DNA of 64,000 nucleotides from Planctomycetota bacterium (GTDB lineage Bacteria; Planctomycetota; UBA1135): contig JAQBXR010000012.1 of the NCBI GenBank assembly GCA_027623295.1, positions 32,121 through 96,120 of the forward strand, read 5' to 3'. The notes under the pieces are model-generated. The model searched no databases. It was given only the letters and a program-made list of their open reading frames with translations, and was not told the DNA's origin. Made by a program: the position numbers and the translations under genes. This document shows, in pieces, positions 1 through 64,000 of the stretch; the stretch's first letter is position 1, and the number at the start of each line of letters is the position of its first letter.

Positions 1-258
1 AGAAACATTCTCTACGAAGTTCAACTCCAAACCTGCAAGGCGCTTGGCCAGAGTTTCCATGTCTTTCAACATTTCAGAACGGACAGCACCGGCTTCGGCC
101 TTCTTCTTCTCAATGCGACGAATCGCATCTTCCGAATAAGGGAAAGCTAGGTTTTGTGGAATCAGGCTGTTACGAGCGAATCCCGATGCGACCTCAATGA
201 CGTCGCCGGTGTGCCCGAGGACCGGATGGTCCACACGCAAAATGAGCTTGATCTTCAT
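1..258 (-). CDS. rplI: 50S ribosomal protein L9 (N-terminal part; gene runs off the window)
   Basis: Reverse-strand translation MKIKLILRVDHPVLGHTGDVIEVASGFARNSLIPQNLAFPY matches the L9 N-terminus; lies next to rpsR/rpsF. Confidence 0.93.
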   Translation of the reverse strand, partial: MKIKLILRVDHPVLGHTGDVIEVASGFARNSLIPQNLAFPYSEDAIRRIEKKKAEAGAVRSEMLKDMETLAKRLAGLELNFVENVS

Positions 259-262
259 GGCC

Positions 263-445
263 TTAGGAAACGTACGAGATAAGGGACATGAGGCGTGCGT
301 ACTTAACCGCGCGCTTCAAACGACGCTGCTCCCGCCCCGAAAGGCCGGTGCGCTTTGCCGGGTGAATCTTGCCTTGCGCGGTCATGTAGACCTGCAAGTC
401 TTCGACATCTTTGTAGTCGAACATACGGGTTTTCTTACTAGCCAT
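263..445 (-). CDS. rpsR: 30S ribosomal protein S18
   Basis: Short basic protein with S18 motifs (FDYKDVEDLQVYMTAQGKIHPAKRTGLSGREQRRLKRAVKYARL). Confidence 0.95.
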   Translation of the reverse strand: MASKKTRMFDYKDVEDLQVYMTAQGKIHPAKRTGLSGREQRRLKRAVKYARLMSLISYVS

Positions 446-938
446 CGGTCTTCACCTCCTCAGTTTTCTCAGCGGAATTAGGCTTTTCAGCCTTCTCTTC
501 CTTGGGCTCGTCCTTAGCAGCCTGCTCTTCTTCTGGCTCTTCGTATGGTTCTTCGAAATCTGGCTCCTGAAATTCTTCAGGAATGATCAATTCCGAATCT
601 TCCATCTTCTGGATGCCGTATACGAGCTCCTCTTCAGGAATCGCGTCCTCTTGCAGGAACAAGCAACGGAATGCAGGGCCGATGAGGTAGAGCTCGCGCC
701 TTACTTCATTGACCATGTCGCCGGAGCCTTCCAACCAACCTAATAGGTAGGTGGCGCGTTTGCGTCCGCCGATGGGGTATGCGAGTTGACGCTCGCCCCA
801 AAGACGAAGCACTTTGACCTCAAGGCCGTGCTTTTCGAGCGAAGACTGGATCCAGTCCTTCGCTGCATTGAAACCCTTGCGGACCTCCTCGTTATCGAGC
901 AGGAACATCGCTTGGTAGATGTATTTTTTTTCAGTCAT
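438..938 (-). CDS. rpsF: 30S ribosomal protein S6 with a long acidic C-terminal extension
   Basis: S6 fold motifs (YQAMFLLDNEEV..., GERQLAYPIGGRKRATYLLGWLEGSGDMVNEVRRELYLIG) followed by a Glu/Pro-rich tail. Confidence 0.93.
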   Translation of the reverse strand: MTEKKYIYQAMFLLDNEEVRKGFNAAKDWIQSSLEKHGLEVKVLRLWGERQLAYPIGGRKRATYLLGWLEGSGDMVNEVRRELYLIGPAFRCLFLQEDAIPEEELVYGIQKMEDSELIIPEEFQEPDFEEPYEEPEEEQAAKDEPKEEKAEKPNSAEKTEEVKTDG

Positions 939-961
939 GATGCCATTCCGGTCCTACCGGT

Positions 962-1600
962 TTATTCCGCCTGTGGCTTACGGCGGTTGTAACGGGCTTG
1001 AAGATCCTCAAGTGGAACCTCCTTCACCCAGTCCTCGACTGCCCAAGAAGCCGTCATCAAAGTTTCTTCGATGATGGGCTCTTCAGCCTTCGAGAAGGTG
1101 TCGAGTACGAAATTCACAGAGTTGTTACCAGGGTTCCCTACACCTATGCGAAGGCGCGGATAATCCTGACAACCGAGTACATCTTCAATCGATGCAAGCC
1201 CGTTGTGCCCTCCGGTGGAGCCTTGCGCACGAATACGCATGCCGCCGAGTGGCAAGTGGAAATCGTCGGTGACGACAAAGATCGAGGTGGTCTCTTCCAA
1301 CCCATAGTGGAGCCATGTTTGACGTAAGGCCACACCACTTCGATTCATGTAAGTGAGTGGCTTAACCAGAGTGCACCGAAAATCCGGAACCTCTGCAAGC
1401 ATGACGTGCTTATCCGTTTTCCAATCAACTTGGAAGCGAGAAGCACAAAGATCGAGAGCATCGAATCCGACGTTATGTCGGGTGGAGTTGTAATCCACAC
1501 CGGGGTTGCCGAGTCCGAGGACTAGACGCCATGGGCGTGCGACAGGCACACTCCCCTCTTGGCGGCCAGGAATCATAGGGCTGCGGTCAAATCCTGGCAA
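962..1600 (-). CDS. pth: Peptidyl-tRNA hydrolase
   Basis: GLGNPGVDYNSTRHNVGFDALD, KPLTYMNRSG, GGHNGLASI motifs. Confidence 0.95.
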   Translation of the reverse strand: MPGFDRSPMIPGRQEGSVPVARPWRLVLGLGNPGVDYNSTRHNVGFDALDLCASRFQVDWKTDKHVMLAEVPDFRCTLVKPLTYMNRSGVALRQTWLHYGLEETTSIFVVTDDFHLPLGGMRIRAQGSTGGHNGLASIEDVLGCQDYPRLRIGVGNPGNNSVNFVLDTFSKAEEPIIEETLMTASWAVEDWVKEVPLEDLQARYNRRKPQAE

Positions 1601-1620
1601 TCGTGCTCACAAACGAAGCA

Positions 1621-1971
1621 CTAGTCTTCGTTTGACTCGTAGCCCTTGTCCTCAAAATGAGTGGCGCGGGCAACTGCGAGGGCTCCATCCGCATCGCGAA
1701 TGAAGTCGATTTGCAGGACCTTGTCGCCCATGGCATCGAACTGGACCTCTTGGATGGCAGCCTTCTCGGCGCCTCCATCGAGGACTAGGTCGTAGCTACG
1801 TGCGCTAATGCGGACTGCGGCATCGAATTCAGCAGCGTCAACGCTGAACTGAACGGTTGGCTGACCAGCACCTACCAAAGTGGCAGGATAGCGGCCGGAA
1901 TTGCGCAATTGGGAGGCTTGCTTGCCACCGAAATCGGTGCGAGCAGCGGTCTTCAAGTTGAAGGTTTCCAT
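1621..1971 (-). CDS. rplY: 50S ribosomal protein L25 (short form)
   Basis: Position between pth and prs; L25-like N-terminus (AARTDFGGKQASQLRNSGRYPATLVG). Confidence 0.85.
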   Translation of the reverse strand: METFNLKTAARTDFGGKQASQLRNSGRYPATLVGAGQPTVQFSVDAAEFDAAVRISARSYDLVLDGGAEKAAIQEVQFDAMGDKVLQIDFIRDADGALAVARATHFEDKGYESNED

Positions 1972-1986
1972 CGATTTGTGCCTAGA

Positions 1987-2946
1987 TTAGGCTTTCTTTG
2001 CTTCGTTAAACAGGGCGCTAACCGACTCTTCCCGGTGAATCCGGGTGACGGCGCGGGCCAACAAGGGAGCCACTGAAACCACTTCAAGGTTGTCAGGCAG
2101 CTCGCCACTGTGGGCTATTGTATTAGAAACCAGCACCTTTTCGGCCATACAATTCTGCAACCTTTCAATTGCTGGTCCACAAAGCACTGCATGAGTCGCG
2201 GCAATGACCAGCCGCAGAGCTCCTTTGGCCTTCAGGATGCGACAAGCCTCAGTAATCGTGCCTGCGGTGGAGATCATGTCATCGGTGAGGAGGACATTGC
2301 AGCCCTCAACATCGCCGATGACGTTCTCCATAACTACCTTTACGCCGGAAACACGCCGTTTATCGACGATGGCAAGGGGGGCGCTCAACGATGTCGCCCA
2401 AGCGCGGGCAAGCTTGACTCCGCCGACGTCCGGCGAACAGACCACCAAGTTGTCTAGCTCCAACTTCTGCACCGCTTCTTCCAGAGCGGTTCGCGCCCAC
2501 AGGTGATCCACCGGGATATCGAAGAATCCCTGAATCTGCTGCGCGTGCAAATCGATAGTCAGCACACGATCCACCCCCGCCGAAACGAGAATGTTGGCCA
2601 TCACTTTGGCCGAAATCGGCACACGACCTTCGTCCTTGCGATCCTTGCGCGCGTAACCGAAGTATGGAATGACCGCGGTAATCCGTCCCGCCGAAGCACG
2701 ACGCAAGGTGTCCGCAATCAGTAAAAGCTCGACGATGTTTTCATTAACCGGCGGACCGGTCGGTTGCACGATGAAGACATCGGAACCGCGCATGTCTTCA
2801 TGCAACTTGATGTCGATTTCACCGTCGGGAAAACGTCCGATGGACGCAGCGGTCATCGGGACATCTAGGCAGCTTGCGATTTCAGCAGCGAGTTCGGGGT
2901 GCGCGCTGCCGCTGAGTAGTTTCAGCCGGGAATCCTTGTAGCTCAT
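1987..2946 (-). CDS. prs: Ribose-phosphate pyrophosphokinase
   Basis: KLLSGSAHPELA, RFPDGEIDIKLHEDMRGSDVFIVQPT, YFGYARKDRK, DLHAQQIQGFFDIPVDHL; start taken at internal MSYKD, just after glmU. Confidence 0.96.
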   Translation of the reverse strand: MSYKDSRLKLLSGSAHPELAAEIASCLDVPMTAASIGRFPDGEIDIKLHEDMRGSDVFIVQPTGPPVNENIVELLLIADTLRRASAGRITAVIPYFGYARKDRKDEGRVPISAKVMANILVSAGVDRVLTIDLHAQQIQGFFDIPVDHLWARTALEEAVQKLELDNLVVCSPDVGGVKLARAWATSLSAPLAIVDKRRVSGVKVVMENVIGDVEGCNVLLTDDMISTAGTITEACRILKAKGALRLVIAATHAVLCGPAIERLQNCMAEKVLVSNTIAHSGELPDNLEVVSVAPLLARAVTRIHREESVSALFNEAKKA

Positions 2947-2947
2947 T

Positions 2948-4204
2948 TCAGGACTTGGAAGTTGGGAAGGGCTTTGCAGGAACTCCAATCACGGTGGCGC
3001 CATCCGGCACGTCGTGGTTGGAAGTGACAACGGAACCAGCACCGGTAGTGGCGTCATCGCCAATCTTTACCGGAGAAACCAAAACCGTACCGGAACCAAT
3101 GAAGGCGCGTTCTCCGATTACAGTTTGATGCTTATTCTTTCCGTCGTAATTTGCGGTGATGGTACCGCAACCAATATTAGTTTTGGCGCCAATCGTGACG
3201 TCACCTAGATAGGAGAGATGCTTGGCCTTTGCGCCAGGCCCAAAGTGGGCATTTTTGGTTTCCACGAAATTGCCAATCACCGCACCATCGTCCAAACGCG
3301 TGCCTGGGCGCAAATAGGCGAATGGGCCAACAGAACAGCCCTTTCCGATCGAAACGCCACGTTTAATCACACAGAACGGGAGGATGCGGGAACCGGGTCC
3401 AATCTCCACTCCAGTCTCAATGTGCGTACTAGATGGATCATCCACAATCACACCGTTGTTCATATGTTCGCTCAACATGCGCTCGCGCATAAGCAAGTTG
3501 GCCTGGGCAAATTCATGCAGGTCATTGATGCCCATAGTTTGTTCCCAATCTTCCTCTAAACAAACCGTCGCGCCAGTGCTGGCTTTCAAAACCTCGACCG
3601 CAGCATCGGTCAGATAAATTTCTCCTTGCGCATTATCCGATTTGACACCAGCAAGCGCTTTGCGCAAGGCTTTCATGTCGAGGACAAACACGCCGGAGTT
3701 GATTTCATCGATTTCTTGTTGCGCAGCATTGGCATCGGCTTGTTCGACAATGCCAACCAGTGCGCCATCTGCATTGCGCTCGATGCGACCCAGCCCAAAC
3801 GGGTCTGGCACCACCGCCGTCAACATGGCGTTCCCTTGCTCCACTAAGAGTTTCAAGGTTTCACTCTGCAGTAAAGGTGTGTCACCACACAAAACCAACA
3901 AGCGTCCTTCTGCAGGCAACACTTTCAAAGCGCAGGCGACCGCATCGCCGGTGCCGCGCGCCACTTCCTGAATGACCACTTGCCAGGCATCGTGCCCCGC
4001 TTTGTGTAACCACTTTTCGATGGGGTCGCGGTGCTTCGGGCCTAAGACCAGCACCCGTGAAGCCACTTCCAAATCTTCTGTTGCAGCAAAAATATGCTCC
4101 AACAGCGGACGGCCGCTAAGTTCGAGTAGGGCTTTGGGGCCACCAGTGCGCAGGCGTGAAGATTCACCGCCGGCGAGGATGAGGACATGGAGAGGAGATG
4201 CCAT
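2948..4204 (-). CDS. glmU: Bifunctional UDP-GlcNAc pyrophosphorylase / GlcN-1-P acetyltransferase
   Basis: LILAGGESSRLRTGGPKALLELSGRPLLEH, left-handed beta-helix hexapeptide repeats, FVETKNAHFGPGAKAKHLSYLGD. Confidence 0.94.
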   Translation of the reverse strand: MASPLHVLILAGGESSRLRTGGPKALLELSGRPLLEHIFAATEDLEVASRVLVLGPKHRDPIEKWLHKAGHDAWQVVIQEVARGTGDAVACALKVLPAEGRLLVLCGDTPLLQSETLKLLVEQGNAMLTAVVPDPFGLGRIERNADGALVGIVEQADANAAQQEIDEINSGVFVLDMKALRKALAGVKSDNAQGEIYLTDAAVEVLKASTGATVCLEEDWEQTMGINDLHEFAQANLLMRERMLSEHMNNGVIVDDPSSTHIETGVEIGPGSRILPFCVIKRGVSIGKGCSVGPFAYLRPGTRLDDGAVIGNFVETKNAHFGPGAKAKHLSYLGDVTIGAKTNIGCGTITANYDGKNKHQTVIGERAFIGSGTVLVSPVKIGDDATTGAGSVVTSNHDVPDGATVIGVPAKPFPTSKS

Positions 4205-4227
4205 GGCGCGTCGCAAAGTATATCCCC

Positions 4228-5133
4228 ATGCAACCCCTTACACTGTGTGCTGACCGCCCGAAACCGGCCGTGGATACTCGCTTCCTCTTCACTCTCCCTG
4301 GCGTACCCCGCCTCAGCATGTCCAGCTTCATGGGAAGACTGGCACGCGCTCGGATTCCGCGCCGTTTGCGCCCCTTGTTGTGGACCTTTGTCGCCAAACG
4401 CCTCGGCATTGACGCCACCACGGTGCCCGGCGAGCTCCACGATTACCCGTGTTTCCTGAGCCTATTCACGCGCCCCCTCAAGCCAGACGCGCGGCCAATT
4501 CCAGAAACCACCGGGTGGCTTTCCCCCGCCGATGGCCGCCTGGTTGCGCATTCCACGGTCACTGCCGAGGGCAGCTGGGTGATTAAGGGCACCCCCTATT
4601 CCACCTCTGAGCTCCTGCCCGACAGCGAACTCCAAGGCCTGCTCGGCTACCAGGCGCTGCAAATTTACCTATCCCCGAAGGATTACCATCGCTTCCACGC
4701 TCCGTGCGACTGCAAGATTCTGCGCGCTGTGGTGGAGCCAGGAGATTTGCAGCCGGTCGACCCAAGCCTCATCCGCCGCTCGATGCGGGTCCTGGTCACC
4801 AATCGCCGCATTCTTCTGCATTGCCGCACGGCAGATGGCACCCCTTTCGCCCTCCTGTATGTTGGCGCACTCAATGTGGGCGGCATGAGCTTTCCGTTTG
4901 ATGCTACTTTGGGTCAGGGGCCATGGATCCGCAGTTCACGCACTTACGATCCTCCTCCTATCCTTGCAGCTGGCGATGAAATGGGGCGCTTTGAATTTGG
5001 CTCTACGGTGGTAGTCTTCGCCCCTCCGGGGTTACGCTCTCTGGTGGAACTCGACGGCCAAACTTTGGCGCGGACTCCGCTTCTCGCCAATCCACAAGGA
5101 CCTGAAACGACTCGCGACACGACTTCTGCATGA
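4228..5133 (+). CDS. psd: Phosphatidylserine decarboxylase (start codon uncertain)
   Basis: LSPADGRL, YLSPKDYHRFHAP, FGST processing motif (variant of LGST) near the C-terminus. Confidence 0.88.
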   Translation: MQPLTLCADRPKPAVDTRFLFTLPGVPRLSMSSFMGRLARARIPRRLRPLLWTFVAKRLGIDATTVPGELHDYPCFLSLFTRPLKPDARPIPETTGWLSPADGRLVAHSTVTAEGSWVIKGTPYSTSELLPDSELQGLLGYQALQIYLSPKDYHRFHAPCDCKILRAVVEPGDLQPVDPSLIRRSMRVLVTNRRILLHCRTADGTPFALLYVGALNVGGMSFPFDATLGQGPWIRSSRTYDPPPILAAGDEMGRFEFGSTVVVFAPPGLRSLVELDGQTLARTPLLANPQGPETTRDTTSA

Positions 5134-5729
5134 GCCAACGCCTGCCTGACTTTTTCCGCATTGTTTCCGCCTTACATCATGGGCGCGATGAAGACTTGGT
5201 CTCTGCATCAGAAAAATTCATACAAGGACAAGAAAGTCAGCGCGAGGTCTTGCAGGATTTACTGCGCGTATGTCATTTGTTTTATGGTTTCCCGCGTATT
5301 GTCCGCGCCTTAACTTTGATTTCGCAACAGCTGGGGACACCTTCCAAACTCAGCGAAGTTTGTATTGCGGAAGACCCGCTTCAAAAAGGAGAAGTCGTGT
5401 TCCGTGAAGTGTATGGACGTGACGCCAACCCGGTACTGACGCACCTCGACCGGGTCGATCCACAGTTTCGCGCTTGGGTCTTACGTCATGCATACGGAAC
5501 CGCTTTCGCAACCACTTGTTTAAGCCTGGATGAACGCGAACGTTTAAGCGTCATGACCTTAGTTGCCACCGGCTGTTGGCAACAAGCTCGTTCGCACATG
5601 CGCGCTTGCCTACGCCATGGGGTGAGTCTGGAAGACCTGCTGCAAGATTTAGTTTGTGTGGAGTGGTTAGATCGCGAGCAATGCGATTTAGCAACCACTT
5701 GTTTACATGCCGAGGCTGAGCTCGGATGA
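5130..5729 (+). CDS. Carboxymuconolactone-decarboxylase-like (AhpD fold) protein
   Basis: FREVYGRDANPVL and LSLDERERLSVMTLVATGCWQQARSHMRACLRHGVSLEDLLQDLVCVEWL resemble the CMD family; overlaps psd by 4 nt. Confidence 0.65.
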   Translation: MSQRLPDFFRIVSALHHGRDEDLVSASEKFIQGQESQREVLQDLLRVCHLFYGFPRIVRALTLISQQLGTPSKLSEVCIAEDPLQKGEVVFREVYGRDANPVLTHLDRVDPQFRAWVLRHAYGTAFATTCLSLDERERLSVMTLVATGCWQQARSHMRACLRHGVSLEDLLQDLVCVEWLDREQCDLATTCLHAEAELG

Positions 5730-6958
5730 AGCATGCGCGGTCGTTCCGTCAACTGGTTCTGACCCAGTTTTTGACGGTATTCAACGACAACCTGTTTAAG
5801 CAAACCGTGCTCCTTCTGGCAATTGCCCTGCAAGGAGAGGGAGGTCATGGACAGTCCATGGCGCAGGCCTTATTCTCCTTACCCTTTATCGCTTTTGCGG
5901 TGGTCGCGGGAGATTGCGCCGACCGCTTCCCCAAACGCGATGTCATCCTGTGGTGTAAATGGATGGAAGTCGTCGTCATGTTGCTTGCGGCAGTGGCTTT
6001 TGTCAGCGGCAACTTTGGAGTGGTGTTGGGCGTTGTCTTCTTGATGGGTACCCAGTCCGCATTCCTCGGACCAGCAAAGTATGGAAGTCTGCCAGAGCTA
6101 ACTGATGTCGGTGAACTGCCTCGCGCCAACGGTCTTTTTCAAGCGACTGTTTTATTGGGCATTCTTTTAGGAACCGGAGCTGCAGGACACCTGGGGAAAG
6201 AATCATTGTGGCAACTGGGCGTCTTCATGGCCTCATTGGCTTTGATCGGTTCCTTTGTGGCCAAACGCATGAAGCGTATTCCCGCCGCTTCGCCACAAAA
6301 GAAAATCCACTTCGATCCGTTTAAGCGTTTAGTCACGGGGCTCACCGACGCGCGTGCCTACCCAGGCTTACTCCCGGCCTTACTTGGCCATGCGGTTTTT
6401 TGGTTTTGCGGCAGTCTCATGTTGCTCGCATGGAATGAGTTCCTAGCGGTCCAGGCTGATGGCACCTCCACCATCGCGACTAGCGCCGGTACTTGGTCGC
6501 TCGGCCTTGCCTGTTTGAGTTTGTTCATGGCCGCTGGTGCGGTGGTTGCCGGCTTGGGACTACGCGGAGCCATCCCCCGCTGGATGCCGGTACTTGGCGC
6601 CTTAGGAATGGGCTCAGGATTCCTAGCCGCTGGTTTAGTGAATCCAGATCCATGGACCATTTTCCTATGCATCGGAGGAGCAAGTTTCTTCTCTGGCTTC
6701 TACCTCATTCCTTTACGTTCGCTAATGCAAACTTTGCCGCCGCATGCTAGTATTGGTGCAGTTCTTGGAACCGGGCAAATGCTCGACTTCTTGTTAATTT
6801 TCCTCGGCGCATTGGGACGTCCAAGCTTGCAGAGCCTTGGAGTCGGACCTCAGGAACTCTTAATTCTCTTAGCCATAGTGCTGGGCATTGCTGGCATCAT
6901 GCTGCACCGCAGCTTGCCGCAGATCATCGACCTTAGCGCGGCGAAAAACGCAAACTAA
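5726..6958 (+). CDS. MFS transporter, LplT-like
   Basis: FNDNLFKQTVLLLAIALQG, multiple TM helices, overlaps upstream CDS by 4 nt. Confidence 0.8.
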   Translation: MKHARSFRQLVLTQFLTVFNDNLFKQTVLLLAIALQGEGGHGQSMAQALFSLPFIAFAVVAGDCADRFPKRDVILWCKWMEVVVMLLAAVAFVSGNFGVVLGVVFLMGTQSAFLGPAKYGSLPELTDVGELPRANGLFQATVLLGILLGTGAAGHLGKESLWQLGVFMASLALIGSFVAKRMKRIPAASPQKKIHFDPFKRLVTGLTDARAYPGLLPALLGHAVFWFCGSLMLLAWNEFLAVQADGTSTIATSAGTWSLGLACLSLFMAAGAVVAGLGLRGAIPRWMPVLGALGMGSGFLAAGLVNPDPWTIFLCIGGASFFSGFYLIPLRSLMQTLPPHASIGAVLGTGQMLDFLLIFLGALGRPSLQSLGVGPQELLILLAIVLGIAGIMLHRSLPQIIDLSAAKNAN

Positions 6959-9587
6959 CCTTGTTAAAGCGGAAGCCCGTTTCGCAAACTGCAAAGAATC
7001 TTGCCAACCGAGTACTTTCTGGCTGCCATTTACTCACCGGAATCCCATCCAGTAACAGCATTTGGCCATTCCAATCCAGAACCTGAAGTCCTAAGCCAGG
7101 TGCCATGCCATAGCCCGGAAAACGTCGGCCTGCAATGGTCATTTGCGGTGGGGCTTTGCCGGTTTTAGTGAGCAAGATATCGTCTAGCCAGAGTAATCGA
7201 GTCGGAGCAGTTTCACGCTGACCCACTTGCCAAACCAAACGCCAGGAGGTGAGCTCCCAACCGCGCAATTCTTGGCGTAAATCTAGACTCCAAGTGCCAT
7301 CGACCTGGAGATCACCAAGATCCAAAATGACCGATAAGCCTTGTTGAGTCAACTTGGCATCCGGCAAACGCTTTTGCAAAGCATCCATTAACTCAGCTTG
7401 CGGTCCACTCGCTTGCACCACGGCTTGGGCCCCGCTTTGCGAGGTTAAACCCTCTTCCGCAAAACCTGTTTCGGCCAGTCCGCCATTCACGCGCTCAAGC
7501 TCCCACTGCTCCGACCAATACTGCGGACGCCATTCTTCGGCCACATCCATGTCTGCAAGCGGGCGCATAGCGGCAATCGCTAGGTTCAGGTCATTTTGGC
7601 ACCACAGCACCTGTGCGGCGAGCCAAACTTCTTCCCGGCCTAGCAACCAAGTGACGACAAAGTTGGCTTCGAGGCCTAAAAGATTCACGTCGACTTGGGT
7701 TTGGCCGCGATAGTCAACTGCGTAGCCTGAACCGCTCTCTTTGGCGAAAAGTTGTCCTCGAATAAGCACCCCAGAATGCAGTCGCAACTCCACAGTCTGC
7801 CCCACCTTTTCGCGGAAACGCGATTGCAGGCGCCGGTCCAAAGCAAGCAGTTCTTCGATGCGTGCTAGATCCGCACGGGCATCTTCACTGCGCAAATAAA
7901 CCACGGGATCCACACGATCCCAGCGACGTCGCGCTTCGTCGAAGGAGCCGGCGCGTAATAGTTGTGCGGTGTTTTGACGCACTGCAGCGACCGATTCCAG
8001 CGCCTTGCGAATCCGCACTTGATCGGCTTCGTTTTCCAATTGCACTTGCGCCATCTGCAAACGACCCACCGGATCAGGAGACCCTGGATGCAAAGGGAAA
8101 TCGGCCATGCGCAATCCGGCACGACGCCATTGATCCAGCACACTCGCGGACCAAATGTCACCATCAAAATCGCCACGCTGGATGGCCTCCTGGGCAAAAA
8201 CAGTTTGACTAGAAAGCAAATCAAAGGCTCGCCCGGCTGCTTTTTCAGCTCCGGCGGTCACCTCTATCTTCGAACGACTGACCCACCCTTGACGTAAATC
8301 TAAAAAACCAATCGGAGCATCCTTCGGCACTTTAGCGTGAAGCATGCTGGCACATTCCGCTAAGGCTTCGCGGTACTGGCTAGCATTCAGGGCTTTACGG
8401 AAGCGTTGGTCATAAGGCGTGTGCCACGCACGAAAGAAAGTCGCCGCGAGGATTTCCGGAGGAATCGGTTGCCGTTCCAGTACCCCCTTCCACCCCAGCG
8501 AAGGCGGCGCCACGATGGGCTTGTCGGTTTCCTCGACCAAAAGCTCCGACCCCTGCGCTTCCTTCTCTGCTCCAAAGTTCCATGGCTCCACCCAGAACAT
8601 GAGCCCCAAAAGAACTAGCGCGCCCCCCCCCATGGACAAAGTACGTAACTGACGACGTCGGCGGTACCGTGTTAGCAGGCGAGGCGGATAACCGAGCAGC
8701 ACACGTCCCATGTCGGAGCCAAAGTCTCGCGCACGGGCATAGCGACGTTCTGGGTCCTTAGCCATAGCGGTCAAGACGACCTTGGCAAAAGCCGGTGAAA
8801 CCGTTTCGGGTAACGATTCCGGTTCCTCGTGCATTACGCGGTGAATCACTTCTCCCACCCCGGCGCCCAAGAAGGGCGGTTTACCGGAAAGGGTATGGAA
8901 CAAAGTTGCACCCAGCGAATAAATGTCCGCTTGTTCATCTACATCGGATGGGTCGCGTGCTTGCTCGGGACTCATGTAAGCCGGAGAGCCCAAGGCAGCA
9001 CCTTGGCGCGTCATGGTTGGATCTTCATCACGGCGAACCAAGCCAAGGTCCGCAAGGATGGCACCCCTCTGCGTATCGATCAATACGTTGTGCGGTTTAA
9101 CATCGCGGTGAATCGCTCCATGCTTGTGCAAATATTGCAAGGCACGTGCAATTTGAACTCCATAACGCGCAGCTTCTTCCCAACCCAAAGGGCCGTTGCG
9201 TAATCGCTCACGCAAGGAGAGGCCATCGACGAATTCCAACAAAATGGAAGGCCGCCCTTCCACCTCAGGAGTGCCATAACAACGCACCAGATTGGGGTGT
9301 GCGAACTCCTGAAGCAATTCGCCTTCGCGGCGCCATCGTTCCAGAATGCGTTTATCCTTGGCCACACTCGGGCGCAGGATCTTCAACGCGTATTGCTTGG
9401 CTTGATCGTCTTCGACCAAAAACACCAAACTCAATGGAGATTCCCCCAGGCGCCGAATGTGGCGCAAGTTTTGCGGCAAACGCGGCTCTAAAGCAGCGGA
9501 TTCTTCGCTGGCTGGGGTCGATTCCGGTTTAGTCAGTGGAGTCCTCCTCCAGGTCCTCGGCCTTCTCAAATAGACCGTACTTCTCAA
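6933..9587 (-). CDS. Serine/threonine protein kinase with a long C-terminal extension after a TM segment
   Basis: Kinase motifs YALKIL, HRDVKPHNVLID, DLGLV, GSPAYMSPEQA; TM segment LSMGGGALVLLGLMFWV. Confidence 0.92.
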   Translation of the reverse strand: MRSTVYLRRPRTWRRTPLTKPESTPASEESAALEPRLPQNLRHIRRLGESPLSLVFLVEDDQAKQYALKILRPSVAKDKRILERWRREGELLQEFAHPNLVRCYGTPEVEGRPSILLEFVDGLSLRERLRNGPLGWEEAARYGVQIARALQYLHKHGAIHRDVKPHNVLIDTQRGAILADLGLVRRDEDPTMTRQGAALGSPAYMSPEQARDPSDVDEQADIYSLGATLFHTLSGKPPFLGAGVGEVIHRVMHEEPESLPETVSPAFAKVVLTAMAKDPERRYARARDFGSDMGRVLLGYPPRLLTRYRRRRQLRTLSMGGGALVLLGLMFWVEPWNFGAEKEAQGSELLVEETDKPIVAPPSLGWKGVLERQPIPPEILAATFFRAWHTPYDQRFRKALNASQYREALAECASMLHAKVPKDAPIGFLDLRQGWVSRSKIEVTAGAEKAAGRAFDLLSSQTVFAQEAIQRGDFDGDIWSASVLDQWRRAGLRMADFPLHPGSPDPVGRLQMAQVQLENEADQVRIRKALESVAAVRQNTAQLLRAGSFDEARRRWDRVDPVVYLRSEDARADLARIEELLALDRRLQSRFREKVGQTVELRLHSGVLIRGQLFAKESGSGYAVDYRGQTQVDVNLLGLEANFVVTWLLGREEVWLAAQVLWCQNDLNLAIAAMRPLADMDVAEEWRPQYWSEQWELERVNGGLAETGFAEEGLTSQSGAQAVVQASGPQAELMDALQKRLPDAKLTQQGLSVILDLGDLQVDGTWSLDLRQELRGWELTSWRLVWQVGQRETAPTRLLWLDDILLTKTGKAPPQMTIAGRRFPGYGMAPGLGLQVLDWNGQMLLLDGIPVSKWQPESTRLARFFAVCETGFRFNKVSLRFSPR

Positions 9588-11442
9588 TCTTACGCAATAA
9601 AGCGAAACGCGTAATACCTAGTATTTTGGCGGCACGGGACCGATTCCCTGGCTCTTTGGCAAGCGCAGCTTCAATGGCGCTGATTTCCATGGCTTTCACC
9701 CGATCCGCCAACGGATAACAAGAACCTGGATCTCCGGTGTTCTGAGAGGTGTTTTCCTGAATGCCATGAGAAAGCTCTTCGAACTCCACCTCGCCTTCCC
9801 CAAGCAAAGTGAGACGCCGCATTTCGTTGCGCAACTCACGCACGTTGCCGGGCCAGCGATAAGCCTCAAGACCTTTCATGCTCGCCGGGTTCAAAGTCCG
9901 CGGTTCCTTGCCGACATCGGCAGCTTCCACCGCGAGAAAGTGTTCCGCCAGAATCACAATGTCTTCAGCGCGTTCGCGTAATGGCGGTAAACGTAAACCA
10001 ATGACCTTGAGTCGATAAAAAAGGTCTTCGCGAAATTTCCCTTCCTTCACTGCATTTTGCAAATCGACATTCGTGGCGGCAATCACGCGCACATTGACGT
10101 GCCGCACTTCATTGCTACCAACTGGGCGAATTTCTCCTTCCTGTAAAACGCGCAGCAATCGTTGCTGCATGGCAGGCGACATTTCGCCTATTTCGTCCAG
10201 GAACATAGTGCCACCATCAGCCTCCTCAAAGCGCCCCTTGCGGTCGCGGTTGGCCCCCGTGAAGGCACCTTTCACATGACCAAAGAGTTCTGATTCTAAA
10301 AGCGTATCTGGCAAAGCACCGCAGTTCTCCACCACAAAGTTTTGATCAGACAAGCGGCTATGAAAGTGCAGCGCGCGCGCGACCAACTCTTTACCAGTGC
10401 CGCTTTCCCCTTCGACCACCACGGAAGCGTCGCTTTCGAGAATACGCTCCATTTGGCTGTAAAGCTTTTGCATAGCCGGCGAAGTGCCCACCAATCCAGC
10501 AAAGCCAGGACCGCCGGAAGTTTCAATTGGGTTCGAAGTTTCAGGTGTGGTGCGTTTCCCGAGTTGACGCTGCAAACGCGTGTTCTTGCGTTTTAGCTTG
10601 CCCATGGCCACACGTTCGTGCGCCGCACCAATATGCGCTGCAGCCATACCGGCTAGACCTGCGAGCAAATCTGTATCCTGCGTTTGAAAAGCAGCGGCAG
10701 CGAGACGGTGATCCACCGCCAGAAGTCCCAGCACAGTGCCGTGATACTGCAGAGGCACGGCAAGTACGGAACGCAAACCAAGATCGGAAATGCTTTCGAC
10801 TCCCGCAAACTCGCCATCGGAAGCGGCGTCTTGCAACAGAATAGGCTTTTTGGTTTTCAGTGCCTTCTCTAATAAAGTGCGCGAGAACTTCGCCTCTGGA
10901 GCTGGAACTGGTTCTCGTGCAAAGTTACGCGCGAGCGCCAAACTGGTACGGCCATCTTCAAGCAAAAACAAAAAACCACGCTCGGCTCTAGTCAAAGTGA
11001 CCGCGGCATCGACCAAGAGAGCAGCACTACGCTCGATGCGCTCTTCTTGCTCCAGCGTGCGGCTGACGGCAAGCAAAGTTTGCAGCATGTCTTGCTCACG
11101 CGGCGTTTGCTGAGTCTGCGTGGACTCCATGGAAGCCAATCGGTCGGCCAGTCCACCAGCAATCCTCAAGGTGGTACTGCCAATGCGGATGACATCTGAG
11201 GCGGTCACTGGGAGGCGATCTACTTGATCACCCTCGATCCAAGTTCCATTGCGCGAATCCAGGTCTACCAAAAACACCTCATTTCCAAGGCGCTCCAAAC
11301 GGCAATGATGACGCGAGGCCATGGGGTCATCGATCCGCACCTCGCAGTCTTGCCCGCGTCCCACGGTGATCGAATCGCTCTCGATTGTTAGCACTTGCTG
11401 CAAGTTGTCGCGCTCAAGGTGAATTTCCAGAGGATTCCTCAT
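9529..11442 (-). CDS. FHA-GAF-sigma54 interaction domain transcriptional activator
   Basis: N-terminal FHA (VGRGQDCEVRIDDPMASRHHCRLE), GAF region, AAA+ GESGTGKE and GAFTGA motifs, C-terminal Fis-type HTH. Confidence 0.93.
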   Translation of the reverse strand: MRNPLEIHLERDNLQQVLTIESDSITVGRGQDCEVRIDDPMASRHHCRLERLGNEVFLVDLDSRNGTWIEGDQVDRLPVTASDVIRIGSTTLRIAGGLADRLASMESTQTQQTPREQDMLQTLLAVSRTLEQEERIERSAALLVDAAVTLTRAERGFLFLLEDGRTSLALARNFAREPVPAPEAKFSRTLLEKALKTKKPILLQDAASDGEFAGVESISDLGLRSVLAVPLQYHGTVLGLLAVDHRLAAAAFQTQDTDLLAGLAGMAAAHIGAAHERVAMGKLKRKNTRLQRQLGKRTTPETSNPIETSGGPGFAGLVGTSPAMQKLYSQMERILESDASVVVEGESGTGKELVARALHFHSRLSDQNFVVENCGALPDTLLESELFGHVKGAFTGANRDRKGRFEEADGGTMFLDEIGEMSPAMQQRLLRVLQEGEIRPVGSNEVRHVNVRVIAATNVDLQNAVKEGKFREDLFYRLKVIGLRLPPLRERAEDIVILAEHFLAVEAADVGKEPRTLNPASMKGLEAYRWPGNVRELRNEMRRLTLLGEGEVEFEELSHGIQENTSQNTGDPGSCYPLADRVKAMEISAIEAALAKEPGNRSRAAKILGITRFALLRKIEKYGLFEKAEDLEEDSTD

Positions 11443-11448
11443 CAGCTC

Positions 11449-11455
11449 TAGGATA
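11449..11455. promoter_or_regulatory. Divergent -10-like element TAGGATA/TATCCTA between the sigma54 activator (-) and the YkgJ gene (+)
   Basis: TAGGAT ends 11 nt before ATG 11466; TATCCT ends 7 nt before ATG 11442 on the other strand. Confidence 0.5.
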
Positions 11456-11465
11456 CCCTGTTCCT

Positions 11466-11897
11466 ATGAGTGAATGGTGGAAGGACGGTCTGCCCTTTTC
11501 GTGTACGCAATGCGGTAAGTGTTGCCATGGGCGCGGTGAGGTTGCGAATGTGAATGTGAACTATGCCGAGAGGCAGAAGATGGCCGATTTCCTCGATATC
11601 AAGCTAGCCGAGTTCAACCGTCTTTATACCCGACAAAACGAGGACGGTCACCGCCTATTAAGGTTTGTCGACGGCCACTGCACCTTCCTCGAAGAGGCCG
11701 TATGCACCATTCATGAGGCTAAACCGGTGCAATGTCGGACTTGGCCCTTCTGGGAAGAGTTGCTTGAATCCAAAGACGCCTATCAAAAGCAAGTTTTGGA
11801 TTTTTGCCCTGGCAGCGACGTAGAAACCCCTGTGGTATCGGCAGAGTCAATTCGAGCGCAAATGGAAGAGACGGAAGCCGCCTTGTTGGACGACTAA
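11466..11897 (+). CDS. YkgJ-family cysteine cluster protein
   Basis: FSCTQCGKCCHGRGEV ... CTFLEEAVCTIHEAKPVQCRTWPFW; start codon set at 11466. Confidence 0.88.
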   Translation: MSEWWKDGLPFSCTQCGKCCHGRGEVANVNVNYAERQKMADFLDIKLAEFNRLYTRQNEDGHRLLRFVDGHCTFLEEAVCTIHEAKPVQCRTWPFWEELLESKDAYQKQVLDFCPGSDVETPVVSAESIRAQMEETEAALLDD

Positions 11898-11930
11898 ACG
11901 CGGCTTCCTTGTTACAATGCACGGTCCATC

Positions 11931-13616
11931 ATGGCCGAAAACCAAAACGAATACGCGCTGCAAGTCATTGGGCTGAACAAGTTCTATGAACGGACCCAGG
12001 TCCTCAAAGATGTCACCCTGTCCTTCTTTGCCGGTGCAAAGATTGGAGTGATTGGAGCCAACGGTTCTGGCAAGTCCACTTTGTTGCGAATTTTGGCTGG
12101 CGCCGACGACGATTACGATGGCACCCGCCTCCAAATGTCGGGCCGCTCCATTGGTTATGTTTCCCAGGAGCCAACCCTCGATCCAGATAAAACGGTCAAA
12201 GAGGTTCTCGATGAATCGGTGGCCCACATCCATGCCATCACCGATCGCTACAACGAGATTTGTATGTTGATGGGCGATGCCTCCGGCGAACAACTGGAGA
12301 AGTTGTCAGCAGAGTTTGATCATTTGCAGGCCGAAATCGACGGCAACAACATGTGGGAAGTCGATCGCCTGCTGGAAAAAGCTGCGGCCGCGTTGGACCT
12401 CCCACCCATGCAACGCGCATGTGGAGTTTTGAGTGGTGGAGAAGCACGGCGTGTGGCGTTATGTAAAACCCTCATTGAGACGCCTGACATTCTGCTGTTG
12501 GACGAGCCCACCAACCACTTAGATGCGGCAACCACGGCATGGCTGGAGCGCCATCTTTCAGATTATGCGGGCCTGGTGATTGTGATTACTCACGACCGTT
12601 ACTTCTTGGATAACGTGGTGGAATGGATGCTCGAGGTAGAGCGCGGCTCCTGTCGTCCTTACAAAGGCAACTACACCAACTTCTTGGAAGCGAAGGAGAA
12701 GGAGTTGGATGTGAGTGGACGCCAACAAGAGAAGCGCAAGAAGCGGTTGAAGGCGGAACTCAACTGGGTACGGCAGAACTCCAAGGCTCGCGGCAACAAG
12801 AACAAAGCACGGATTAACCGCTACGATCAGCTTGTCGCGCAGCAAAAGGATCTGAAACCAGACTCGATTGATTTAGTGATTCCGGCAGGCCCGCGACTCG
12901 GCAACAAGGTTATTGACCTTAGCCACGTGAAGAAGGCCTATGGAGACCAAGTTCTGATTAAAGACCTGACCTTTGAAATGCCGCCAGGCGCCATCATTGG
13001 CGTGATTGGGCCAAACGGTGCTGGCAAAACTACCCTTATGAAAATGATTATTGGGGAAGAGCAGCCAGATGCAGGCACGGTTAAGTTTGGTTCTACGATT
13101 GAGGCCTGTTTCGTGGACCAGCGTCGCGCGGAGTTGAGTGACCAGAACTCGGTGTTCGAAGAAATCACCGACGGCCTAGAGTTCCTCCCCTTCGGTAGTG
13201 GCGAAATTCAGTCGCGCGCTTACGTGTCGCGATTCAATTTCAAGGGCACTGACCAAGAACAAAAAGTTGGCACACTTTCGGGTGGCCAACGCAACCGTGT
13301 GCAGTTGGCGAAAATGCTCCGTGTCGGCGGTAACTTGATCATTCTTGACGAGCCGACCAACGACCTTGACCTACCCACCACTCGGGTTCTAGAGGAAGCA
13401 ATCGAACACTATGCCGGTTGCATGTTGATTGTGTCTCACGACCGTTACTTCCTGGACCGCACCTGTACGCACATCCTTGCCTTCGAAGGCAAGGGAGATG
13501 TCGAGTTCTTCTATGGCAACTACACTGAATACGCAGAGTGGTATGTCGAGCGCATGGAAGCTTCCGGCAAGAGTTCCGATTCGCAAGCGGGCAAGTACCG
13601 CAAGCTGAGTCTTTAG
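11931..13616 (+). CDS. ettA: ABC-F ATPase, energy-dependent translational throttle EttA-like
   Basis: Two ABC cassettes (GANGSGKST, LSGGEARRVALC; GPNGAGKTT, LSGGQRNRVQLAK), no TM domains. Confidence 0.94.
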   Translation: MAENQNEYALQVIGLNKFYERTQVLKDVTLSFFAGAKIGVIGANGSGKSTLLRILAGADDDYDGTRLQMSGRSIGYVSQEPTLDPDKTVKEVLDESVAHIHAITDRYNEICMLMGDASGEQLEKLSAEFDHLQAEIDGNNMWEVDRLLEKAAAALDLPPMQRACGVLSGGEARRVALCKTLIETPDILLLDEPTNHLDAATTAWLERHLSDYAGLVIVITHDRYFLDNVVEWMLEVERGSCRPYKGNYTNFLEAKEKELDVSGRQQEKRKKRLKAELNWVRQNSKARGNKNKARINRYDQLVAQQKDLKPDSIDLVIPAGPRLGNKVIDLSHVKKAYGDQVLIKDLTFEMPPGAIIGVIGPNGAGKTTLMKMIIGEEQPDAGTVKFGSTIEACFVDQRRAELSDQNSVFEEITDGLEFLPFGSGEIQSRAYVSRFNFKGTDQEQKVGTLSGGQRNRVQLAKMLRVGGNLIILDEPTNDLDLPTTRVLEEAIEHYAGCMLIVSHDRYFLDRTCTHILAFEGKGDVEFFYGNYTEYAEWYVERMEASGKSSDSQAGKYRKLSL

Positions 13617-14608
13617 ACTTCGAGTGCTTTGAGCAAGGCTTGGCCAGTGTTCAACGGGGAAAACCGTTGCACATTGGCGAGGCCAGCTTGAACCGCAGTT
13701 TCTCGAATGCTTTGATTGTTGAGCAGTTCAGTAGTTGCGGCAGTCCAAGCAGCCACGTCGTGGGGATCAAGCAGCTTGGTGGAACTGCCGAGGACTTCTG
13801 GAAGCGAGGATGTCGCCGCTGCGATCACTGGAGTGCCGCATGCTTGCGCTTCAAGCGGTGGCAAGCCAAAGCCTTCTAGGAGTGATGGAAAGAGGAATGC
13901 TGCGGCGCCTCGGTAAAGCGCGGGTAGGTCCTCGTCGGCCAAACCTTCCAACCAGCGCACGCGAGAAGCAATACCAAGCTGCTCGGCCAACTGGTGCGCC
14001 TCTTTTCCAGAGCGATGCCCTCGCCCCACCATAACCAATGCGTGTTGCTGCTTGAGTTCTTCCGTCAAACCGGCATAAGTGTGCAAAACGACTCGCCAGT
14101 TTTTGTGCGGGCGTAAGGCACCCACATAAAGCAAATAACCTGACTCCCGAAGCTCTGGACTCCCCGCATGGCCGCCTAAACCAAACTCTGCGGAGGGGTA
14201 CCAAGGAATGGACACCATCGGGGATTGCAGTCTTGGGAAATGCTCCTGTAGTTTCTGCGCAGTGGCGCTCGATGGGACCGAAATCCGCCACGCAAGCTGA
14301 TCGATGTCATTCACTAGGCGCCGATAACGTCGGCTGCGGCGGAAACGCGCGAACCAGGAGCGGCCGTCCGGCAACATCGGATTGATGTCCTGAATCGTAA
14401 TCAGGAAACGCGGCTGGTCAGTCGCCTCGGGCAGGCTTGGCCCGGGGGTCCACAAGACCTCAGCATTGCACTCTCCCGACTTCCATTCCGCATACGGCAA
14501 GTCCACTGCATCGAGGGCGGCACGCATTAAGCGAATCACACGCGCGTAGGAGGAAAAGGGCTGGTTCAGACTGCGCACGTCTAAAGCCAGCGGGCGACGT
14601 CCGCTCAT
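13613..14608 (-). CDS. Glycosyltransferase family 4 (GT1 group)
   Basis: YVGALRPHKNW, ALYRGAAAFLFPSLLEGFGLPPLEAQACGTPVIAA. Confidence 0.93.
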   Translation of the reverse strand: MSGRRPLALDVRSLNQPFSSYARVIRLMRAALDAVDLPYAEWKSGECNAEVLWTPGPSLPEATDQPRFLITIQDINPMLPDGRSWFARFRRSRRYRRLVNDIDQLAWRISVPSSATAQKLQEHFPRLQSPMVSIPWYPSAEFGLGGHAGSPELRESGYLLYVGALRPHKNWRVVLHTYAGLTEELKQQHALVMVGRGHRSGKEAHQLAEQLGIASRVRWLEGLADEDLPALYRGAAAFLFPSLLEGFGLPPLEAQACGTPVIAAATSSLPEVLGSSTKLLDPHDVAAWTAATTELLNNQSIRETAVQAGLANVQRFSPLNTGQALLKALEV

Positions 14609-14748
14609 GCGCCGAGTTTAGCAACTGGGCGGGGTATCCACCCACGCCCCCCCCCACAGGAAGCGCTTCAGGCATAATGATGTCACCTCCTGGCTCGGCT
14701 TTCGCGCAGGCCAGGAGGCAACTTAGAAGGACGAAGTAGAAGCGCAGT

Positions 14749-15798
14749 CTAGAGCTTCACGGTCTCGCGATGCTTAGCGCAGGCCGCATGCGACTTAGCA
14801 TCACATTTAGGGCAAGTGGCACTAAACCCTGGCTTGTAGCCGTCAATGAGGCTCTTGGCTGCGGTCTCTGCATGTCCAGCAATGGCTGTATCTGCAGATT
14901 TCTTCATGATCTTTTTATAGACCTTGACCGCTTCCGAGTATTCCATATTCCGTTCCAGAAGTTTAGCCTCTTCATAAAGCTCACCGCCCTTGACCTCTTT
15001 GGCGTATCCAGGATTCTCCTGCATCAGCGCCAAGTGCGAACGGGTTTCGTCCACGCGAGGGTATTCAGAACCTTTACCCAAGTAAGGCTGCGCAAGCTGC
15101 AATCCACGGAACCAAAATCCCGCCTCCATAGCTTCCGAAGAAAGTTGGAAGGCCTTAGCGCTCTCATCCTTCATGAAACCATCCAGGCGCCCTGCCCATT
15201 CCAAATCGGAACCTTCCAACTTGGGCATCGTTTTATAAAGCTCACTTAAGGCTTTGGTGCGATCGCCACCATTCCACGTCTTAATGACCTTACTGAGATT
15301 CTTAGGATACACCGAGTCGGAACGCCCTTCCTTAAGTGCGGCACCAAGGGCACCACCCGCTTCAGACGGATGGCCTTTCCATTGCAGCACTTTATTAAGA
15401 AATACGGCAGAGGTTGGAAAACCAGCCACGCCGATTACATTCTCCAGTTTTTTATCTGCAAGGATCACAACCGGGTGCGTCACGTTGTTGGTCGCAATCC
15501 AAGTTTCCACCAATTCTGCAGGCTCATCAGTCACGCTGATGACTACCAGACCTTGCGCATTGCCTTTCTCCCATTCGGAGTTCAGGTGCGGGATCTGGCC
15601 CAAGCAAGGGCCTCACCAGGTGCGGAAGACTTCGACCATTACGGCCCTGCCTTCCATATCTCCCATAGAGAGTGCTGGAGTGTTAAACCAAGTTGCGCCT
15701 TCAAAGTCTGGCATGGTGCCAGGCTCTTGCGCGGCAGTAGGGCTAGTCACAGCAAGTGTCAAAGCTGCGCTAGCTAAAAAAAGTGGAATCGTTTTCAT
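14749..15798 (-). CDS. Secreted TlpA/thioredoxin-like selenoprotein candidate: MKTIPLFLASAALTLAVTSPTAAQ...MVEVFRTW-U-GPCLGQIPHLNSEW... (in-frame TGA at 15613-15615 read as Sec)
   Basis: Two ORFs in the track (15613..15864 and 14749..15603) are in the same frame, separated by one TGA at the redox Cys position (W-U-G-P-C). Downstream part retains thioredoxin features (VAGFPTSAVFLN). Signal peptide at N-terminus. Confidence 0.85.
15557..15589 (-). promoter_or_regulatory. Candidate bacterial SECIS hairpin (thioredoxin-like gene)
   Basis: RNA GCACCUGAA-CUCC-GAAUG-GGAG-AAAGGCAAUGC: CUCC/GGAG stem, loop GAAUG starting with G, loop begins 36 nt after the UGA; lower CCU/AGG and GC/GC pairings possible. 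Confidence 0.45.
15613..15615 (-). other. In-frame TGA, predicted selenocysteine codon of the thioredoxin-like gene
   Basis: GTC TTC CGC ACC TGG TGA GGC CCT TGC TTG = V F R T W * G P C L. Confidence 0.85.
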
Positions 15799-15958
15799 GA
15801 TGAATTGGGTTTTTCCCAGAGGTAGACAGCATAACAGATGAGTCTGATTCGGTAACAATGCCACAGGAAATCCTCCACCCCGACTCCCCGACTCCCCGGC
15901 TCCCCGAGAAGTCTCGAAGATCCACTCCTAAAGGGTTCATGGCCCCGTAATCTAGGGT

Positions 15959-16318
15959 ATGCCGCGCCCCTTCCTTCACGCCACAATGCCTGGCCCTGCC
16001 CCCGCGACCGGCTTCGTAGGTGGCTTACTGAGATTGGTTTTTATGGCCTTCTTTTGTGTAATTGCATTTTCTGTTTTGCTGTTCACCTTGGCTCTGGGTT
16101 TGGTGCTGCTTCTTTTAAGTACACTAGGGATAGGTCCGAAGCGAAGTATGCCGAAAGCACCTTTTGGCTTTCCTTTTCAGCCTCCGCACGGCGGAGAACC
16201 GGTAACGTCTGAGCCGCCCGCAGCTAAAGTGAAAGCCGACACGCCCAAAGAACTCGAATCCTTTCACGGAAGCTTGAATGAGTTCATGCAGCAGCGTAAA
16301 GATCAAGACCCTAAATGA
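15959..16318 (+). CDS. Small membrane protein of unknown function
   Basis: One or two hydrophobic helices (LVFMAFFCVIAFSVLLFTLALGLVLLLLS); 4-nt overlap with the MoxR gene. Confidence 0.55.
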   Translation: MPRPFLHATMPGPAPATGFVGGLLRLVFMAFFCVIAFSVLLFTLALGLVLLLLSTLGIGPKRSMPKAPFGFPFQPPHGGEPVTSEPPAAKVKADTPKELESFHGSLNEFMQQRKDQDPK

Positions 16319-17268
16319 CCCATAATTTACAACTCCGCCTGCCTTTGCAGCGGCTTGATGATTTAGTTTCCACAGTGGGCCAAGTCGTGCGCGGCAAAGA
16401 AGAGGCCATTCGCTTGTGTTTGGTAGGCCTGCTCGCCCGCGGCCACGTTTTGCTGGAAGATGTTCCGGGCACTGGAAAGACCACTTTGGCGCGAGCTTTG
16501 GCAAAGGCTCTGGGCTTGGATTTTCAACGCATTCAATTCACCTCGGACTTGCTTCCTAGCGATGTTCTCGGCGTCAGTATTTGGGACAATCAAAAAAGCA
16601 TTTTTCGTTTCACACGAGGCCCAGTATTTCACAACATCTTGCTGGCCGATGAACTGAACCGAACTTCGCCGCGTACGCAATCTGCATTGCTGGAAGCCAT
16701 GAGCGAAAAATCCATCTCGGTCGATGGGGAGCGTCATGAGTTACCGCAGCCTTTCTTCGTAATCGCCACGCAGAACCCCATGGAGTTTGAAGGCACTTAT
16801 CCCTTGCCTGAGTCCCAATTGGATCGCTTCATGTTGCGCTTAAGCCTCGGGCATCCGGACCGTGAAATTGCCAAAGAGGTTTTGCAAAGCCGTGGCCTCA
16901 GTGACCCGGTCGATGCCGTGCAAGCGTGCATCACCAGTGCCGAGCTCAACGATTTAATGCAAGCAGTTGCCGATGTCCACTTCGATGACGATCTCTTGGA
17001 TTACCTGCTTGACCTCATTGAAGAAACTCGGCGTCATCCGCACCTAGCTCTAGGCGCCTCCACACGTGCCGCTCTTGGCTTGCATCGCGCAACCCAGGCG
17101 CACGCTTTGGTGCACAATCGCGACTACGTCACCCCAGACGACGTCAAGGCTTTGTTCATACCCTGCATCGCGCATCGCGTTCTGCCATCCCCCGCTTATG
17201 AAGGCGGCATGCACGGCACCACTGGCGCTTTGGAGAACATCCTGAGCGAGGTTGAAGTGCCGCAATGA
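16315..17268 (+). CDS. MoxR-family AAA+ ATPase
   Basis: VLLEDVPGTGKTTLARALAKAL, LLADELNRTSPRTQSALLEAMSE, FFVIATQNPMEFEGTYPLPESQLDRF. Confidence 0.96.
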   Translation: MTHNLQLRLPLQRLDDLVSTVGQVVRGKEEAIRLCLVGLLARGHVLLEDVPGTGKTTLARALAKALGLDFQRIQFTSDLLPSDVLGVSIWDNQKSIFRFTRGPVFHNILLADELNRTSPRTQSALLEAMSEKSISVDGERHELPQPFFVIATQNPMEFEGTYPLPESQLDRFMLRLSLGHPDREIAKEVLQSRGLSDPVDAVQACITSAELNDLMQAVADVHFDDDLLDYLLDLIEETRRHPHLALGASTRAALGLHRATQAHALVHNRDYVTPDDVKALFIPCIAHRVLPSPAYEGGMHGTTGALENILSEVEVPQ

Positions 17269-18470
17269 GTCAAGCGGTCAGCTACCCACAAAAAGAAGAA
17301 GCCACCTGCCTCGATGTGAGTTGGCGCCTCACCCCACTAGCCAAATCGCTAATTTGGATTAGTGGATTTATGGGTGTGTGCGTAATTGCCTTTCAGGGCT
17401 TAACTCCAACTCCATTGACACTCGGAGTCACCAGTCTATTTCTCCTCCTCTTCCTCAGTAGTTGGTTCCTTGGACGCTCGACCTTACTCGCCATTCAACC
17501 CACCGGAGTGGAACCAGCAATTGGATTCGCATGGGAGAAGCTAACGATTCGGTTTGGCCTGCATCACGTGGGCGGCTCTTTCACCGCACGCGATATCCTC
17601 CTTTACCACGGCAGTGAATTCGAGCGGCGAGGTTTGTTTGCCTATCGTGCAAGCATGGCACCAGGCACTTCGCAATGGGTTGAGGGAGACCTGCGCCTGG
17701 CCAAACGTGGACGCTTCCGCACTCATGGCTTACGCATTGCATCGACCTTCCCTTTTGGTTTAATCCGCTGGACCTCTTCCTGGGAGCTGCCCGCAGACCT
17801 GCTTGCATTGCCTCGATTAGGGGCCTTGCGCGACCCTTTAAGTCTGATACCGCCGGAGCGTGAAACTCTGATTGCGCATGCCGGACGTTATCAGGATGCG
17901 GAAGAATTTCATGCCCTGAAACGTTGGCGACCAGGCCTGAGTCAACGCAATGTGCACTGGAAAAGTAGTGCGCGACGCAACCAGCTAATGCTCAAGGAAT
18001 TGCACGGGGTACGTAAACCGAGCATCCGCTTGGAGCTTTTCCCACCGGTGGTCGAGTCCACGCGCCATCGTTCCGACAAATTCCTCTTTGAGCGCTCCAT
18101 CTGCCTCACCGCCAGTTTGGCTGACTTCTTTTTACGCCGCAACTATCGCGTGGAAGTGGTTTGCTCGGGCACCAAGAATGCATTTTTCTTGGAAGAACAA
18201 AGTGGACGCTCCGGGTTGTTTGGTGCTCTCACAAAATTGGCTGAGCTTGATTTGTTTGAAAGAGAGTCTGTCGAAGCCACTGCAAGTCCTTCCCCAAGCA
18301 TGGGCCGTCGCAGTCAACGCGCCTTCCGCATTCAGATTTGTGCGGGCGGCGGTAATCTTCGCGATGCCGGCCGGCAACGCCTAGACATTCTTGACCCCGC
18401 GACCAAACGCTGGTTCCAGTCCGATCGACGCTTTTCACGGGTGGGGTTCCTGCAAAGGAGACCGGCATGA
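17265..18470 (+). CDS. DUF58 (von Willebrand-like) domain protein
   Basis: Position after moxR; FHALKRWRPGLSQRNVHWKSSARRNQLMLKEL is the DUF58 motif. Confidence 0.88.
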   Translation: MSQAVSYPQKEEATCLDVSWRLTPLAKSLIWISGFMGVCVIAFQGLTPTPLTLGVTSLFLLLFLSSWFLGRSTLLAIQPTGVEPAIGFAWEKLTIRFGLHHVGGSFTARDILLYHGSEFERRGLFAYRASMAPGTSQWVEGDLRLAKRGRFRTHGLRIASTFPFGLIRWTSSWELPADLLALPRLGALRDPLSLIPPERETLIAHAGRYQDAEEFHALKRWRPGLSQRNVHWKSSARRNQLMLKELHGVRKPSIRLELFPPVVESTRHRSDKFLFERSICLTASLADFFLRRNYRVEVVCSGTKNAFFLEEQSGRSGLFGALTKLAELDLFERESVEATASPSPSMGRRSQRAFRIQICAGGGNLRDAGRQRLDILDPATKRWFQSDRRFSRVGFLQRRPA

Positions 18471-20749
18471 AACCGTCTGCGAGCCGTCGCCTTTACCCGA
18501 CTCTTCCGCCTTCCCCCCTGGACGGCTGGTGTCAACGCGGACTCATGGGCTTGGCTATTTCTGGTGGCGCGGCCTGTGCCTTATCCCTAAGCGCGGACCA
18601 TGGGTGGTGGTTTGGCATCGCTCTCCTTTATCCATTCCTGCTCCTATTTGGCCCCTTCGCCACCCGGTGGATGAACTTCTTCGATATCGCCGAGAAACAT
18701 CATCGGCAGATTAACCAGGCCTTTTACTTGGTGGTGCTGTTGAGTTTCCCTTTCCTAGCTCCACAGCCAACGCTCACCTCTTGGGTTTTAGTTTGTCTGC
18801 TCAGCCTTCATGGATATGCGTTGCGCTATGCGCGACGGAACCACTTCGCGGTACTGGCACTTCTTCTGCCACTCACGGAACTCCTACTTGCATATTCCAT
18901 TTTGTGGCCGAACGGGGTCTTTGCAAAAGTGTTTGTGAGCACCTGGTTACTTAGCACCTTGCTTCTAGCCGGAGGAGTGACCACCTGGATTCACGCACGC
19001 TGGTCTCGACGATGTTTATCTATGCGCGATCGATCCCACAACAATCCTGCGGAAACCGGGAATGGTTTATGGGAGCGCGCACGATTCATGATGTTGCTCG
19101 GCTTACTTCTATTCCCTATCGGACTCGTTTTACAGCAAGCGGCGTTATGGGCGGTCGTCGAAGCGGAAGTGGTTCAGCCTTTGCCTCCACTTCTTTCCAC
19201 CTCATCTAACTCAACGCAAGATGTAAAAACCGCGCTGGATGATGTTAAAGATGCTTCGGTGCCAACTCGAGATTTCGTTTTCCCAGAAACCATCTCCTTT
19301 CAAGGCACTGTGGCCAATGCCACACGCGACGCCTTACTATTCCAGATCAAGTCCGAGCGCGACCTTGGACGCAAGCGCCCATATTACTCTGCCGCCCGCC
19401 CGCTTTACCTCACCGCTACCACCTTCGATACGCTGAATGAAAAGGGCTTGTCCCGAGGATTCGCACCCGAAGCCATCTTTCATTCCAAAAGCGGTTTAGG
19501 CTCCGATGATTGGATTATTTTCGACCCGGATTTCAAAAAGTCATCGGTCTTCCAATTCAAAATGAAAACACGGCCCATTTTGCATGAGCAGAATGGAGGA
19601 ATGGGCCACCTCTCCTACCTACTCCACGATCGCCGCATGGTGGCTATGCGCTACCCCAGCTGCCGTCTAGATGAAGAAGACCAAACTGCTTTGGCAGAAC
19701 CACCAGATTCCGCCATGTTTGAATATCAATGGCTAAGCCTTCCAGTGGATAGCAAGACCCCCTTGATATCAACGGAACGGGCTAGTCCGCGCTATTTATC
19801 CCTTCCACGTGGCGCAGAATTCCGTCCGTGGATTGCAGATGCAGAGCTCCTATGTCAAGACCTCAGCACCTCCAAGCAAAAGTTGCAGCGCGTGCTTACG
19901 CATTTCCAGCAAGACTTTCGCTACGACTTAAATCCATCCACGGCTGATGGAATCCAAGCGTTCGAGGACTTCTTTGCAAACCGGCGCGGTTATTGCACCT
20001 ACTTTGCATCCGCAGCCATGCTGTATCTGCGCGCCAACGGAATCGCTTGCCGCGTTGCGACTGGCTTCATGGTCACGGACTACTCCGCTGCTAGGCAAGC
20101 CTACATTGGACGCCTTCCTGGACATGCCTGGGTCGAAGTTCTCCTTGCCGATGGCAACTGGCGTGCGGTGGAGCCCACTCCTGTGACCTTGCGCATGGAT
20201 GCCATTGCCGCGAATCGAAATACCAGTCGAGCCGAAGACTTCCCGGCAGATGGGGAAACCGATGCTCTGGCCGCCGCTGAAGTCAAGCCAAACACGGATG
20301 CTGATGAGGCTATTCAGAAAACAGATGGCTCCAGTGCCTTCATTGGTGTCACCCGGGGTATTTTGGTAATCAGCCTCGGCATGATCTTAAGTATTGTGGT
20401 CTTCGCGATGCTCTTTGGACACCTAGCATCGGTGTTTGGCCAAAAGCGTGAACGCAAGCGCAAGGAAGCCCTATTCACTCCAGAAGCCATGCTTGCGATG
20501 GATTACTGGGCACGCATCCGAGAGCTCCTGCAGGAACTTGGATTTCATAAAAAGCGTAGCCAAACCGCTTCTGAATTTACCGAGTCGGTGCAGTTTTGGG
20601 GCGGCGACTTTTACAAGCCGTTAAATACGGTGACGCGCCTGGTCTACCGCACTCGTTTCGGAGGCTACATTTGGTCGGAGCGAGAAGGCGAATTCTTGGA
20701 CCGTTTCGAAAGTCAGCTCATCGAAAAATCGCAGGCGCCACAGGACTAG
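18467..20749 (+). CDS. Transglutaminase-like (TgpA/DUF3488-type) membrane protein
   Basis: N-terminal TM helices; RRGYCTYFASAAMLYLRANGIACRVATGFMVTDYS ... GHAWVEVLLADGNWRAVEPTP. Confidence 0.93.
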   Translation: MKPSASRRLYPTLPPSPLDGWCQRGLMGLAISGGAACALSLSADHGWWFGIALLYPFLLLFGPFATRWMNFFDIAEKHHRQINQAFYLVVLLSFPFLAPQPTLTSWVLVCLLSLHGYALRYARRNHFAVLALLLPLTELLLAYSILWPNGVFAKVFVSTWLLSTLLLAGGVTTWIHARWSRRCLSMRDRSHNNPAETGNGLWERARFMMLLGLLLFPIGLVLQQAALWAVVEAEVVQPLPPLLSTSSNSTQDVKTALDDVKDASVPTRDFVFPETISFQGTVANATRDALLFQIKSERDLGRKRPYYSAARPLYLTATTFDTLNEKGLSRGFAPEAIFHSKSGLGSDDWIIFDPDFKKSSVFQFKMKTRPILHEQNGGMGHLSYLLHDRRMVAMRYPSCRLDEEDQTALAEPPDSAMFEYQWLSLPVDSKTPLISTERASPRYLSLPRGAEFRPWIADAELLCQDLSTSKQKLQRVLTHFQQDFRYDLNPSTADGIQAFEDFFANRRGYCTYFASAAMLYLRANGIACRVATGFMVTDYSAARQAYIGRLPGHAWVEVLLADGNWRAVEPTPVTLRMDAIAANRNTSRAEDFPADGETDALAAAEVKPNTDADEAIQKTDGSSAFIGVTRGILVISLGMILSIVVFAMLFGHLASVFGQKRERKRKEALFTPEAMLAMDYWARIRELLQELGFHKKRSQTASEFTESVQFWGGDFYKPLNTVTRLVYRTRFGGYIWSEREGEFLDRFESQLIEKSQAPQD

Positions 20750-20751
20750 TT

Positions 20752-21495
20752 TTAGGCAAGGTCTTTGACGCGACTTCCCGGCACCAGGTCTTCGCGACCA
20801 TCCTCGAAACGGACCCAGCATTTAGTGCCACCGTCATAATCTCGCGCGCGCAATAAGAGCTTGGCAGGATTACCAAAGGCCAAACACGAAGAGGCCGCCG
20901 CTTGATCCAAGCCTCGCCACTTACGCAAAAAAGGGTTCTCCTCCCACTCCCTGGCGATGGTCGATGGGTCCATATGCCCGGGATAAACTTCCGTTTGCTT
21001 TGGAAGTTTCATTAACCTTTCCATAACCGAATGCTGCATTTCCTCAAAAGTAGTGTGACCAGGAGCTCGGGTTCCGCCTACCGAATCACGGAAGAGAGTA
21101 TCGCCAGTGAACACAGCCTTTTCATTGACCAAAAAGGCAAGCTGCCCAGCGGTATGCCCAGGGATGTGTAAAGCACGCACTACAAGGCTGCCACTGCGCA
21201 CTTCCTCGCCATCGGCAAGAGTTTGGGTGAGACCAGGAATCAGTTCTTGCTCAGCGGAATGGCCACAAACCGGACATGAAAACTCATCGGCCCAGGCATG
21301 GTTATGCGTCACATGATCATGATGATGATGGGTATTCAAAATATGCGTGGGAGTTAAGGAAAACTCCTCAATGGCCGCCAATAAGGGTTCTTGCGGCCCT
21401 CCCGTATCAATGAGCACGGCATGCCCACCGGGTTTATCTGCCACCAACCAACTATTGGAAAGCCATTCAGAATCGCGACTATGTCTGATGATCAT
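20752..21495 (-). CDS. MBL-fold metallo-hydrolase (glyoxalase II/persulfide dioxygenase-like)
   Basis: ILNTHHHHDHVTHNHAW, HIPGHTAGQLAFLV, FTGDTLFRDSVGGTRAPG; start set at MIIRHS. Confidence 0.88.
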   Translation of the reverse strand: MIIRHSRDSEWLSNSWLVADKPGGHAVLIDTGGPQEPLLAAIEEFSLTPTHILNTHHHHDHVTHNHAWADEFSCPVCGHSAEQELIPGLTQTLADGEEVRSGSLVVRALHIPGHTAGQLAFLVNEKAVFTGDTLFRDSVGGTRAPGHTTFEEMQHSVMERLMKLPKQTEVYPGHMDPSTIAREWEENPFLRKWRGLDQAAASSCLAFGNPAKLLLRARDYDGGTKCWVRFEDGREDLVPGSRVKDLA

Positions 21496-21504
21496 GCTGC
21501 CTAC

Positions 21505-21511
21505 TAGGATA
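21505..21511. promoter_or_regulatory. Divergent -10-like element TAGGATA/TATCCTA between the MBL gene (-) and mtfA (+)
   Basis: 10 nt to ATG on each strand (21521 + and 21495 -). Confidence 0.55.
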
Positions 21512-21520
21512 CACTCCGGC

Positions 21521-22288
21521 ATGTTTGCATGGTTACGTCGACGGCGCCGCGTCCGCCTAGGAAAGCAAGGTTTGCCAGCAGATTTGGTGCAGTGGCTTGA
21601 GGTCTTGCCTTTTATTGACCACCTCAATAGCGAAGAACGTAAACGTCTAGAGGCTTTGGTGTGTGTGTTTCTTGCTGAGAAGAATTTTGAAGGCTGCAAT
21701 GGCTTGGAAATGCGTGACAAAATCCGCGTGGTGATTGCAGCGCAGGCGTGTCTTTTGATCTTGAATTTGGATCATGTTTTCTATCAAAAGGTGAAGACCA
21801 TTTTGGTTTATCCATCTACCTTCCGACATCGCTCGCAGCAGACGACTGCTGGCGGAGTCGTTGAAAACAGAGAGCACACCAATCTTGGCGAAGCTTGGCC
21901 CAACGGCCCCATCGTGCTGGCCTGGGATCACGCCTACCAAGGCGGACGTAACCCGGACGATGGCCAGAACACCGTTTTCCATGAGTTCGCGCACAAGCTC
22001 GACATGCTTGATGGCATTACCGACGGCATTCCTCCACTCACGCTTGCGCATGAAGAAGATGCGTGGAGAATGCGCATGGATGCCGCTGCATTACGTCATA
22101 AGGAGATGGCGCAGCGAGGTGTGCCATTGTTCCTGGATAAATATGGCGCCACGCATCCTGCAGAGTTTTTTGCAGTAGCTACCGAAATGTTCTTTGAACG
22201 ACCGCGTGATTTACAAAAGCGTGAAGCGGAAGTTTATGACTTACTGATGACCTTTTACCGGCAAGATCCAGCGGCGAGCAAGAGTTAG
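21521..22288 (+). CDS. mtfA: MtfA-like zinc peptidase
   Basis: NTVFHEFAHKLDMLDG, HPAEFFAVATEMFFERP; start set at 21521. Confidence 0.9.
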   Translation: MFAWLRRRRRVRLGKQGLPADLVQWLEVLPFIDHLNSEERKRLEALVCVFLAEKNFEGCNGLEMRDKIRVVIAAQACLLILNLDHVFYQKVKTILVYPSTFRHRSQQTTAGGVVENREHTNLGEAWPNGPIVLAWDHAYQGGRNPDDGQNTVFHEFAHKLDMLDGITDGIPPLTLAHEEDAWRMRMDAAALRHKEMAQRGVPLFLDKYGATHPAEFFAVATEMFFERPRDLQKREAEVYDLLMTFYRQDPAASKS

Positions 22289-22548
22289 ACCGAAAAAACA
22301 GTCCAGGCCCAAAGGCAACATCCGGCAACCTCCACCACCCAGAAGCTTGGCTTCCGGATTTTGTGACGAAAGGCGAACATGGCGAGCACGGCTCCCGGTG
22401 CACCACCAACCATTGACCAGGCCAACAGCACTCTTTCCGGCACGCGGTTGCGGTTTTTATTGGCGCGCCCTTTGTCCCAACCGAAATTGAGGAAAGCGAC
22501 CACCGAAGTGATCGCTATCCAAATTAGCACGACTTGTTGAACAGTCAT
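22285..22548 (-). CDS. DUF1294 small membrane protein
   Basis: FGWDKGRANKNRNRVPERVLLAWSMVGGAPGAVLAMFAFRHKIRKPSF. Confidence 0.85.
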   Translation of the reverse strand: MTVQQVVLIWIAITSVVAFLNFGWDKGRANKNRNRVPERVLLAWSMVGGAPGAVLAMFAFRHKIRKPSFWVVEVAGCCLWAWTVFSV

Positions 22549-22557
22549 GCCTACATT

Positions 22558-23490
22558 TTAGCCGTTGAGCTTGTCCATGTGGACATCCATCTGCGGGTAA
22601 GGGATGCCAATGCCTGCTTCATCAAGAGCCATTTTGACTGCGCGCGTGGTAGTTTCCATGCAATCCCAGTAATCGGAGCTGTTACACCAAACGCGAATTT
22701 TCCAGTCGATGCTGCTATCGCCGAGACTAGCAAGAACGATTTGATGACCAGGATCTTCAAGGCGCTCAGCAACACCTGCAGCAGCCTTATCAAGGATTGC
22801 ACGGGTCTTATCCAAGTCTGCACTGTAATCGGTGCCAACAGCAACATCGCAACGACGGGTGGTGTGGTGCGAAATGTTCTCAATAATGCCACCGAAAACG
22901 GAGCCGTTCGGAACAATGATGCGACGGTTATCAGGAGTGTCCAGGACGGTAGTGAACAACTCGATTTCACAAACCTTACCCATAACTCCAGCAGCGTTGA
23001 TGACATCGCCCACTTTGAAGGGACGGAAGATGAGCAACATGATGCCAGAAGCAAAGTTGCCAAGCGTTCCTTGCAGCGCCAGACCGACTGCCAAACCCAT
23101 GGCACCGAGGATGACTGAGAAGCTTGCAGTATCGACACCGAAGGTGCCGAGAATGAGCAAGGTTCCGATAAGCAGAACGGCAGTCTTAGCCATCTTGCCA
23201 AAGAAACGCGCGAGAGTTTCTTCGACTCGAGCTTTAGCACATGCTTTACGGGTTATGCTGTTGGTCCAGCCAGCAACAATGCCCATGGCCATGAAGGCAA
23301 GCACGCCAACGACGGCGGCCATCCAGTTGTTCAAAACGAAATCTTGGATTCCGTCCAGGATGCCACCAGACTCCGTTGAGTTGCCACCAGACTCGGTAGA
23401 GTTGCCGCCACCATTATCAGTAACGGCCTCCACGGCTTGCGCCGTTTTTCCCGCTACTTCTTGGATTAAAAGGGGGATGAAAGAAAACAT
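22558..23490 (-). CDS. MscS-family small-conductance mechanosensitive channel
   Basis: LGAMGLAVGLALQGTLGNFASGIMLLIFRPFKVGDVINAAGVMGKV, RIIVPNGSVFGGIIENIS. Confidence 0.94.
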   Translation of the reverse strand: MFSFIPLLIQEVAGKTAQAVEAVTDNGGGNSTESGGNSTESGGILDGIQDFVLNNWMAAVVGVLAFMAMGIVAGWTNSITRKACAKARVEETLARFFGKMAKTAVLLIGTLLILGTFGVDTASFSVILGAMGLAVGLALQGTLGNFASGIMLLIFRPFKVGDVINAAGVMGKVCEIELFTTVLDTPDNRRIIVPNGSVFGGIIENISHHTTRRCDVAVGTDYSADLDKTRAILDKAAAGVAERLEDPGHQIVLASLGDSSIDWKIRVWCNSSDYWDCMETTTRAVKMALDEAGIGIPYPQMDVHMDKLNG

Positions 23491-23528
23491 GATTGCAGCA
23501 TAATACAGAGTCTGTGATTACGGAGGGT

Positions 23529-25109
23529 TTAGATTTCAATGCCATCAGCCATTATTTCGGCCAACATCGGTTCGTCACCTTGAAGCGCTGTGCGTTGCAT
23601 GTAAAGCGACATTCCACGAAGGCCGCCCAATTCTTCCCCAGCACCCGCTCTTCCGGGGCCGCCGTGAACCAACATAGGTAAAACCGCGCCGGGTCCCATG
23701 GACATTTCTGCTACCTTTTGGCTGCCAAAATTAAGGCGCCCGTTAAAGGGAGCCACCACGGTCATCAGCTCGGTCGCGAATTTGCGATCATCGGAATAAA
23801 CCGAAGCCACAAGTCCACCTTCGCCCTTGTTGAGCAGGGCGCCCAATGCTGGAACATCGCCCTGATAAGGGATGATGGTGGCAACCGGACCGAACACTTC
23901 GCGCTCGTGCACTAACTTAGCGGTCTGACTGTCGCGGGTTTGCAGCAGCACCGGGGCTTGAAAATAGCCTTTGCCTTCTTCCACTTCCAACAACTCGCCA
24001 CGGCCTTGTTCGCCATGGACGATGTCAGACTCTTGCATGAGCTCGGCAATGCCTTCCTGCACATCTTTCAACTGCGCTGCACTGGCCAACGGTCCCATAC
24101 GAACACCACGCGTTGCAGGATTACCTACACGAATGCTGCTAATGGATTCCTTCAGGTCTTGCTTGAACTCCTCCACCCTATTTCCCGGCACAAAAATACG
24201 ACGGATCGCCGTGCACTTTTGGCCAGCTTTCTGAGTCATGTCGGTGGTGACTTCACGCACCATCAGGTCCCAGGTTTCTTTTTGAGGTTTTACATCGGGG
24301 CCGAGTACTGCACAGTTCAAACTGTCAGCCTCCACGTTGACGCGCACCGAGTTTTGGATGACGTTTTCACTCGAACGAATGGTGCGGCCGGTCCACGCCG
24401 AACCAGTGAAGGCTACGACGTCTTGTCCGGTCACGTGGTCCAGGAGATCACCTGCAGAGCCGACGAGCATTTGCAGAACACCATCTGGAAGAACGTTTTC
24501 ATCAACCAAGATTTGCATCATGCGCTCGGCTAACAAACAAGTACTCGTGGCAGGCTTGGTCAAAACCGGCATTCCAGCCAAGATTGCGCAGGCTGCCTTT
24601 TCCGCCATGGCCCAGGCAGGGAAGTTAAAGGCGTTAATGTGAACTGCAACACCCGCACGTGGAGTTTGCACATGACGTCCGACGAAACGTGGACTGCGTG
24701 ACAAACGAATACTTTCACCATCAATGAAGAACTTGGCGGCACCCAGCTTATCGCCGATTTTGGCATAAGCCATTAGGGTGCCAGTCCCGCCATCGATGTC
24801 GAACTTGGCATCGCCACGGGTGTTGCCACCAGACATAGTGCTTAGGTCCAGCAGTTCATCGCGATGTCCATGCCATGCGTTTGCCATGGCAGCGAGTAAA
24901 GCGCCGCGTTCAGCGAAGCTCATGGCGCGCAGGGTTGGGCCACCGATTTCACGTGCATACTTCAATGCAGCGGCAAGATCTTGTCCGCCACGAGCGACTT
25001 CGGCAACAGCTTCTCCGGTGGTGGGATTGAATAGGGTGGCGGTTTCGCCGCCACCCTGTTGCCAGTCACCGCAAAGATGACTTCTTAAAAGTGTCGTTGT
25101 ATTGCTCAT
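23529..25109 (-). CDS. boxD: 3,4-dehydroadipyl-CoA semialdehyde dehydrogenase (BoxD-like)
   Basis: Aldehyde dehydrogenase motifs (VNVEADSLNCAVLGPD, TQKAGQKCTAIRRIFV) in an operon with boxB/boxC. Confidence 0.83.
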   Translation of the reverse strand: MSNTTTLLRSHLCGDWQQGGGETATLFNPTTGEAVAEVARGGQDLAAALKYAREIGGPTLRAMSFAERGALLAAMANAWHGHRDELLDLSTMSGGNTRGDAKFDIDGGTGTLMAYAKIGDKLGAAKFFIDGESIRLSRSPRFVGRHVQTPRAGVAVHINAFNFPAWAMAEKAACAILAGMPVLTKPATSTCLLAERMMQILVDENVLPDGVLQMLVGSAGDLLDHVTGQDVVAFTGSAWTGRTIRSSENVIQNSVRVNVEADSLNCAVLGPDVKPQKETWDLMVREVTTDMTQKAGQKCTAIRRIFVPGNRVEEFKQDLKESISSIRVGNPATRGVRMGPLASAAQLKDVQEGIAELMQESDIVHGEQGRGELLEVEEGKGYFQAPVLLQTRDSQTAKLVHEREVFGPVATIIPYQGDVPALGALLNKGEGGLVASVYSDDRKFATELMTVVAPFNGRLNFGSQKVAEMSMGPGAVLPMLVHGGPGRAGAGEELGGLRGMSLYMQRTALQGDEPMLAEIMADGIEI

Positions 25110-26530
25110 GCGTTTACAAACTTCACGTATTCGAATTCAACGTCCTGGCCGTTCAAGCCTTTGGCCGGTGGGTTAATCCAGCCAGCAAAGTGGCCAGGCT
25201 CAGTGACTTGCACCATGAGAGATTTCACGTAATCCAAATCGGCTTCGGTTGGGATCCACTGACCGTACTGGTCCTTGTAATCCTTATCGCTCAGCATTTT
25301 GCCCTGTGGGTTGAAAGGCTGGTGCTCGTAGACGCCAATGCGACGGTTAAAGCGCTGAGATGGCAGGTATAAGCGGAAATCTAATCCAGCCTTCTCCAGG
25401 CTGTTGTTCCAACGCTCCATGGCGCGCTCACAATCGTCCCTATAGGCATCGCGTAAAACCAAGTTCATGGCGCGACGCATTGGGATTTCGTGACTGACCA
25501 TCTTGCCATCTTCCATCCAATCCAAGCTGTAGCACTCGTCCATGGCTTGATGCTCGGTGAAACGCTTCGGATTCATTTCTTGGAAGCGTCCCTTTAGACC
25601 AGCACCAAAGTAGTTCGCTGCATTGGAGCTATCTTCACCACCGAATAAATCGAGGGATCCGGTGTACCACTCATTGATGTACTTCTGAATGATATCCAGC
25701 GAAACAATACCGAGCTGTGCTGGATCGGTGTCTGGGTTTTCAGCCATCACTTGGGCGGTCCGTGCAACCACGCGACCGACACCAGTTTCCCCCACAAAGA
25801 GGTGATGCGCTTCTTCGGTAAGCATGAACTTGGTCGCGCGGGCGAGTGGATCAAATCCACTTTCAGCCAAGGCAGCTAGCTGATACTTTCCATCGCGGTC
25901 CATGAACATGGCGAAGCAGAAGAAGGCGAGCCAATCTTCTACTGGCTTGTTGAAAGCCTCCAGGATGCGCGGGGCATCGGCGTTACCCGAACGACGCTGA
26001 AGCATTTCATCGGCTTCATCGCGGCCGTCTTTGCCAAAGTACTCGTGCAGCAAGTGCACCATTGCCCAAAGGTGACGTCCTTCTTCCACGTTAACCTGGA
26101 ACAGGTTGCGCATGTCGTAAAGACTTGGAGCGCACTTGCCGAGCAAACGCTGCTGCTCCACCGATGCTGGCTCGGTATCACATTGAGTCACAATCATGCG
26201 ACGCAACTCTTTGCGGTATTCGCCAGGCACTTGCTCCCATACATCCATTTCGGCGTTATCGCCAAAACCGATCTTGCGATTCTTCACTGGAGGCGTGAGG
26301 AAAATACCCCAGCGGTAGTCAGGCATCTTGACGTAATCAAAATGCGCCCAGCCGCTGGAATCTACGCTAATCGCGGTGCGTAGGTAGATTTCATCTTGCT
26401 GGAAACCTTCCGGCCCCATTTCCATCCACCAGTCCTTGAAATCCGGCTGCCAAGCCTCGAGGGCTTTCTGTACCTTGCGGTTGCTTGCTAGATCAATGTT
26501 GTTGGGAATCTTGTCGTAGGTGATAGCCAT
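25106..26530 (-). CDS. boxB: Benzoyl-CoA 2,3-epoxidase subunit BoxB
   Basis: Di-iron-like protein MAITYDKIPNNIDLASNRKVQKALEAWQPDFKDWWMEMGPEGFQ..., LTEEAHHLFVGETGVGRVVART; adjacent to boxC. Confidence 0.93.
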   Translation of the reverse strand: MAITYDKIPNNIDLASNRKVQKALEAWQPDFKDWWMEMGPEGFQQDEIYLRTAISVDSSGWAHFDYVKMPDYRWGIFLTPPVKNRKIGFGDNAEMDVWEQVPGEYRKELRRMIVTQCDTEPASVEQQRLLGKCAPSLYDMRNLFQVNVEEGRHLWAMVHLLHEYFGKDGRDEADEMLQRRSGNADAPRILEAFNKPVEDWLAFFCFAMFMDRDGKYQLAALAESGFDPLARATKFMLTEEAHHLFVGETGVGRVVARTAQVMAENPDTDPAQLGIVSLDIIQKYINEWYTGSLDLFGGEDSSNAANYFGAGLKGRFQEMNPKRFTEHQAMDECYSLDWMEDGKMVSHEIPMRRAMNLVLRDAYRDDCERAMERWNNSLEKAGLDFRLYLPSQRFNRRIGVYEHQPFNPQGKMLSDKDYKDQYGQWIPTEADLDYVKSLMVQVTEPGHFAGWINPPAKGLNGQDVEFEYVKFVNA

Positions 26531-26533
26531 GAT

Positions 26534-28177
26534 TTAAGTGCGGTTCCAATCGAATTCTGGGGATTCGGGGCGACCGTAAAGGCTTAAGGCCCCCTTCGGT
26601 CCGACAGCATTAGGACGCTGGAAGATCCAGTTCTGCCACGCTGTCAAGCGGCCGAAGATCTTAGTTTCCATGGTTTCAGGGCCAGCGAAACGAATGCTCG
26701 CTTCCATGCCGGTAAGAGAATCGGGCGAGAAGTTCACGCGCTCTTCAATCGCGAGGCGCACTTCATCGTCCCAGTCAATGTCGTCGGCAGCTACAGTAAT
26801 CAGGCCTAGCTCTTCAGCATCGTCTGATTCAAAAGCTTCACGACGCGCACACAGTTCTTCGGCAACGCCTTCATGGCCGAAGAAACGGGTCTCCATGCGG
26901 GACAAGCCATTGCCCATGGGAAAGGTACCGCCATTCATGACGGACATCTGAACAGTGACGCCTTCTTCTTCCAACATGAAGGAGCGGTCGGCGGCTAAGG
27001 CGAATTCATAAAAGCTGCCGGCGAAAGCTGAGCCTTGGTCGATGATGGCGAAGAAACTCTTTGCTGTGTAATCCAAGCGCTTGAACGTGCGCTTCATGAA
27101 CAACAGGGTTTCGTTCACGAACCAATCGTCGCGACGTGCGTTCATCATTTCATCCAATGCCAAAATGGTTTCAGCTTTACCGCGCGTCTTGAGCAGAACC
27201 AAACCGATGTGCGGATAGTTCAAGCGCAAACGCATGATGGCGTCGTCCAACTCGCGAAAGGCGCGCAGTGGATACCAAGCACTACCCAAATCGCGGGCAT
27301 CGGTTGGAATCTCTGGCAGTGCATCAGGCAGCGAAATTGTTAGAGTTGCGGTGCGCTCGGAAGTGTCCAATTCAAGGTTTACGTACTGATATTGCACGCC
27401 AAACTCGTTTTCGATTGGATGTAGGGCCTCCAAAGTAATGCCTTTACGTTCTGGGTGGCCCTCGCCAGCAACTTCCGCTACGCGTGCTGCAACACCTTCT
27501 TCAAACTTGGATGTTGGGAAGATGCCGTCCACTAAGCCCCACTGCACAGCGCGTTTTCCTTTCACACCCTCTGCGAGCGTGACGAAGACATCAGCAATGT
27601 CGCGGCGTACGAAACGCTTATCGACAAGACGCGTCAATCCACCGGTGCCTGGGAGTACGCCTAGGTATGGGATTTCTGGAAGCGAAACGGCAGAGCGCCG
27701 ATCGTCGACCAGGTACATTTCTTCACATGCGAGTGGAAGTTCATAACCACCACCCGAAGCCACACCATTTAGAGCGGCAATGTAGGTTTGCCCGGAAAAC
27801 TCCGATGCATCTTCAATCGACCCGCGCGTTTCGTTGGTGTACTTACAGAAGTTCACCTTCCAAGCATGGGTGCTGCAGCCCAACATGAAGATGTTCGCGC
27901 CGGAGCTGAACACGCCTTCTTGCCCGCTGGTCACCATAACCGCCCCCACTTCTGGATTCTCGAAACGCAGACGTTGAACGGCGTCGGCAAGTTCAATGTC
28001 CACACCAAGGTCATAGCTGTTGAGCTTCAAGACATAGCCCGGACGTAAGCCACCATCTTCCTTGATGTTGATGATGAGACGTGCAACCGGACCGTCAATT
28101 TCCACCTTGAGGTGCTGGTAACGGTCGGGATGAGTTTCGAAGTGGACAGGCTCCACCGCGTTTTGGGTCGCTTCCAT
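26534..28177 (-). CDS. boxC: Benzoyl-CoA-dihydrodiol lyase BoxC
   Basis: Crotonase-like double domain: VEPVHFETHPDRYQHLKVEIDGPVARLIINIKEDGGLRPGYVLKLNSYDLGVDIELADAVQRLRFENP; start set at MEATQNAVEP. Confidence 0.93.
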   Translation of the reverse strand: MEATQNAVEPVHFETHPDRYQHLKVEIDGPVARLIINIKEDGGLRPGYVLKLNSYDLGVDIELADAVQRLRFENPEVGAVMVTSGQEGVFSSGANIFMLGCSTHAWKVNFCKYTNETRGSIEDASEFSGQTYIAALNGVASGGGYELPLACEEMYLVDDRRSAVSLPEIPYLGVLPGTGGLTRLVDKRFVRRDIADVFVTLAEGVKGKRAVQWGLVDGIFPTSKFEEGVAARVAEVAGEGHPERKGITLEALHPIENEFGVQYQYVNLELDTSERTATLTISLPDALPEIPTDARDLGSAWYPLRAFRELDDAIMRLRLNYPHIGLVLLKTRGKAETILALDEMMNARRDDWFVNETLLFMKRTFKRLDYTAKSFFAIIDQGSAFAGSFYEFALAADRSFMLEEEGVTVQMSVMNGGTFPMGNGLSRMETRFFGHEGVAEELCARREAFESDDAEELGLITVAADDIDWDDEVRLAIEERVNFSPDSLTGMEASIRFAGPETMETKIFGRLTAWQNWIFQRPNAVGPKGALSLYGRPESPEFDWNRT

Positions 28178-28238
28178 CACTGCATTATGCGGATAATATG
28201 CAAAATAGTACAGATAAATGTTCCGAAACCCACGCAAT

Positions 28239-28252
28239 TGCACTATATTGCA
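28239..28252. promoter_or_regulatory. TGCA-N6-TGCA operator candidate for BoxR, overlapping the putative boxR -10 (TATATT, 28244-28249)
   Basis: TGCACTATATTGCA read directly; the motif resembles TGCA-type operators described for BzdR. Confidence 0.55.
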
Positions 28253-28255
28253 GGT

Positions 28256-29011
28256 GTGCCCCAGGTTCCCAACCCAGCTCTACTAGAACGGATCGCCCAA
28301 CGCGTGCGCGCGCGCAGGTCTGCTTTGAGTTTGACCATGGCGGAAGCTGCGCGGCTATCTGGCCTCAGCCCACGCTTTTATGCCCAAGTCGAATCCGCCG
28401 AAGCCAATATTGCGATTGGCCGGCTAGACGCGCTTGCAACCGCCCTGCAAGTGTCTCTGGTCTCCCTTCTGCAAGACCATGCGGTAGCTCCCACCAAACG
28501 AGGCATTGCACTTCTTGGAATTCGTGGTTCGGGCAAGAGCACTTTGGGTGCCATGCTTGCAAAATCCATGAACCTTGAGTTCTTGGAATTAGATGAAGCC
28601 ATTGAAGCGCTTGCTGGCCTAAACCTATCCGAGGTCTTTGCCCTTCACGGTGAGAACTATTATCGACGCCTCGGTGGTGAAGCCCTGCAACAGCTTATAA
28701 GCAAAGGTACTCCCAAGGTGGTTGCACTACCCGGCGGCATTGTTCTGGACGAGAGTGCTTATGCCTTAGTCGAAAACAACTTCACGACGGTTTGGTTACG
28801 CACCGAACCAGAAGACTGCATGGCGCGGGTACTTGCACAAGGCGACCATCGCCCGATGAAGGGGCACGCCGATGCCATGGCAGAACTTCGCAACTTGTTG
28901 GCAGCACGCGAACCGTATTATCAACGGGCGGCTCTCACCATAGACACCTCCGCAAGTGATCTATCCAAGACGCACGATCGCTTGCTAGAGACCGTAGAAG
29001 CTAGTCGTTAA
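28256..29011 (+). CDS. boxR: BoxR/BzdR-type regulator: XRE HTH fused to a shikimate-kinase-like domain
   Basis: RRSALSLTMAEAARLSGLSPRFYAQVESAEANIAIGRLDALATAL (HTH) then LLGIRGSGKSTLGAMLAKSMNLEFLELDEAIE (shikimate kinase P-loop); divergent from boxC; GTG start. Confidence 0.9.
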   Translation: MPQVPNPALLERIAQRVRARRSALSLTMAEAARLSGLSPRFYAQVESAEANIAIGRLDALATALQVSLVSLLQDHAVAPTKRGIALLGIRGSGKSTLGAMLAKSMNLEFLELDEAIEALAGLNLSEVFALHGENYYRRLGGEALQQLISKGTPKVVALPGGIVLDESAYALVENNFTTVWLRTEPEDCMARVLAQGDHRPMKGHADAMAELRNLLAAREPYYQRAALTIDTSASDLSKTHDRLLETVEASR

Positions 29012-29921
29012 ACGGTTCCGGATGGCCACTAGACCAGTCGTAAAAGCCGCGGCCTGACTTACGCCCTAAGTGCCCTTCAGCGACCATTTGGCGCATAAGC
29101 GCAGGTGCCTTAAAGCGGACATCGTCCAGGGTTTCGGCTAGGTATTCGCTGATATGCAAACGCACATCGAGACCGATCATGTCGGTCAACTTGAGCGGTC
29201 CCATGGGGTGGCGATAACCAAGCTCCATGGCAGTGTCGATATCTGCCGCCGAGGCAACACCCTCTTCCACCATACGGATGGCTTCTAAGCCGAGGGTGAC
29301 TCCCAATCGCGAAGAGGCAAAACCAGGTGCATCCTTTACCACAATCGGGCTCTTGCCCATGCGCTCGGACAATTCTAAAGCGCGCTCCAAAACCTGCTTG
29401 GAAGTCTTCTCACCACGGACCACTTCCAACAATTTCATAAGCGGCGGTGGGTTGAAAAAATGCAAACCCAAAAAGCGCTCTGGATTGGGCACCACAGTGG
29501 CCAACTCCGTCACCGACAAGGATGAAGTGTTGGTGGCAATCAAGGCCTCAGGACTTACGATTGCGGCAACGCGTTTGAAAATATCTTGCTTCAAACTCAG
29601 CTTTTCGGGTGCGGCTTCGATTACTAAATCTACGCCCGACACCGCGCACTCTAAGTTCCAGACCGGCTCTAGCAATGCTAAGACTTCAGCCTTGCGCTCC
29701 GCCGTAACCTTGCCCTTTTGCACGCCCTTCTCCAGCATGGCTTCGATCTTTGCCATGCCGTCACGCGCCAAAGACTCTTCAATGTCATAAAGCCGGGTGC
29801 GAATACCAGCCTGTGCGGCCACTTGCGCAATGCCTGCGCCCATGGCCCCAGCGCCCAACACTGCTGCAGTTTGAATGGTTCGAGAATCGCTCATGAAACT
29901 TCTTTTCGTGTAGGGGTCCAT
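29001..29921 (-). CDS. 3-hydroxyacyl-CoA dehydrogenase (Hbd/PaaH-like)
   Basis: AVLGAGAMGAGIAQVAAQAG, TNTSSLSVTELATVVPNPERFLGLHFFNPPPLMKLLEVVRG, VKDAPGFASSRLG. Confidence 0.93.
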   Translation of the reverse strand: MDPYTKRSFMSDSRTIQTAAVLGAGAMGAGIAQVAAQAGIRTRLYDIEESLARDGMAKIEAMLEKGVQKGKVTAERKAEVLALLEPVWNLECAVSGVDLVIEAAPEKLSLKQDIFKRVAAIVSPEALIATNTSSLSVTELATVVPNPERFLGLHFFNPPPLMKLLEVVRGEKTSKQVLERALELSERMGKSPIVVKDAPGFASSRLGVTLGLEAIRMVEEGVASAADIDTAMELGYRHPMGPLKLTDMIGLDVRLHISEYLAETLDDVRFKAPALMRQMVAEGHLGRKSGRGFYDWSSGHPEPFND

Positions 29922-29955
29922 CCCCTAGGTGGCGGCATAGTAACCTTGTCCCCCT

Positions 29956-30967
29956 ATGGCGACCCGCCTCGTCCACACCTTCATTCCCGATGAAGCCGTT
30001 GAAAGATCGACGCGCTCCTAGAAACCTTGCCGCACGCTAAGGCTTTTCGGCATAACTTGCCAGGGTCCACCACGCAGTATCACATTCTGATTCCTGCCGA
30101 GGAGGTCTCCACTGTGCTCGATCCATTGCAAGCCGCCTTTGGCCGCTATCAAGATTTCCGCGCAGTCGTCTTAGCCGTAGAAACCGTAGTACCCAAACCA
30201 GAGGAGCCTGAACCGGTAACTCCAGCAGCTGAAACGCCTCCCAAAAAGAAGGGCGGCAGCATTAGTCGCGAGGAACTCATCGACGACCTTGCCGATGTCG
30301 CCCAACTCGACAAAGTACACCTTGGATGGTGGGCCTTTCCACGATCGTTGCCACAATTGGTTTATCCGCCGACAACACTGCGGTTTTGATTGGCGCCATG
30401 GTGATCGCACCTCTGCTAGGCCCCAATATGGCTCTTTCCCTAGCCAGTGCTCTTGGCGATACCAAACTAGCGCTGCTTAGTTTCCGCACTGGTTTTGCTG
30501 GCGTCACTCTTGCATTCCTACTTGCAGGGCTCGCCGGCTGGATTTTCGATTTAAACCTTGAGTCGCATGAAATCATCAGCCGCACCAACCTAAACCTTGA
30601 AGACTTGCTGCTTGCCTTAGCTGCAGGAACTGCAGGAGCCCTTGCCTTCACCACCGGCGTGCCCGCGTCCTTAGTTGGCGTCATGGTTGCCGTCGCCCTG
30701 CTCCCGCCACTCGTGGTCTGTGCCCTCATGGTGACCGCTGGGAATTGGGCTCTTGCAGAAGGTGCCGGCATGTTGCTCGCAGGAAACCTGGTGTGCGTCA
30801 ACCTGGCGGGCATTGCGACCTTCCTTTCACGCGGGGTCGCCCCAAGGACTTGGTGGCATAAGCGTAAATCACGCAAACTTGCGGTGGGCATGCTACTCGG
30901 CTGGGCTCTTTTGCTTGCCGCGCTCATCACATTAGTGCTGATTAACGACGTCGATTTACCGATTTAA
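29956..30967 (+). pseudogene. DUF389/TIGR00341-type membrane protein, interrupted by two apparent -1 frameshifts
   Basis: MATRLVHTFIPDEAVE (frame 1), KIDALLETLPHAKAFRHN...ISREELIDDLADVAQLDKVHL (frame 3), MVGLSTIVATIGLSADNTAVLIGAMVIAPLLGPNMALSLASALGD... (frame 2) together form one protein. Confidence 0.75.
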
Positions 30968-30999
30968 GACTTCAGTCCTTTCCGGAATAAGCCGTAGTT

Positions 31000-31419
31000 G
31001 TGACTGGTATGGCACCAAAACGACTACTCCATCTACTTGCCGCGAGCCCCATCCTCCTTGCAGCCTGCTCTTCCGGACCCACAGTCCTGACCCACGATAA
31101 TGGAGAGGTGGCTCTTCGTGTGGAATCCACAGTGGACGGCGTGACCGTTGAGAACATGCGCGTGCGTATGCGTGATGACCAAGCGACGGCTCAGTTCAAT
31201 CTGGTCAACGACGATTCCGACCGACAAAACGTTTTCATTGTTCTCGAGTGGTACGACTCCGATGGCTTCCTGCTCGAAGACTCGATGGAAGTAGACCCTC
31301 GCGAACGCACCTTTAACCTGCGCGGCGGCAAACAGCGCACCCTTACGTTCTTCAGCCCCAATGGTCAGCGCCCAACGACTCTGCGCTGCACGGTCGAAAA
31401 ATCTGAGGTGCACTTCTAA
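31000..31419 (+). CDS. YcfL/DUF1425-like lipoprotein
   Basis: Lipobox LLAACSSGP; VRMRDDQATAQFNLVNDDSDRQNVFIVLEWYDSDGFLLED. Confidence 0.7.
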   Translation: MTGMAPKRLLHLLAASPILLAACSSGPTVLTHDNGEVALRVESTVDGVTVENMRVRMRDDQATAQFNLVNDDSDRQNVFIVLEWYDSDGFLLEDSMEVDPRERTFNLRGGKQRTLTFFSPNGQRPTTLRCTVEKSEVHF

Positions 31420-31450
31420 AGTGCACCTCCTGGATTCCTAAGCACCGTTT

Positions 31451-32035
31451 TTAACGACGCGGGAACAAGCCTTGCTTTTCGTAGTACTGCTGATGGTAAT
31501 TCTCAGCACGAATGAAGTCCTTGGACTCCACCACGCCGGTGCTTATAGGCTTACTAAAACGACCTGAGCTGGCCAGGCTAGCTTTAGAAGACTCCGCCAT
31601 TTTACGCTGTTCTTCACTGTGGAAGAAAATAACCGCGCGATATTGATCGCCGATGTTCACGCCTTGACCATTCGCTTGGGTAGGGTCGTGATTCTCCCAA
31701 AAAATATCAAGCAGCTGCTCGTACTGAACTTTGGACGGATCATAGGTCACATGAACGGCTTCCGCGTGTCCGGTTTCACCAGAACAAACTTGTTGATAGG
31801 TTACATCTGGAACGGTGCCGCCGACATAGCCGACCTCAGTGGAAATTACGCCATCTACAGCACGGTAGATAGCTTCGACGCCCCAGAATCAGCCCGCTGC
31901 AAAGGTGGCTTCTTGGATGTTCATCGAGGCAGGGGTCGCAGGTTGGGTGGTGTCAGGATTGGAGTCCATCGGTTTTCCGGTGCTACACGCTACGGCAAGC
32001 AGGCCGAAGGCTAGGCTGATCAGAGTGGTACGCAT
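31451..32035 (-). CDS. msrA: Peptide-methionine (S)-S-oxide reductase MsrA, selenoprotein candidate: [109 protein letters not shown]...
   Basis: Reverse-strand translation is uninterrupted MsrA except for one TGA at the catalytic Cys (GCFWG -> G-U-FWG). The track reports only the 99-aa C-terminal part (31451..31750). AGGAGG lies 4 nt before the ATG. Confidence 0.9.
31850..31873 (-). promoter_or_regulatory. Candidate bacterial SECIS hairpin in msrA
   Basis: RNA GCUAUCUAC-CGUGCU-GUAGAUGGC: 9-bp stem (one G-U), 6-nt loop with G at position 2; loop begins 24 nt after the UGA. Confidence 0.75.
31889..31891 (-). other. In-frame TGA, predicted selenocysteine codon of msrA
   Basis: GCC ACC TTT GCA GCG GGC TGA TTC TGG GGC GTC GAA = A T F A A G * F W G V E. 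Confidence 0.9.
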
Positions 32036-32044
32036 GGTTCCTCC

Positions 32045-32051
32045 TAGGATA
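32045..32051. promoter_or_regulatory. Divergent -10-like element TAGGATA/TATCCTA between msrA (-) and the DUF2891/SGNH gene (+)
   Basis: 11 nt to ATG 32062 (+), 10 nt to ATG 32035 (-). Confidence 0.55.
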
Positions 32052-32061
32052 CACTCCGCCT

Positions 32062-34191
32062 ATGTCCCTGACCGCTTTGCTGCTTTCTTGTATACCTGCC
32101 ATGAGTCAAACCCCAGCCCTTGAGGACCAGCAAGTTGCCTCATTCGCCCGCCTTGCCCTCGACAGCATCGTGCGTGAGTTCCCCAACAAGCCAGGCCAGG
32201 TCTACACGGGCCCGGAATCGGCAGTGGTCCCGCGCGAGCTGCACCCGGTGTTTTACGGTTCTTTCGACTGGCATTCCTCCGTGCACGGCCATTGGATGCT
32301 GGTACGACTACTCAAAACCCAACCTGGGTCTTCCGTCGATGCCGAGATTCGCGCTTTATTACACGCGCAGCTCACCGCCGAAGCTCTGCAAACCGAAGCC
32401 GATTACTTTGATGAAAAGCAGAACAAGAGTTTTGAGCGTATGTATGGTTGGGCTTGGTTGCTTCAGTTAGCAAACGAACTCCACACTTTCGAGGATGACG
32501 ATGCCAAGCAATGGGCGGCAAACCTCAAACCGCTGGAAGATCAAGTGGTGGATTTGCTGCATGGATATTTGCCACGCCTTGCGCACCCCATCCGCACCGG
32601 AGTGCATCCCGACACCGCATTTGCTTTTGGCATGGAGCTGGATTACGCCCGTGCGGTTGGCAACCAAGAGTTGGAAAAAGCCCTGGTCGCGAAGGTGCTT
32701 TCCTTTTATCAAGCAGACACCGAATATCCAGTGCAGTATGAACCATCCGGCGAGGACTTCTTCTCCGCAGGATTAAACGAAGCCGATCTCATGCGTCGCG
32801 TTTTACCACAGAAGGAGTACCTCATCTGGCTCGATGCATTCTTTCCGGGACTCGCTTCTGGAGCCATGGGTAAGGTATTAACCCCCACCCAAGTTTCCGA
32901 TGTCACGGATGGCCGTTTGGTGCATCTTGCGGGCCTGAATCTTTCCCGTGGATGGACCTTAGAGGGCATAGTCTCTGCCTTGCCAGAGAATGACGCGCGT
33001 CGTGAAGTCCTTCAAACTGCAGCTCTAGCACACAGAAAGGTGGGGCTGGAATACGTATTCAGTGGCCACTTTGAAGGGGAGCACTGGCTGGCATCCTTCG
33101 CAATTTACTTAGTCACGCAAGCTGGCCAAATCGTGGAAGTGGAAGGTGCAAATCCAACTCCTACCCCAATACCAAACCAAGGCTCAGGCTCTTCGGAATC
33201 TAATACGCCACCACCAGTAACACCTGCCCCAGAACCAACACCCACTCCAACCCCTACTCCAGAACCAACACCTGAGCCAGCACCAACCCCAACCCCTACT
33301 CCGACACCACCCAACAACACATCATACTCAAATGATATTAATGTGTATTTTGTAGGTCACAGTCTTGTAGGCCATGAGCTACCTGCAACGCTCGCTCATA
33401 TTTCAACCAGCTTAGGAAAGCAGTACAGCAACACATTGCAAGTACTCAACGGCGCCCCCCTATTCTGGCAATGGCGTGGAAGAATTGATGCCTTGGACGA
33501 CACATCTGGAGCTTCGTGGAGGACTGCAGGATCAGCATACACAGATATGCAAATCTGGGACAATGGATTCCCTCCACCCATTCAGCCACAATTTGGCTGG
33601 GGAAATGCTCGCGACGACCTGTCCTCTGGCGATTATGACGTCGTCATACTCACCGAAGGGATCGACGAAAATGTAGAATTTGTTGAGCAATTTGCTAATG
33701 TCAACACTAGACTATATGCATCAAAATACTACAACCTCGCTGTAGCAAGCAACCCAAATGTTCGTGTGTACCTATACGAAACATGGCCATGGACCTACCA
33801 ACAAAACTACCGCTCAAACCTAGACGCGTACCGTAATGCTTGGGAACCAATTATGGATCATGTAAACGCACAAGGTGCTGGTAACGATATGAAGATTATC
33901 CCTGGTGGACAAGCAATGGCGCGTCTCTACGACGAAATTGCTGCTGGAAATGTCCCCACAGTTTCTTCAATTGATGATTTTTATGACGACGGCATTCACA
34001 TCAATGAGCTTGGTAGATATTACATATCACTTGTGATGTACGCTACGATTTATGGAGAAAACCCTGCTGGTGCACCAGCAGAATCACATCTCTTACATTC
34101 GGCTGGTCTCGCACCGGTCAACGCTGCACTTGCCACCACACTCCAGCGTCTTGCCTGGGAGACGGTGAGTGCATATCCACGCGCGAGATAA
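32062..34191 (+). CDS. DUF2891 domain joined by a Pro/Thr-rich linker to an SGNH-hydrolase-like domain
   Basis: N-terminal ELHPVFYGSFDWHSSVHGHWMLVRLL ... HWLASFAIYLVTQ (DUF2891-like); TPTPTPEPTPEPAPTPTPTPTP linker; C-terminal VYFVGHSLVGHELPATLAHI ... DDGIHINELGRYYISLVMYATIYG. Confidence 0.75.
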   Translation: MSLTALLLSCIPAMSQTPALEDQQVASFARLALDSIVREFPNKPGQVYTGPESAVVPRELHPVFYGSFDWHSSVHGHWMLVRLLKTQPGSSVDAEIRALLHAQLTAEALQTEADYFDEKQNKSFERMYGWAWLLQLANELHTFEDDDAKQWAANLKPLEDQVVDLLHGYLPRLAHPIRTGVHPDTAFAFGMELDYARAVGNQELEKALVAKVLSFYQADTEYPVQYEPSGEDFFSAGLNEADLMRRVLPQKEYLIWLDAFFPGLASGAMGKVLTPTQVSDVTDGRLVHLAGLNLSRGWTLEGIVSALPENDARREVLQTAALAHRKVGLEYVFSGHFEGEHWLASFAIYLVTQAGQIVEVEGANPTPTPIPNQGSGSSESNTPPPVTPAPEPTPTPTPTPEPTPEPAPTPTPTPTPPNNTSYSNDINVYFVGHSLVGHELPATLAHISTSLGKQYSNTLQVLNGAPLFWQWRGRIDALDDTSGASWRTAGSAYTDMQIWDNGFPPPIQPQFGWGNARDDLSSGDYDVVILTEGIDENVEFVEQFANVNTRLYASKYYNLAVASNPNVRVYLYETWPWTYQQNYRSNLDAYRNAWEPIMDHVNAQGAGNDMKIIPGGQAMARLYDEIAAGNVPTVSSIDDFYDDGIHINELGRYYISLVMYATIYGENPAGAPAESHLLHSAGLAPVNAALATTLQRLAWETVSAYPRAR

Positions 34192-34198
34192 CATGCGC

Positions 34199-34222
34199 AT
34201 TACTACTATGCATAGTAGTAAT
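34199..34222. repeat. Perfect 24-bp palindrome ATTACTACTATGCATAGTAGTAAT
   Basis: Read directly; 8 bp after the stop of the DUF2891/SGNH gene. Confidence 0.9.
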
Positions 34223-34309
34223 TTGTAACAATATAGAATCCCCGAGGCAGAGCCACCAGGGTATTACCCTTTCTAAGATATACATTTAATACATGTCATC
34301 CTCCTCCCA

Positions 34310-34550
34310 TTCGACTACACTGCGTTTCGCAGAAGGTGACACGGTGTAGGTAGGAGTGAGACCCGTTCGACTACACTTCGTTTCGTTCAGGGTGACAATA
34401 CTAGCGTGTGTCATACTGAGCGGAGTCTCAAGTGTAACGGAAGGCGTAGTCGAATGTATCTCGTGCGGCATAGCAAAGTGTTCCTTGCTATGCTTGAGAC
34501 CCGTTCGACTACACTTCGTTTCGCTCAGGGTGACACGGTGTAGGTAGGAG
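34310..34550. repeat. Intergenic repeat island: three direct copies and one inverted copy of a TTCGACTACACTTCGTTTCGYTCAGGGTGACA-type unit
   Basis: Direct units from 34310, 34358 and 34497; inverted unit 34409-34454; internal 9-bp inverted repeat GCATAGCAA/TTGCTATGC at 34468-34493. Confidence 0.8.
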
Positions 34551-34565
34551 AATCCCTTACTTACA

Positions 34566-34602
34566 AATACTAAAAAAACCCTAGACGGGTGTTTTTAGTA
34601 TT
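34566..34602. terminator. Bidirectional intrinsic-terminator-like hairpin
   Basis: AATACTAAAAAAACCC-TAGAC-GGGTGTTTTTAGTATT; A- and T-rich flanks, downstream of the minus-strand gene ending at 34614. Confidence 0.75.
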
Positions 34603-34613
34603 ATCAGGCAGGG

Positions 34614-35060
34614 TTAACTGCCTTTGGCTTTTTGCATAGCCGGGAGCCAAGTGGATTCTTGCGCACGCAGGAAAACCTGCTTTTGCTCTGGGGGCACCCA
34701 GCAGTCGGCTACCCGCAGGAAGGCGGTCTCTGGAGCCGAGGCAAGAGCCGTCTGCAAATCGGGGAACCGCCCAGGCATTGGATAGCGTTGCTCAAAAAGC
34801 GTAGTCGACCAAGACTTCAGCAGGGACATTTGATTGCTGGCCTTCACGATGGCATCGTGCTGCCCATCTTGCAAAAACTGGTTCTGCGCCTCGGCACTTT
34901 CCCACAGTCCAAGCACGCAGGCTGTTTTAGAATCATTCCATCCGCCGGCTTGTCCAATAAAGCCAGGCTCTGCGTGGATGCCAGACCATGCCTCTTGGGA
35001 AACAGAAAATGCTTCTGTGTTAGCTTTCGCAACCTGACACACAATCCATTTTATCAACAA
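34614..35060 (-). CDS. DUF4937/YdbC-like (antibiotic biosynthesis monooxygenase-fold) protein
   Basis: MLIKWIVCQVAKANTEAFSVSQEAWSGIHAEPGFIGQAGGWN. Confidence 0.7.
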   Translation of the reverse strand: MLIKWIVCQVAKANTEAFSVSQEAWSGIHAEPGFIGQAGGWNDSKTACVLGLWESAEAQNQFLQDGQHDAIVKASNQMSLLKSWSTTLFEQRYPMPGRFPDLQTALASAPETAFLRVADCWVPPEQKQVFLRAQESTWLPAMQKAKGS

Positions 35061-35062
35061 GG

Positions 35063-36556
35063 CTAAACCTCCAAGGCTTGCGCTTTTTCTTGATGGCCTT
35101 CTTCGTAGCCATACATCGCAGGCGCTGGAGTTGGCCCGCCTGGTCCATTGAGAATTTCCATTTGCGACAGTGGCACCATAGAAGGGTGTTCATGACCACA
35201 TGCGCGGGATAGGCGAATGAGCTCCTTGCGCAAAGTCATGATGTAGTTCGAAAGACGCACCGATTTATCGGTGGGATCCAAACCCCTTTGCAACCACTCA
35301 TTCTGAGTTGCAACTCCTGTAGGGCAATGTCCGGTTTCACATCTTTGCGCCTGAATACATCCGATGGCCAACATGGCTTCGCGGGCAACATTTACCATGT
35401 CGCAACCTAAGCCGAAAGCAAGGAAGGCGGAATCAGGTAAGCCTAAACGTCCGGAGCCTATGAAGACGATGTCATCGGAAAGGCCGGCATCGGCAAAAAT
35501 GCGGAACACGCGGCTGAATCCAAAGCGAAAGGGCAAGGCCACGTGATCGGTGAATACCAATGGTCCGGCACCAGTGCCTCCCTCTCCACCATCAATGGTT
35601 AAAAAGTCAGGACCTTTGCCGCTGGCCTTCATCTCATTAGCAAGCTCTTCCCAGAACTCACCGCCTCCCACCGCAGACTTTATTCCGACCGGCAATCCGG
35701 TGGCATCAGCCAATTCTTCGACAAATTGAATCATGCCAACGACACCATCAAAGGCTAGATGGCGACTTGGACTCACGCAATCTTTGCCCTGAGGAATGCC
35801 GCGAATACCGGCAATCTCAGCAGTAACCTTGACGCCTGGCAAGATGCCGCCGACACCTGGTTTCGCGCCTTGGCTTAGCTTGACCTCAATCGCACGAATG
35901 GAGGGGTATTTTTCGCAGGTACTTACGCATTCCTCCAAGGAAAAACCGCCATTGGCGGCCCGAGCGCCAAAATATCCGGTGCCAATTTGCCAAATCAAAT
36001 CTCCCCCTTGAAGGTGGTGCGAGGAAACACCCCCTTCGCCGGTGTTGTGCAATGCGCCGGCCAGCTGCACCCCACGATTCAAAGCTGTAATCGCCGGCGC
36101 ACTCAAAGAGCCAAAGCTCATGGCGGACACATTTACCACTGATTCAGGACGAAACGCTTTTTTGCGCCCATGCGAGGCGCCCATCGTTTTTCTACAAGCC
36201 AAGGCATAATGGGGGTCATAGCCTGGATCCCCTTGATGTTGCTCTAACAGTGGGAATGCCGCATGATGGAAAATGACATAGTTCTGCGCAACGTCTAAAT
36301 CATTGTCGGTGCCAAAACCGAAATAGTTATTCTCCATTTTTGCGGAAGAGTAAATCCAGCGCCGTTGGTCGCGGCTGAATGGACGTTCTTCATTGTTGCT
36401 CGTCACAATATATTGGCGCAACTCAGGACCAACCTTCTCTAACCAATAACGAAAGTGCCCGACCAATGGGAAGTTGCGCAAAATAGCGTGGCGTTTTTGA
36501 TTTAGGTCGTACACCACAACCACTGCCAAAAAAAAGATTCCGAGTAGCCAAAACAT
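35063..36556 (-). CDS. FMN-binding glutamate synthase family protein (GltB2-like)
   Basis: SFGSLSAPAITALNRGVQLAGALHNTGEGGVSSHH, LTIDGGEGGTGAGPLVFTDHVALP, CETGHCPTGVATQ. Confidence 0.93.
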   Translation of the reverse strand: MFWLLGIFFLAVVVVYDLNQKRHAILRNFPLVGHFRYWLEKVGPELRQYIVTSNNEERPFSRDQRRWIYSSAKMENNYFGFGTDNDLDVAQNYVIFHHAAFPLLEQHQGDPGYDPHYALACRKTMGASHGRKKAFRPESVVNVSAMSFGSLSAPAITALNRGVQLAGALHNTGEGGVSSHHLQGGDLIWQIGTGYFGARAANGGFSLEECVSTCEKYPSIRAIEVKLSQGAKPGVGGILPGVKVTAEIAGIRGIPQGKDCVSPSRHLAFDGVVGMIQFVEELADATGLPVGIKSAVGGGEFWEELANEMKASGKGPDFLTIDGGEGGTGAGPLVFTDHVALPFRFGFSRVFRIFADAGLSDDIVFIGSGRLGLPDSAFLAFGLGCDMVNVAREAMLAIGCIQAQRCETGHCPTGVATQNEWLQRGLDPTDKSVRLSNYIMTLRKELIRLSRACGHEHPSMVPLSQMEILNGPGGPTPAPAMYGYEEGHQEKAQALEV

Positions 36557-36566
36557 AATCTAGCTC

Positions 36567-37358
36567 CTACTTGCCCTGAAAGTTGGGCTTCCGTTTTGCG
36601 CCAAAAGCCGCCAAAGCTTCGAGGCGATCTGCGGTGGGAATAATACGTTGATAACAAGAAGCTTCATGCTCCAGCGCCTGATCCATGGTCATGTCTAGGC
36701 TGCCATCGATCGCGGCTTTTGCCGCGCGCAAGGCCAATGGACCATTTGCCAATAAGGATTGCACCATGGTGGAGGTGGCGGTGGCAAAATCTGCGGCATC
36801 TGCAATCTCATGTACCAGGCCCATGCTCTTCGCTTCTTCCGCGCTGCAGCGCTTGGCAGTCAGAATTAAATGCTTAGCCTTCGCTGCTCCGACCAAGCGA
36901 GGTAGGCGCACACAGCCACCTGCTCCGGGAATAATTCCCAAGCTGGTTTCGGTCAAGCCAATCATGGCGTGCGAGGCCAGTAAACGCAGATCACAGGAGA
37001 GCGCCATTTCACAACCACCACCAAAAGCATGCCCATTCATGGCTGCAATCGTCGGCTGAGGCAATCCAGCAATGTCATCCATGGTGGCACGAATGTTACG
37101 CACAAACTCCTTTACTTCCCCTTCTGACATGGAGCGTCGTTCTTTCAAATCAGCACCTGCACAAAACGCTTTGTCGCCTGCGCCGGTTAGCACCACGGCC
37201 CAAACCGAAGAATCTTCACGCAACTCGGCCAAGCACTCGCGAAGTTGCAAGAGCGCGGGGAAGCTCAACGCATTACGCGCTTCTGGGCGATTGATCTCAA
37301 GCGTGGCCAAGCGACCATCACGATGAAGTAAAACAAGAGGCGTTTCCGAGGCCGGCAT
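36567..37358 (-). CDS. Enoyl-CoA hydratase/isomerase family protein
   Basis: INRPEARNALSFPALLQL, KAFCAGADLKERRSM, AMNGHAFGGGCEMALSCDLRLLA, LGIIPGAGGCVRLPRLVG. Confidence 0.93.
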   Translation of the reverse strand: MPASETPLVLLHRDGRLATLEINRPEARNALSFPALLQLRECLAELREDSSVWAVVLTGAGDKAFCAGADLKERRSMSEGEVKEFVRNIRATMDDIAGLPQPTIAAMNGHAFGGGCEMALSCDLRLLASHAMIGLTETSLGIIPGAGGCVRLPRLVGAAKAKHLILTAKRCSAEEAKSMGLVHEIADAADFATATSTMVQSLLANGPLALRAAKAAIDGSLDMTMDQALEHEASCYQRIIPTADRLEALAAFGAKRKPNFQGK

Positions 37359-37519
37359 GGCCTCAGGATACCGTGCATCGAAGGCCTTTGCCTACTCTGC
37401 CTTTTTCTCGAACGAAGGGTAGACCAGAGTCAATTCAAGGCCAATCGCAAGCGGTGCAAATCCGGTGAAAAACTGGGATTATTTAACGTTAGGGCTCTTG
37501 AAACGTAGAATAGAGCATC

Positions 37520-37873
37520 ATGGATTCTCTTAAAAAGCTATATCGAGCCTTAGGCCCTATTGCCGGAGGCCTGTTTCTCGATATGCTAGACCTTGCCACC
37601 TTCGGACCGTTTGGCTTTTATGTGGGTTGGCTGGTCGGTCTCGTCGTTGGCTGGTGGATGGCCTCTATTTACGGCTTTGGCAATTTAGGAAAAACCGCGT
37701 TCGCATGTATGGCTGCGGTCTACTTGACCATGCCTTTCACTGAGTTCATGCCGGTGGCCACCGTCATTTCCGCCCTTTGCCCGCTTTCGCGGGAGTGCCG
37801 CGGAACCAGATGCTTGAGGCCGAACCGGCCGTTCACCTACTCTCGTTTTTGCCCGCCGGTCTTCAGACTGTAG
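37520..37873 (+). CDS. Small membrane protein of unknown function; C-terminus possibly frameshifted
   Basis: LGPIAGGLFLDMLDLATFGPFGFYVGWLVGLVVGWWMASIYGFG; hydrophobic, TAGAAT 8 nt before the ATG. Confidence 0.6.
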   Translation: MDSLKKLYRALGPIAGGLFLDMLDLATFGPFGFYVGWLVGLVVGWWMASIYGFGNLGKTAFACMAAVYLTMPFTEFMPVATVISALCPLSRECRGTRCLRPNRPFTYSRFCPPVFRL

Positions 37874-37991
37874 ACGAGATCGTTTGCAGGATCGATACCC
37901 CAATCGTTTGTTGACAAGAATGGTTCCCCCATAAGGAACAAGATGGCAAACGCTTTTACATGGGCTGAAATATTCATGCCCTACCTAATGC

Positions 37992-38876
37992 CTAAGCGCG
38001 CGTAGCGTCACCCACAGCTAAGGGACGTCCTAACTGCTCAGAGAGCAGGCTGGTTGCAGAATCAAGGGCACCGCGATCCATGTCTGGCGCCAAGCCGCGC
38101 TCTCTTGCAAGTGCTAGCAAGGCGCCTGTAGCGAGGTTTCCGGCAGCGCCTGGAGTAAAAGGACATCCGCCGGTGCCGCCCGCGGACGCGTCGAACATGC
38201 GGACTCCGAGCTCCATGCCTGCAGCGCAGTTTTCAAGTGCACGACCATAGGTGTCATGCATGTGCAAGCCAACTTGATCGGGGGACATCATGTCGAGAGC
38301 GGCGTGAGCCAAGCACTCCACTTGATCGACGCGCCCGACTCCGACAGTGTCGGATAACAGCACACGCTCCACCCCCATATCCATGGAAGCAGCCACTAAA
38401 TCCAAAACTGTAAGCATGTCGGTATCTCCATCTTTGGGCGAACCAAAGGCCATCGAAAGGTACATGCGGATTGGGAAGCCATCAGCCTTGGCAGCGGCAG
38501 CAATCTCTTGATTCACGGCAACGGCCTTTTCGATGTTCATGCCAGAGTTTGCTTTGGAGAATCCTTCGTGCGCTCCAATCACCGCAGTAATGGCATCTAA
38601 ACCACTTTCGCGAAAACTCTCATAGCCGCGCATATTCATGACTAATCCAACTAGTGGCAAATCTTTGCGCCAAGGCACGTCTCGTAAACGTGCACATAGT
38701 TCCTTAGCATCGGCAAGTTGTGGGACTAGATCTGGCCGCACAAAACTGGTGATTTCCAAAGAATCCGGACGCGATGCAGCCAGCAACCCCAAAAGCTCAA
38801 ACTTCTTGTCAGTGGAAAGAACCGTCTTCTCATTTTGAAGACCATCCCGTGCGGCCACTTCGTGAATACGAATCAT
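37992..38876 (-). CDS. mvaB: Hydroxymethylglutaryl-CoA lyase
   Basis: MIRIHEVAARDGLQNEKTVLST, LLSDTVGVG, GLHMHDTYGRALEN, FDASAGGTGGCPFTPGAAGNLATG. Confidence 0.93.
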   Translation of the reverse strand: MIRIHEVAARDGLQNEKTVLSTDKKFELLGLLAASRPDSLEITSFVRPDLVPQLADAKELCARLRDVPWRKDLPLVGLVMNMRGYESFRESGLDAITAVIGAHEGFSKANSGMNIEKAVAVNQEIAAAAKADGFPIRMYLSMAFGSPKDGDTDMLTVLDLVAASMDMGVERVLLSDTVGVGRVDQVECLAHAALDMMSPDQVGLHMHDTYGRALENCAAGMELGVRMFDASAGGTGGCPFTPGAAGNLATGALLALARERGLAPDMDRGALDSATSLLSEQLGRPLAVGDATRA

Positions 38877-39388
38877 TTGCCTTTCGCCAACTCAGCTTCG
38901 ATGCTGGTTAGGTTCACTTCAAAAGAAGGCCCAATCATGGAGTCCATCATGACGCTAAACCAACCGGCTAGTGGAGCCGCAGCATCGATGTCGCCCTCAG
39001 TGTACCAAATCACTTCCGTCCCATTCTCTGCAGGCACAAAGGTCAATCCCCCTTTTGCCAAATAGGCGCCATCCTCGAAGGCTAAATCCCAAGTCATGCC
39101 CTCAGCAGTTGCCGAAGTTACCCACATCTTTCCCTCTAGATTGATCGGGCCATCCCAGAACATGGTGGTGGCATCTGGGAATTCCCACTTGCAATCAGGG
39201 TCGGCTTGCTTATTCCAGGCAGACCAAGACTCCCAAGTGGGCAAGTCAGAAGTCAAAGCCAGGATGGTGGTTGCATCGGCCGCAATAAATTGTCTTCGTT
39301 CGACCCGGTAATCCTTTGGCAGGAAAAGACCGATTACGGCAAGCACGAGAAACAGGACCAAAAATGCAACGAGGAATTTTTTAATCAT
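38873..39388 (-). CDS. SRPBCC/polyketide-cyclase-like protein with one N-terminal TM segment
   Basis: LPTWESWSAWNKQADPDCKWEFP...; VIWYTEGDIDAAAPLAGWFSVMMDSMIGPSFE. Confidence 0.8.
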   Translation of the reverse strand: MIKKFLVAFLVLFLVLAVIGLFLPKDYRVERRQFIAADATTILALTSDLPTWESWSAWNKQADPDCKWEFPDATTMFWDGPINLEGKMWVTSATAEGMTWDLAFEDGAYLAKGGLTFVPAENGTEVIWYTEGDIDAAAPLAGWFSVMMDSMIGPSFEVNLTSIEAELAKGK

Positions 39389-40485
39389 CGGGGGAATCTC
39401 TCCAGAACGGATTCTATCTGCGCGACATGTTCCTGCAGTTGGAAACCGCTACGCACTTCCTCTCCTAAGCGAAGCCACGCCTCTTCGGAATATGCACAAG
39501 CGCCAAAAAACAGCTCCATTCCCCGCGCAGCAGCTACATCGGGCAGCTCCCTTGGTTCTGTTGCGCACATGGCTGATGGCAACAACTCGGCGACACCTGC
39601 CATTCTGGTCGTCATCACGGGTACTCCAGCCGCAGCGGCCTCTAAACAAACCAAGCTGAAGGAGTCGTAAAGCGTGGGATGAAAAAGCAGGTCTGCACTT
39701 TGCAAGGCCTGCCGGAATCCACCATCCCATGGATGCAAAACAACGCCTTCGGTGAACAGCATCTCTGCAGAGGCTCCAATCGCACGCTCCGCATGCGCAA
39801 TGGTTTTCGCCCATAGATCCAAACGGGCATAAATTCCACGTGGCTTCAGGCAGCGAAACCATTCCACCGATGCTTTTGCACCATGCCGCAAGGGGTCGCG
39901 TCCACAGTGCAAAATACGCAGCGGTGTTTGCTCTGAAATCCGGCCACGTTTTCCCGGGATCTGCATTCCCGAAGGCGGCAGCAACAAAGGCAAAGGCAAC
40001 ATGGTTTGCTGTTTTCCAGGTGCGCGTTTTTCGATTTCACGTGCCACCATCGGCGACATCGGGAGTACGCATGCCGCAGCTCGCAGGGTTTCTTCCTCCA
40101 AACGCATGAGTGCTCGGGTGCGACGACTCGGCACCCGGCCTCTCGCCTTTTGCACATCAGGACTGCTGCCTCCCATCGGCTGCCACACACTTCCCTTACA
40201 TGGAATCGCACGTAAACCCCAAACACGGTCTGCATTCCAATGATCTGCAACCCGCACCGCTTCGCGCGCTTCTTGCCAATCGGACCAAGGGCGCGGCAAT
40301 AAACGTCCGCGGCGCAAATCCACCGCGGTCACTCCTTGCGGCGTACCACTGGTGGCACCACGTGCAGCTAACAAAACCCCATGTCCACGCGAAACCAACT
40401 CGGGTAGCACGAAATGCAAGTATTGCTCTAGGCCGCCGCCATCGGCATGCCACTGATCGAGAAGCACGGCGATGCGCACACTCAA
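39385..40485 (-). CDS. Glycosyltransferase family 4 protein
   Basis: LLDQWHADGGGLEQYLHFVLPELVSRGHGV, ADLLFHPTLYDSFSLVCLEAAAAGVPVMTTRMAGVAELL. Confidence 0.9.
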   Translation of the reverse strand: MSVRIAVLLDQWHADGGGLEQYLHFVLPELVSRGHGVLLAARGATSGTPQGVTAVDLRRGRLLPRPWSDWQEAREAVRVADHWNADRVWGLRAIPCKGSVWQPMGGSSPDVQKARGRVPSRRTRALMRLEEETLRAAACVLPMSPMVAREIEKRAPGKQQTMLPLPLLLPPSGMQIPGKRGRISEQTPLRILHCGRDPLRHGAKASVEWFRCLKPRGIYARLDLWAKTIAHAERAIGASAEMLFTEGVVLHPWDGGFRQALQSADLLFHPTLYDSFSLVCLEAAAAGVPVMTTRMAGVAELLPSAMCATEPRELPDVAAARGMELFFGACAYSEEAWLRLGEEVRSGFQLQEHVAQIESVLERFPR

Positions 40486-40494
40486 CCCCTCGCT

Positions 40495-41349
40495 TTAACC
40501 AAACTTAGGTGCATGCGACGCAATCTTGTGCGCCTTAGACACGATGTCGCGCACACAACGCTTGGTGTGTGCATCGACGCGAGTTTTGGACATGTACATG
40601 AGCAAGAAACGCAGGCGATCCGCCCTGGTCACGTTTGCCGGAGCCGAATAATGCAAGGCGCCTAAATCTTTGACCAACCACCGACGTCGCGGCGGAAAAT
40701 CACGGTCGACCCGTTCTAAGTCAATGAAAAATGGGCGACCCCACCTTTCATCCTCGGTCACGATCAGATGACAAAGGTACAAATCCTTGTGATAGAAGCC
40801 GGTGGAGTGGAATCGATGCACCATGCCGGCGACATCGCGCAGGACTTGGTTGCGGGCTTCGCGCTCGGATAATCCATGCGGATTCGGAAATCCTAGCTCC
40901 AAAAGGTGGTCCAGCTGCCGCCCCACCACCTCGCGGGTAATGATGAAGGAGCGGCGCGGGCAGCCAAGAAGGTTGATTTCCTCACCAAAAGCCACTGGGT
41001 CAGGCACATCGAAGCCGGTTTTGCGCATCATGGAGATGGCATCCCATTCGATATGAGCTGGGCTTGAGGAACCACGGGCGGTCACGTTGAGGCGGCGTTT
41101 CAGCGGCACATCGCGGTGGATTTTGACGAAAATCACGCCTTCTGGGGTTTCTACGCGATAAGTTTTGCGTGGTCCAGCATCGCGGACGATGACTCCACCG
41201 CTGAACCTCATCGCGCCTTCGAGCGTATCTAAGCCCAACCGTGCGAGAAGGTGTACATCTTCCATGGCCGCGAGGATGCGCCCCTCGTCCAGGGTGGTCG
41301 TTGGCCGGCCTTTCGCTTGGTACATGCGGACATCCCGCAATTCTGTCAT
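40495..41349 (-). CDS. Lipopolysaccharide kinase (WaaP/Kdo kinase) family protein
   Basis: DAGPRKTYRVETPEGVIFVKIHRDVPLKRRL, GFYHKDLYLCHLIVTEDE, FFIDLERV. Confidence 0.88.
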   Translation of the reverse strand: MTELRDVRMYQAKGRPTTTLDEGRILAAMEDVHLLARLGLDTLEGAMRFSGGVIVRDAGPRKTYRVETPEGVIFVKIHRDVPLKRRLNVTARGSSSPAHIEWDAISMMRKTGFDVPDPVAFGEEINLLGCPRRSFIITREVVGRQLDHLLELGFPNPHGLSEREARNQVLRDVAGMVHRFHSTGFYHKDLYLCHLIVTEDERWGRPFFIDLERVDRDFPPRRRWLVKDLGALHYSAPANVTRADRLRFLLMYMSKTRVDAHTKRCVRDIVSKAHKIASHAPKFG

Positions 41350-41508
41350 GGGCTTATCATCGACCGGCGAAGCTCCAAGAGCAAGGAATTCTGGTGGACT
41401 AGATTTTCCTTCAGAGATTCCATTTCCTTCTCCCGTTTAGCCGATAGTTGAGATATTCTTTGCCCACCTAGGAGCATTGCTTCCCCTCATTGCCCCTGGT
41501 CCCCAATC

Positions 41509-42786
41509 ATGGCCGATTCCGCGACCGTCGAACCCGCTGGGTCTGAGTCCAACCCCTTTGTTCAAGCGCAAATGCGCCTGGATAAAGCGGCAGAGCTCAT
41601 CAACCTAGATCCTGGCATCAAACGCATCCTTTCAACTCCTCACCAGGAGTTAACCGTCTCCGTTCCTGTAAAAATGGACGATGGCTCGGTAAGGGTGTTC
41701 ACCGGCTATCGCGTGCAGCATTCGGTGGCACGTGGCCCTGCCAAAGGTGGCATCCGTTACTCCCCGGAGGTGCACCTTGATGAGGTGCGCGCACTCTCAG
41801 CATGGATGACATGGAAATGTGCCGTGGTCGATGTGCCCTTTGGTGGTGCTAAAGGTGGCATCATCTGCGACCCGCGCCGTATGTCTCAAGGCGAGCTGGA
41901 GCGTATGACGCGTCGTTACACAGCCAACTTGCTTGACATCATTGGCCCCGAACGCGATGTCCCCGCTCCCGACATGAACACCGGCGAGCAAACCATGGCA
42001 TGGCTGATGGACACCTATTCCCTGCACACGCGAGCCACCACCACCAGCATTGTGACTGGAAAGCCGGTTGGCTTGGGCGGTTCCAAAGGACGCCGTGAAG
42101 CCACCGGACTTGGTGTGGCCTTCACCGTGCGCGAATCTTTGAAGCACCTCGGCATGCCGGCAACCGGATGTCGCGTGGTCGTGCAAGGTTCTGGAAATGT
42201 CGGTGGACTTGGCGCCTTGTTCCTGCATGAAATGGGGCACAAAGTAATTGCGATTTCCGACATGTATGGTGCCATCCACAACGATGATGGCCTCGATATG
42301 CCGGCCGTACTTAAGTGGTTGGAAGAAAAGCGCACCCTCGAAGGCTTCCCAGGTGCAGAAAGTTTAGATAACGCACAACTGCTTACCCTGGATTGCGATG
42401 TCCTCGTGCCAGCAGCCACTGAAGATCAGATCACTTCGCGCAACGCGGCCGACATTAAGGCCAAGGTGATTGTCGAAGGCGCAAACGGTCCGACTTCCGC
42501 TGCAGCAGACACCATTCTGGAAGAGCATGGCGTATTTGTTGCGCCGGACATCCTCGCGAACGCGGGTGGCGTAACCGTCTCCTACTTCGAATGGGTGCAA
42601 AACCGCATGGGTTACTTCTGGGAAGAGCAGGTGGTCTTTGATCGCATGGAGCGCATCATGGTCGACAGCTTTAAGTCCGTCGTGGACGCTGCCGAGAAGT
42701 ACAAAACTAGCGCCCGCATTGGCGCTTACTGTGTCGCGATTGAACGCGTGGCTTACTGCTTAAACTTGAGGGGGATCTATGCTTGA
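41509..42786 (+). CDS. Glu/Leu/Phe/Val dehydrogenase (catalytic-type GDH)
   Basis: [65 protein letters not shown]; catalytic lysines present. Confidence 0.95.
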
Positions 42787-44080
42787 TTCCAATACCAATT
42801 TGGAAATCGTCGAAGCGCAGGCACCTTCGCCTGCACTAGCCGAAGACAACCCGTTCAGCTCCATGATGGAGCGTTTCGACGAAGCCGCACAAATCCTTGG
42901 ATTAAACCCGGATATTTACGTTCTGTTGCGTCGTCCAGACAGCGAGTTCAAATTCGCGATTCCGGTCACAGACGACTACGGTGAAATTCAGGTCTTCAAC
43001 GGCTTCCGCATTCGCCACAATCTGTCTATGGGACCTTGCCTTGGCGGTTTGCGCCTCGACGAGAACTTGAAGCGCGATGAACTACGCGCACTCGCTGCCT
43101 GGAATACTTGGAAATGCGCAGCTTTGGGTGTACCGTTCGGCGGTTCCATGGGCGGTATCAATTTCGACCCACGCAAGCACTCCCCCATGGTAGTGGAGAA
43201 AGTAGTGCGTCGTTACACCGCAGGGCTCATGGATTTCCTCGGCCCTGAGCGCGACATTATTGCGCCAGATTTGCATAGCCACGAACAGGTCATGGCTTGG
43301 TGCTTGGACACTTATTCCATGCATACACGCCACACCGAAACCGCGGTGGTAGTCGGCAAACCTGAAGGACTCGGCGGTACCGCCGGACGACATTCCGCGA
43401 TTGGTCGTGGTGTACGCGTTCTCATGGAGAAGCGTTTAGCCGACATGGGCTTTACATCGAAAGCCGAAGTGGTCATTCAAGGCGCTGGCATCGTGGCCAG
43501 TCAGGTCGCACGGCAGATGATTGAGTACGGGCACAAGGTGATTGCTATGGGTGACATCAGTGGTGGTGTGCACAATGCGGCGGGCCTCGACATCGAAGCT
43601 TTGCTGGCTCATCGCGAGTCCACCGGAAGCGTCAAAGGTTTCCCTGGTGGCGATAGCATCAACGATAGCCAACTGCTCTCCATCAAATGCGATGTCTTGA
43701 TCCCCGCAGCTGCTGCGAACCAGATCAACAGCAAAACCGCACCGCACGTCAACGCCAAGCTCATGGTGGAAGCTGCGAATGCTCCAACCTCCGGCCGTGG
43801 CGATACCATCTTGCAAGAGCGCGGGATCCCAGTGGTCCCTGACCTCCTAGGAAACTCTGGTAGCGTCATCATTGCCTACTTTGAGTGGGTACAAAACCGC
43901 ATGGGTTACAAGTGGCCCTTGAGCGACGTAGAAGACCGCCTCGACCGCATGGTGCTGGAAGCCTATACACGCGCGCGAAATGCTGCTGCCAAGCATAAGG
44001 TGGGCCTACGCCTCGCTACCTGCATGCTGGGCGTCGACCGCGTCTCCTACTTCGACTCGCTGCGCGGGATTTACGGATAA
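42779..44080 (+). CDS. Glu/Leu/Phe/Val dehydrogenase paralog lacking conserved active-site lysines (pseudoenzyme/regulatory subunit candidate)
   Basis: [50 protein letters not shown] fold, but K->L and K->M at two catalytic positions; overlaps the upstream GDH by 8 nt. Confidence 0.9.
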
Positions 44081-44106
44081 ACTCTCATCAGCTTTTCTAA
44101 GCCACC

Positions 44107-44143
44107 AAAAACCCGCGTCACCATTACAGTGACGCGGGTTTTT
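44107..44143. terminator. Bidirectional Rho-independent terminator between convergent gdh and nadK
   Basis: AAAAACCCGCGTCAC-cattaca-GTGACGCGGGTTTTT. Confidence 0.92.
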
Positions 44144-44159
44144 CTTTTTACGTAGAGCG

Positions 44160-45047
44160 CTAAGCCCCAGGAGTCTCACCCCAATGCAACTTGGAGCGCA
44201 AACGGTCATAGAACCGCGAATTTGGGTCGACCACCAAAGTAAGGCGGCGCGGGCTCGGGCCGATTTTAATCCGGTCACCTGCTTCTAGTTTTCCTTCTAA
44301 ATAACCGTCGGAAGTAAGCTGCCCGGAGTCTTGTACGTGCAAGGTAAAGTGACGATCATTGCGCAACACCAAGGGGCGCATTGCCAAAGTATGCGGTGCA
44401 AGCGGCTGCACCACTAAGGCCTCTAAACTTGGCACCAAAATAGGTCCGCCTGCCGACAAGTTGTAAGCCGTAGAACCGGTTGCCGTGGAGACAATCACGC
44501 CATCGCCCCGGAAGGTGCACACCGGTCGACGCTCATCAATCAGGTCAATGGTAATCATGGTGCGCTCGGAAAGGCGACTGACCAAGATTTCATTGAGTAC
44601 GTGCGAATCCAATACGGTTTCACCCCCGCGCTTCACCTGGAAGGTCATCATGGCACGATCTTCAATCCGCGCTTTACCCGCAAAGACTAACTTCATGGCA
44701 TCTTCTAGACGATCGGTGGAAACGCCCGCTAAAAAGCCAACGCGACCGAGGTTGACACCAATCACCGGTACCCTGCGTTTGCCCATGCGATGCGACGCCG
44801 CCAGAATCATGCCATCGCCACCCAGAGACACGATGAGGTCTGGCTTGGATTCGATGGGGTCATAACCCATACCTAAATCAACCAGAACTTCAGCAGCTTT
44901 ACCTTGCAGCCAGGCTTGCAGACGTGCCACCATGGGCGCCACTGTCTCTTTCCCGGGATCGCCAAGGATCAAAACACGCGGCGCGCGATTGGCTGGCAGT
45001 TCTGGCCCCCAATGACCATTCGCATTCGACTTTGGACGTGAGCTCAT
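44160..45047 (-). CDS. nadK: NAD kinase
   Basis: LIVSLGGDGMILAASHRMG, VIGVNLGRVGFLAGV, GDGVIVSTATGSTAYNLSAGGPIL. Confidence 0.95.
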   Translation of the reverse strand: MSSRPKSNANGHWGPELPANRAPRVLILGDPGKETVAPMVARLQAWLQGKAAEVLVDLGMGYDPIESKPDLIVSLGGDGMILAASHRMGKRRVPVIGVNLGRVGFLAGVSTDRLEDAMKLVFAGKARIEDRAMMTFQVKRGGETVLDSHVLNEILVSRLSERTMITIDLIDERRPVCTFRGDGVIVSTATGSTAYNLSAGGPILVPSLEALVVQPLAPHTLAMRPLVLRNDRHFTLHVQDSGQLTSDGYLEGKLEAGDRIKIGPSPRRLTLVVDPNSRFYDRLRSKLHWGETPGA

Positions 45048-46984
45048 ACTTCCGAGGGTGCTTGAATGCGGCTCCAGTTGAGCGATTCCTTCCATGAAGC
45101 GACTAACGAAGCAACATTGAGCTTGCAGACGGCAAGCTGTTCCTCGCGGGAAGTCATGTGGGGTATAAAACGGTCCGGCACACCGTGGCGCGAAAGGTAA
45201 GGACGCGTGGTGAGCTTGGCGTCTGCGAGAAGTTCAGCGACGGCGGAGGTGAATCCACCGGTCAGGGCATGCTCCTCCACAGCTGCAATCCACGGAAAGC
45301 GCGCAGCCGCATCTAAAATGGCTTCGCGGTCAAGCGGCTTGCAGAAACGAGCGTCCCAGACTTCTAGAACCAAGCCGGTTTCTTTTTCAAGGGTTGCCGC
45401 GGCATCCAACACCGGCTCGACCATGGCTCCAAGCGCAAACACAACGCCATCTTTTCCTTGGCGTAGACGTTCGGCGCGGCCCGGTTCCATCGGTGGGCGC
45501 AGCGAGGCAGGACTACCGACTTCTGCTGGGGAATCCCCGCGCGGCCATCGGAGTGCCCAGGGTCCACCGACTTTGAGACCAGCTTCGAGCATGTTTTCGA
45601 GATCTACCGCATCGCGCGGAGAAGCCAAAGTCATGCTTGGGAACGGCCGTAAATAGGCCATGTCATAAAGCCCCATGTGGGTTGGGCCGTCTTGCCCAAC
45701 TAGACCACTGCGGTCTAGGCAGAAGATGACATCTTCCTCCTGAAGGGCAACCTCTTGAAACACCTGGTCATAGCCGCGTTGCAAAAAGGTACTGTAAATC
45801 GCAACCACTGGACGTTTGCCTGCGGTGGCCATGCCACCGGCCATAGCTACGGCATGCTGTTCGGTAATGCCAGTGTCGTGGAATCGGTCTGGAAACTTTG
45901 CCGCAAATCCACTTAGCCCCGTGCCGGAAGGCATGGCGGCGGTAATCGCATGCACCCGCGAATCACGTTCTGCAATCTTGCATAAAGCCTCGCCAAAAAT
46001 TTTGGTGTACGCCTTACGTGACGCCGCTTCTTGACCAGCAACTTCCATCTTTGGCGCTGGGACTTTAAACGGCGGCGGACTGATGCCATGCGCACGTTCC
46101 GGGTCTTTCCCCGCGGGCTCATAACCTTTGCCTTTTTCAGTCAAGAAGTGCAACAAGGTTACGCCTTCAATCCGACGTGCGCGTTTTAAAGCTTCCAAGG
46201 TTCCAGCTAAATCGTGCCCATCTAAAGGACCAATGTAGTTCACACCCAGCTCCTCAAACACGTGGCCTGGAATCAAAACGTGACGAATGACCTCGCCGAG
46301 TTCCTCCATGCGACTGCCTACTACCGGTAAGTTTTTCGCCAGCGTCTTAATCCGCTCATAGCCGCGATGCAAAGTCCGCGACGAACGCAAGCGGGAAAGA
46401 TAACGGGCAAGAGCTCCCACCGAACGTGCGATGGACCACTCATTGTCATTCAAAATCACTAACAAACGCGAGTTTTGATCGGCCGCTTGGTTCAAGCCCT
46501 CAAAGCTCACCCCCGCGCCAAAGCCAGAATCGCCGACAAAAGCAACTGCCCAAGGATCGCCACCATCTTTACTGCCACCGTCTCCTTTCATGCCTTCGGC
46601 TAAACCGGAAGCAAACGAAATCGCGGTGCCCGCGTGACCGGCAGTCAGCAAATCGTAGGGCGATTCGTTACGGCAAATGAAACCGGACATGCCATCAGTG
46701 CGGCGCAGGTTATCGAAACCTGCCAAACGCCCAGTGAGCATTTTGTGCACATAGCACTGGTGGCTGACATCGAAAACCAAGCGGTCCTGCAAGAAATCAA
46801 ACACCGTATGCAGAGCGACCGTTAACTCCACCACACCAAGGTTGCTGCCTAAGTGGCCGCCGGTCCGCAGCACCTTCTCTACCAATGCCGCACGGATCTC
46901 CGCACACAGGGCCTCAAGCTCTTCCGTGGAGCGGCCTTTCAGTTCCGCAGGCGATTGCAATTGCGCGAGATGGAGGGGAGACAT
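45044..46984 (-). CDS. dxs: 1-deoxy-D-xylulose-5-phosphate synthase
   Basis: GGHLGSNLGVVELTVALH, FVGDSGFGAGVSFEGLNQA, GPTHMGLYDMAYLRPFPSMTLASPRD. Confidence 0.96.
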   Translation of the reverse strand: MSPLHLAQLQSPAELKGRSTEELEALCAEIRAALVEKVLRTGGHLGSNLGVVELTVALHTVFDFLQDRLVFDVSHQCYVHKMLTGRLAGFDNLRRTDGMSGFICRNESPYDLLTAGHAGTAISFASGLAEGMKGDGGSKDGGDPWAVAFVGDSGFGAGVSFEGLNQAADQNSRLLVILNDNEWSIARSVGALARYLSRLRSSRTLHRGYERIKTLAKNLPVVGSRMEELGEVIRHVLIPGHVFEELGVNYIGPLDGHDLAGTLEALKRARRIEGVTLLHFLTEKGKGYEPAGKDPERAHGISPPPFKVPAPKMEVAGQEAASRKAYTKIFGEALCKIAERDSRVHAITAAMPSGTGLSGFAAKFPDRFHDTGITEQHAVAMAGGMATAGKRPVVAIYSTFLQRGYDQVFQEVALQEEDVIFCLDRSGLVGQDGPTHMGLYDMAYLRPFPSMTLASPRDAVDLENMLEAGLKVGGPWALRWPRGDSPAEVGSPASLRPPMEPGRAERLRQGKDGVVFALGAMVEPVLDAAATLEKETGLVLEVWDARFCKPLDREAILDAAARFPWIAAVEEHALTGGFTSAVAELLADAKLTTRPYLSRHGVPDRFIPHMTSREEQLAVCKLNVASLVASWKESLNWSRIQAPSEV

Positions 46985-47049
46985 GGATTCGTGGCGATGG
47001 CAGGAAGCCTGCGAAATTCTATCAGTAAAGGTACGGCGCTCGATGACGA

Positions 47050-47955
47050 TTAGGCGTGTCGCGTGCCTAAAAAGACCGGCAGGTCAGCGAGTTCCGCATG
47101 GTGCTGGACAGGATTCATCTTAGCTACGGCGTTCAGCGCATTCTGCACTTCTTCGGCCATAAGTGCGCGGGCGCCATCGAGGCCCAAAGCGCCGACCACT
47201 GTGGATTTGTCCGCGGCGAGGTCCTTGCCAGCCGTTTTGCCTAGCTCTGCAGTGCTGCGGGTGGCGTCGAGCACATCATCGGAGATTTGGAAAAGACGCC
47301 CGATGGACGCGGCATAGCTACGCCACGGGGTGAGATCGGCGCCAGCGGATGCCACCCCGAGAAGGATCGAAGTGCCAAGCAGCGCGCCGGTCTTGCCAGC
47401 ATGCATTTGCAGGATGGCCTCGAGGGAAAGCTGTTGGCCTTCGCCATCCATATCCATTTGTTGCCCACCCACCATGCCGGAGGCACCAGATGCTGCAGTG
47501 AGCAGTTGGATTTGCTCCACTGCAAGGGCGGCACTGGATTGCTGCGCAAGGATTTCAAAAGCTAGCGTTTGTAAGGCATCGCCAGCGAGCACCGCAGTGG
47601 CTTCGCCGAAAGTAACATGTGTAGTAGGTTTGCCGCGGCGCAGGGTGTCATCGTCCATGCATGGAAGATCGTCGTGCACCAAGGAGTAGGCATGAATCAT
47701 TTCGCAAGCGACGGCACCTGGCATAGCCCGTGCCCGATCACTGCCACAAGCTTCGGCGGCGAGCAGACTCAGAGCTGGGCGAATCCGTTTCCCCCCGCTG
47801 AGCAATGCGTGCGCCATGGCTTCGCGCAAACGTTTGGGCGCCGATGGCAAAGAATTTTCCGCAACCGCCCCTGCCAAAGCGGCGTTGATTTCCGGGCCTA
47901 CCGAAGTCAGCCAACTGCGAAAACTGGAATCAGTCGAGGTCAAGGTCGTCGCCAT
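47050..47955 (-). CDS. ispA: Polyprenyl (farnesyl/geranylgeranyl) diphosphate synthase
   Basis: LSGGKRIRPALSLLAAEACG, SLVHDDLPCMDDDTLRRGKPTTH, FQISDDVLD. Confidence 0.94.
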   Translation of the reverse strand: MATTLTSTDSSFRSWLTSVGPEINAALAGAVAENSLPSAPKRLREAMAHALLSGGKRIRPALSLLAAEACGSDRARAMPGAVACEMIHAYSLVHDDLPCMDDDTLRRGKPTTHVTFGEATAVLAGDALQTLAFEILAQQSSAALAVEQIQLLTAASGASGMVGGQQMDMDGEGQQLSLEAILQMHAGKTGALLGTSILLGVASAGADLTPWRSYAASIGRLFQISDDVLDATRSTAELGKTAGKDLAADKSTVVGALGLDGARALMAEEVQNALNAVAKMNPVQHHAELADLPVFLGTRHA

Positions 47956-48178
47956 TCTGCTCCAGTTCCTTAAGCTCGGCGCGCAAAGTAGCGGTGAGTT
48001 CTTCCACCTTATGCTCGGCGTCGGCCAAGGTCTGGTTGAGGCTCTTCAGCAAATCCACTCCCTCGCGATAGCGCTCAACGCCTTCTTCAAGCGCCAAATC
48101 TCCGTTCTCGAGCCCCTCCACGAGCTCTTCTAACTTTTCGAGCTGCTGCTCGAATCCAGGTTTCTTCTTTGCGGCCAC
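47930..48178 (-). CDS. xseB: Exodeoxyribonuclease VII small subunit
   Basis: FEQQLEKLEELVEGLENGDLALEEGVERYREGVDLLKSLNQTLADAEHKVE; GTG start. Confidence 0.95.
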   Translation of the reverse strand: MAAKKKPGFEQQLEKLEELVEGLENGDLALEEGVERYREGVDLLKSLNQTLADAEHKVEELTATLRAELKELEQNGDDLDLD

Positions 48179-48182
48179 GGGT

Positions 48183-49532
48183 CTATTCTACCCGCGCCCG
48201 CAAGTCGCCCTTGGCTAACTGAATGTGGATTGCAGTGCCTTCAGGAGCGGCCTTGGAGTCACGCAAGAAGCCATCTTGCCCTTCAACCTTCACCAAGGCG
48301 TATCCGCGGTTCAACAAGCCTTCTGGATTGCCCGCATTCAGCCGGGCCGATGCCTTGCTCAACCCAGCCTTGTGCAGGCCAATCGCGGTCTTTGGACTGG
48401 CTGATGCTAATCCCCTCGCCTGCCTCTGCAAGCGCACGCGTCCCATGTGCAAGCGCCCTTCGACCCCCGCCATCAAGCGCTGCTCGGCATGCCGTAAACG
48501 CAATGCCTGACGTTCCAATCGCTGCGCGGGATGTTGCGCAGTAAAGCTCTGCATACCCCGCTCAAAACGAGCCTTCTTCTCACGCAAAAAGCGCCGCATG
48601 ACTCCAACCAAATCCGCTTGGTGCCGCAGGGCAGATCTTGCCTCTAATGTCAATTGCCCTGCGCAGCGTGACAAGCGTTTACCGAGCACTTGAATCTGCT
48701 CGATGCCCTCCACCCAAGGCGCCACAATGCGTTGCGCTGCAGCGGTTGGAGTAATCGCGCGTTCATCCGCGGCAAAATCGCACAGCGAAAAATCAACCTC
48801 GTGCCCTACTGCGGAAATTATTGGAATCTCGCAAGCAGCGACGGCGCGCACCAAGGCCTCTTCGTTGAAGGCCCATAGGTCTTCCATCGAACCACCACCG
48901 CGACTGAGCAGGATGAGGTCGGGGGAAATCGAGGCCGCTTCCTTTAAAGCTGCAAGCAAATCGGGCACCGCACCTTCCCCTTGGACTCTGGCATGACGCA
49001 CCAGAACATGAACCGGGTTCGGTTGTTTTTGAAAGACGTGGAGGACATCGGCTTCGGCGGCAGAATCGGCACCGGTAATCAGCACCACCTGATGCACGCG
49101 TTCTGGGATCACCAACTTGCGTTCGGGGTCAAACAAGCCCTCCATTTGCAGTTTACGCTTCATCTCTTCAAAGCGTTGTGCCAAGTTCCCGGTGCCACGA
49201 TCTTCCACCCGGTCGAGTACAAAACTCAAGGTGCCGCGAGCTGCGTAGATGTCGAAACTGCCACGGACCAGTACCTTCTGGCCATCGCGTAACTCCGAGG
49301 ACAGGGCCCGATCTGCCACACCTCGCCACAAAATGGCGCTCATAGATGCATTGTCATCGCGCAACTTGAAATACCGGTGGCCACTACCACGGTGCGGACC
49401 GCGATATTCAAAGACCTCGGCCTCCACCCAAACCGGGCCGATTTCCGATTCTAGAACCGAACGGCCGGCTTCCAGTAGACCGCTTACATTCAAAATGCGA
49501 CGGCCTTCCGGTGCGCGTTCTCGATCCGACAC
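48183..49532 (-). CDS. xseA: Exodeoxyribonuclease VII large subunit
   Basis: LRDDNASMSAILWRG, DLILLSRGGGSMEDLWAFNEEALVRAVAACEIPIISAVGHEVDFSLCDFAADERAITPTAAAQ; GTG start VSDRERAPEGRR inferred. Confidence 0.94.
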   Translation of the reverse strand: MSDRERAPEGRRILNVSGLLEAGRSVLESEIGPVWVEAEVFEYRGPHRGSGHRYFKLRDDNASMSAILWRGVADRALSSELRDGQKVLVRGSFDIYAARGTLSFVLDRVEDRGTGNLAQRFEEMKRKLQMEGLFDPERKLVIPERVHQVVLITGADSAAEADVLHVFQKQPNPVHVLVRHARVQGEGAVPDLLAALKEAASISPDLILLSRGGGSMEDLWAFNEEALVRAVAACEIPIISAVGHEVDFSLCDFAADERAITPTAAAQRIVAPWVEGIEQIQVLGKRLSRCAGQLTLEARSALRHQADLVGVMRRFLREKKARFERGMQSFTAQHPAQRLERQALRLRHAEQRLMAGVEGRLHMGRVRLQRQARGLASASPKTAIGLHKAGLSKASARLNAGNPEGLLNRGYALVKVEGQDGFLRDSKAAPEGTAIHIQLAKGDLRARVE

Positions 49533-49534
49533 TT

Positions 49535-50968
49535 TTACTGCGAGGAATCGGTAAACGGCACACCCGATGCGCGCCAAGCAGAGATATCTTGCCGAGGCAA
49601 GTGCAAGCTAAAACGGTCGGAGGAGAAAGGGCTCTTCTTTGAGCCATCGAGGAAAGCACCCTTGCGCAGCAAAAGCTCGACCGAGCTGTTCTTATGCAAG
49701 ATCACTTCTAAAGAGTCTGCTTCAATGGTTTTCACCAGGCGCCCCGAGTTGTCGTGCCAGTTGATTTGCACTAAGCGGAGCAAGTTGCCATCGACGGATT
49801 CGAGCGAGGACAAACGATAAAAGCTAAATGATCCGCGCAGCGAAATGAGGTCGTCTAAGGCCTTGCGTACTTTGTGCGCATCGCTCATGAAGTTTCCGGC
49901 CGGTGGAGTGACTCCCTCGGAATTCGGCGTTGCGTTCGACACCACTGGCGCGGCCTGCAAAGTGCTTTCCTTTAGCTCCGGGAAATGCTCCATCCATGCA
50001 TTTAGGTTTTGGCTTTCTAAATCCAAACGCATGCCTGCCTCGGGCAAGGCAGTACGCAAACCCTCGGCGGTGAGGCTGCCATCGAAGAAGCGCAACACCA
50101 AGACACCGCTCATGCGATGCATTTCGAACTCCAAGCGATCGGCATGGACAATGGTGTCGACCAGACCTTCGCGGTTCCAGGACATCCAGGTGACATCGGC
50201 CAAAGCGGCTTTTCCGGGCACCCGGGTGGCTTGTTGCAAACGCAGGGCGCTATAGCCATCTGCGGCTAACAAACCGTTGACCACACCGACCCAAGTTATT
50301 GCCGGCGCGAGGACTTTCGCTGCAACGCTCGCTGGCTCCACCGCAGTTGATTCTCCAGGCAAGTTCAAATCAACATTGGCCAGAGGTTGCACAAGCTCAG
50401 CCTTGGAGGCCTTTTCAACATCGGCCTTGTACTTTTCCTCGGCAAGCGCGAACTCCTTCATAAGGTTCAGCTTCTCCTCTTCCGACAACAACAGCTTTGC
50501 GGTCAAATCCCCAAGCTGCTCACGATCCGAAGCTTGCCCAGCAATCACCTTCTCCATATTGGCATTCATAGTTTTGAATGCAGCAACCAGTTCGGTGTTG
50601 TCTGGGCCTTGCACAGTGATTTCTGCGGGTGGCACATTCACCACCGCAGGCTCTTGCTGCACCACCACTGGAAGCACCTCGCCGGCAGACTTGTCCTGCC
50701 ACATGACGAAAGCCACTAAAGCCAAACCGCATCCGAGAATGACGCCACCCATGGCCATGAGAGGACCGTTCGCCCGGTTTTGCGCAGACTTCTCTTCTTC
50801 CAAGGACTCCAAGCGATCAAGCAAGGACTCTTGCACTTCAGCAAGGCGCCGGAAGGAGCGGTTCAACGCTTGCACGTCGCGCAGACGCAACAACGAACCC
50901 GATTGGGTGGCTGCTTGACGCGCTAGTTGCTGATCTTGGTCGAGAAGGGGTTCGAGCGAATCACTCAT
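49535..50968 (-). CDS. Hypothetical membrane-anchored coiled-coil protein
   Basis: N-terminal coiled coil, one TM (LMAMGGVILGCGLALVAFVMW), no recognised domain. Confidence 0.6.
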   Translation of the reverse strand: MSDSLEPLLDQDQQLARQAATQSGSLLRLRDVQALNRSFRRLAEVQESLLDRLESLEEEKSAQNRANGPLMAMGGVILGCGLALVAFVMWQDKSAGEVLPVVVQQEPAVVNVPPAEITVQGPDNTELVAAFKTMNANMEKVIAGQASDREQLGDLTAKLLLSEEEKLNLMKEFALAEEKYKADVEKASKAELVQPLANVDLNLPGESTAVEPASVAAKVLAPAITWVGVVNGLLAADGYSALRLQQATRVPGKAALADVTWMSWNREGLVDTIVHADRLEFEMHRMSGVLVLRFFDGSLTAEGLRTALPEAGMRLDLESQNLNAWMEHFPELKESTLQAAPVVSNATPNSEGVTPPAGNFMSDAHKVRKALDDLISLRGSFSFYRLSSLESVDGNLLRLVQINWHDNSGRLVKTIEADSLEVILHKNSSVELLLRKGAFLDGSKKSPFSSDRFSLHLPRQDISAWRASGVPFTDSSQ

Positions 50969-51632
50969 CTTTGAATTCGGCGGGAGCATCTAGGTAGGCA
51001 CGACGTTGCGGTTCGCTCCAACTCTGTGCCGAGAGCTCTATCGTAAGTGCGCCGCGTTGCCACTGCAGAGATGCATCGGAAGCAACCGGAGGTGTGGCAG
51101 GAGCCGCAACTAAATAGGTCAACCGAGTGGATTGAGAATCCGATGGCAAGTATTCCTGAACGCCAGCTGTGACGCCATTCCAATACAGACGTGCGCGCGC
51201 ATCGACCTCTTCCGGAGGATCTCCAAGTGCTGAGAACAGGGCGCCATCGACCACCACTTGGCCTAAGGCTCGCTGCCCTCCTGGTTCCATGACCTGCACA
51301 CGCAACAAACGGGTGTCCTCGGGGATGGAAAAGGTGAAGCGGAACAAGTCCTCTTCGCCTCCAATGGTTGCATTCGAATGCGCCGGCAAGCTCATTTCTT
51401 CGACCAACAAAAAGGGGCCACCCTCTTGGCCACCGGTCCAAGCCCGACGCCCTTGCAGTTGAATGCTGGCGGCGGCTCCAAGTGTTGGGTCCACGGCCTC
51501 GCTGCGCCCACATGCGGGCAACAAGATTGCCAGGCTGAATAAAACCGATGCGCAGGTAGCGCCAGTTCCTATTCGTCGTGGTCGGCCCAAATCTCTTTGT
51601 CGTTCTTGTTCTCGTTCCACCAGGTGGTCCAA
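50961..51632 (-). CDS. Hypothetical exported/lipoprotein-like protein (start uncertain)
   Basis: ASVLFSLAILLPACGRSEA lipobox-like segment; overlaps neighbouring genes. Confidence 0.5.
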   Translation of the reverse strand: MDHLVEREQERQRDLGRPRRIGTGATCASVLFSLAILLPACGRSEAVDPTLGAAASIQLQGRRAWTGGQEGGPFLLVEEMSLPAHSNATIGGEEDLFRFTFSIPEDTRLLRVQVMEPGGQRALGQVVVDGALFSALGDPPEEVDARARLYWNGVTAGVQEYLPSDSQSTRLTYLVAAPATPPVASDASLQWQRGALTIELSAQSWSEPQRRAYLDAPAEFKDE

Positions 51633-52426
51633 GCTTGGGGGTCACTTTGGCTAGTGCCGGTTAAAGCCTCCAAAGCATTGCGCATGGCCTGTCCGGTTTG
51701 ACGGTATTTCTTCTGCGCTTCTTCATCAGTCTTATTAGTGATGGTCGACTCCCAGTTCTGTGACAAGAGTTGAGTCAAACGCTCCACGGCATCATGGCGC
51801 AAACTACCTGGTGCACCACCAAACTGCGCCAAGGCTTCACTGGCCTTTGCAATGAAGAGATACTCGTGATGGTCCAGTAAGGCGGTAAGTTCTTCGGTGA
51901 ACTCTTCGTAGGCATGGGTGTAGCCCACTTGCTCTAGACATAGACCGAGGAAATCGGGCTCAGCCTTGAACTTCTTGTTCTCAAAAGCCTTCCACAGATA
52001 ATGCGCACCGACCGAACCCATTTGACCCAAAGTGTAGGCCGACGCCTTAAACAACTGCAGGTTTGCCTCAGTCAGAGCTTTGCGCCCCTTATGAGTCATG
52101 GCAGAATAAACCTTCTCCGCCAAAGTATTCTGAAACTTGAGTTGCACTTTGCGGTCATTCAACAAAGCTTTCTTATCTCCTTCCCCAATGGAAATGGAAT
52201 CATCAATGCTGTCGATTTTGCCTTGCGCTTCGCGGTGAAAGCCAACAAAAGTATCCATCAGGTTGATGGCTTCCCCTTCATCTGTTTTGCTTTTGAGGAT
52301 TGCATCGAAGCGAGCAAATTCCTCTTTCAGGTCAGGCGCTTGCAAGCTGAGCGCGAGTGGAGTCATGACTGCAAGGTCCGTAGTCAAAGGTGCAGAAAGG
52401 AAAGTCAGGGTGAGAAGTGCGAGCAT
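51569..52426 (-). CDS. Hypothetical exported protein
   Basis: MLALLTLTFLSAPLTTDLA signal-like N-terminus; same strand as the pab genes. Confidence 0.6.
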   Translation of the reverse strand: MLALLTLTFLSAPLTTDLAVMTPLALSLQAPDLKEEFARFDAILKSKTDEGEAINLMDTFVGFHREAQGKIDSIDDSISIGEGDKKALLNDRKVQLKFQNTLAEKVYSAMTHKGRKALTEANLQLFKASAYTLGQMGSVGAHYLWKAFENKKFKAEPDFLGLCLEQVGYTHAYEEFTEELTALLDHHEYLFIAKASEALAQFGGAPGSLRHDAVERLTQLLSQNWESTITNKTDEEAQKKYRQTGQAMRNALEALTGTSQSDPQAWTTWWNENKNDKEIWADHDE

Positions 52427-52433
52427 GGTGCAA

Positions 52434-53276
52434 TCAGATTTGGGTGATCGACGAGATGTAAGCGACGTAAGCTTCCCGAATTCGTTGTAGAGCAGGTCCA
52501 CTAGGGCCCGGAAGCTGGTCTCTCCACTGCAGGATACAGGCAACCGGAGTCAAGCCAATCACTGCATTGGTGATATATACCTCTACGGCCGAAGACAGTT
52601 CTGTTAACTCGATTCTTCGCTCAAATACCGGAATGTCGGCTGCCCTACAGGCCTTAAGGACCGTTTGGCGGGTGACCCCTCCCAAAATTCCCCGATCTAG
52701 GCCAGGGGTGTGGAGGGCATCGTCCATCCACAGAAAGAGATTGGTGGAGGTGCCTTCGGCTAAATCACCGTCAACGGTGCGCAAAATGGCATCGTAGGCG
52801 CCAAGATCATGAGCCTTTTTGCGCGCGACTTGAAGGCCAATGCGCGACACCGTTTTCGCGCCGGCAATGGGGTCCAACGGATCGAGCCGATGCTCCGAAA
52901 TTTGTAGAATTACGGATTCCCTTGGCGCAGGTTCAGGCCCGGCCGTCCACAGGAAGTGTTGTTGCTCTTCCAGTCCACGCAGAACGGTTAAGCGAACCCG
53001 CCAGTTACCCCGTTCCAAGTGTTGCGAGAAGTCTTGGTATTGCGCAGTGAGAGTTCTAAGCGGGACCTCGAAGCCGGTTAGGTTGGCGCTATGGGTGAGG
53101 CGCGCATCGTGTTGCGGCAACATGGGCGACGGCACCCCACCGCGCACCAAGAAGGTTTCAAAAATGCCTTCTCCGCGTAAAACTCCAGGCCAACCGGCAA
53201 ACAAGGACGGCAACTCGGTGGAGGCTAAGCAGCCATCCAACATGAGGATTTGCGTCGGGTCTTGGACGGGCTTCAT
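52434..53276 (-). CDS. pabC: Aminotransferase class IV (aminodeoxychorismate lyase/PabC-like)
   Basis: AYDAILRTVDGDLAEGTSTNLFLWMDDALHTPGLDRGILGGVTRQTVL; 4-nt overlap with pabB. Confidence 0.88.
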   Translation of the reverse strand: MKPVQDPTQILMLDGCLASTELPSLFAGWPGVLRGEGIFETFLVRGGVPSPMLPQHDARLTHSANLTGFEVPLRTLTAQYQDFSQHLERGNWRVRLTVLRGLEEQQHFLWTAGPEPAPRESVILQISEHRLDPLDPIAGAKTVSRIGLQVARKKAHDLGAYDAILRTVDGDLAEGTSTNLFLWMDDALHTPGLDRGILGGVTRQTVLKACRAADIPVFERRIELTELSSAVEVYITNAVIGLTPVACILQWRDQLPGPSGPALQRIREAYVAYISSITQI

Positions 53277-54643
53277 ACGCCGGTAAGGTAACGTCCCTTG
53301 AGCAGGGTCTCATGCCATTCTCGTTCTGGGTCGGAATCCCACACGATGCCCGCACCGACCGCCAGCCTTAAGCGATCGCGGGAAAGGGTGGCGGTGCGAA
53401 TCAGGACGGAAAAATCGGCGTGCGGTTCGGGGCCGGGAATCCAATAACCGAGGCATCCGCAGTAGGGACCGCGCGGCCGACCTTCCAGTTCGGCAATGGC
53501 TTGTAAGGCACGGACCTTCGGAGCGCCGGTGACCGATGCTGGCGGGAAGGTTGCGCGCAGTAAGGCCGCAATGCCTTTTTCTGGATTCCACTTGGCGCGC
53601 ACCGTGGCGATGCGATGAAACAAAGTGGAGTAAGTCTCTACCTCCCCTGCCGACGTCACTTCCACCGCCCCCACGTCTGCGATGCGGCCTAAATCATTCC
53701 GCGCCATATCGACAATCATGGTTAACTCCGCGACTTCCTTTTGATCGACATTAAGGTTTTGCGCAATGACTGCATCTTCCGCCGGAGTGTTGCCGCGCTG
53801 CGCGGTTCCCTTAATCGGTTCGGTGAGTAAGGAAGCACCGCGGACCTGCAGAAACCGTTCCGGAGAATGCGAGAGCAAAGCATGGCCGCGCGCATCTTCC
53901 CAGTAGGCGCTCATGGCCGTGGGTTGGGTGTTGCGGAGTTTGGCGTAGAAGGCGCGTGGGTTATGCGGGAAAGCACCACTTAAAAAGTGGGACAGGTTGG
54001 CCTGAAAGAGTTCGCCTTCACCAATCCAATCACGCAGTTTGGCGACATCGGCGCGGAATCTGTGCTCGCTTATTTCTGCTTCCAGTTTGGCCTCCATAAG
54101 GTCGGGCACCTCATCTGCTGGAGCCACTTGCAATGACTTTAGTTTTTCGAACCAACGCAAGGCACGGGCGCGATCTTCCTTGTCGTGCTTTTGGGCCTGC
54201 AGCAAAAGGCATTCGCCATCGGGCAGCCACACCAAGGCTTGGCGGTAGCGCGCAAAGTGATAATCCGGCCAGCCATCGGGGTAGGGTGGGTTCCACGGAA
54301 AGTTCTCATAAGCATGCCCGCATTCAAAACCGAACCATCCGATCCAGCCGACTCCCAGGTGGGGAAGACCGGCATCGAATCCCCAGGACTCGTCGGCGGA
54401 GGCATCCTCCAGCATTTGCGCTGGGTCAGTGGAACTCAACGGCCATGCACGGTCATCGCCACTGTCGGGATGCATGTTGCCGCTCAAATGTCGGTCCGGC
54501 GACCAGGCCAAAACCGTAAAACCGGTCCCGTTAGAGCTCTCCAGCAGCATGGGTTCCATGCCATCGTCTAAACCCTGCAGGCAAAGCGCAGGCGCTGGCA
54601 TGCTCTTAGAACGAGCGAGGCAGGTAACGCGGAAAGTGGTCAT
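53273..54643 (-). CDS. pabB: Aminodeoxychorismate synthase component I
   Basis: SHSPERFLQVRGASLLTEPIKGTAQRG, ELTMIVDMARNDLGRIADVGAV, PPASVTGAPKVRALQAIAELEGRPRGPYCG. Confidence 0.92.
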   Translation of the reverse strand: MTTFRVTCLARSKSMPAPALCLQGLDDGMEPMLLESSNGTGFTVLAWSPDRHLSGNMHPDSGDDRAWPLSSTDPAQMLEDASADESWGFDAGLPHLGVGWIGWFGFECGHAYENFPWNPPYPDGWPDYHFARYRQALVWLPDGECLLLQAQKHDKEDRARALRWFEKLKSLQVAPADEVPDLMEAKLEAEISEHRFRADVAKLRDWIGEGELFQANLSHFLSGAFPHNPRAFYAKLRNTQPTAMSAYWEDARGHALLSHSPERFLQVRGASLLTEPIKGTAQRGNTPAEDAVIAQNLNVDQKEVAELTMIVDMARNDLGRIADVGAVEVTSAGEVETYSTLFHRIATVRAKWNPEKGIAALLRATFPPASVTGAPKVRALQAIAELEGRPRGPYCGCLGYWIPGPEPHADFSVLIRTATLSRDRLRLAVGAGIVWDSDPEREWHETLLKGRYLTGV

Positions 54644-54690
54644 GCTGGGACGAGGTGGGGAGATGGGACTCACCCAGTATGATATTTCCA

Positions 54691-55596
54691 ATGACCCACG
54701 ACCTCCTCCAATTGCGTGCTGCCTTTATGGGGCATTTGCGCGATGTGCGGCAGGTCAGCCCCAATACCTTGAACGCCTATCAACGGGATTTGGTGCGCTT
54801 CTTCACTTATCTGGCACCGGAGCCAGAAGAGTTGCCGTTACCCCCGCCGGTGGAATTACGCACGGCGCGTTTGCGGCTGTACTTGGGCACCCTCACCGAA
54901 GAGGGATTGAGTCCATCGACCTTGGCGCGGCACCTCAGCACCCTGCGCATCTTTTTCGGGTGGATGGAAGAGGTTGGGCACATTCAAACCAACCCGGCGG
55001 TGGCCTTACGTGGACCGCGCAAAGGACGACGTCTGCCGCGCTTCTTGGAAGAAGAGGAGATTGAGCGCTTGCTGGCGGCACCGTGTGCCGAAGACGCAGA
55101 GGAATATCGCGACCGGGCTTTGCTCGAGGTGCTCTACTCCACCGGCTGTCGTGTGGCGGAGTTAGTCGCCCTTAACGAGCACGATGTCGACCTACGCCGC
55201 GGTCTTGCGCGTCTGCAGGGCAAGGGACGCAAGGAGCGTTTGGGCATGTTGGGCAAGCCGGCTTGCTCAGCCTTGGAGCGTTACTTTGTGCATAAAGGCA
55301 TTATGCAGGCAGATCGCGGGACCTTGTTCCTGAACCGCTTTGGCGCTCGCTTGACCGATCGTTCGGTACGCAGGATTCTGGATAAGTGCTTGCAGCGTGC
55401 TGGAATCCATCGGCACTGCTCGCCCCACACCCTGCGACATAGCTTTGCCACCCACCTGCTCAGCCGTGGCGCCGATCTACGCAGTGTGCAAGAACTGCTC
55501 GGTCACGCCAGTTTAGGCAGCACGCAAATCTACACCCACGTCTCGGTGGAAGGGCTGCGCAAGCTGTATCAACAGGCGCATCCGCTGGCTGACTGA
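54691..55596 (+). CDS. Tyrosine recombinase XerC/XerD
   Basis: YSTGCRVAELVALNEHDVDL, HTLRHSFATHLLSRGADLRSVQELLGHASLGSTQIYTHVS; R-H-R-H/Y catalytic set. Confidence 0.94.
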   Translation: MTHDLLQLRAAFMGHLRDVRQVSPNTLNAYQRDLVRFFTYLAPEPEELPLPPPVELRTARLRLYLGTLTEEGLSPSTLARHLSTLRIFFGWMEEVGHIQTNPAVALRGPRKGRRLPRFLEEEEIERLLAAPCAEDAEEYRDRALLEVLYSTGCRVAELVALNEHDVDLRRGLARLQGKGRKERLGMLGKPACSALERYFVHKGIMQADRGTLFLNRFGARLTDRSVRRILDKCLQRAGIHRHCSPHTLRHSFATHLLSRGADLRSVQELLGHASLGSTQIYTHVSVEGLRKLYQQAHPLAD

Positions 55597-55607
55597 GGGC
55601 ATAAAAA

Positions 55608-55636
55608 AACCCGCCAATCTTCGAGAAGATTGACGA
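55608..55636 (-). terminator. Rho-independent terminator downstream of tRNA-Glu
   Basis: On the minus strand: GTCAATCTTC-TC-GAAGATTGGCGGG followed by TTTTTTT. Confidence 0.85.
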
Positions 55637-55642
55637 GCTGCT

Positions 55643-55720
55643 TGGTGATCCCAAGGGGATTCGAACCCCTGTTGCCAGGATGAAAACCTGGTGTCCTAGG
55701 CCAGACTAGACGATGGGACC
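55643..55720 (-). tRNA. tRNA-Glu (anticodon TTC), CCA encoded
   Basis: GGTCCCATCGTCTAGTCTGGCCTAGGACACCAGGTTTTCATCCTGGCAACAGGGGTTCGAATCCCCTTGGGATCACCA folds as a cloverleaf. Confidence 0.97.
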
Positions 55721-55762
55721 GGGTGCCCTACGGGCAAACCGGCGGGAAAGATATATGCCGTC

Positions 55763-56899
55763 CTACCTCGTGTCAAGCTTGAGAGCCTGAATACACGACA
55801 AACTTTCGTCGACCATGGTGCCGACCTGCCCACGCTCTGCCAAGAACTCGGCGGGCAGCACCGGAAGAGTATAAGTTTCGAGCTCAAAGTCGCGGATGCC
55901 AGCGTTCAGGCATTGGCTGACGGCCTCTTTCCATGGCGTCCCACTGAGCCCGCCAGGGTACTCAGAACGCGAAACCGGCACGTGGCAATGCACTCGGAGA
56001 TTGGACCACTTAGCTGCGTCTGGGAGCCCTAAAAAGGCTGGCATGTCCGGAAAAGACGCGGCCACGCCATCGGGCTGGTCGCCACGCACCTGATGCAGGT
56101 AGGGATCGTCGGTAAGTGCCTGAAGAAGCGCCAAGGATTCAGAAGTTGGATGCCCTGGAATCGCCAGGGCCGAAGAAATCTGCACCTTGCCCACCCGCAC
56201 GCCGGTGTTGTGCAAAGTTTCGAGCACTTCGCTTGCCGATTCCCCCACCACCGCACCATGGCAAAGATCCCAACATACGCCGAGTTGGGGCAGCAGGTCC
56301 TGTGGGATGTGGTGGTACAACCAGGTCGCCAAATCGCTGACCCGTTCAAAGTTGCCATCGGGTTCGGGCTCAATCGCAAGGATGATGTCGCGCTGAAACT
56401 GCCTCCCCAAATGCTGCAAACATGCGGCGGTGAAGAGTAGATGTTTCAGCGTGTCCGGATGAGCCAGTGCCTTCGGTCCATATCCAATCGGGCAGGTGGA
56501 AATGGATAAAGGCCGGTCATCGTCCGGTGCAAGTTCTGCGAGTAAATGCGCAACCTGTACCGTGAACTCGGAACGCTCTGGCGAACTCCAATCCGGCAGA
56601 AATGCCGACTCTTTCACCGAGCTTGCATGAAAATCGCCAAATGGAAAGGCATTGGCGGTCCATGCCGGGACACTAGCCTCAGACAGGGCTTGGCGGATGT
56701 CCTCCAGCAGCGTTTTCGATGCTGCGATTTCCGCAGCTGCACGCGCGGAAAAATGCAGGCCAAAACCGAAAGGTCCGGTTTTCCCGGCTGCCTTCAATCC
56801 ATCAGTCCAAGCGCGCACCGGCCCACGCAAGGCAGCCAAGACCGCGTCCGGCCCATCTGCAGGAAAGACATTCCCACACAGGGCTAGGCGCGGTTGCAT
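55763..56899 (-). CDS. EboE-like TIM-barrel (xylose-isomerase-like) protein
   Basis: LALCGNVFPADGPDAVLAAL, FGFGLHFSARAAAEIA, NAFPFGDFHASSVKESAFLPDW, LSISTCPIGYG match my recollection of EboE-family motifs. Confidence 0.7.
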   Translation of the reverse strand: MQPRLALCGNVFPADGPDAVLAALRGPVRAWTDGLKAAGKTGPFGFGLHFSARAAAEIAASKTLLEDIRQALSEASVPAWTANAFPFGDFHASSVKESAFLPDWSSPERSEFTVQVAHLLAELAPDDDRPLSISTCPIGYGPKALAHPDTLKHLLFTAACLQHLGRQFQRDIILAIEPEPDGNFERVSDLATWLYHHIPQDLLPQLGVCWDLCHGAVVGESASEVLETLHNTGVRVGKVQISSALAIPGHPTSESLALLQALTDDPYLHQVRGDQPDGVAASFPDMPAFLGLPDAAKWSNLRVHCHVPVSRSEYPGGLSGTPWKEAVSQCLNAGIRDFELETYTLPVLPAEFLAERGQVGTMVDESLSCIQALKLDTR

Positions 56900-56906
56900 G
56901 CTCTAC

Positions 56907-59900
56907 TTAGTTCCAGCTCTTCGCGGCAGCGCGGAACTCTTCCACGCGGTTAGGGAAGCTTGCAAGGAAACCCACCGCATCGCGCTTGGCGATGTCTGGC
57001 AATCCCGCATTTACCAAAGCTTCGTAAACCGCAAGTGTGGCTTCGAAGTTAAGCGGCTCGGCACTAGCCCAATCGCGTGCGGCAGAAATCCAAGCGACCG
57101 GCTTTTCACTTCCAGAAGCTTTCGCCTCGACCCAGCTGGCATGCTCTTCGCAAGGCTCTTCCGCTGCGGTGACGGCCCAATCTTTCGGGCCGGTCAAGGG
57201 AGCGGTTGGACGATCAATCGAAAGCGGCACCGTGACTAAAGTGTTGCTGCCTGACTTCACGCTGACGGAACCAAAGTAACGTTGTCCATCATCTAGAGAC
57301 TCCAGTTCCGGCATACGCGCGAAGGAACTGCGTGCGCCGCCAAACGGAATGCTCAAGCGGCTGGAAGCACCCGTTTCGGAAATCGCAGACTTCAAATCCG
57401 GGTACAAGGTCATCGAACCGGGGCTGTTGTAGAACCGCAGTTCCGCACCTGCGAATCGCGCTTCCAGAGCGGCTGCACCAAGGCTTGGGTAACTCAATCG
57501 GAAGTGGTACTTGCCGGCCGGCATGTTGCCGAGATCGGTTTCGGTTTCGAATGCAATGAAACGGCCAAAGATGGCATCGGCTTCGTCGAAGATTTCGAGT
57601 GCCAAGTCTTCACGCCATTCCGTAGTTTGAATCGAACGTGGGGTGAACATGGAAACCTTGCTGGTGCCTTCTGGCACTTCCGCATCCCATTCCACAATGC
57701 CTTGGAACATGCCATGACCACCCATAATGGTGCTGCGAATCGGATCTTCAATGATCTTCATATCAGCGACTACGGGCGATGCCACGCCATCAATGCTTGC
57801 TGAAACGCTTAGGCCGTCGGCATCGCGCAGGTAAGAGGCAAAGCCGAAGAAGCCCGTCTCTTGACCAGCTGGCACTTCGAACTCTGCGTACTGCGGCTGC
57901 ACACCTTCAAAACGGAAGTGCAAACCGACTTCAGCTTTCACGTTGGTCGACCAGCGTGCGCCCATGGCGTATTCCAACACGGTTCCAGCTTCCACCGGAA
58001 TCGTGGTTTCATAACTTTCGTTATCGCTCAGGATCATACGCCCACGACGTTGACGGTCGCCGGCGTAAAGGAAACCACTGACCGAACCAGCGCCGGTGCG
58101 GAATTCATTCTCGCCTCCGCCGTTTTGGGTCACGCGCAAATGCACCACGTTGGCGCCGTGCGGCACTTGCAAGAAGGTGCGGCCGAGGTCACCAGGGCCA
58201 AGTTCAAACTGATTCCAAGCTTCACCCAACTCATTCACTTCCATAGGGACCACCACGGTGACCGGAATCACCAGGTCTGGACCAGCGTTTTCAGGCTTGG
58301 AATCGTCATAAGCGAGGATGCGTGTGCTGTACAAACCATGCTCCAATGACTCAGGATTAATCCGTGCATTGAAACCAGAACCTTGAGAGCTGGTGTACAT
58401 GGCGTCGGGCACTTGCACCCAAGTCGACTCCGAAACTAAACGGAAAGTGCGCAGAAAATCGGAACGGCTAGCGTTCGAGTCTTCCAAAGCAAAGTCTGGC
58501 GTAATGTTAATGCGACGCTCAAACGGCTCTTTCGATGGAAGGCCACGGAGGTAAATGCCTTCGCCAACCCCGAATGGATTGTTAATACTGACGGTGAAGG
58601 ACTGCTCCCCTGCCGGACCTTCGGCGAGATTGCGCAGGGCAACCAGCGAGCGCTCCATGTCGATGGCACCGTGCCCGACTTCCACCCAATCATGCTGCGG
58701 CAGTTTCTCCGCAGCCAAACGGAAGGCTCGATAAATACGAGCTGGCGATTGTGCGAGGCCTTCTTGAGTTGCTGCACAACGGAGGAGTGCCACACATCCG
58801 GCCATTTGTGGAGCGGCCATAGAAGTGCCATTCCAGTTTTCACCTTTCGATAAAGTCCAAGATGGAAGTGCGCTCAAGGCAGCGCCGGGTGCGGTGAAGT
58901 CCACGCCGATGTCACCGTTTGGCAAGGGGCCGCGCGAGGAAAAATCGAACAGGACGGGCTGGCTTGGGTTCAGCGAACCGTAGTTCACCTTCTGCGTATT
59001 CGGCCATACGCCAGCGGCAATCGAGAACGCCGATTCGGTGGTTCCTGGAGAACCCACGGTGGTAAGTGCTGGACCTTCGTTGCCCGCGGAGGTCACCAAG
59101 ATCAAACCGCGCTTAGCCGCTTCATCAATCACCCAGGAATCCGGCTCATCGCCATCGGCGTAGAAGCTTGGACCGCCGAAAGACATGTTTGCGATTTGAC
59201 ATCCGGCTTCGACCGCCATATCCAACGCTTTGGCGACTGCAAAACCGCTGGTGCTGCCACCAAACTTGCCATCGCCAATTTTAATCGCGACCAGTTCCAC
59301 ACCCGGAGCGATTCCGTTGAGGCGACCATTAGGTCCTTCGTAACTTCCAATGATGCCGGCAACGTGGGTGCCGTGACCGTGGGTGTCGAAGAGCAATGTG
59401 GTGAGGTTGCCATCGTCCGCAACGCTCACGGCGTAGTTCATGTTGGAAGAATCGCCGAGCGTGGCCCAGTCCCCAGTCTCGCGGAAGGTGCCGAGTGCAG
59501 TTTCTTCATCGAGGTCGCCGTCTTCATCGGAGTCGATGACTACTTTCCACTTGCCGCCTCGCTCGAAGACCACCACGTCGTAAACCACGCCGGGATCGGT
59601 GAAGGAATCGAAGTGCCGTTGAGTTTCCGATTCGGAGGCGGACTCTTCGTCAATGGAAGTGCCATTGCCCTCCAAACGCGTGACCGCTTCTTGATACTTG
59701 TCCGCTTCCACCTGCCACTTGGCTTGACGTTGCGCGTTCATGCGCCCGCTCAAACCGGCTGGCAAAAACTCGGCGCCAATACGTCCAAGGTGAACTTCGC
59801 CACCACTCTTATGGTGACCCAAATCCAACTCGCGGCCGCTTAAGCCAATGGTCTTGCCGTTGCCGTCTAGATCGACCACCATGCTGGTGTTCATGCGACC

Positions 59901-60134
59901 GTCAGTGGTGGCGTCGTACCAATCGACCAACTTGCGCCGCCCATCGGGTGTCTTTTGCAAGAACGGATGCCCAGGGTCAATCCCGGTGTCGAGCACCGCA
60001 ACACGAATGCCACGGCCGTCATATTCCGGGTGCGCTGCCAAAAACGCAGCAACCCCGAGATCCTGCTTCGGGAGCTGTCCATCTAGGGACTGCTGCGGCA
60101 GGGTGAAAAGTAGAAGAGCGGGAAGAAAAAGCAT
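56907..60134 (-). CDS. S8 subtilisin-like peptidase, tripeptidyl-peptidase II-like (1075 aa)
   Basis: Catalytic DTGIDPGHP, HGTHVAGIIG, GTSMAAPQMAG; large insert between D and H and long C-terminal beta-rich region. Confidence 0.9.
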   Translation of the reverse strand: MLFLPALLLFTLPQQSLDGQLPKQDLGVAAFLAAHPEYDGRGIRVAVLDTGIDPGHPFLQKTPDGRRKLVDWYDATTDGRMNTSMVVDLDGNGKTIGLSGRELDLGHHKSGGEVHLGRIGAEFLPAGLSGRMNAQRQAKWQVEADKYQEAVTRLEGNGTSIDEESASESETQRHFDSFTDPGVVYDVVVFERGGKWKVVIDSDEDGDLDEETALGTFRETGDWATLGDSSNMNYAVSVADDGNLTTLLFDTHGHGTHVAGIIGSYEGPNGRLNGIAPGVELVAIKIGDGKFGGSTSGFAVAKALDMAVEAGCQIANMSFGGPSFYADGDEPDSWVIDEAAKRGLILVTSAGNEGPALTTVGSPGTTESAFSIAAGVWPNTQKVNYGSLNPSQPVLFDFSSRGPLPNGDIGVDFTAPGAALSALPSWTLSKGENWNGTSMAAPQMAGCVALLRCAATQEGLAQSPARIYRAFRLAAEKLPQHDWVEVGHGAIDMERSLVALRNLAEGPAGEQSFTVSINNPFGVGEGIYLRGLPSKEPFERRINITPDFALEDSNASRSDFLRTFRLVSESTWVQVPDAMYTSSQGSGFNARINPESLEHGLYSTRILAYDDSKPENAGPDLVIPVTVVVPMEVNELGEAWNQFELGPGDLGRTFLQVPHGANVVHLRVTQNGGGENEFRTGAGSVSGFLYAGDRQRRGRMILSDNESYETTIPVEAGTVLEYAMGARWSTNVKAEVGLHFRFEGVQPQYAEFEVPAGQETGFFGFASYLRDADGLSVSASIDGVASPVVADMKIIEDPIRSTIMGGHGMFQGIVEWDAEVPEGTSKVSMFTPRSIQTTEWREDLALEIFDEADAIFGRFIAFETETDLGNMPAGKYHFRLSYPSLGAAALEARFAGAELRFYNSPGSMTLYPDLKSAISETGASSRLSIPFGGARSSFARMPELESLDDGQRYFGSVSVKSGSNTLVTVPLSIDRPTAPLTGPKDWAVTAAEEPCEEHASWVEAKASGSEKPVAWISAARDWASAEPLNFEATLAVYEALVNAGLPDIAKRDAVGFLASFPNRVEEFRAAAKSWN

Positions 60135-60172
60135 GGAAGGCGCAGTTTAGCAGGCCTTCCCAGCTTCAAACC

Positions 60173-60913
60173 CTACTGAACTGGCTCACTCATCTTCGTC
60201 CACAAATCCTGCATGACTAAGATTCGGGTACACGAAGGGCATCGAGTCATGCCTTTGGCAGCCTGCACGCGTACGCGGTCGTTCGCAGTGAGGTTGGTGC
60301 CGCAGCCGCCGCAAGAATTGCCCTTTACCGGCACCACGGCTTTGCCCGGATGTTTGGCGGATAAGGTTTGAAACACACTGCGTACAGTCGTGTTGACGTC
60401 GGCTACCAATTCTTCGCGTTCCGCACTCAAAGTATCGACATCGGCTTGCAGCTCGGCGGCATCGGCCTCGACACTCGCGCGCATGGCATCTAAAGACTCC
60501 TTAGCCTCATCGAGGCGGCCATTCATGGCCTCGCGTTTGGCGGCTAGCCCATCGGCTCGCTCCAATAACTCGAGTGCTTCTTCCTGTGCCGCGGAGTTTT
60601 CCTGACGATGCGTGGTGGCCTCATGCTGAGCAATCTGAGCGGAAGATGGATCACGCGATTCAATCGCTTGCTTCTCCAACTTGTTAATGCGATCTTCGCG
60701 CGTGCCGCACTCGTTCTCCAACTTGGTGGAGCGCACAAAACATGCCCTCTTCTCCGCTTCGAGCTCTTCGGCCTCTGCCTCCAGCGCCGCCATAGTGGAT
60801 TCGCGCTCCCCTAACTCCACTGGAAGCGACTCCAGACGTCGTGCCAAAGTAGTCAGGCGTTTGTCTACCTGTTGAGCACGAAGGAGTTGGGCGAGGATGG
60901 CTTCCACTGCCAT
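60173..60913 (-). CDS. C4-type zinc-ribbon coiled-coil protein
   Basis: Coiled coil followed by GNSCGGCGTNLTANDRVRVQAAKGMTRCPSCTRILV. Confidence 0.88.
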   Translation of the reverse strand: MAVEAILAQLLRAQQVDKRLTTLARRLESLPVELGERESTMAALEAEAEELEAEKRACFVRSTKLENECGTREDRINKLEKQAIESRDPSSAQIAQHEATTHRQENSAAQEEALELLERADGLAAKREAMNGRLDEAKESLDAMRASVEADAAELQADVDTLSAEREELVADVNTTVRSVFQTLSAKHPGKAVVPVKGNSCGGCGTNLTANDRVRVQAAKGMTRCPSCTRILVMQDLWTKMSEPVQ

Positions 60914-60927
60914 TCATTACAACGCAG

Positions 60928-60958
60928 CGCACCCTGGATGGGAACCATCCAGGGTGCG
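60928..60958. repeat. 14-bp perfect hairpin CGCACCCTGGATGG-GAA-CCATCCAGGGTGCG downstream of rpoD
   Basis: Read directly; no U-tract on either strand. Confidence 0.85.
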
Positions 60959-61020
60959 AATTCCTGATTGTTCTCAGGTATTAGCCGATTGCCGCAAGCA
61001 AACTCGCAGCAAGGCTCAGG

Positions 61021-62835
61021 TTACGGAGTTGTTCCTTCCAAGAAACCCGCTAACTTGCGTGCCCGGATTGGGTGTTGCAGCTTGCGAATCGCCTTCGCTT
61101 CAATCTGACGCACACGTTCGCGCGTCACCCGGAAGATGCGACCGACCTCTTCCAGGGTGTAGGTGTAGCCGTCTCCTATGCCATAACGCAGTTTGATGAT
61201 CTCGCGCTCACGGAAAGTGAGGGATTCGAGGACATCGTCAATGCGTTCTTTGAGCATTTCTTGGCCAGCACGCTCAACCGGGTTCTCCGACATTTCGTCT
61301 TCGATGAAGTCGCCGAAGTAAGAATCCTCGGAATCGCCAATCGGACGATCCAAAGAAATCGGATGCTTGGCAATCTTCATGACCCGCGTGGCTTCGTCTA
61401 CGGCAATGTCTGCAGCTTCCGACATTTCCTCAATGGAAGGTTCGCGGCCGAGGTTTTGCAGCAGGCGTTTTTGCACTGCGCGTAACTTCGACATGGTCTC
61501 AATCATGTGAACCGGAATACGGATGGTCCGCGCCTGGTCCGCAATCGATCGTGTGATGGCCTGACGAATCCACCATGTGGCATAAGTCGAAAACTTATAA
61601 CCGCGGCGATACTCGTACTTCTCAACCGCCTTCATCAAACCGGTGTTACCTTCCTGAATCAAGTCAAGGAAACTCAAACCACGGTTGCGGTACTTCTTGG
61701 CAATCGAAACTACCAAGCGCAAGTTACCCGAAGACAAATCCTTCTTCGCACTTTCGTAGGCATCAAGAGCACGGTAAAGAAACTCCATACGACGCTGGAA
61801 TGATTCCAACGGCTCCATGGCTTTCACTTCCCATTCGCGCAACTGCGACTGCAGCACAGCGAATTCTTCCTTGCCTGCATGACTCCGCTTACGTGCGCCA
61901 TCAAAGCTAGCTGCTTCGCGGGCGACGGCAGCCCATGCCCGTGCTTTGCTTTCCAAAACACGAATGAAGTCTTGCAAGATGTTTACTTGGAAGTGCAACT
62001 CCTCCACCATCACTGCAATGCAACGCTGACGTGCGCGCATGTTGCGACGGAACAGGGCACGCTCGTCTGCTTTCAGGCGGGTGTCCAACTGCACTTCGTA
62101 CCCAACCCGCGCGACATCGCGCAAGTTAGTTAGGTCGGCAATGTGGCCGCCCAAACGCTGCTCCAAATCTTGCTTGGTGAGCTCATAACCGGCACCTCCG
62201 TCAATGTTGGATGAGGTACCTTCATCGGCACCTTCTTCCGCGGCCTGCTTTTTCAGGCGACGGTTGCTGTGGTGCAGTACAGCAAAACTGGAGTTCGCCT
62301 GCGCCGAAGGGTTTACCTTCAAGGTGCGGTCAAACGCTAGATCGCCGTCTTTGACCTGCTGCAGTACATCTAATGCCATATCTAGCGCAAGGCCAGACTC
62401 CAGCACCAGACGACGGAAAACTTTGCGCGAAACCTCGGTGGTTTTCGCAAGCGAGATTTCCTCTTCGCGGGTCAACAGTGGGATTTCACCCATTTGGGTG
62501 AGGTACATGCGCACCGGATCATCGATCTTCTCCAGCACGGCCGAAGTGGCGCGTCCACCACCACGAATACTTAACGTGGAAAGTGGTTTCGGAGTGACCG
62601 GAATCGGTGCGGTGCCGCCCGCAAACTGGGCGACGTTTCCCGTAGTGTTGGCGGCGAGCACAATGCCGGCAGCCTCAAGACGGTTCATGATGTTTTGCAG
62701 AGTCAGATAGTCGCCGCTCTGGTACGACGAGAAACTATGTAATTCTTCGAAAGGAAGACTGCCAGTCACCTGACCCTTAGCGATAAGGGTCTCGAGAGCT
62801 GATTCTGTTTTTTTATCTAACGACTTATTGGTCAT
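61021..62835 (-). CDS. rpoD: RNA polymerase primary sigma factor (sigma-70)
   Basis: [90 protein letters not shown]. Confidence 0.97.
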
Positions 62836-62858
62836 GGGAATGGGAGCTGATTCGGGAT

Positions 62859-64000
62859 TTAGTCGTTCGGAGAAATGCTGATCCTTCGCAAGAAGGAATG
62901 GAGATCATCGGAGTCGGTCGCTCTTTCTGTGTTGCCGGGGAGGACTTCAAGGGACCGTTCTAATGCCAAACAAGGATCCTTGGGCCGTTGGTAACGAATC
63001 TGATCCAACCACGCGGCTGGTTCTTGATTTTCGAAGGCGACGAGAGCGGTAAGGAGGTCAAACCCCTGTTCAGACTCACGTTGCTGACGACACCATGAAA
63101 GGACTCTTTGGGCGACAGAATCTTGCAATTCTATCGTGTCGAGCTCTTTACGGAAGCGCGGATATGCGCTTGGATCGTGAAGGATGGCGGCGATGATTTC
63201 TCTTTCGTTTCTTCGAAGGACCTCCTCGGGTTGAGTGGATGGCGGAATGGGTGACGATTCGGCGAAGGCACCGCTATCCATGGGACCCTGGTACGCAGTG
63301 TCTTTAGGATGAGTGAGCCTTCGCAGGGCGTCCGCCGAGACCCCCAAAGTTGCTTGGACCTGACTCGCCCAAGCCTCTGCTACAACGGGACTTGGGGTGG
63401 TTGCAATCCACTCCGCCATCTCCGATGCAGCCTTATGGACGACCGCAGGCACAGACAAATCCTCTTTTTGGGACCAGGTATCTAAACGCCAGCGGAGTAT
63501 ATCCCATGAATCGGCGATGAAGCTAGAGAGTTCTTCTAGACGGCCCTCAGCCACCATATCCGCGGGGTCATAACCTTCCGGAAGCGTGGCAATGCGCACG
63601 TCAACGCCTTCTGCGACGAGGAGACGGGCGGCTTTTACGGCAGCTTTACGCCCAGCGAGGTCTGGATCGAGCAAAAGAACCACTCGGCGCTCGGTCCTTT
63701 TCAGCCGACGCGCGTGGTCATCGGTGAATGCGGTGCCGAGGGCAGCCACACAAGGCTGTATGCCAGAACGGTGCAACTGGATGACATCTAGGTAGCCTTC
63801 GGTGACCAGGACTGGGGAATCCGGGAAATCGCGCAGGCCGGCCTGCAATTTCTCAATGCCGTAAAGCAAACGCCGCTTCGGAAACAGCGGGCCTTCGGGG
63901 GAGTTGACGTACTTCCCCATCTTCTTTTCATCGGCAAAGGAACCGGGCAGATAACGTCCGCCAAAACCTAAGGTGCGGCTGCCGGCATCGAGCACCGGAA
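62859..64000 (-). CDS. dnaG: DNA primase (partial; N-terminus beyond window)
   Basis: [47 protein letters not shown] (Toprim), [19 protein letters not shown]. Confidence 0.94.

What the first reader, a model, noticed from the sequence alone, without database searches (positions are those of the whole stretch)
21495..21521. Second copy of the same divergent promoter architecture (MBL hydrolase / mtfA)
CCTACTAGGATACACTCCGGC separates the two start codons. It shares the 15-mer CTAGGATACACTCCG exactly with the msrA intergenic region. Spacing is 10 nt to the ATG on both strands. Recurrence of the extended 15-mer at two unrelated divergent pairs suggests a conserved promoter or regulator motif rather than chance.
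Basis: seen in the sequence. Interest (0 to 1): 0.6.

Follow-up and report, generated by a model that had tools for sequence, protein, structure and literature searches.

The report
Two-way promoter for leaderless genes
The short DNA word shared by two gene pairs is most likely a two-way bacterial promoter: two face-to-face −10 boxes share their central T-A letters and start a nearly leaderless message on each strand. It is a tidy, conserved combination of known parts in an uncultured planctomycete.

Summary
CTAGGATACACTCCG is exact at 21504 and 32044, both times between divergent start codons. The 14-mer occurs only these two times in the 2.45 Mb genome. A repeated 15-mer is not itself rare in this window. 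What is non-random is its position, plus a third near-copy at 11448 and further copies elsewhere.

The functional unit is smaller than the 15-mer: A-NNN-TA-NNN-T, a −10 hexamer on the minus strand (TATCCT) and one on the plus strand (TACACT) sharing the central TA pairs. This genome uses leaderless −10s widely: TANNNT is about 7-fold enriched exactly 6 nt before ATG, with no −35. Facing −10s in this register occur between divergent ATGs 6 times in 791 kb, plus the msrA pair; 15 control cores average 0.5. AGGATACCCT is the invariant block of the orthologous spacer in seven genomes. At mtfA one relative has different letters (ATTCTAGACT) but the same layout. The gene pairs are functionally unrelated, so a dedicated regulator is unlikely.

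Verdict: a bidirectional σA-type promoter of the described 23-bp class (18-bp class overlapping), used here for two near-leaderless mRNAs; a new variant of a known kind. Start sites are inferred, not mapped. Side finding: msrA is probably a selenoprotein.

The parts
21493..21495 (-). ATG start codon of the metallo-beta-lactamase-fold hydrolase (gene 20752-21495)
   Evidence: PF00753; the G003 orthologue begins at the same codon
21506..21511 (-). minus-strand -10 hexamer TATCCT, 10 nt before the ATG
21510..21515 (+). plus-strand -10 hexamer TACACT, 5 nt before the ATG of mtfA; shares T21510-A21511 with the minus-strand -10
21505..21511 (.). TAGGATA, the overlapping 18-bp-register reading (plus-strand TAGGAT, minus-strand TATCCT)
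21521..21523 (+). ATG of mtfA-like M90 peptidase (gene 21521-22288)
   Evidence: PF06167
32033..32035 (-). ATG of msrA (31451-32035; in-frame TGA at 31889-31891 at the catalytic Cys position)
32046..32051 (-). minus-strand -10 TATCCT, 10 nt before the msrA ATG
32050..32055 (+). plus-strand -10 TACACT, 6 nt before the DUF2891 ATG (32062)
32062..34191 (+). DUF2891 protein gene
11450..11455 (-). third site: minus-strand -10 TATCCT, 7 nt before the ATG (11442) of an FHA/GAF/sigma54-activator gene
11454..11459 (+). third site: plus-strand -10 TACCCT, 6 nt before the ATG (11466) of a CxxCxxCC-domain gene

Best explanation
The shared word is a bidirectional housekeeping-sigma promoter reduced to two -10 elements on opposite strands. 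The -10s overlap so that T(-12)/A(-11) of one are base-paired with A(-11)/T(-12) of the other (A-NNN-TA-NNN-T; here AGGATACACT). RNA polymerase can bind in either orientation, one at a time. Transcription then starts about 7 bp beyond each -10, which puts the two start points about 23 bp apart, at or within a few nt of the two ATGs (24-27 bp apart). Both mRNAs are therefore leaderless or nearly so, and a 23-26 nt spacer serves as promoter for two genes. At the mtfA and msrA sites an extra T also creates the 18-bp register TAGGATA. Shown here: sequence, position, register, conservation. Inferred: start sites, sigma-A use, competition between orientations.
For: 1) TANNNT peaks sharply before ATG in 791 kb of this genome: 55 at 6 nt (also 21, 30 and 18 at 7-9 nt) against about 8 per distance background, no peak for AT...A, and no -35 signal upstream. 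2) Facing -10s in the shared-TA register between divergent ATGs with ORFs of at least 100 aa: 6, plus msrA whose ORF stops at the TGA. The 15 other symmetric cores total 8; separated, non-overlapping registers give 0. 3) Unbiased 7-mer ranking: TAGGATA and AGGATAC have the highest ratio of copies between divergent starts. 4) CTAGGATACNC: 7 copies genome-wide, 0 for the reversed pattern; 5 between divergent starts, 1 at a single start, 1 in coding sequence. 5) Conservation: the FHA/CxxCxxCC spacer keeps AGGATACCCT in 7 of 7 genomes, 10/10 core columns against 1/13 flank columns (Fisher p about 1e-5); a second site keeps AGGATACGCT in 5 of 5; mtfA keeps AGGATACACT in G003; msrA/DUF2891 keeps it in G003 (L176) and G004. 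6) Same layout, new letters: mtfA/MBL in G005 has ATTCTAGACT; in G001 an insertion separates TAGAAT-6-ATG from TAAACT-5-ATG. 7) A G003 DUF2891 copy with another gene upstream still has TACACT-6-ATG. 8) Unrelated gene functions.
Against: No RNA data exist. The minus-strand -10 is 10 nt from its ATG at both focal sites, just outside the main 6-9 nt peak, implying a 3-4 nt leader. Those leaders carry SD-like strings (AGGAGG, AGTAGG), though at 4 nt spacing rather than the 7 nt where AGGAGG peaks here. C before ATG is not specific to -10-bearing genes. The TAGGATA (18-bp) and A...TA...T (23-bp) readings overlap at the focal sites and cannot be separated by sequence there; one other site (TIM-barrel/HEAT pair) conserves only the 18-bp reading. 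Small samples of relatives gave no further facing pairs.
Confidence: 0.82

Rival explanations
1. Only the plus-strand gene uses the motif (one leaderless -10); the minus-strand resemblance is the complement of a Shine-Dalgarno stretch (CCTAGGAGG) of a gene transcribed from further upstream.
For: msrA has AGGAGG and the MBL gene AGTAGG 4 nt before ATG; SD-led genes do exist in this genome (GGAG peak at 8 nt).
Against: TATCCT is conserved with the TA at a site without an SD (FHA gene: TATCCT followed by AGAGCTG in G000, TTAGCCC in G004); G005 mtfA/MBL changed to TAGAAT-6-ATG on the minus strand; SD spacing is 3 nt short of the genome norm.
Confidence: 0.1
2. AGGATACNCT is the operator or promoter word of one dedicated regulator or alternative sigma factor that controls a small set of divergent pairs.
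For: AGGATAC recurs with the same letters at most of the sites and is near-palindromic (AGGNTANCCT).
Against: Gene pairs are unrelated; position is locked to leaderless -10 spacing; other sites keep only A...TA...T with different letters (G005 mtfA, L120, L137); each half occurs alone upstream of single genes at the same spacing.
Confidence: 0.06
3. Chance repeat of a 15-mer, or a dispersed repeat.
For: Exact 15-mer repeats are not rare in 64 kb.
Against: Positional bias, whole-genome rarity, third and later copies, orthologous conservation.
Confidence: 0.02

Closest known systems
Bacterial bidirectional promoters from -10 symmetry (Warman et al. 2021, cited in PMC10268837; PMC12825309)
   Same: Overlapping -10s on opposite strands; divergent TSS spacings of 18, 10 and 23 bp reported. 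The inferred spacing here is 23 bp (and 18 bp for TAGGATA).
   Different: [quoted passage not shown] here both RNAs are leaderless or nearly so mRNAs and the whole intergenic region is the promoter core. Worked out in E. coli and Salmonella; here in Planctomycetota.
Leaderless genes with a TANNNT -10 about 12 bp before the start codon (PMC3160421; Deinococcus-Thermus PMC12340547)
   Same: TANNNT, first T 12 bp before ATG, no evident -35.
   Different: Those studies treat one gene per -10. 'Planctomycet' does not occur in the main text of either paper.

Membership tests
bidirectional -10 promoter | two -10 hexamers overlapping on opposite strands in a known register | tested here: met
   23-bp register, 18-bp register also readable
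bidirectional -10 promoter | divergent TSSs 7-25 bp apart by TSS mapping | not testable with these tools
   no RNA data; 23 bp inferred from geometry
bidirectional -10 promoter | initiation in both directions by one sigma holoenzyme, mutually exclusive | not testable with these tools
   needs in vitro transcription
leaderless gene (TANNNT class) | TANNNT with first T about 12 bp before the start codon, enriched genome-wide | tested here: met
   peak at 6 nt gap; plus-strand genes at 5-6 nt
leaderless gene (TANNNT class) | same spacing for the minus-strand genes at the two focal sites | tested here: inconclusive
   gap is 10 nt (short leader implied); 7-8 nt at other sites
transcription-factor regulon | functionally related targets and letter-for-letter operator conservation | tested here: not met

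The most novel reading that the evidence does not exclude
A genus-wide class of minimal divergent gene pairs in Planctomycetota in which a 10-bp double -10 is the entire intergenic regulatory region, giving two near-leaderless mRNAs from one shared TA step and thus obligate competition between neighbouring genes.
Probability: 0.55. Interest if true: 0.5.

Novelty: new variant of a known kind. Interest (0 to 1): 0.42.

Why it matters
It joins two separately described phenomena, bidirectional −10 promoters and leaderless mRNAs, into one minimal and evolutionarily conserved arrangement. It supplies comparative evidence (conserved core, turnover of letters with the layout kept) that such promoters are selected rather than incidental. 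It also suggests abundant leaderless expression in a planctomycete lineage, for which the papers searched here report nothing, and offers a 25-bp natural device for testing polymerase competition between two coding genes.

Tried and rejected
Rejected: rarity of a 15-mer repeat as evidence (many exact 15-mer repeats in the window). The C before ATG as a start-site signature: also about 50% in genes without a −10. A −35 element: none by composition or by consensus scan. A facing-pair survey in small samples (68-100 kb each) of four relatives found none, too little sequence to conclude. The first tests on 440 kb were only suggestive and needed the 791 kb sample.

Full report
OBSERVATION. CTAGGATACACTCCG is at 21504 and 32044. 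Both copies lie between divergent start codons: 21495(−)/21521(+) and 32035(−)/32062(+). The 14-mer has two copies in the 2.45 Mb genome and none for the reversed control. Exact 15-mer repeats are not rare in the window, so significance rests on position. TAGGATAC occurs 8 times in 791 kb; 7 copies lie within 17 nt of a start codon and 5 lie between divergent starts.

ANATOMY. Plus strand: TACACT-5-ATG (mtfA) and TACACT-6-ATG (DUF2891). Minus strand: TATCCT-10-ATG at both. The two hexamers share the central TA (AGGA-TA-CACT). A third site at 11450-11459, AGGATACCCT, has TACCCT-6-ATG and TATCCT-7-ATG. In this genome TANNNT is enriched at 6 nt (55 against about 8) and 7-9 nt before ATG, with no −35 and a mild preference for G two bases before the hexamer (28/55) and C at its fifth base (27/55). 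Those preferences, read on both strands at once, favour AGGATACNCT, which would explain why the same letters recur. This last step is inference.

REGISTER TEST. Between divergent ATGs (5-10 nt each side, ORFs of at least 100 aa) the A...TA...T core occurs 6 times, plus msrA, whose ORF stops at the TGA. The 15 other symmetric cores give 8 in total (mean 0.5; a hand Poisson estimate for 6 or more is about 2e-5). Separate, non-overlapping −10s give 0. Unbiased 7-mer ranking puts TAGGATA and AGGATAC first by ratio.

CONSERVATION. FHA/CxxCxxCC spacer: AGGATACCCT in G000-G006 (7 genomes, two genera), 10/10 core columns invariant against 1/13 flank columns. Esterase/MltA spacer: AGGATACGCT in 5 of 5. 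TIM-barrel/HEAT-VWA spacer: TAGGATAC in 5 of 5, which fits the 18-bp register (TANNNTA) instead. MBL/mtfA: identical core in G003; ATTCTAGACT in G005; split into two ordinary leaderless −10s in G001. msrA/DUF2891: same core in G004 and one G003 copy; the other G003 copy lies behind a different gene and still has TACACT-6-ATG.

MECHANISM AND COMPARISON. Warman et al. report bidirectional promoters with TSSs 18 bp apart most often, 10 and 23 bp also common, and exclusive polymerase binding. In the 18-bp class −7T and −11A are reciprocally paired. The shared-TA register predicts 23 bp by geometry. Leaderless TANNNT genes about 12 bp from the start are described, and in Deinococcus-Thermus about 30% of ORFs carry them. 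A library search for papers on leaderless genes with bidirectional promoters gave nothing relevant, and searches for leaderless genes in Planctomycetes gave no study of the subject.

ORGANISM. Nearest named records are uncultured Planctomycetota (NORP40, 82% identity in MtfA).

SIDE FINDING. msrA has TGA at the catalytic Cys of GCFWG, also in G004. SelB is above its cut-off, tRNA-Sec is present, and a 9-bp hairpin lies about 18 nt after the start of the TGA. It is probably a selenoprotein MsrA; bacterial Sec-MsrA is known (Clostridium oremlandii).

Noticed in passing
31889-31891 (-), msrA 31451-32035: In-frame TGA exactly at the catalytic Cys (ATFAAG*FWGVEA), conserved in G004. SelB and tRNA-Sec are present in the genome and a hairpin follows the TGA: probable selenocysteine MsrA, which ORF callers would truncate.
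   Followed up: partly
34306-34550: Three imperfect copies of a 51-nt unit with inverted parts in the gap after the DUF2891 gene, followed by a hairpin with A/T-rich arms at 34566-34602.
   Followed up: no
32062-34191: The DUF2891 gene here is fused through a Pro/Thr-rich linker to a C-terminal domain weakly like DUF4886; orthologues in the genus have shorter open frames.
   Followed up: no
L169/L176 (G003:C19): Tandem duplication of the DUF2891 gene in G003; the inner copy has its own leaderless-type TACACT-6-ATG.
   Followed up: partly
L172 (G005:C21): The DUF2891 match in G005 contains one in-frame TAG.
   Followed up: no
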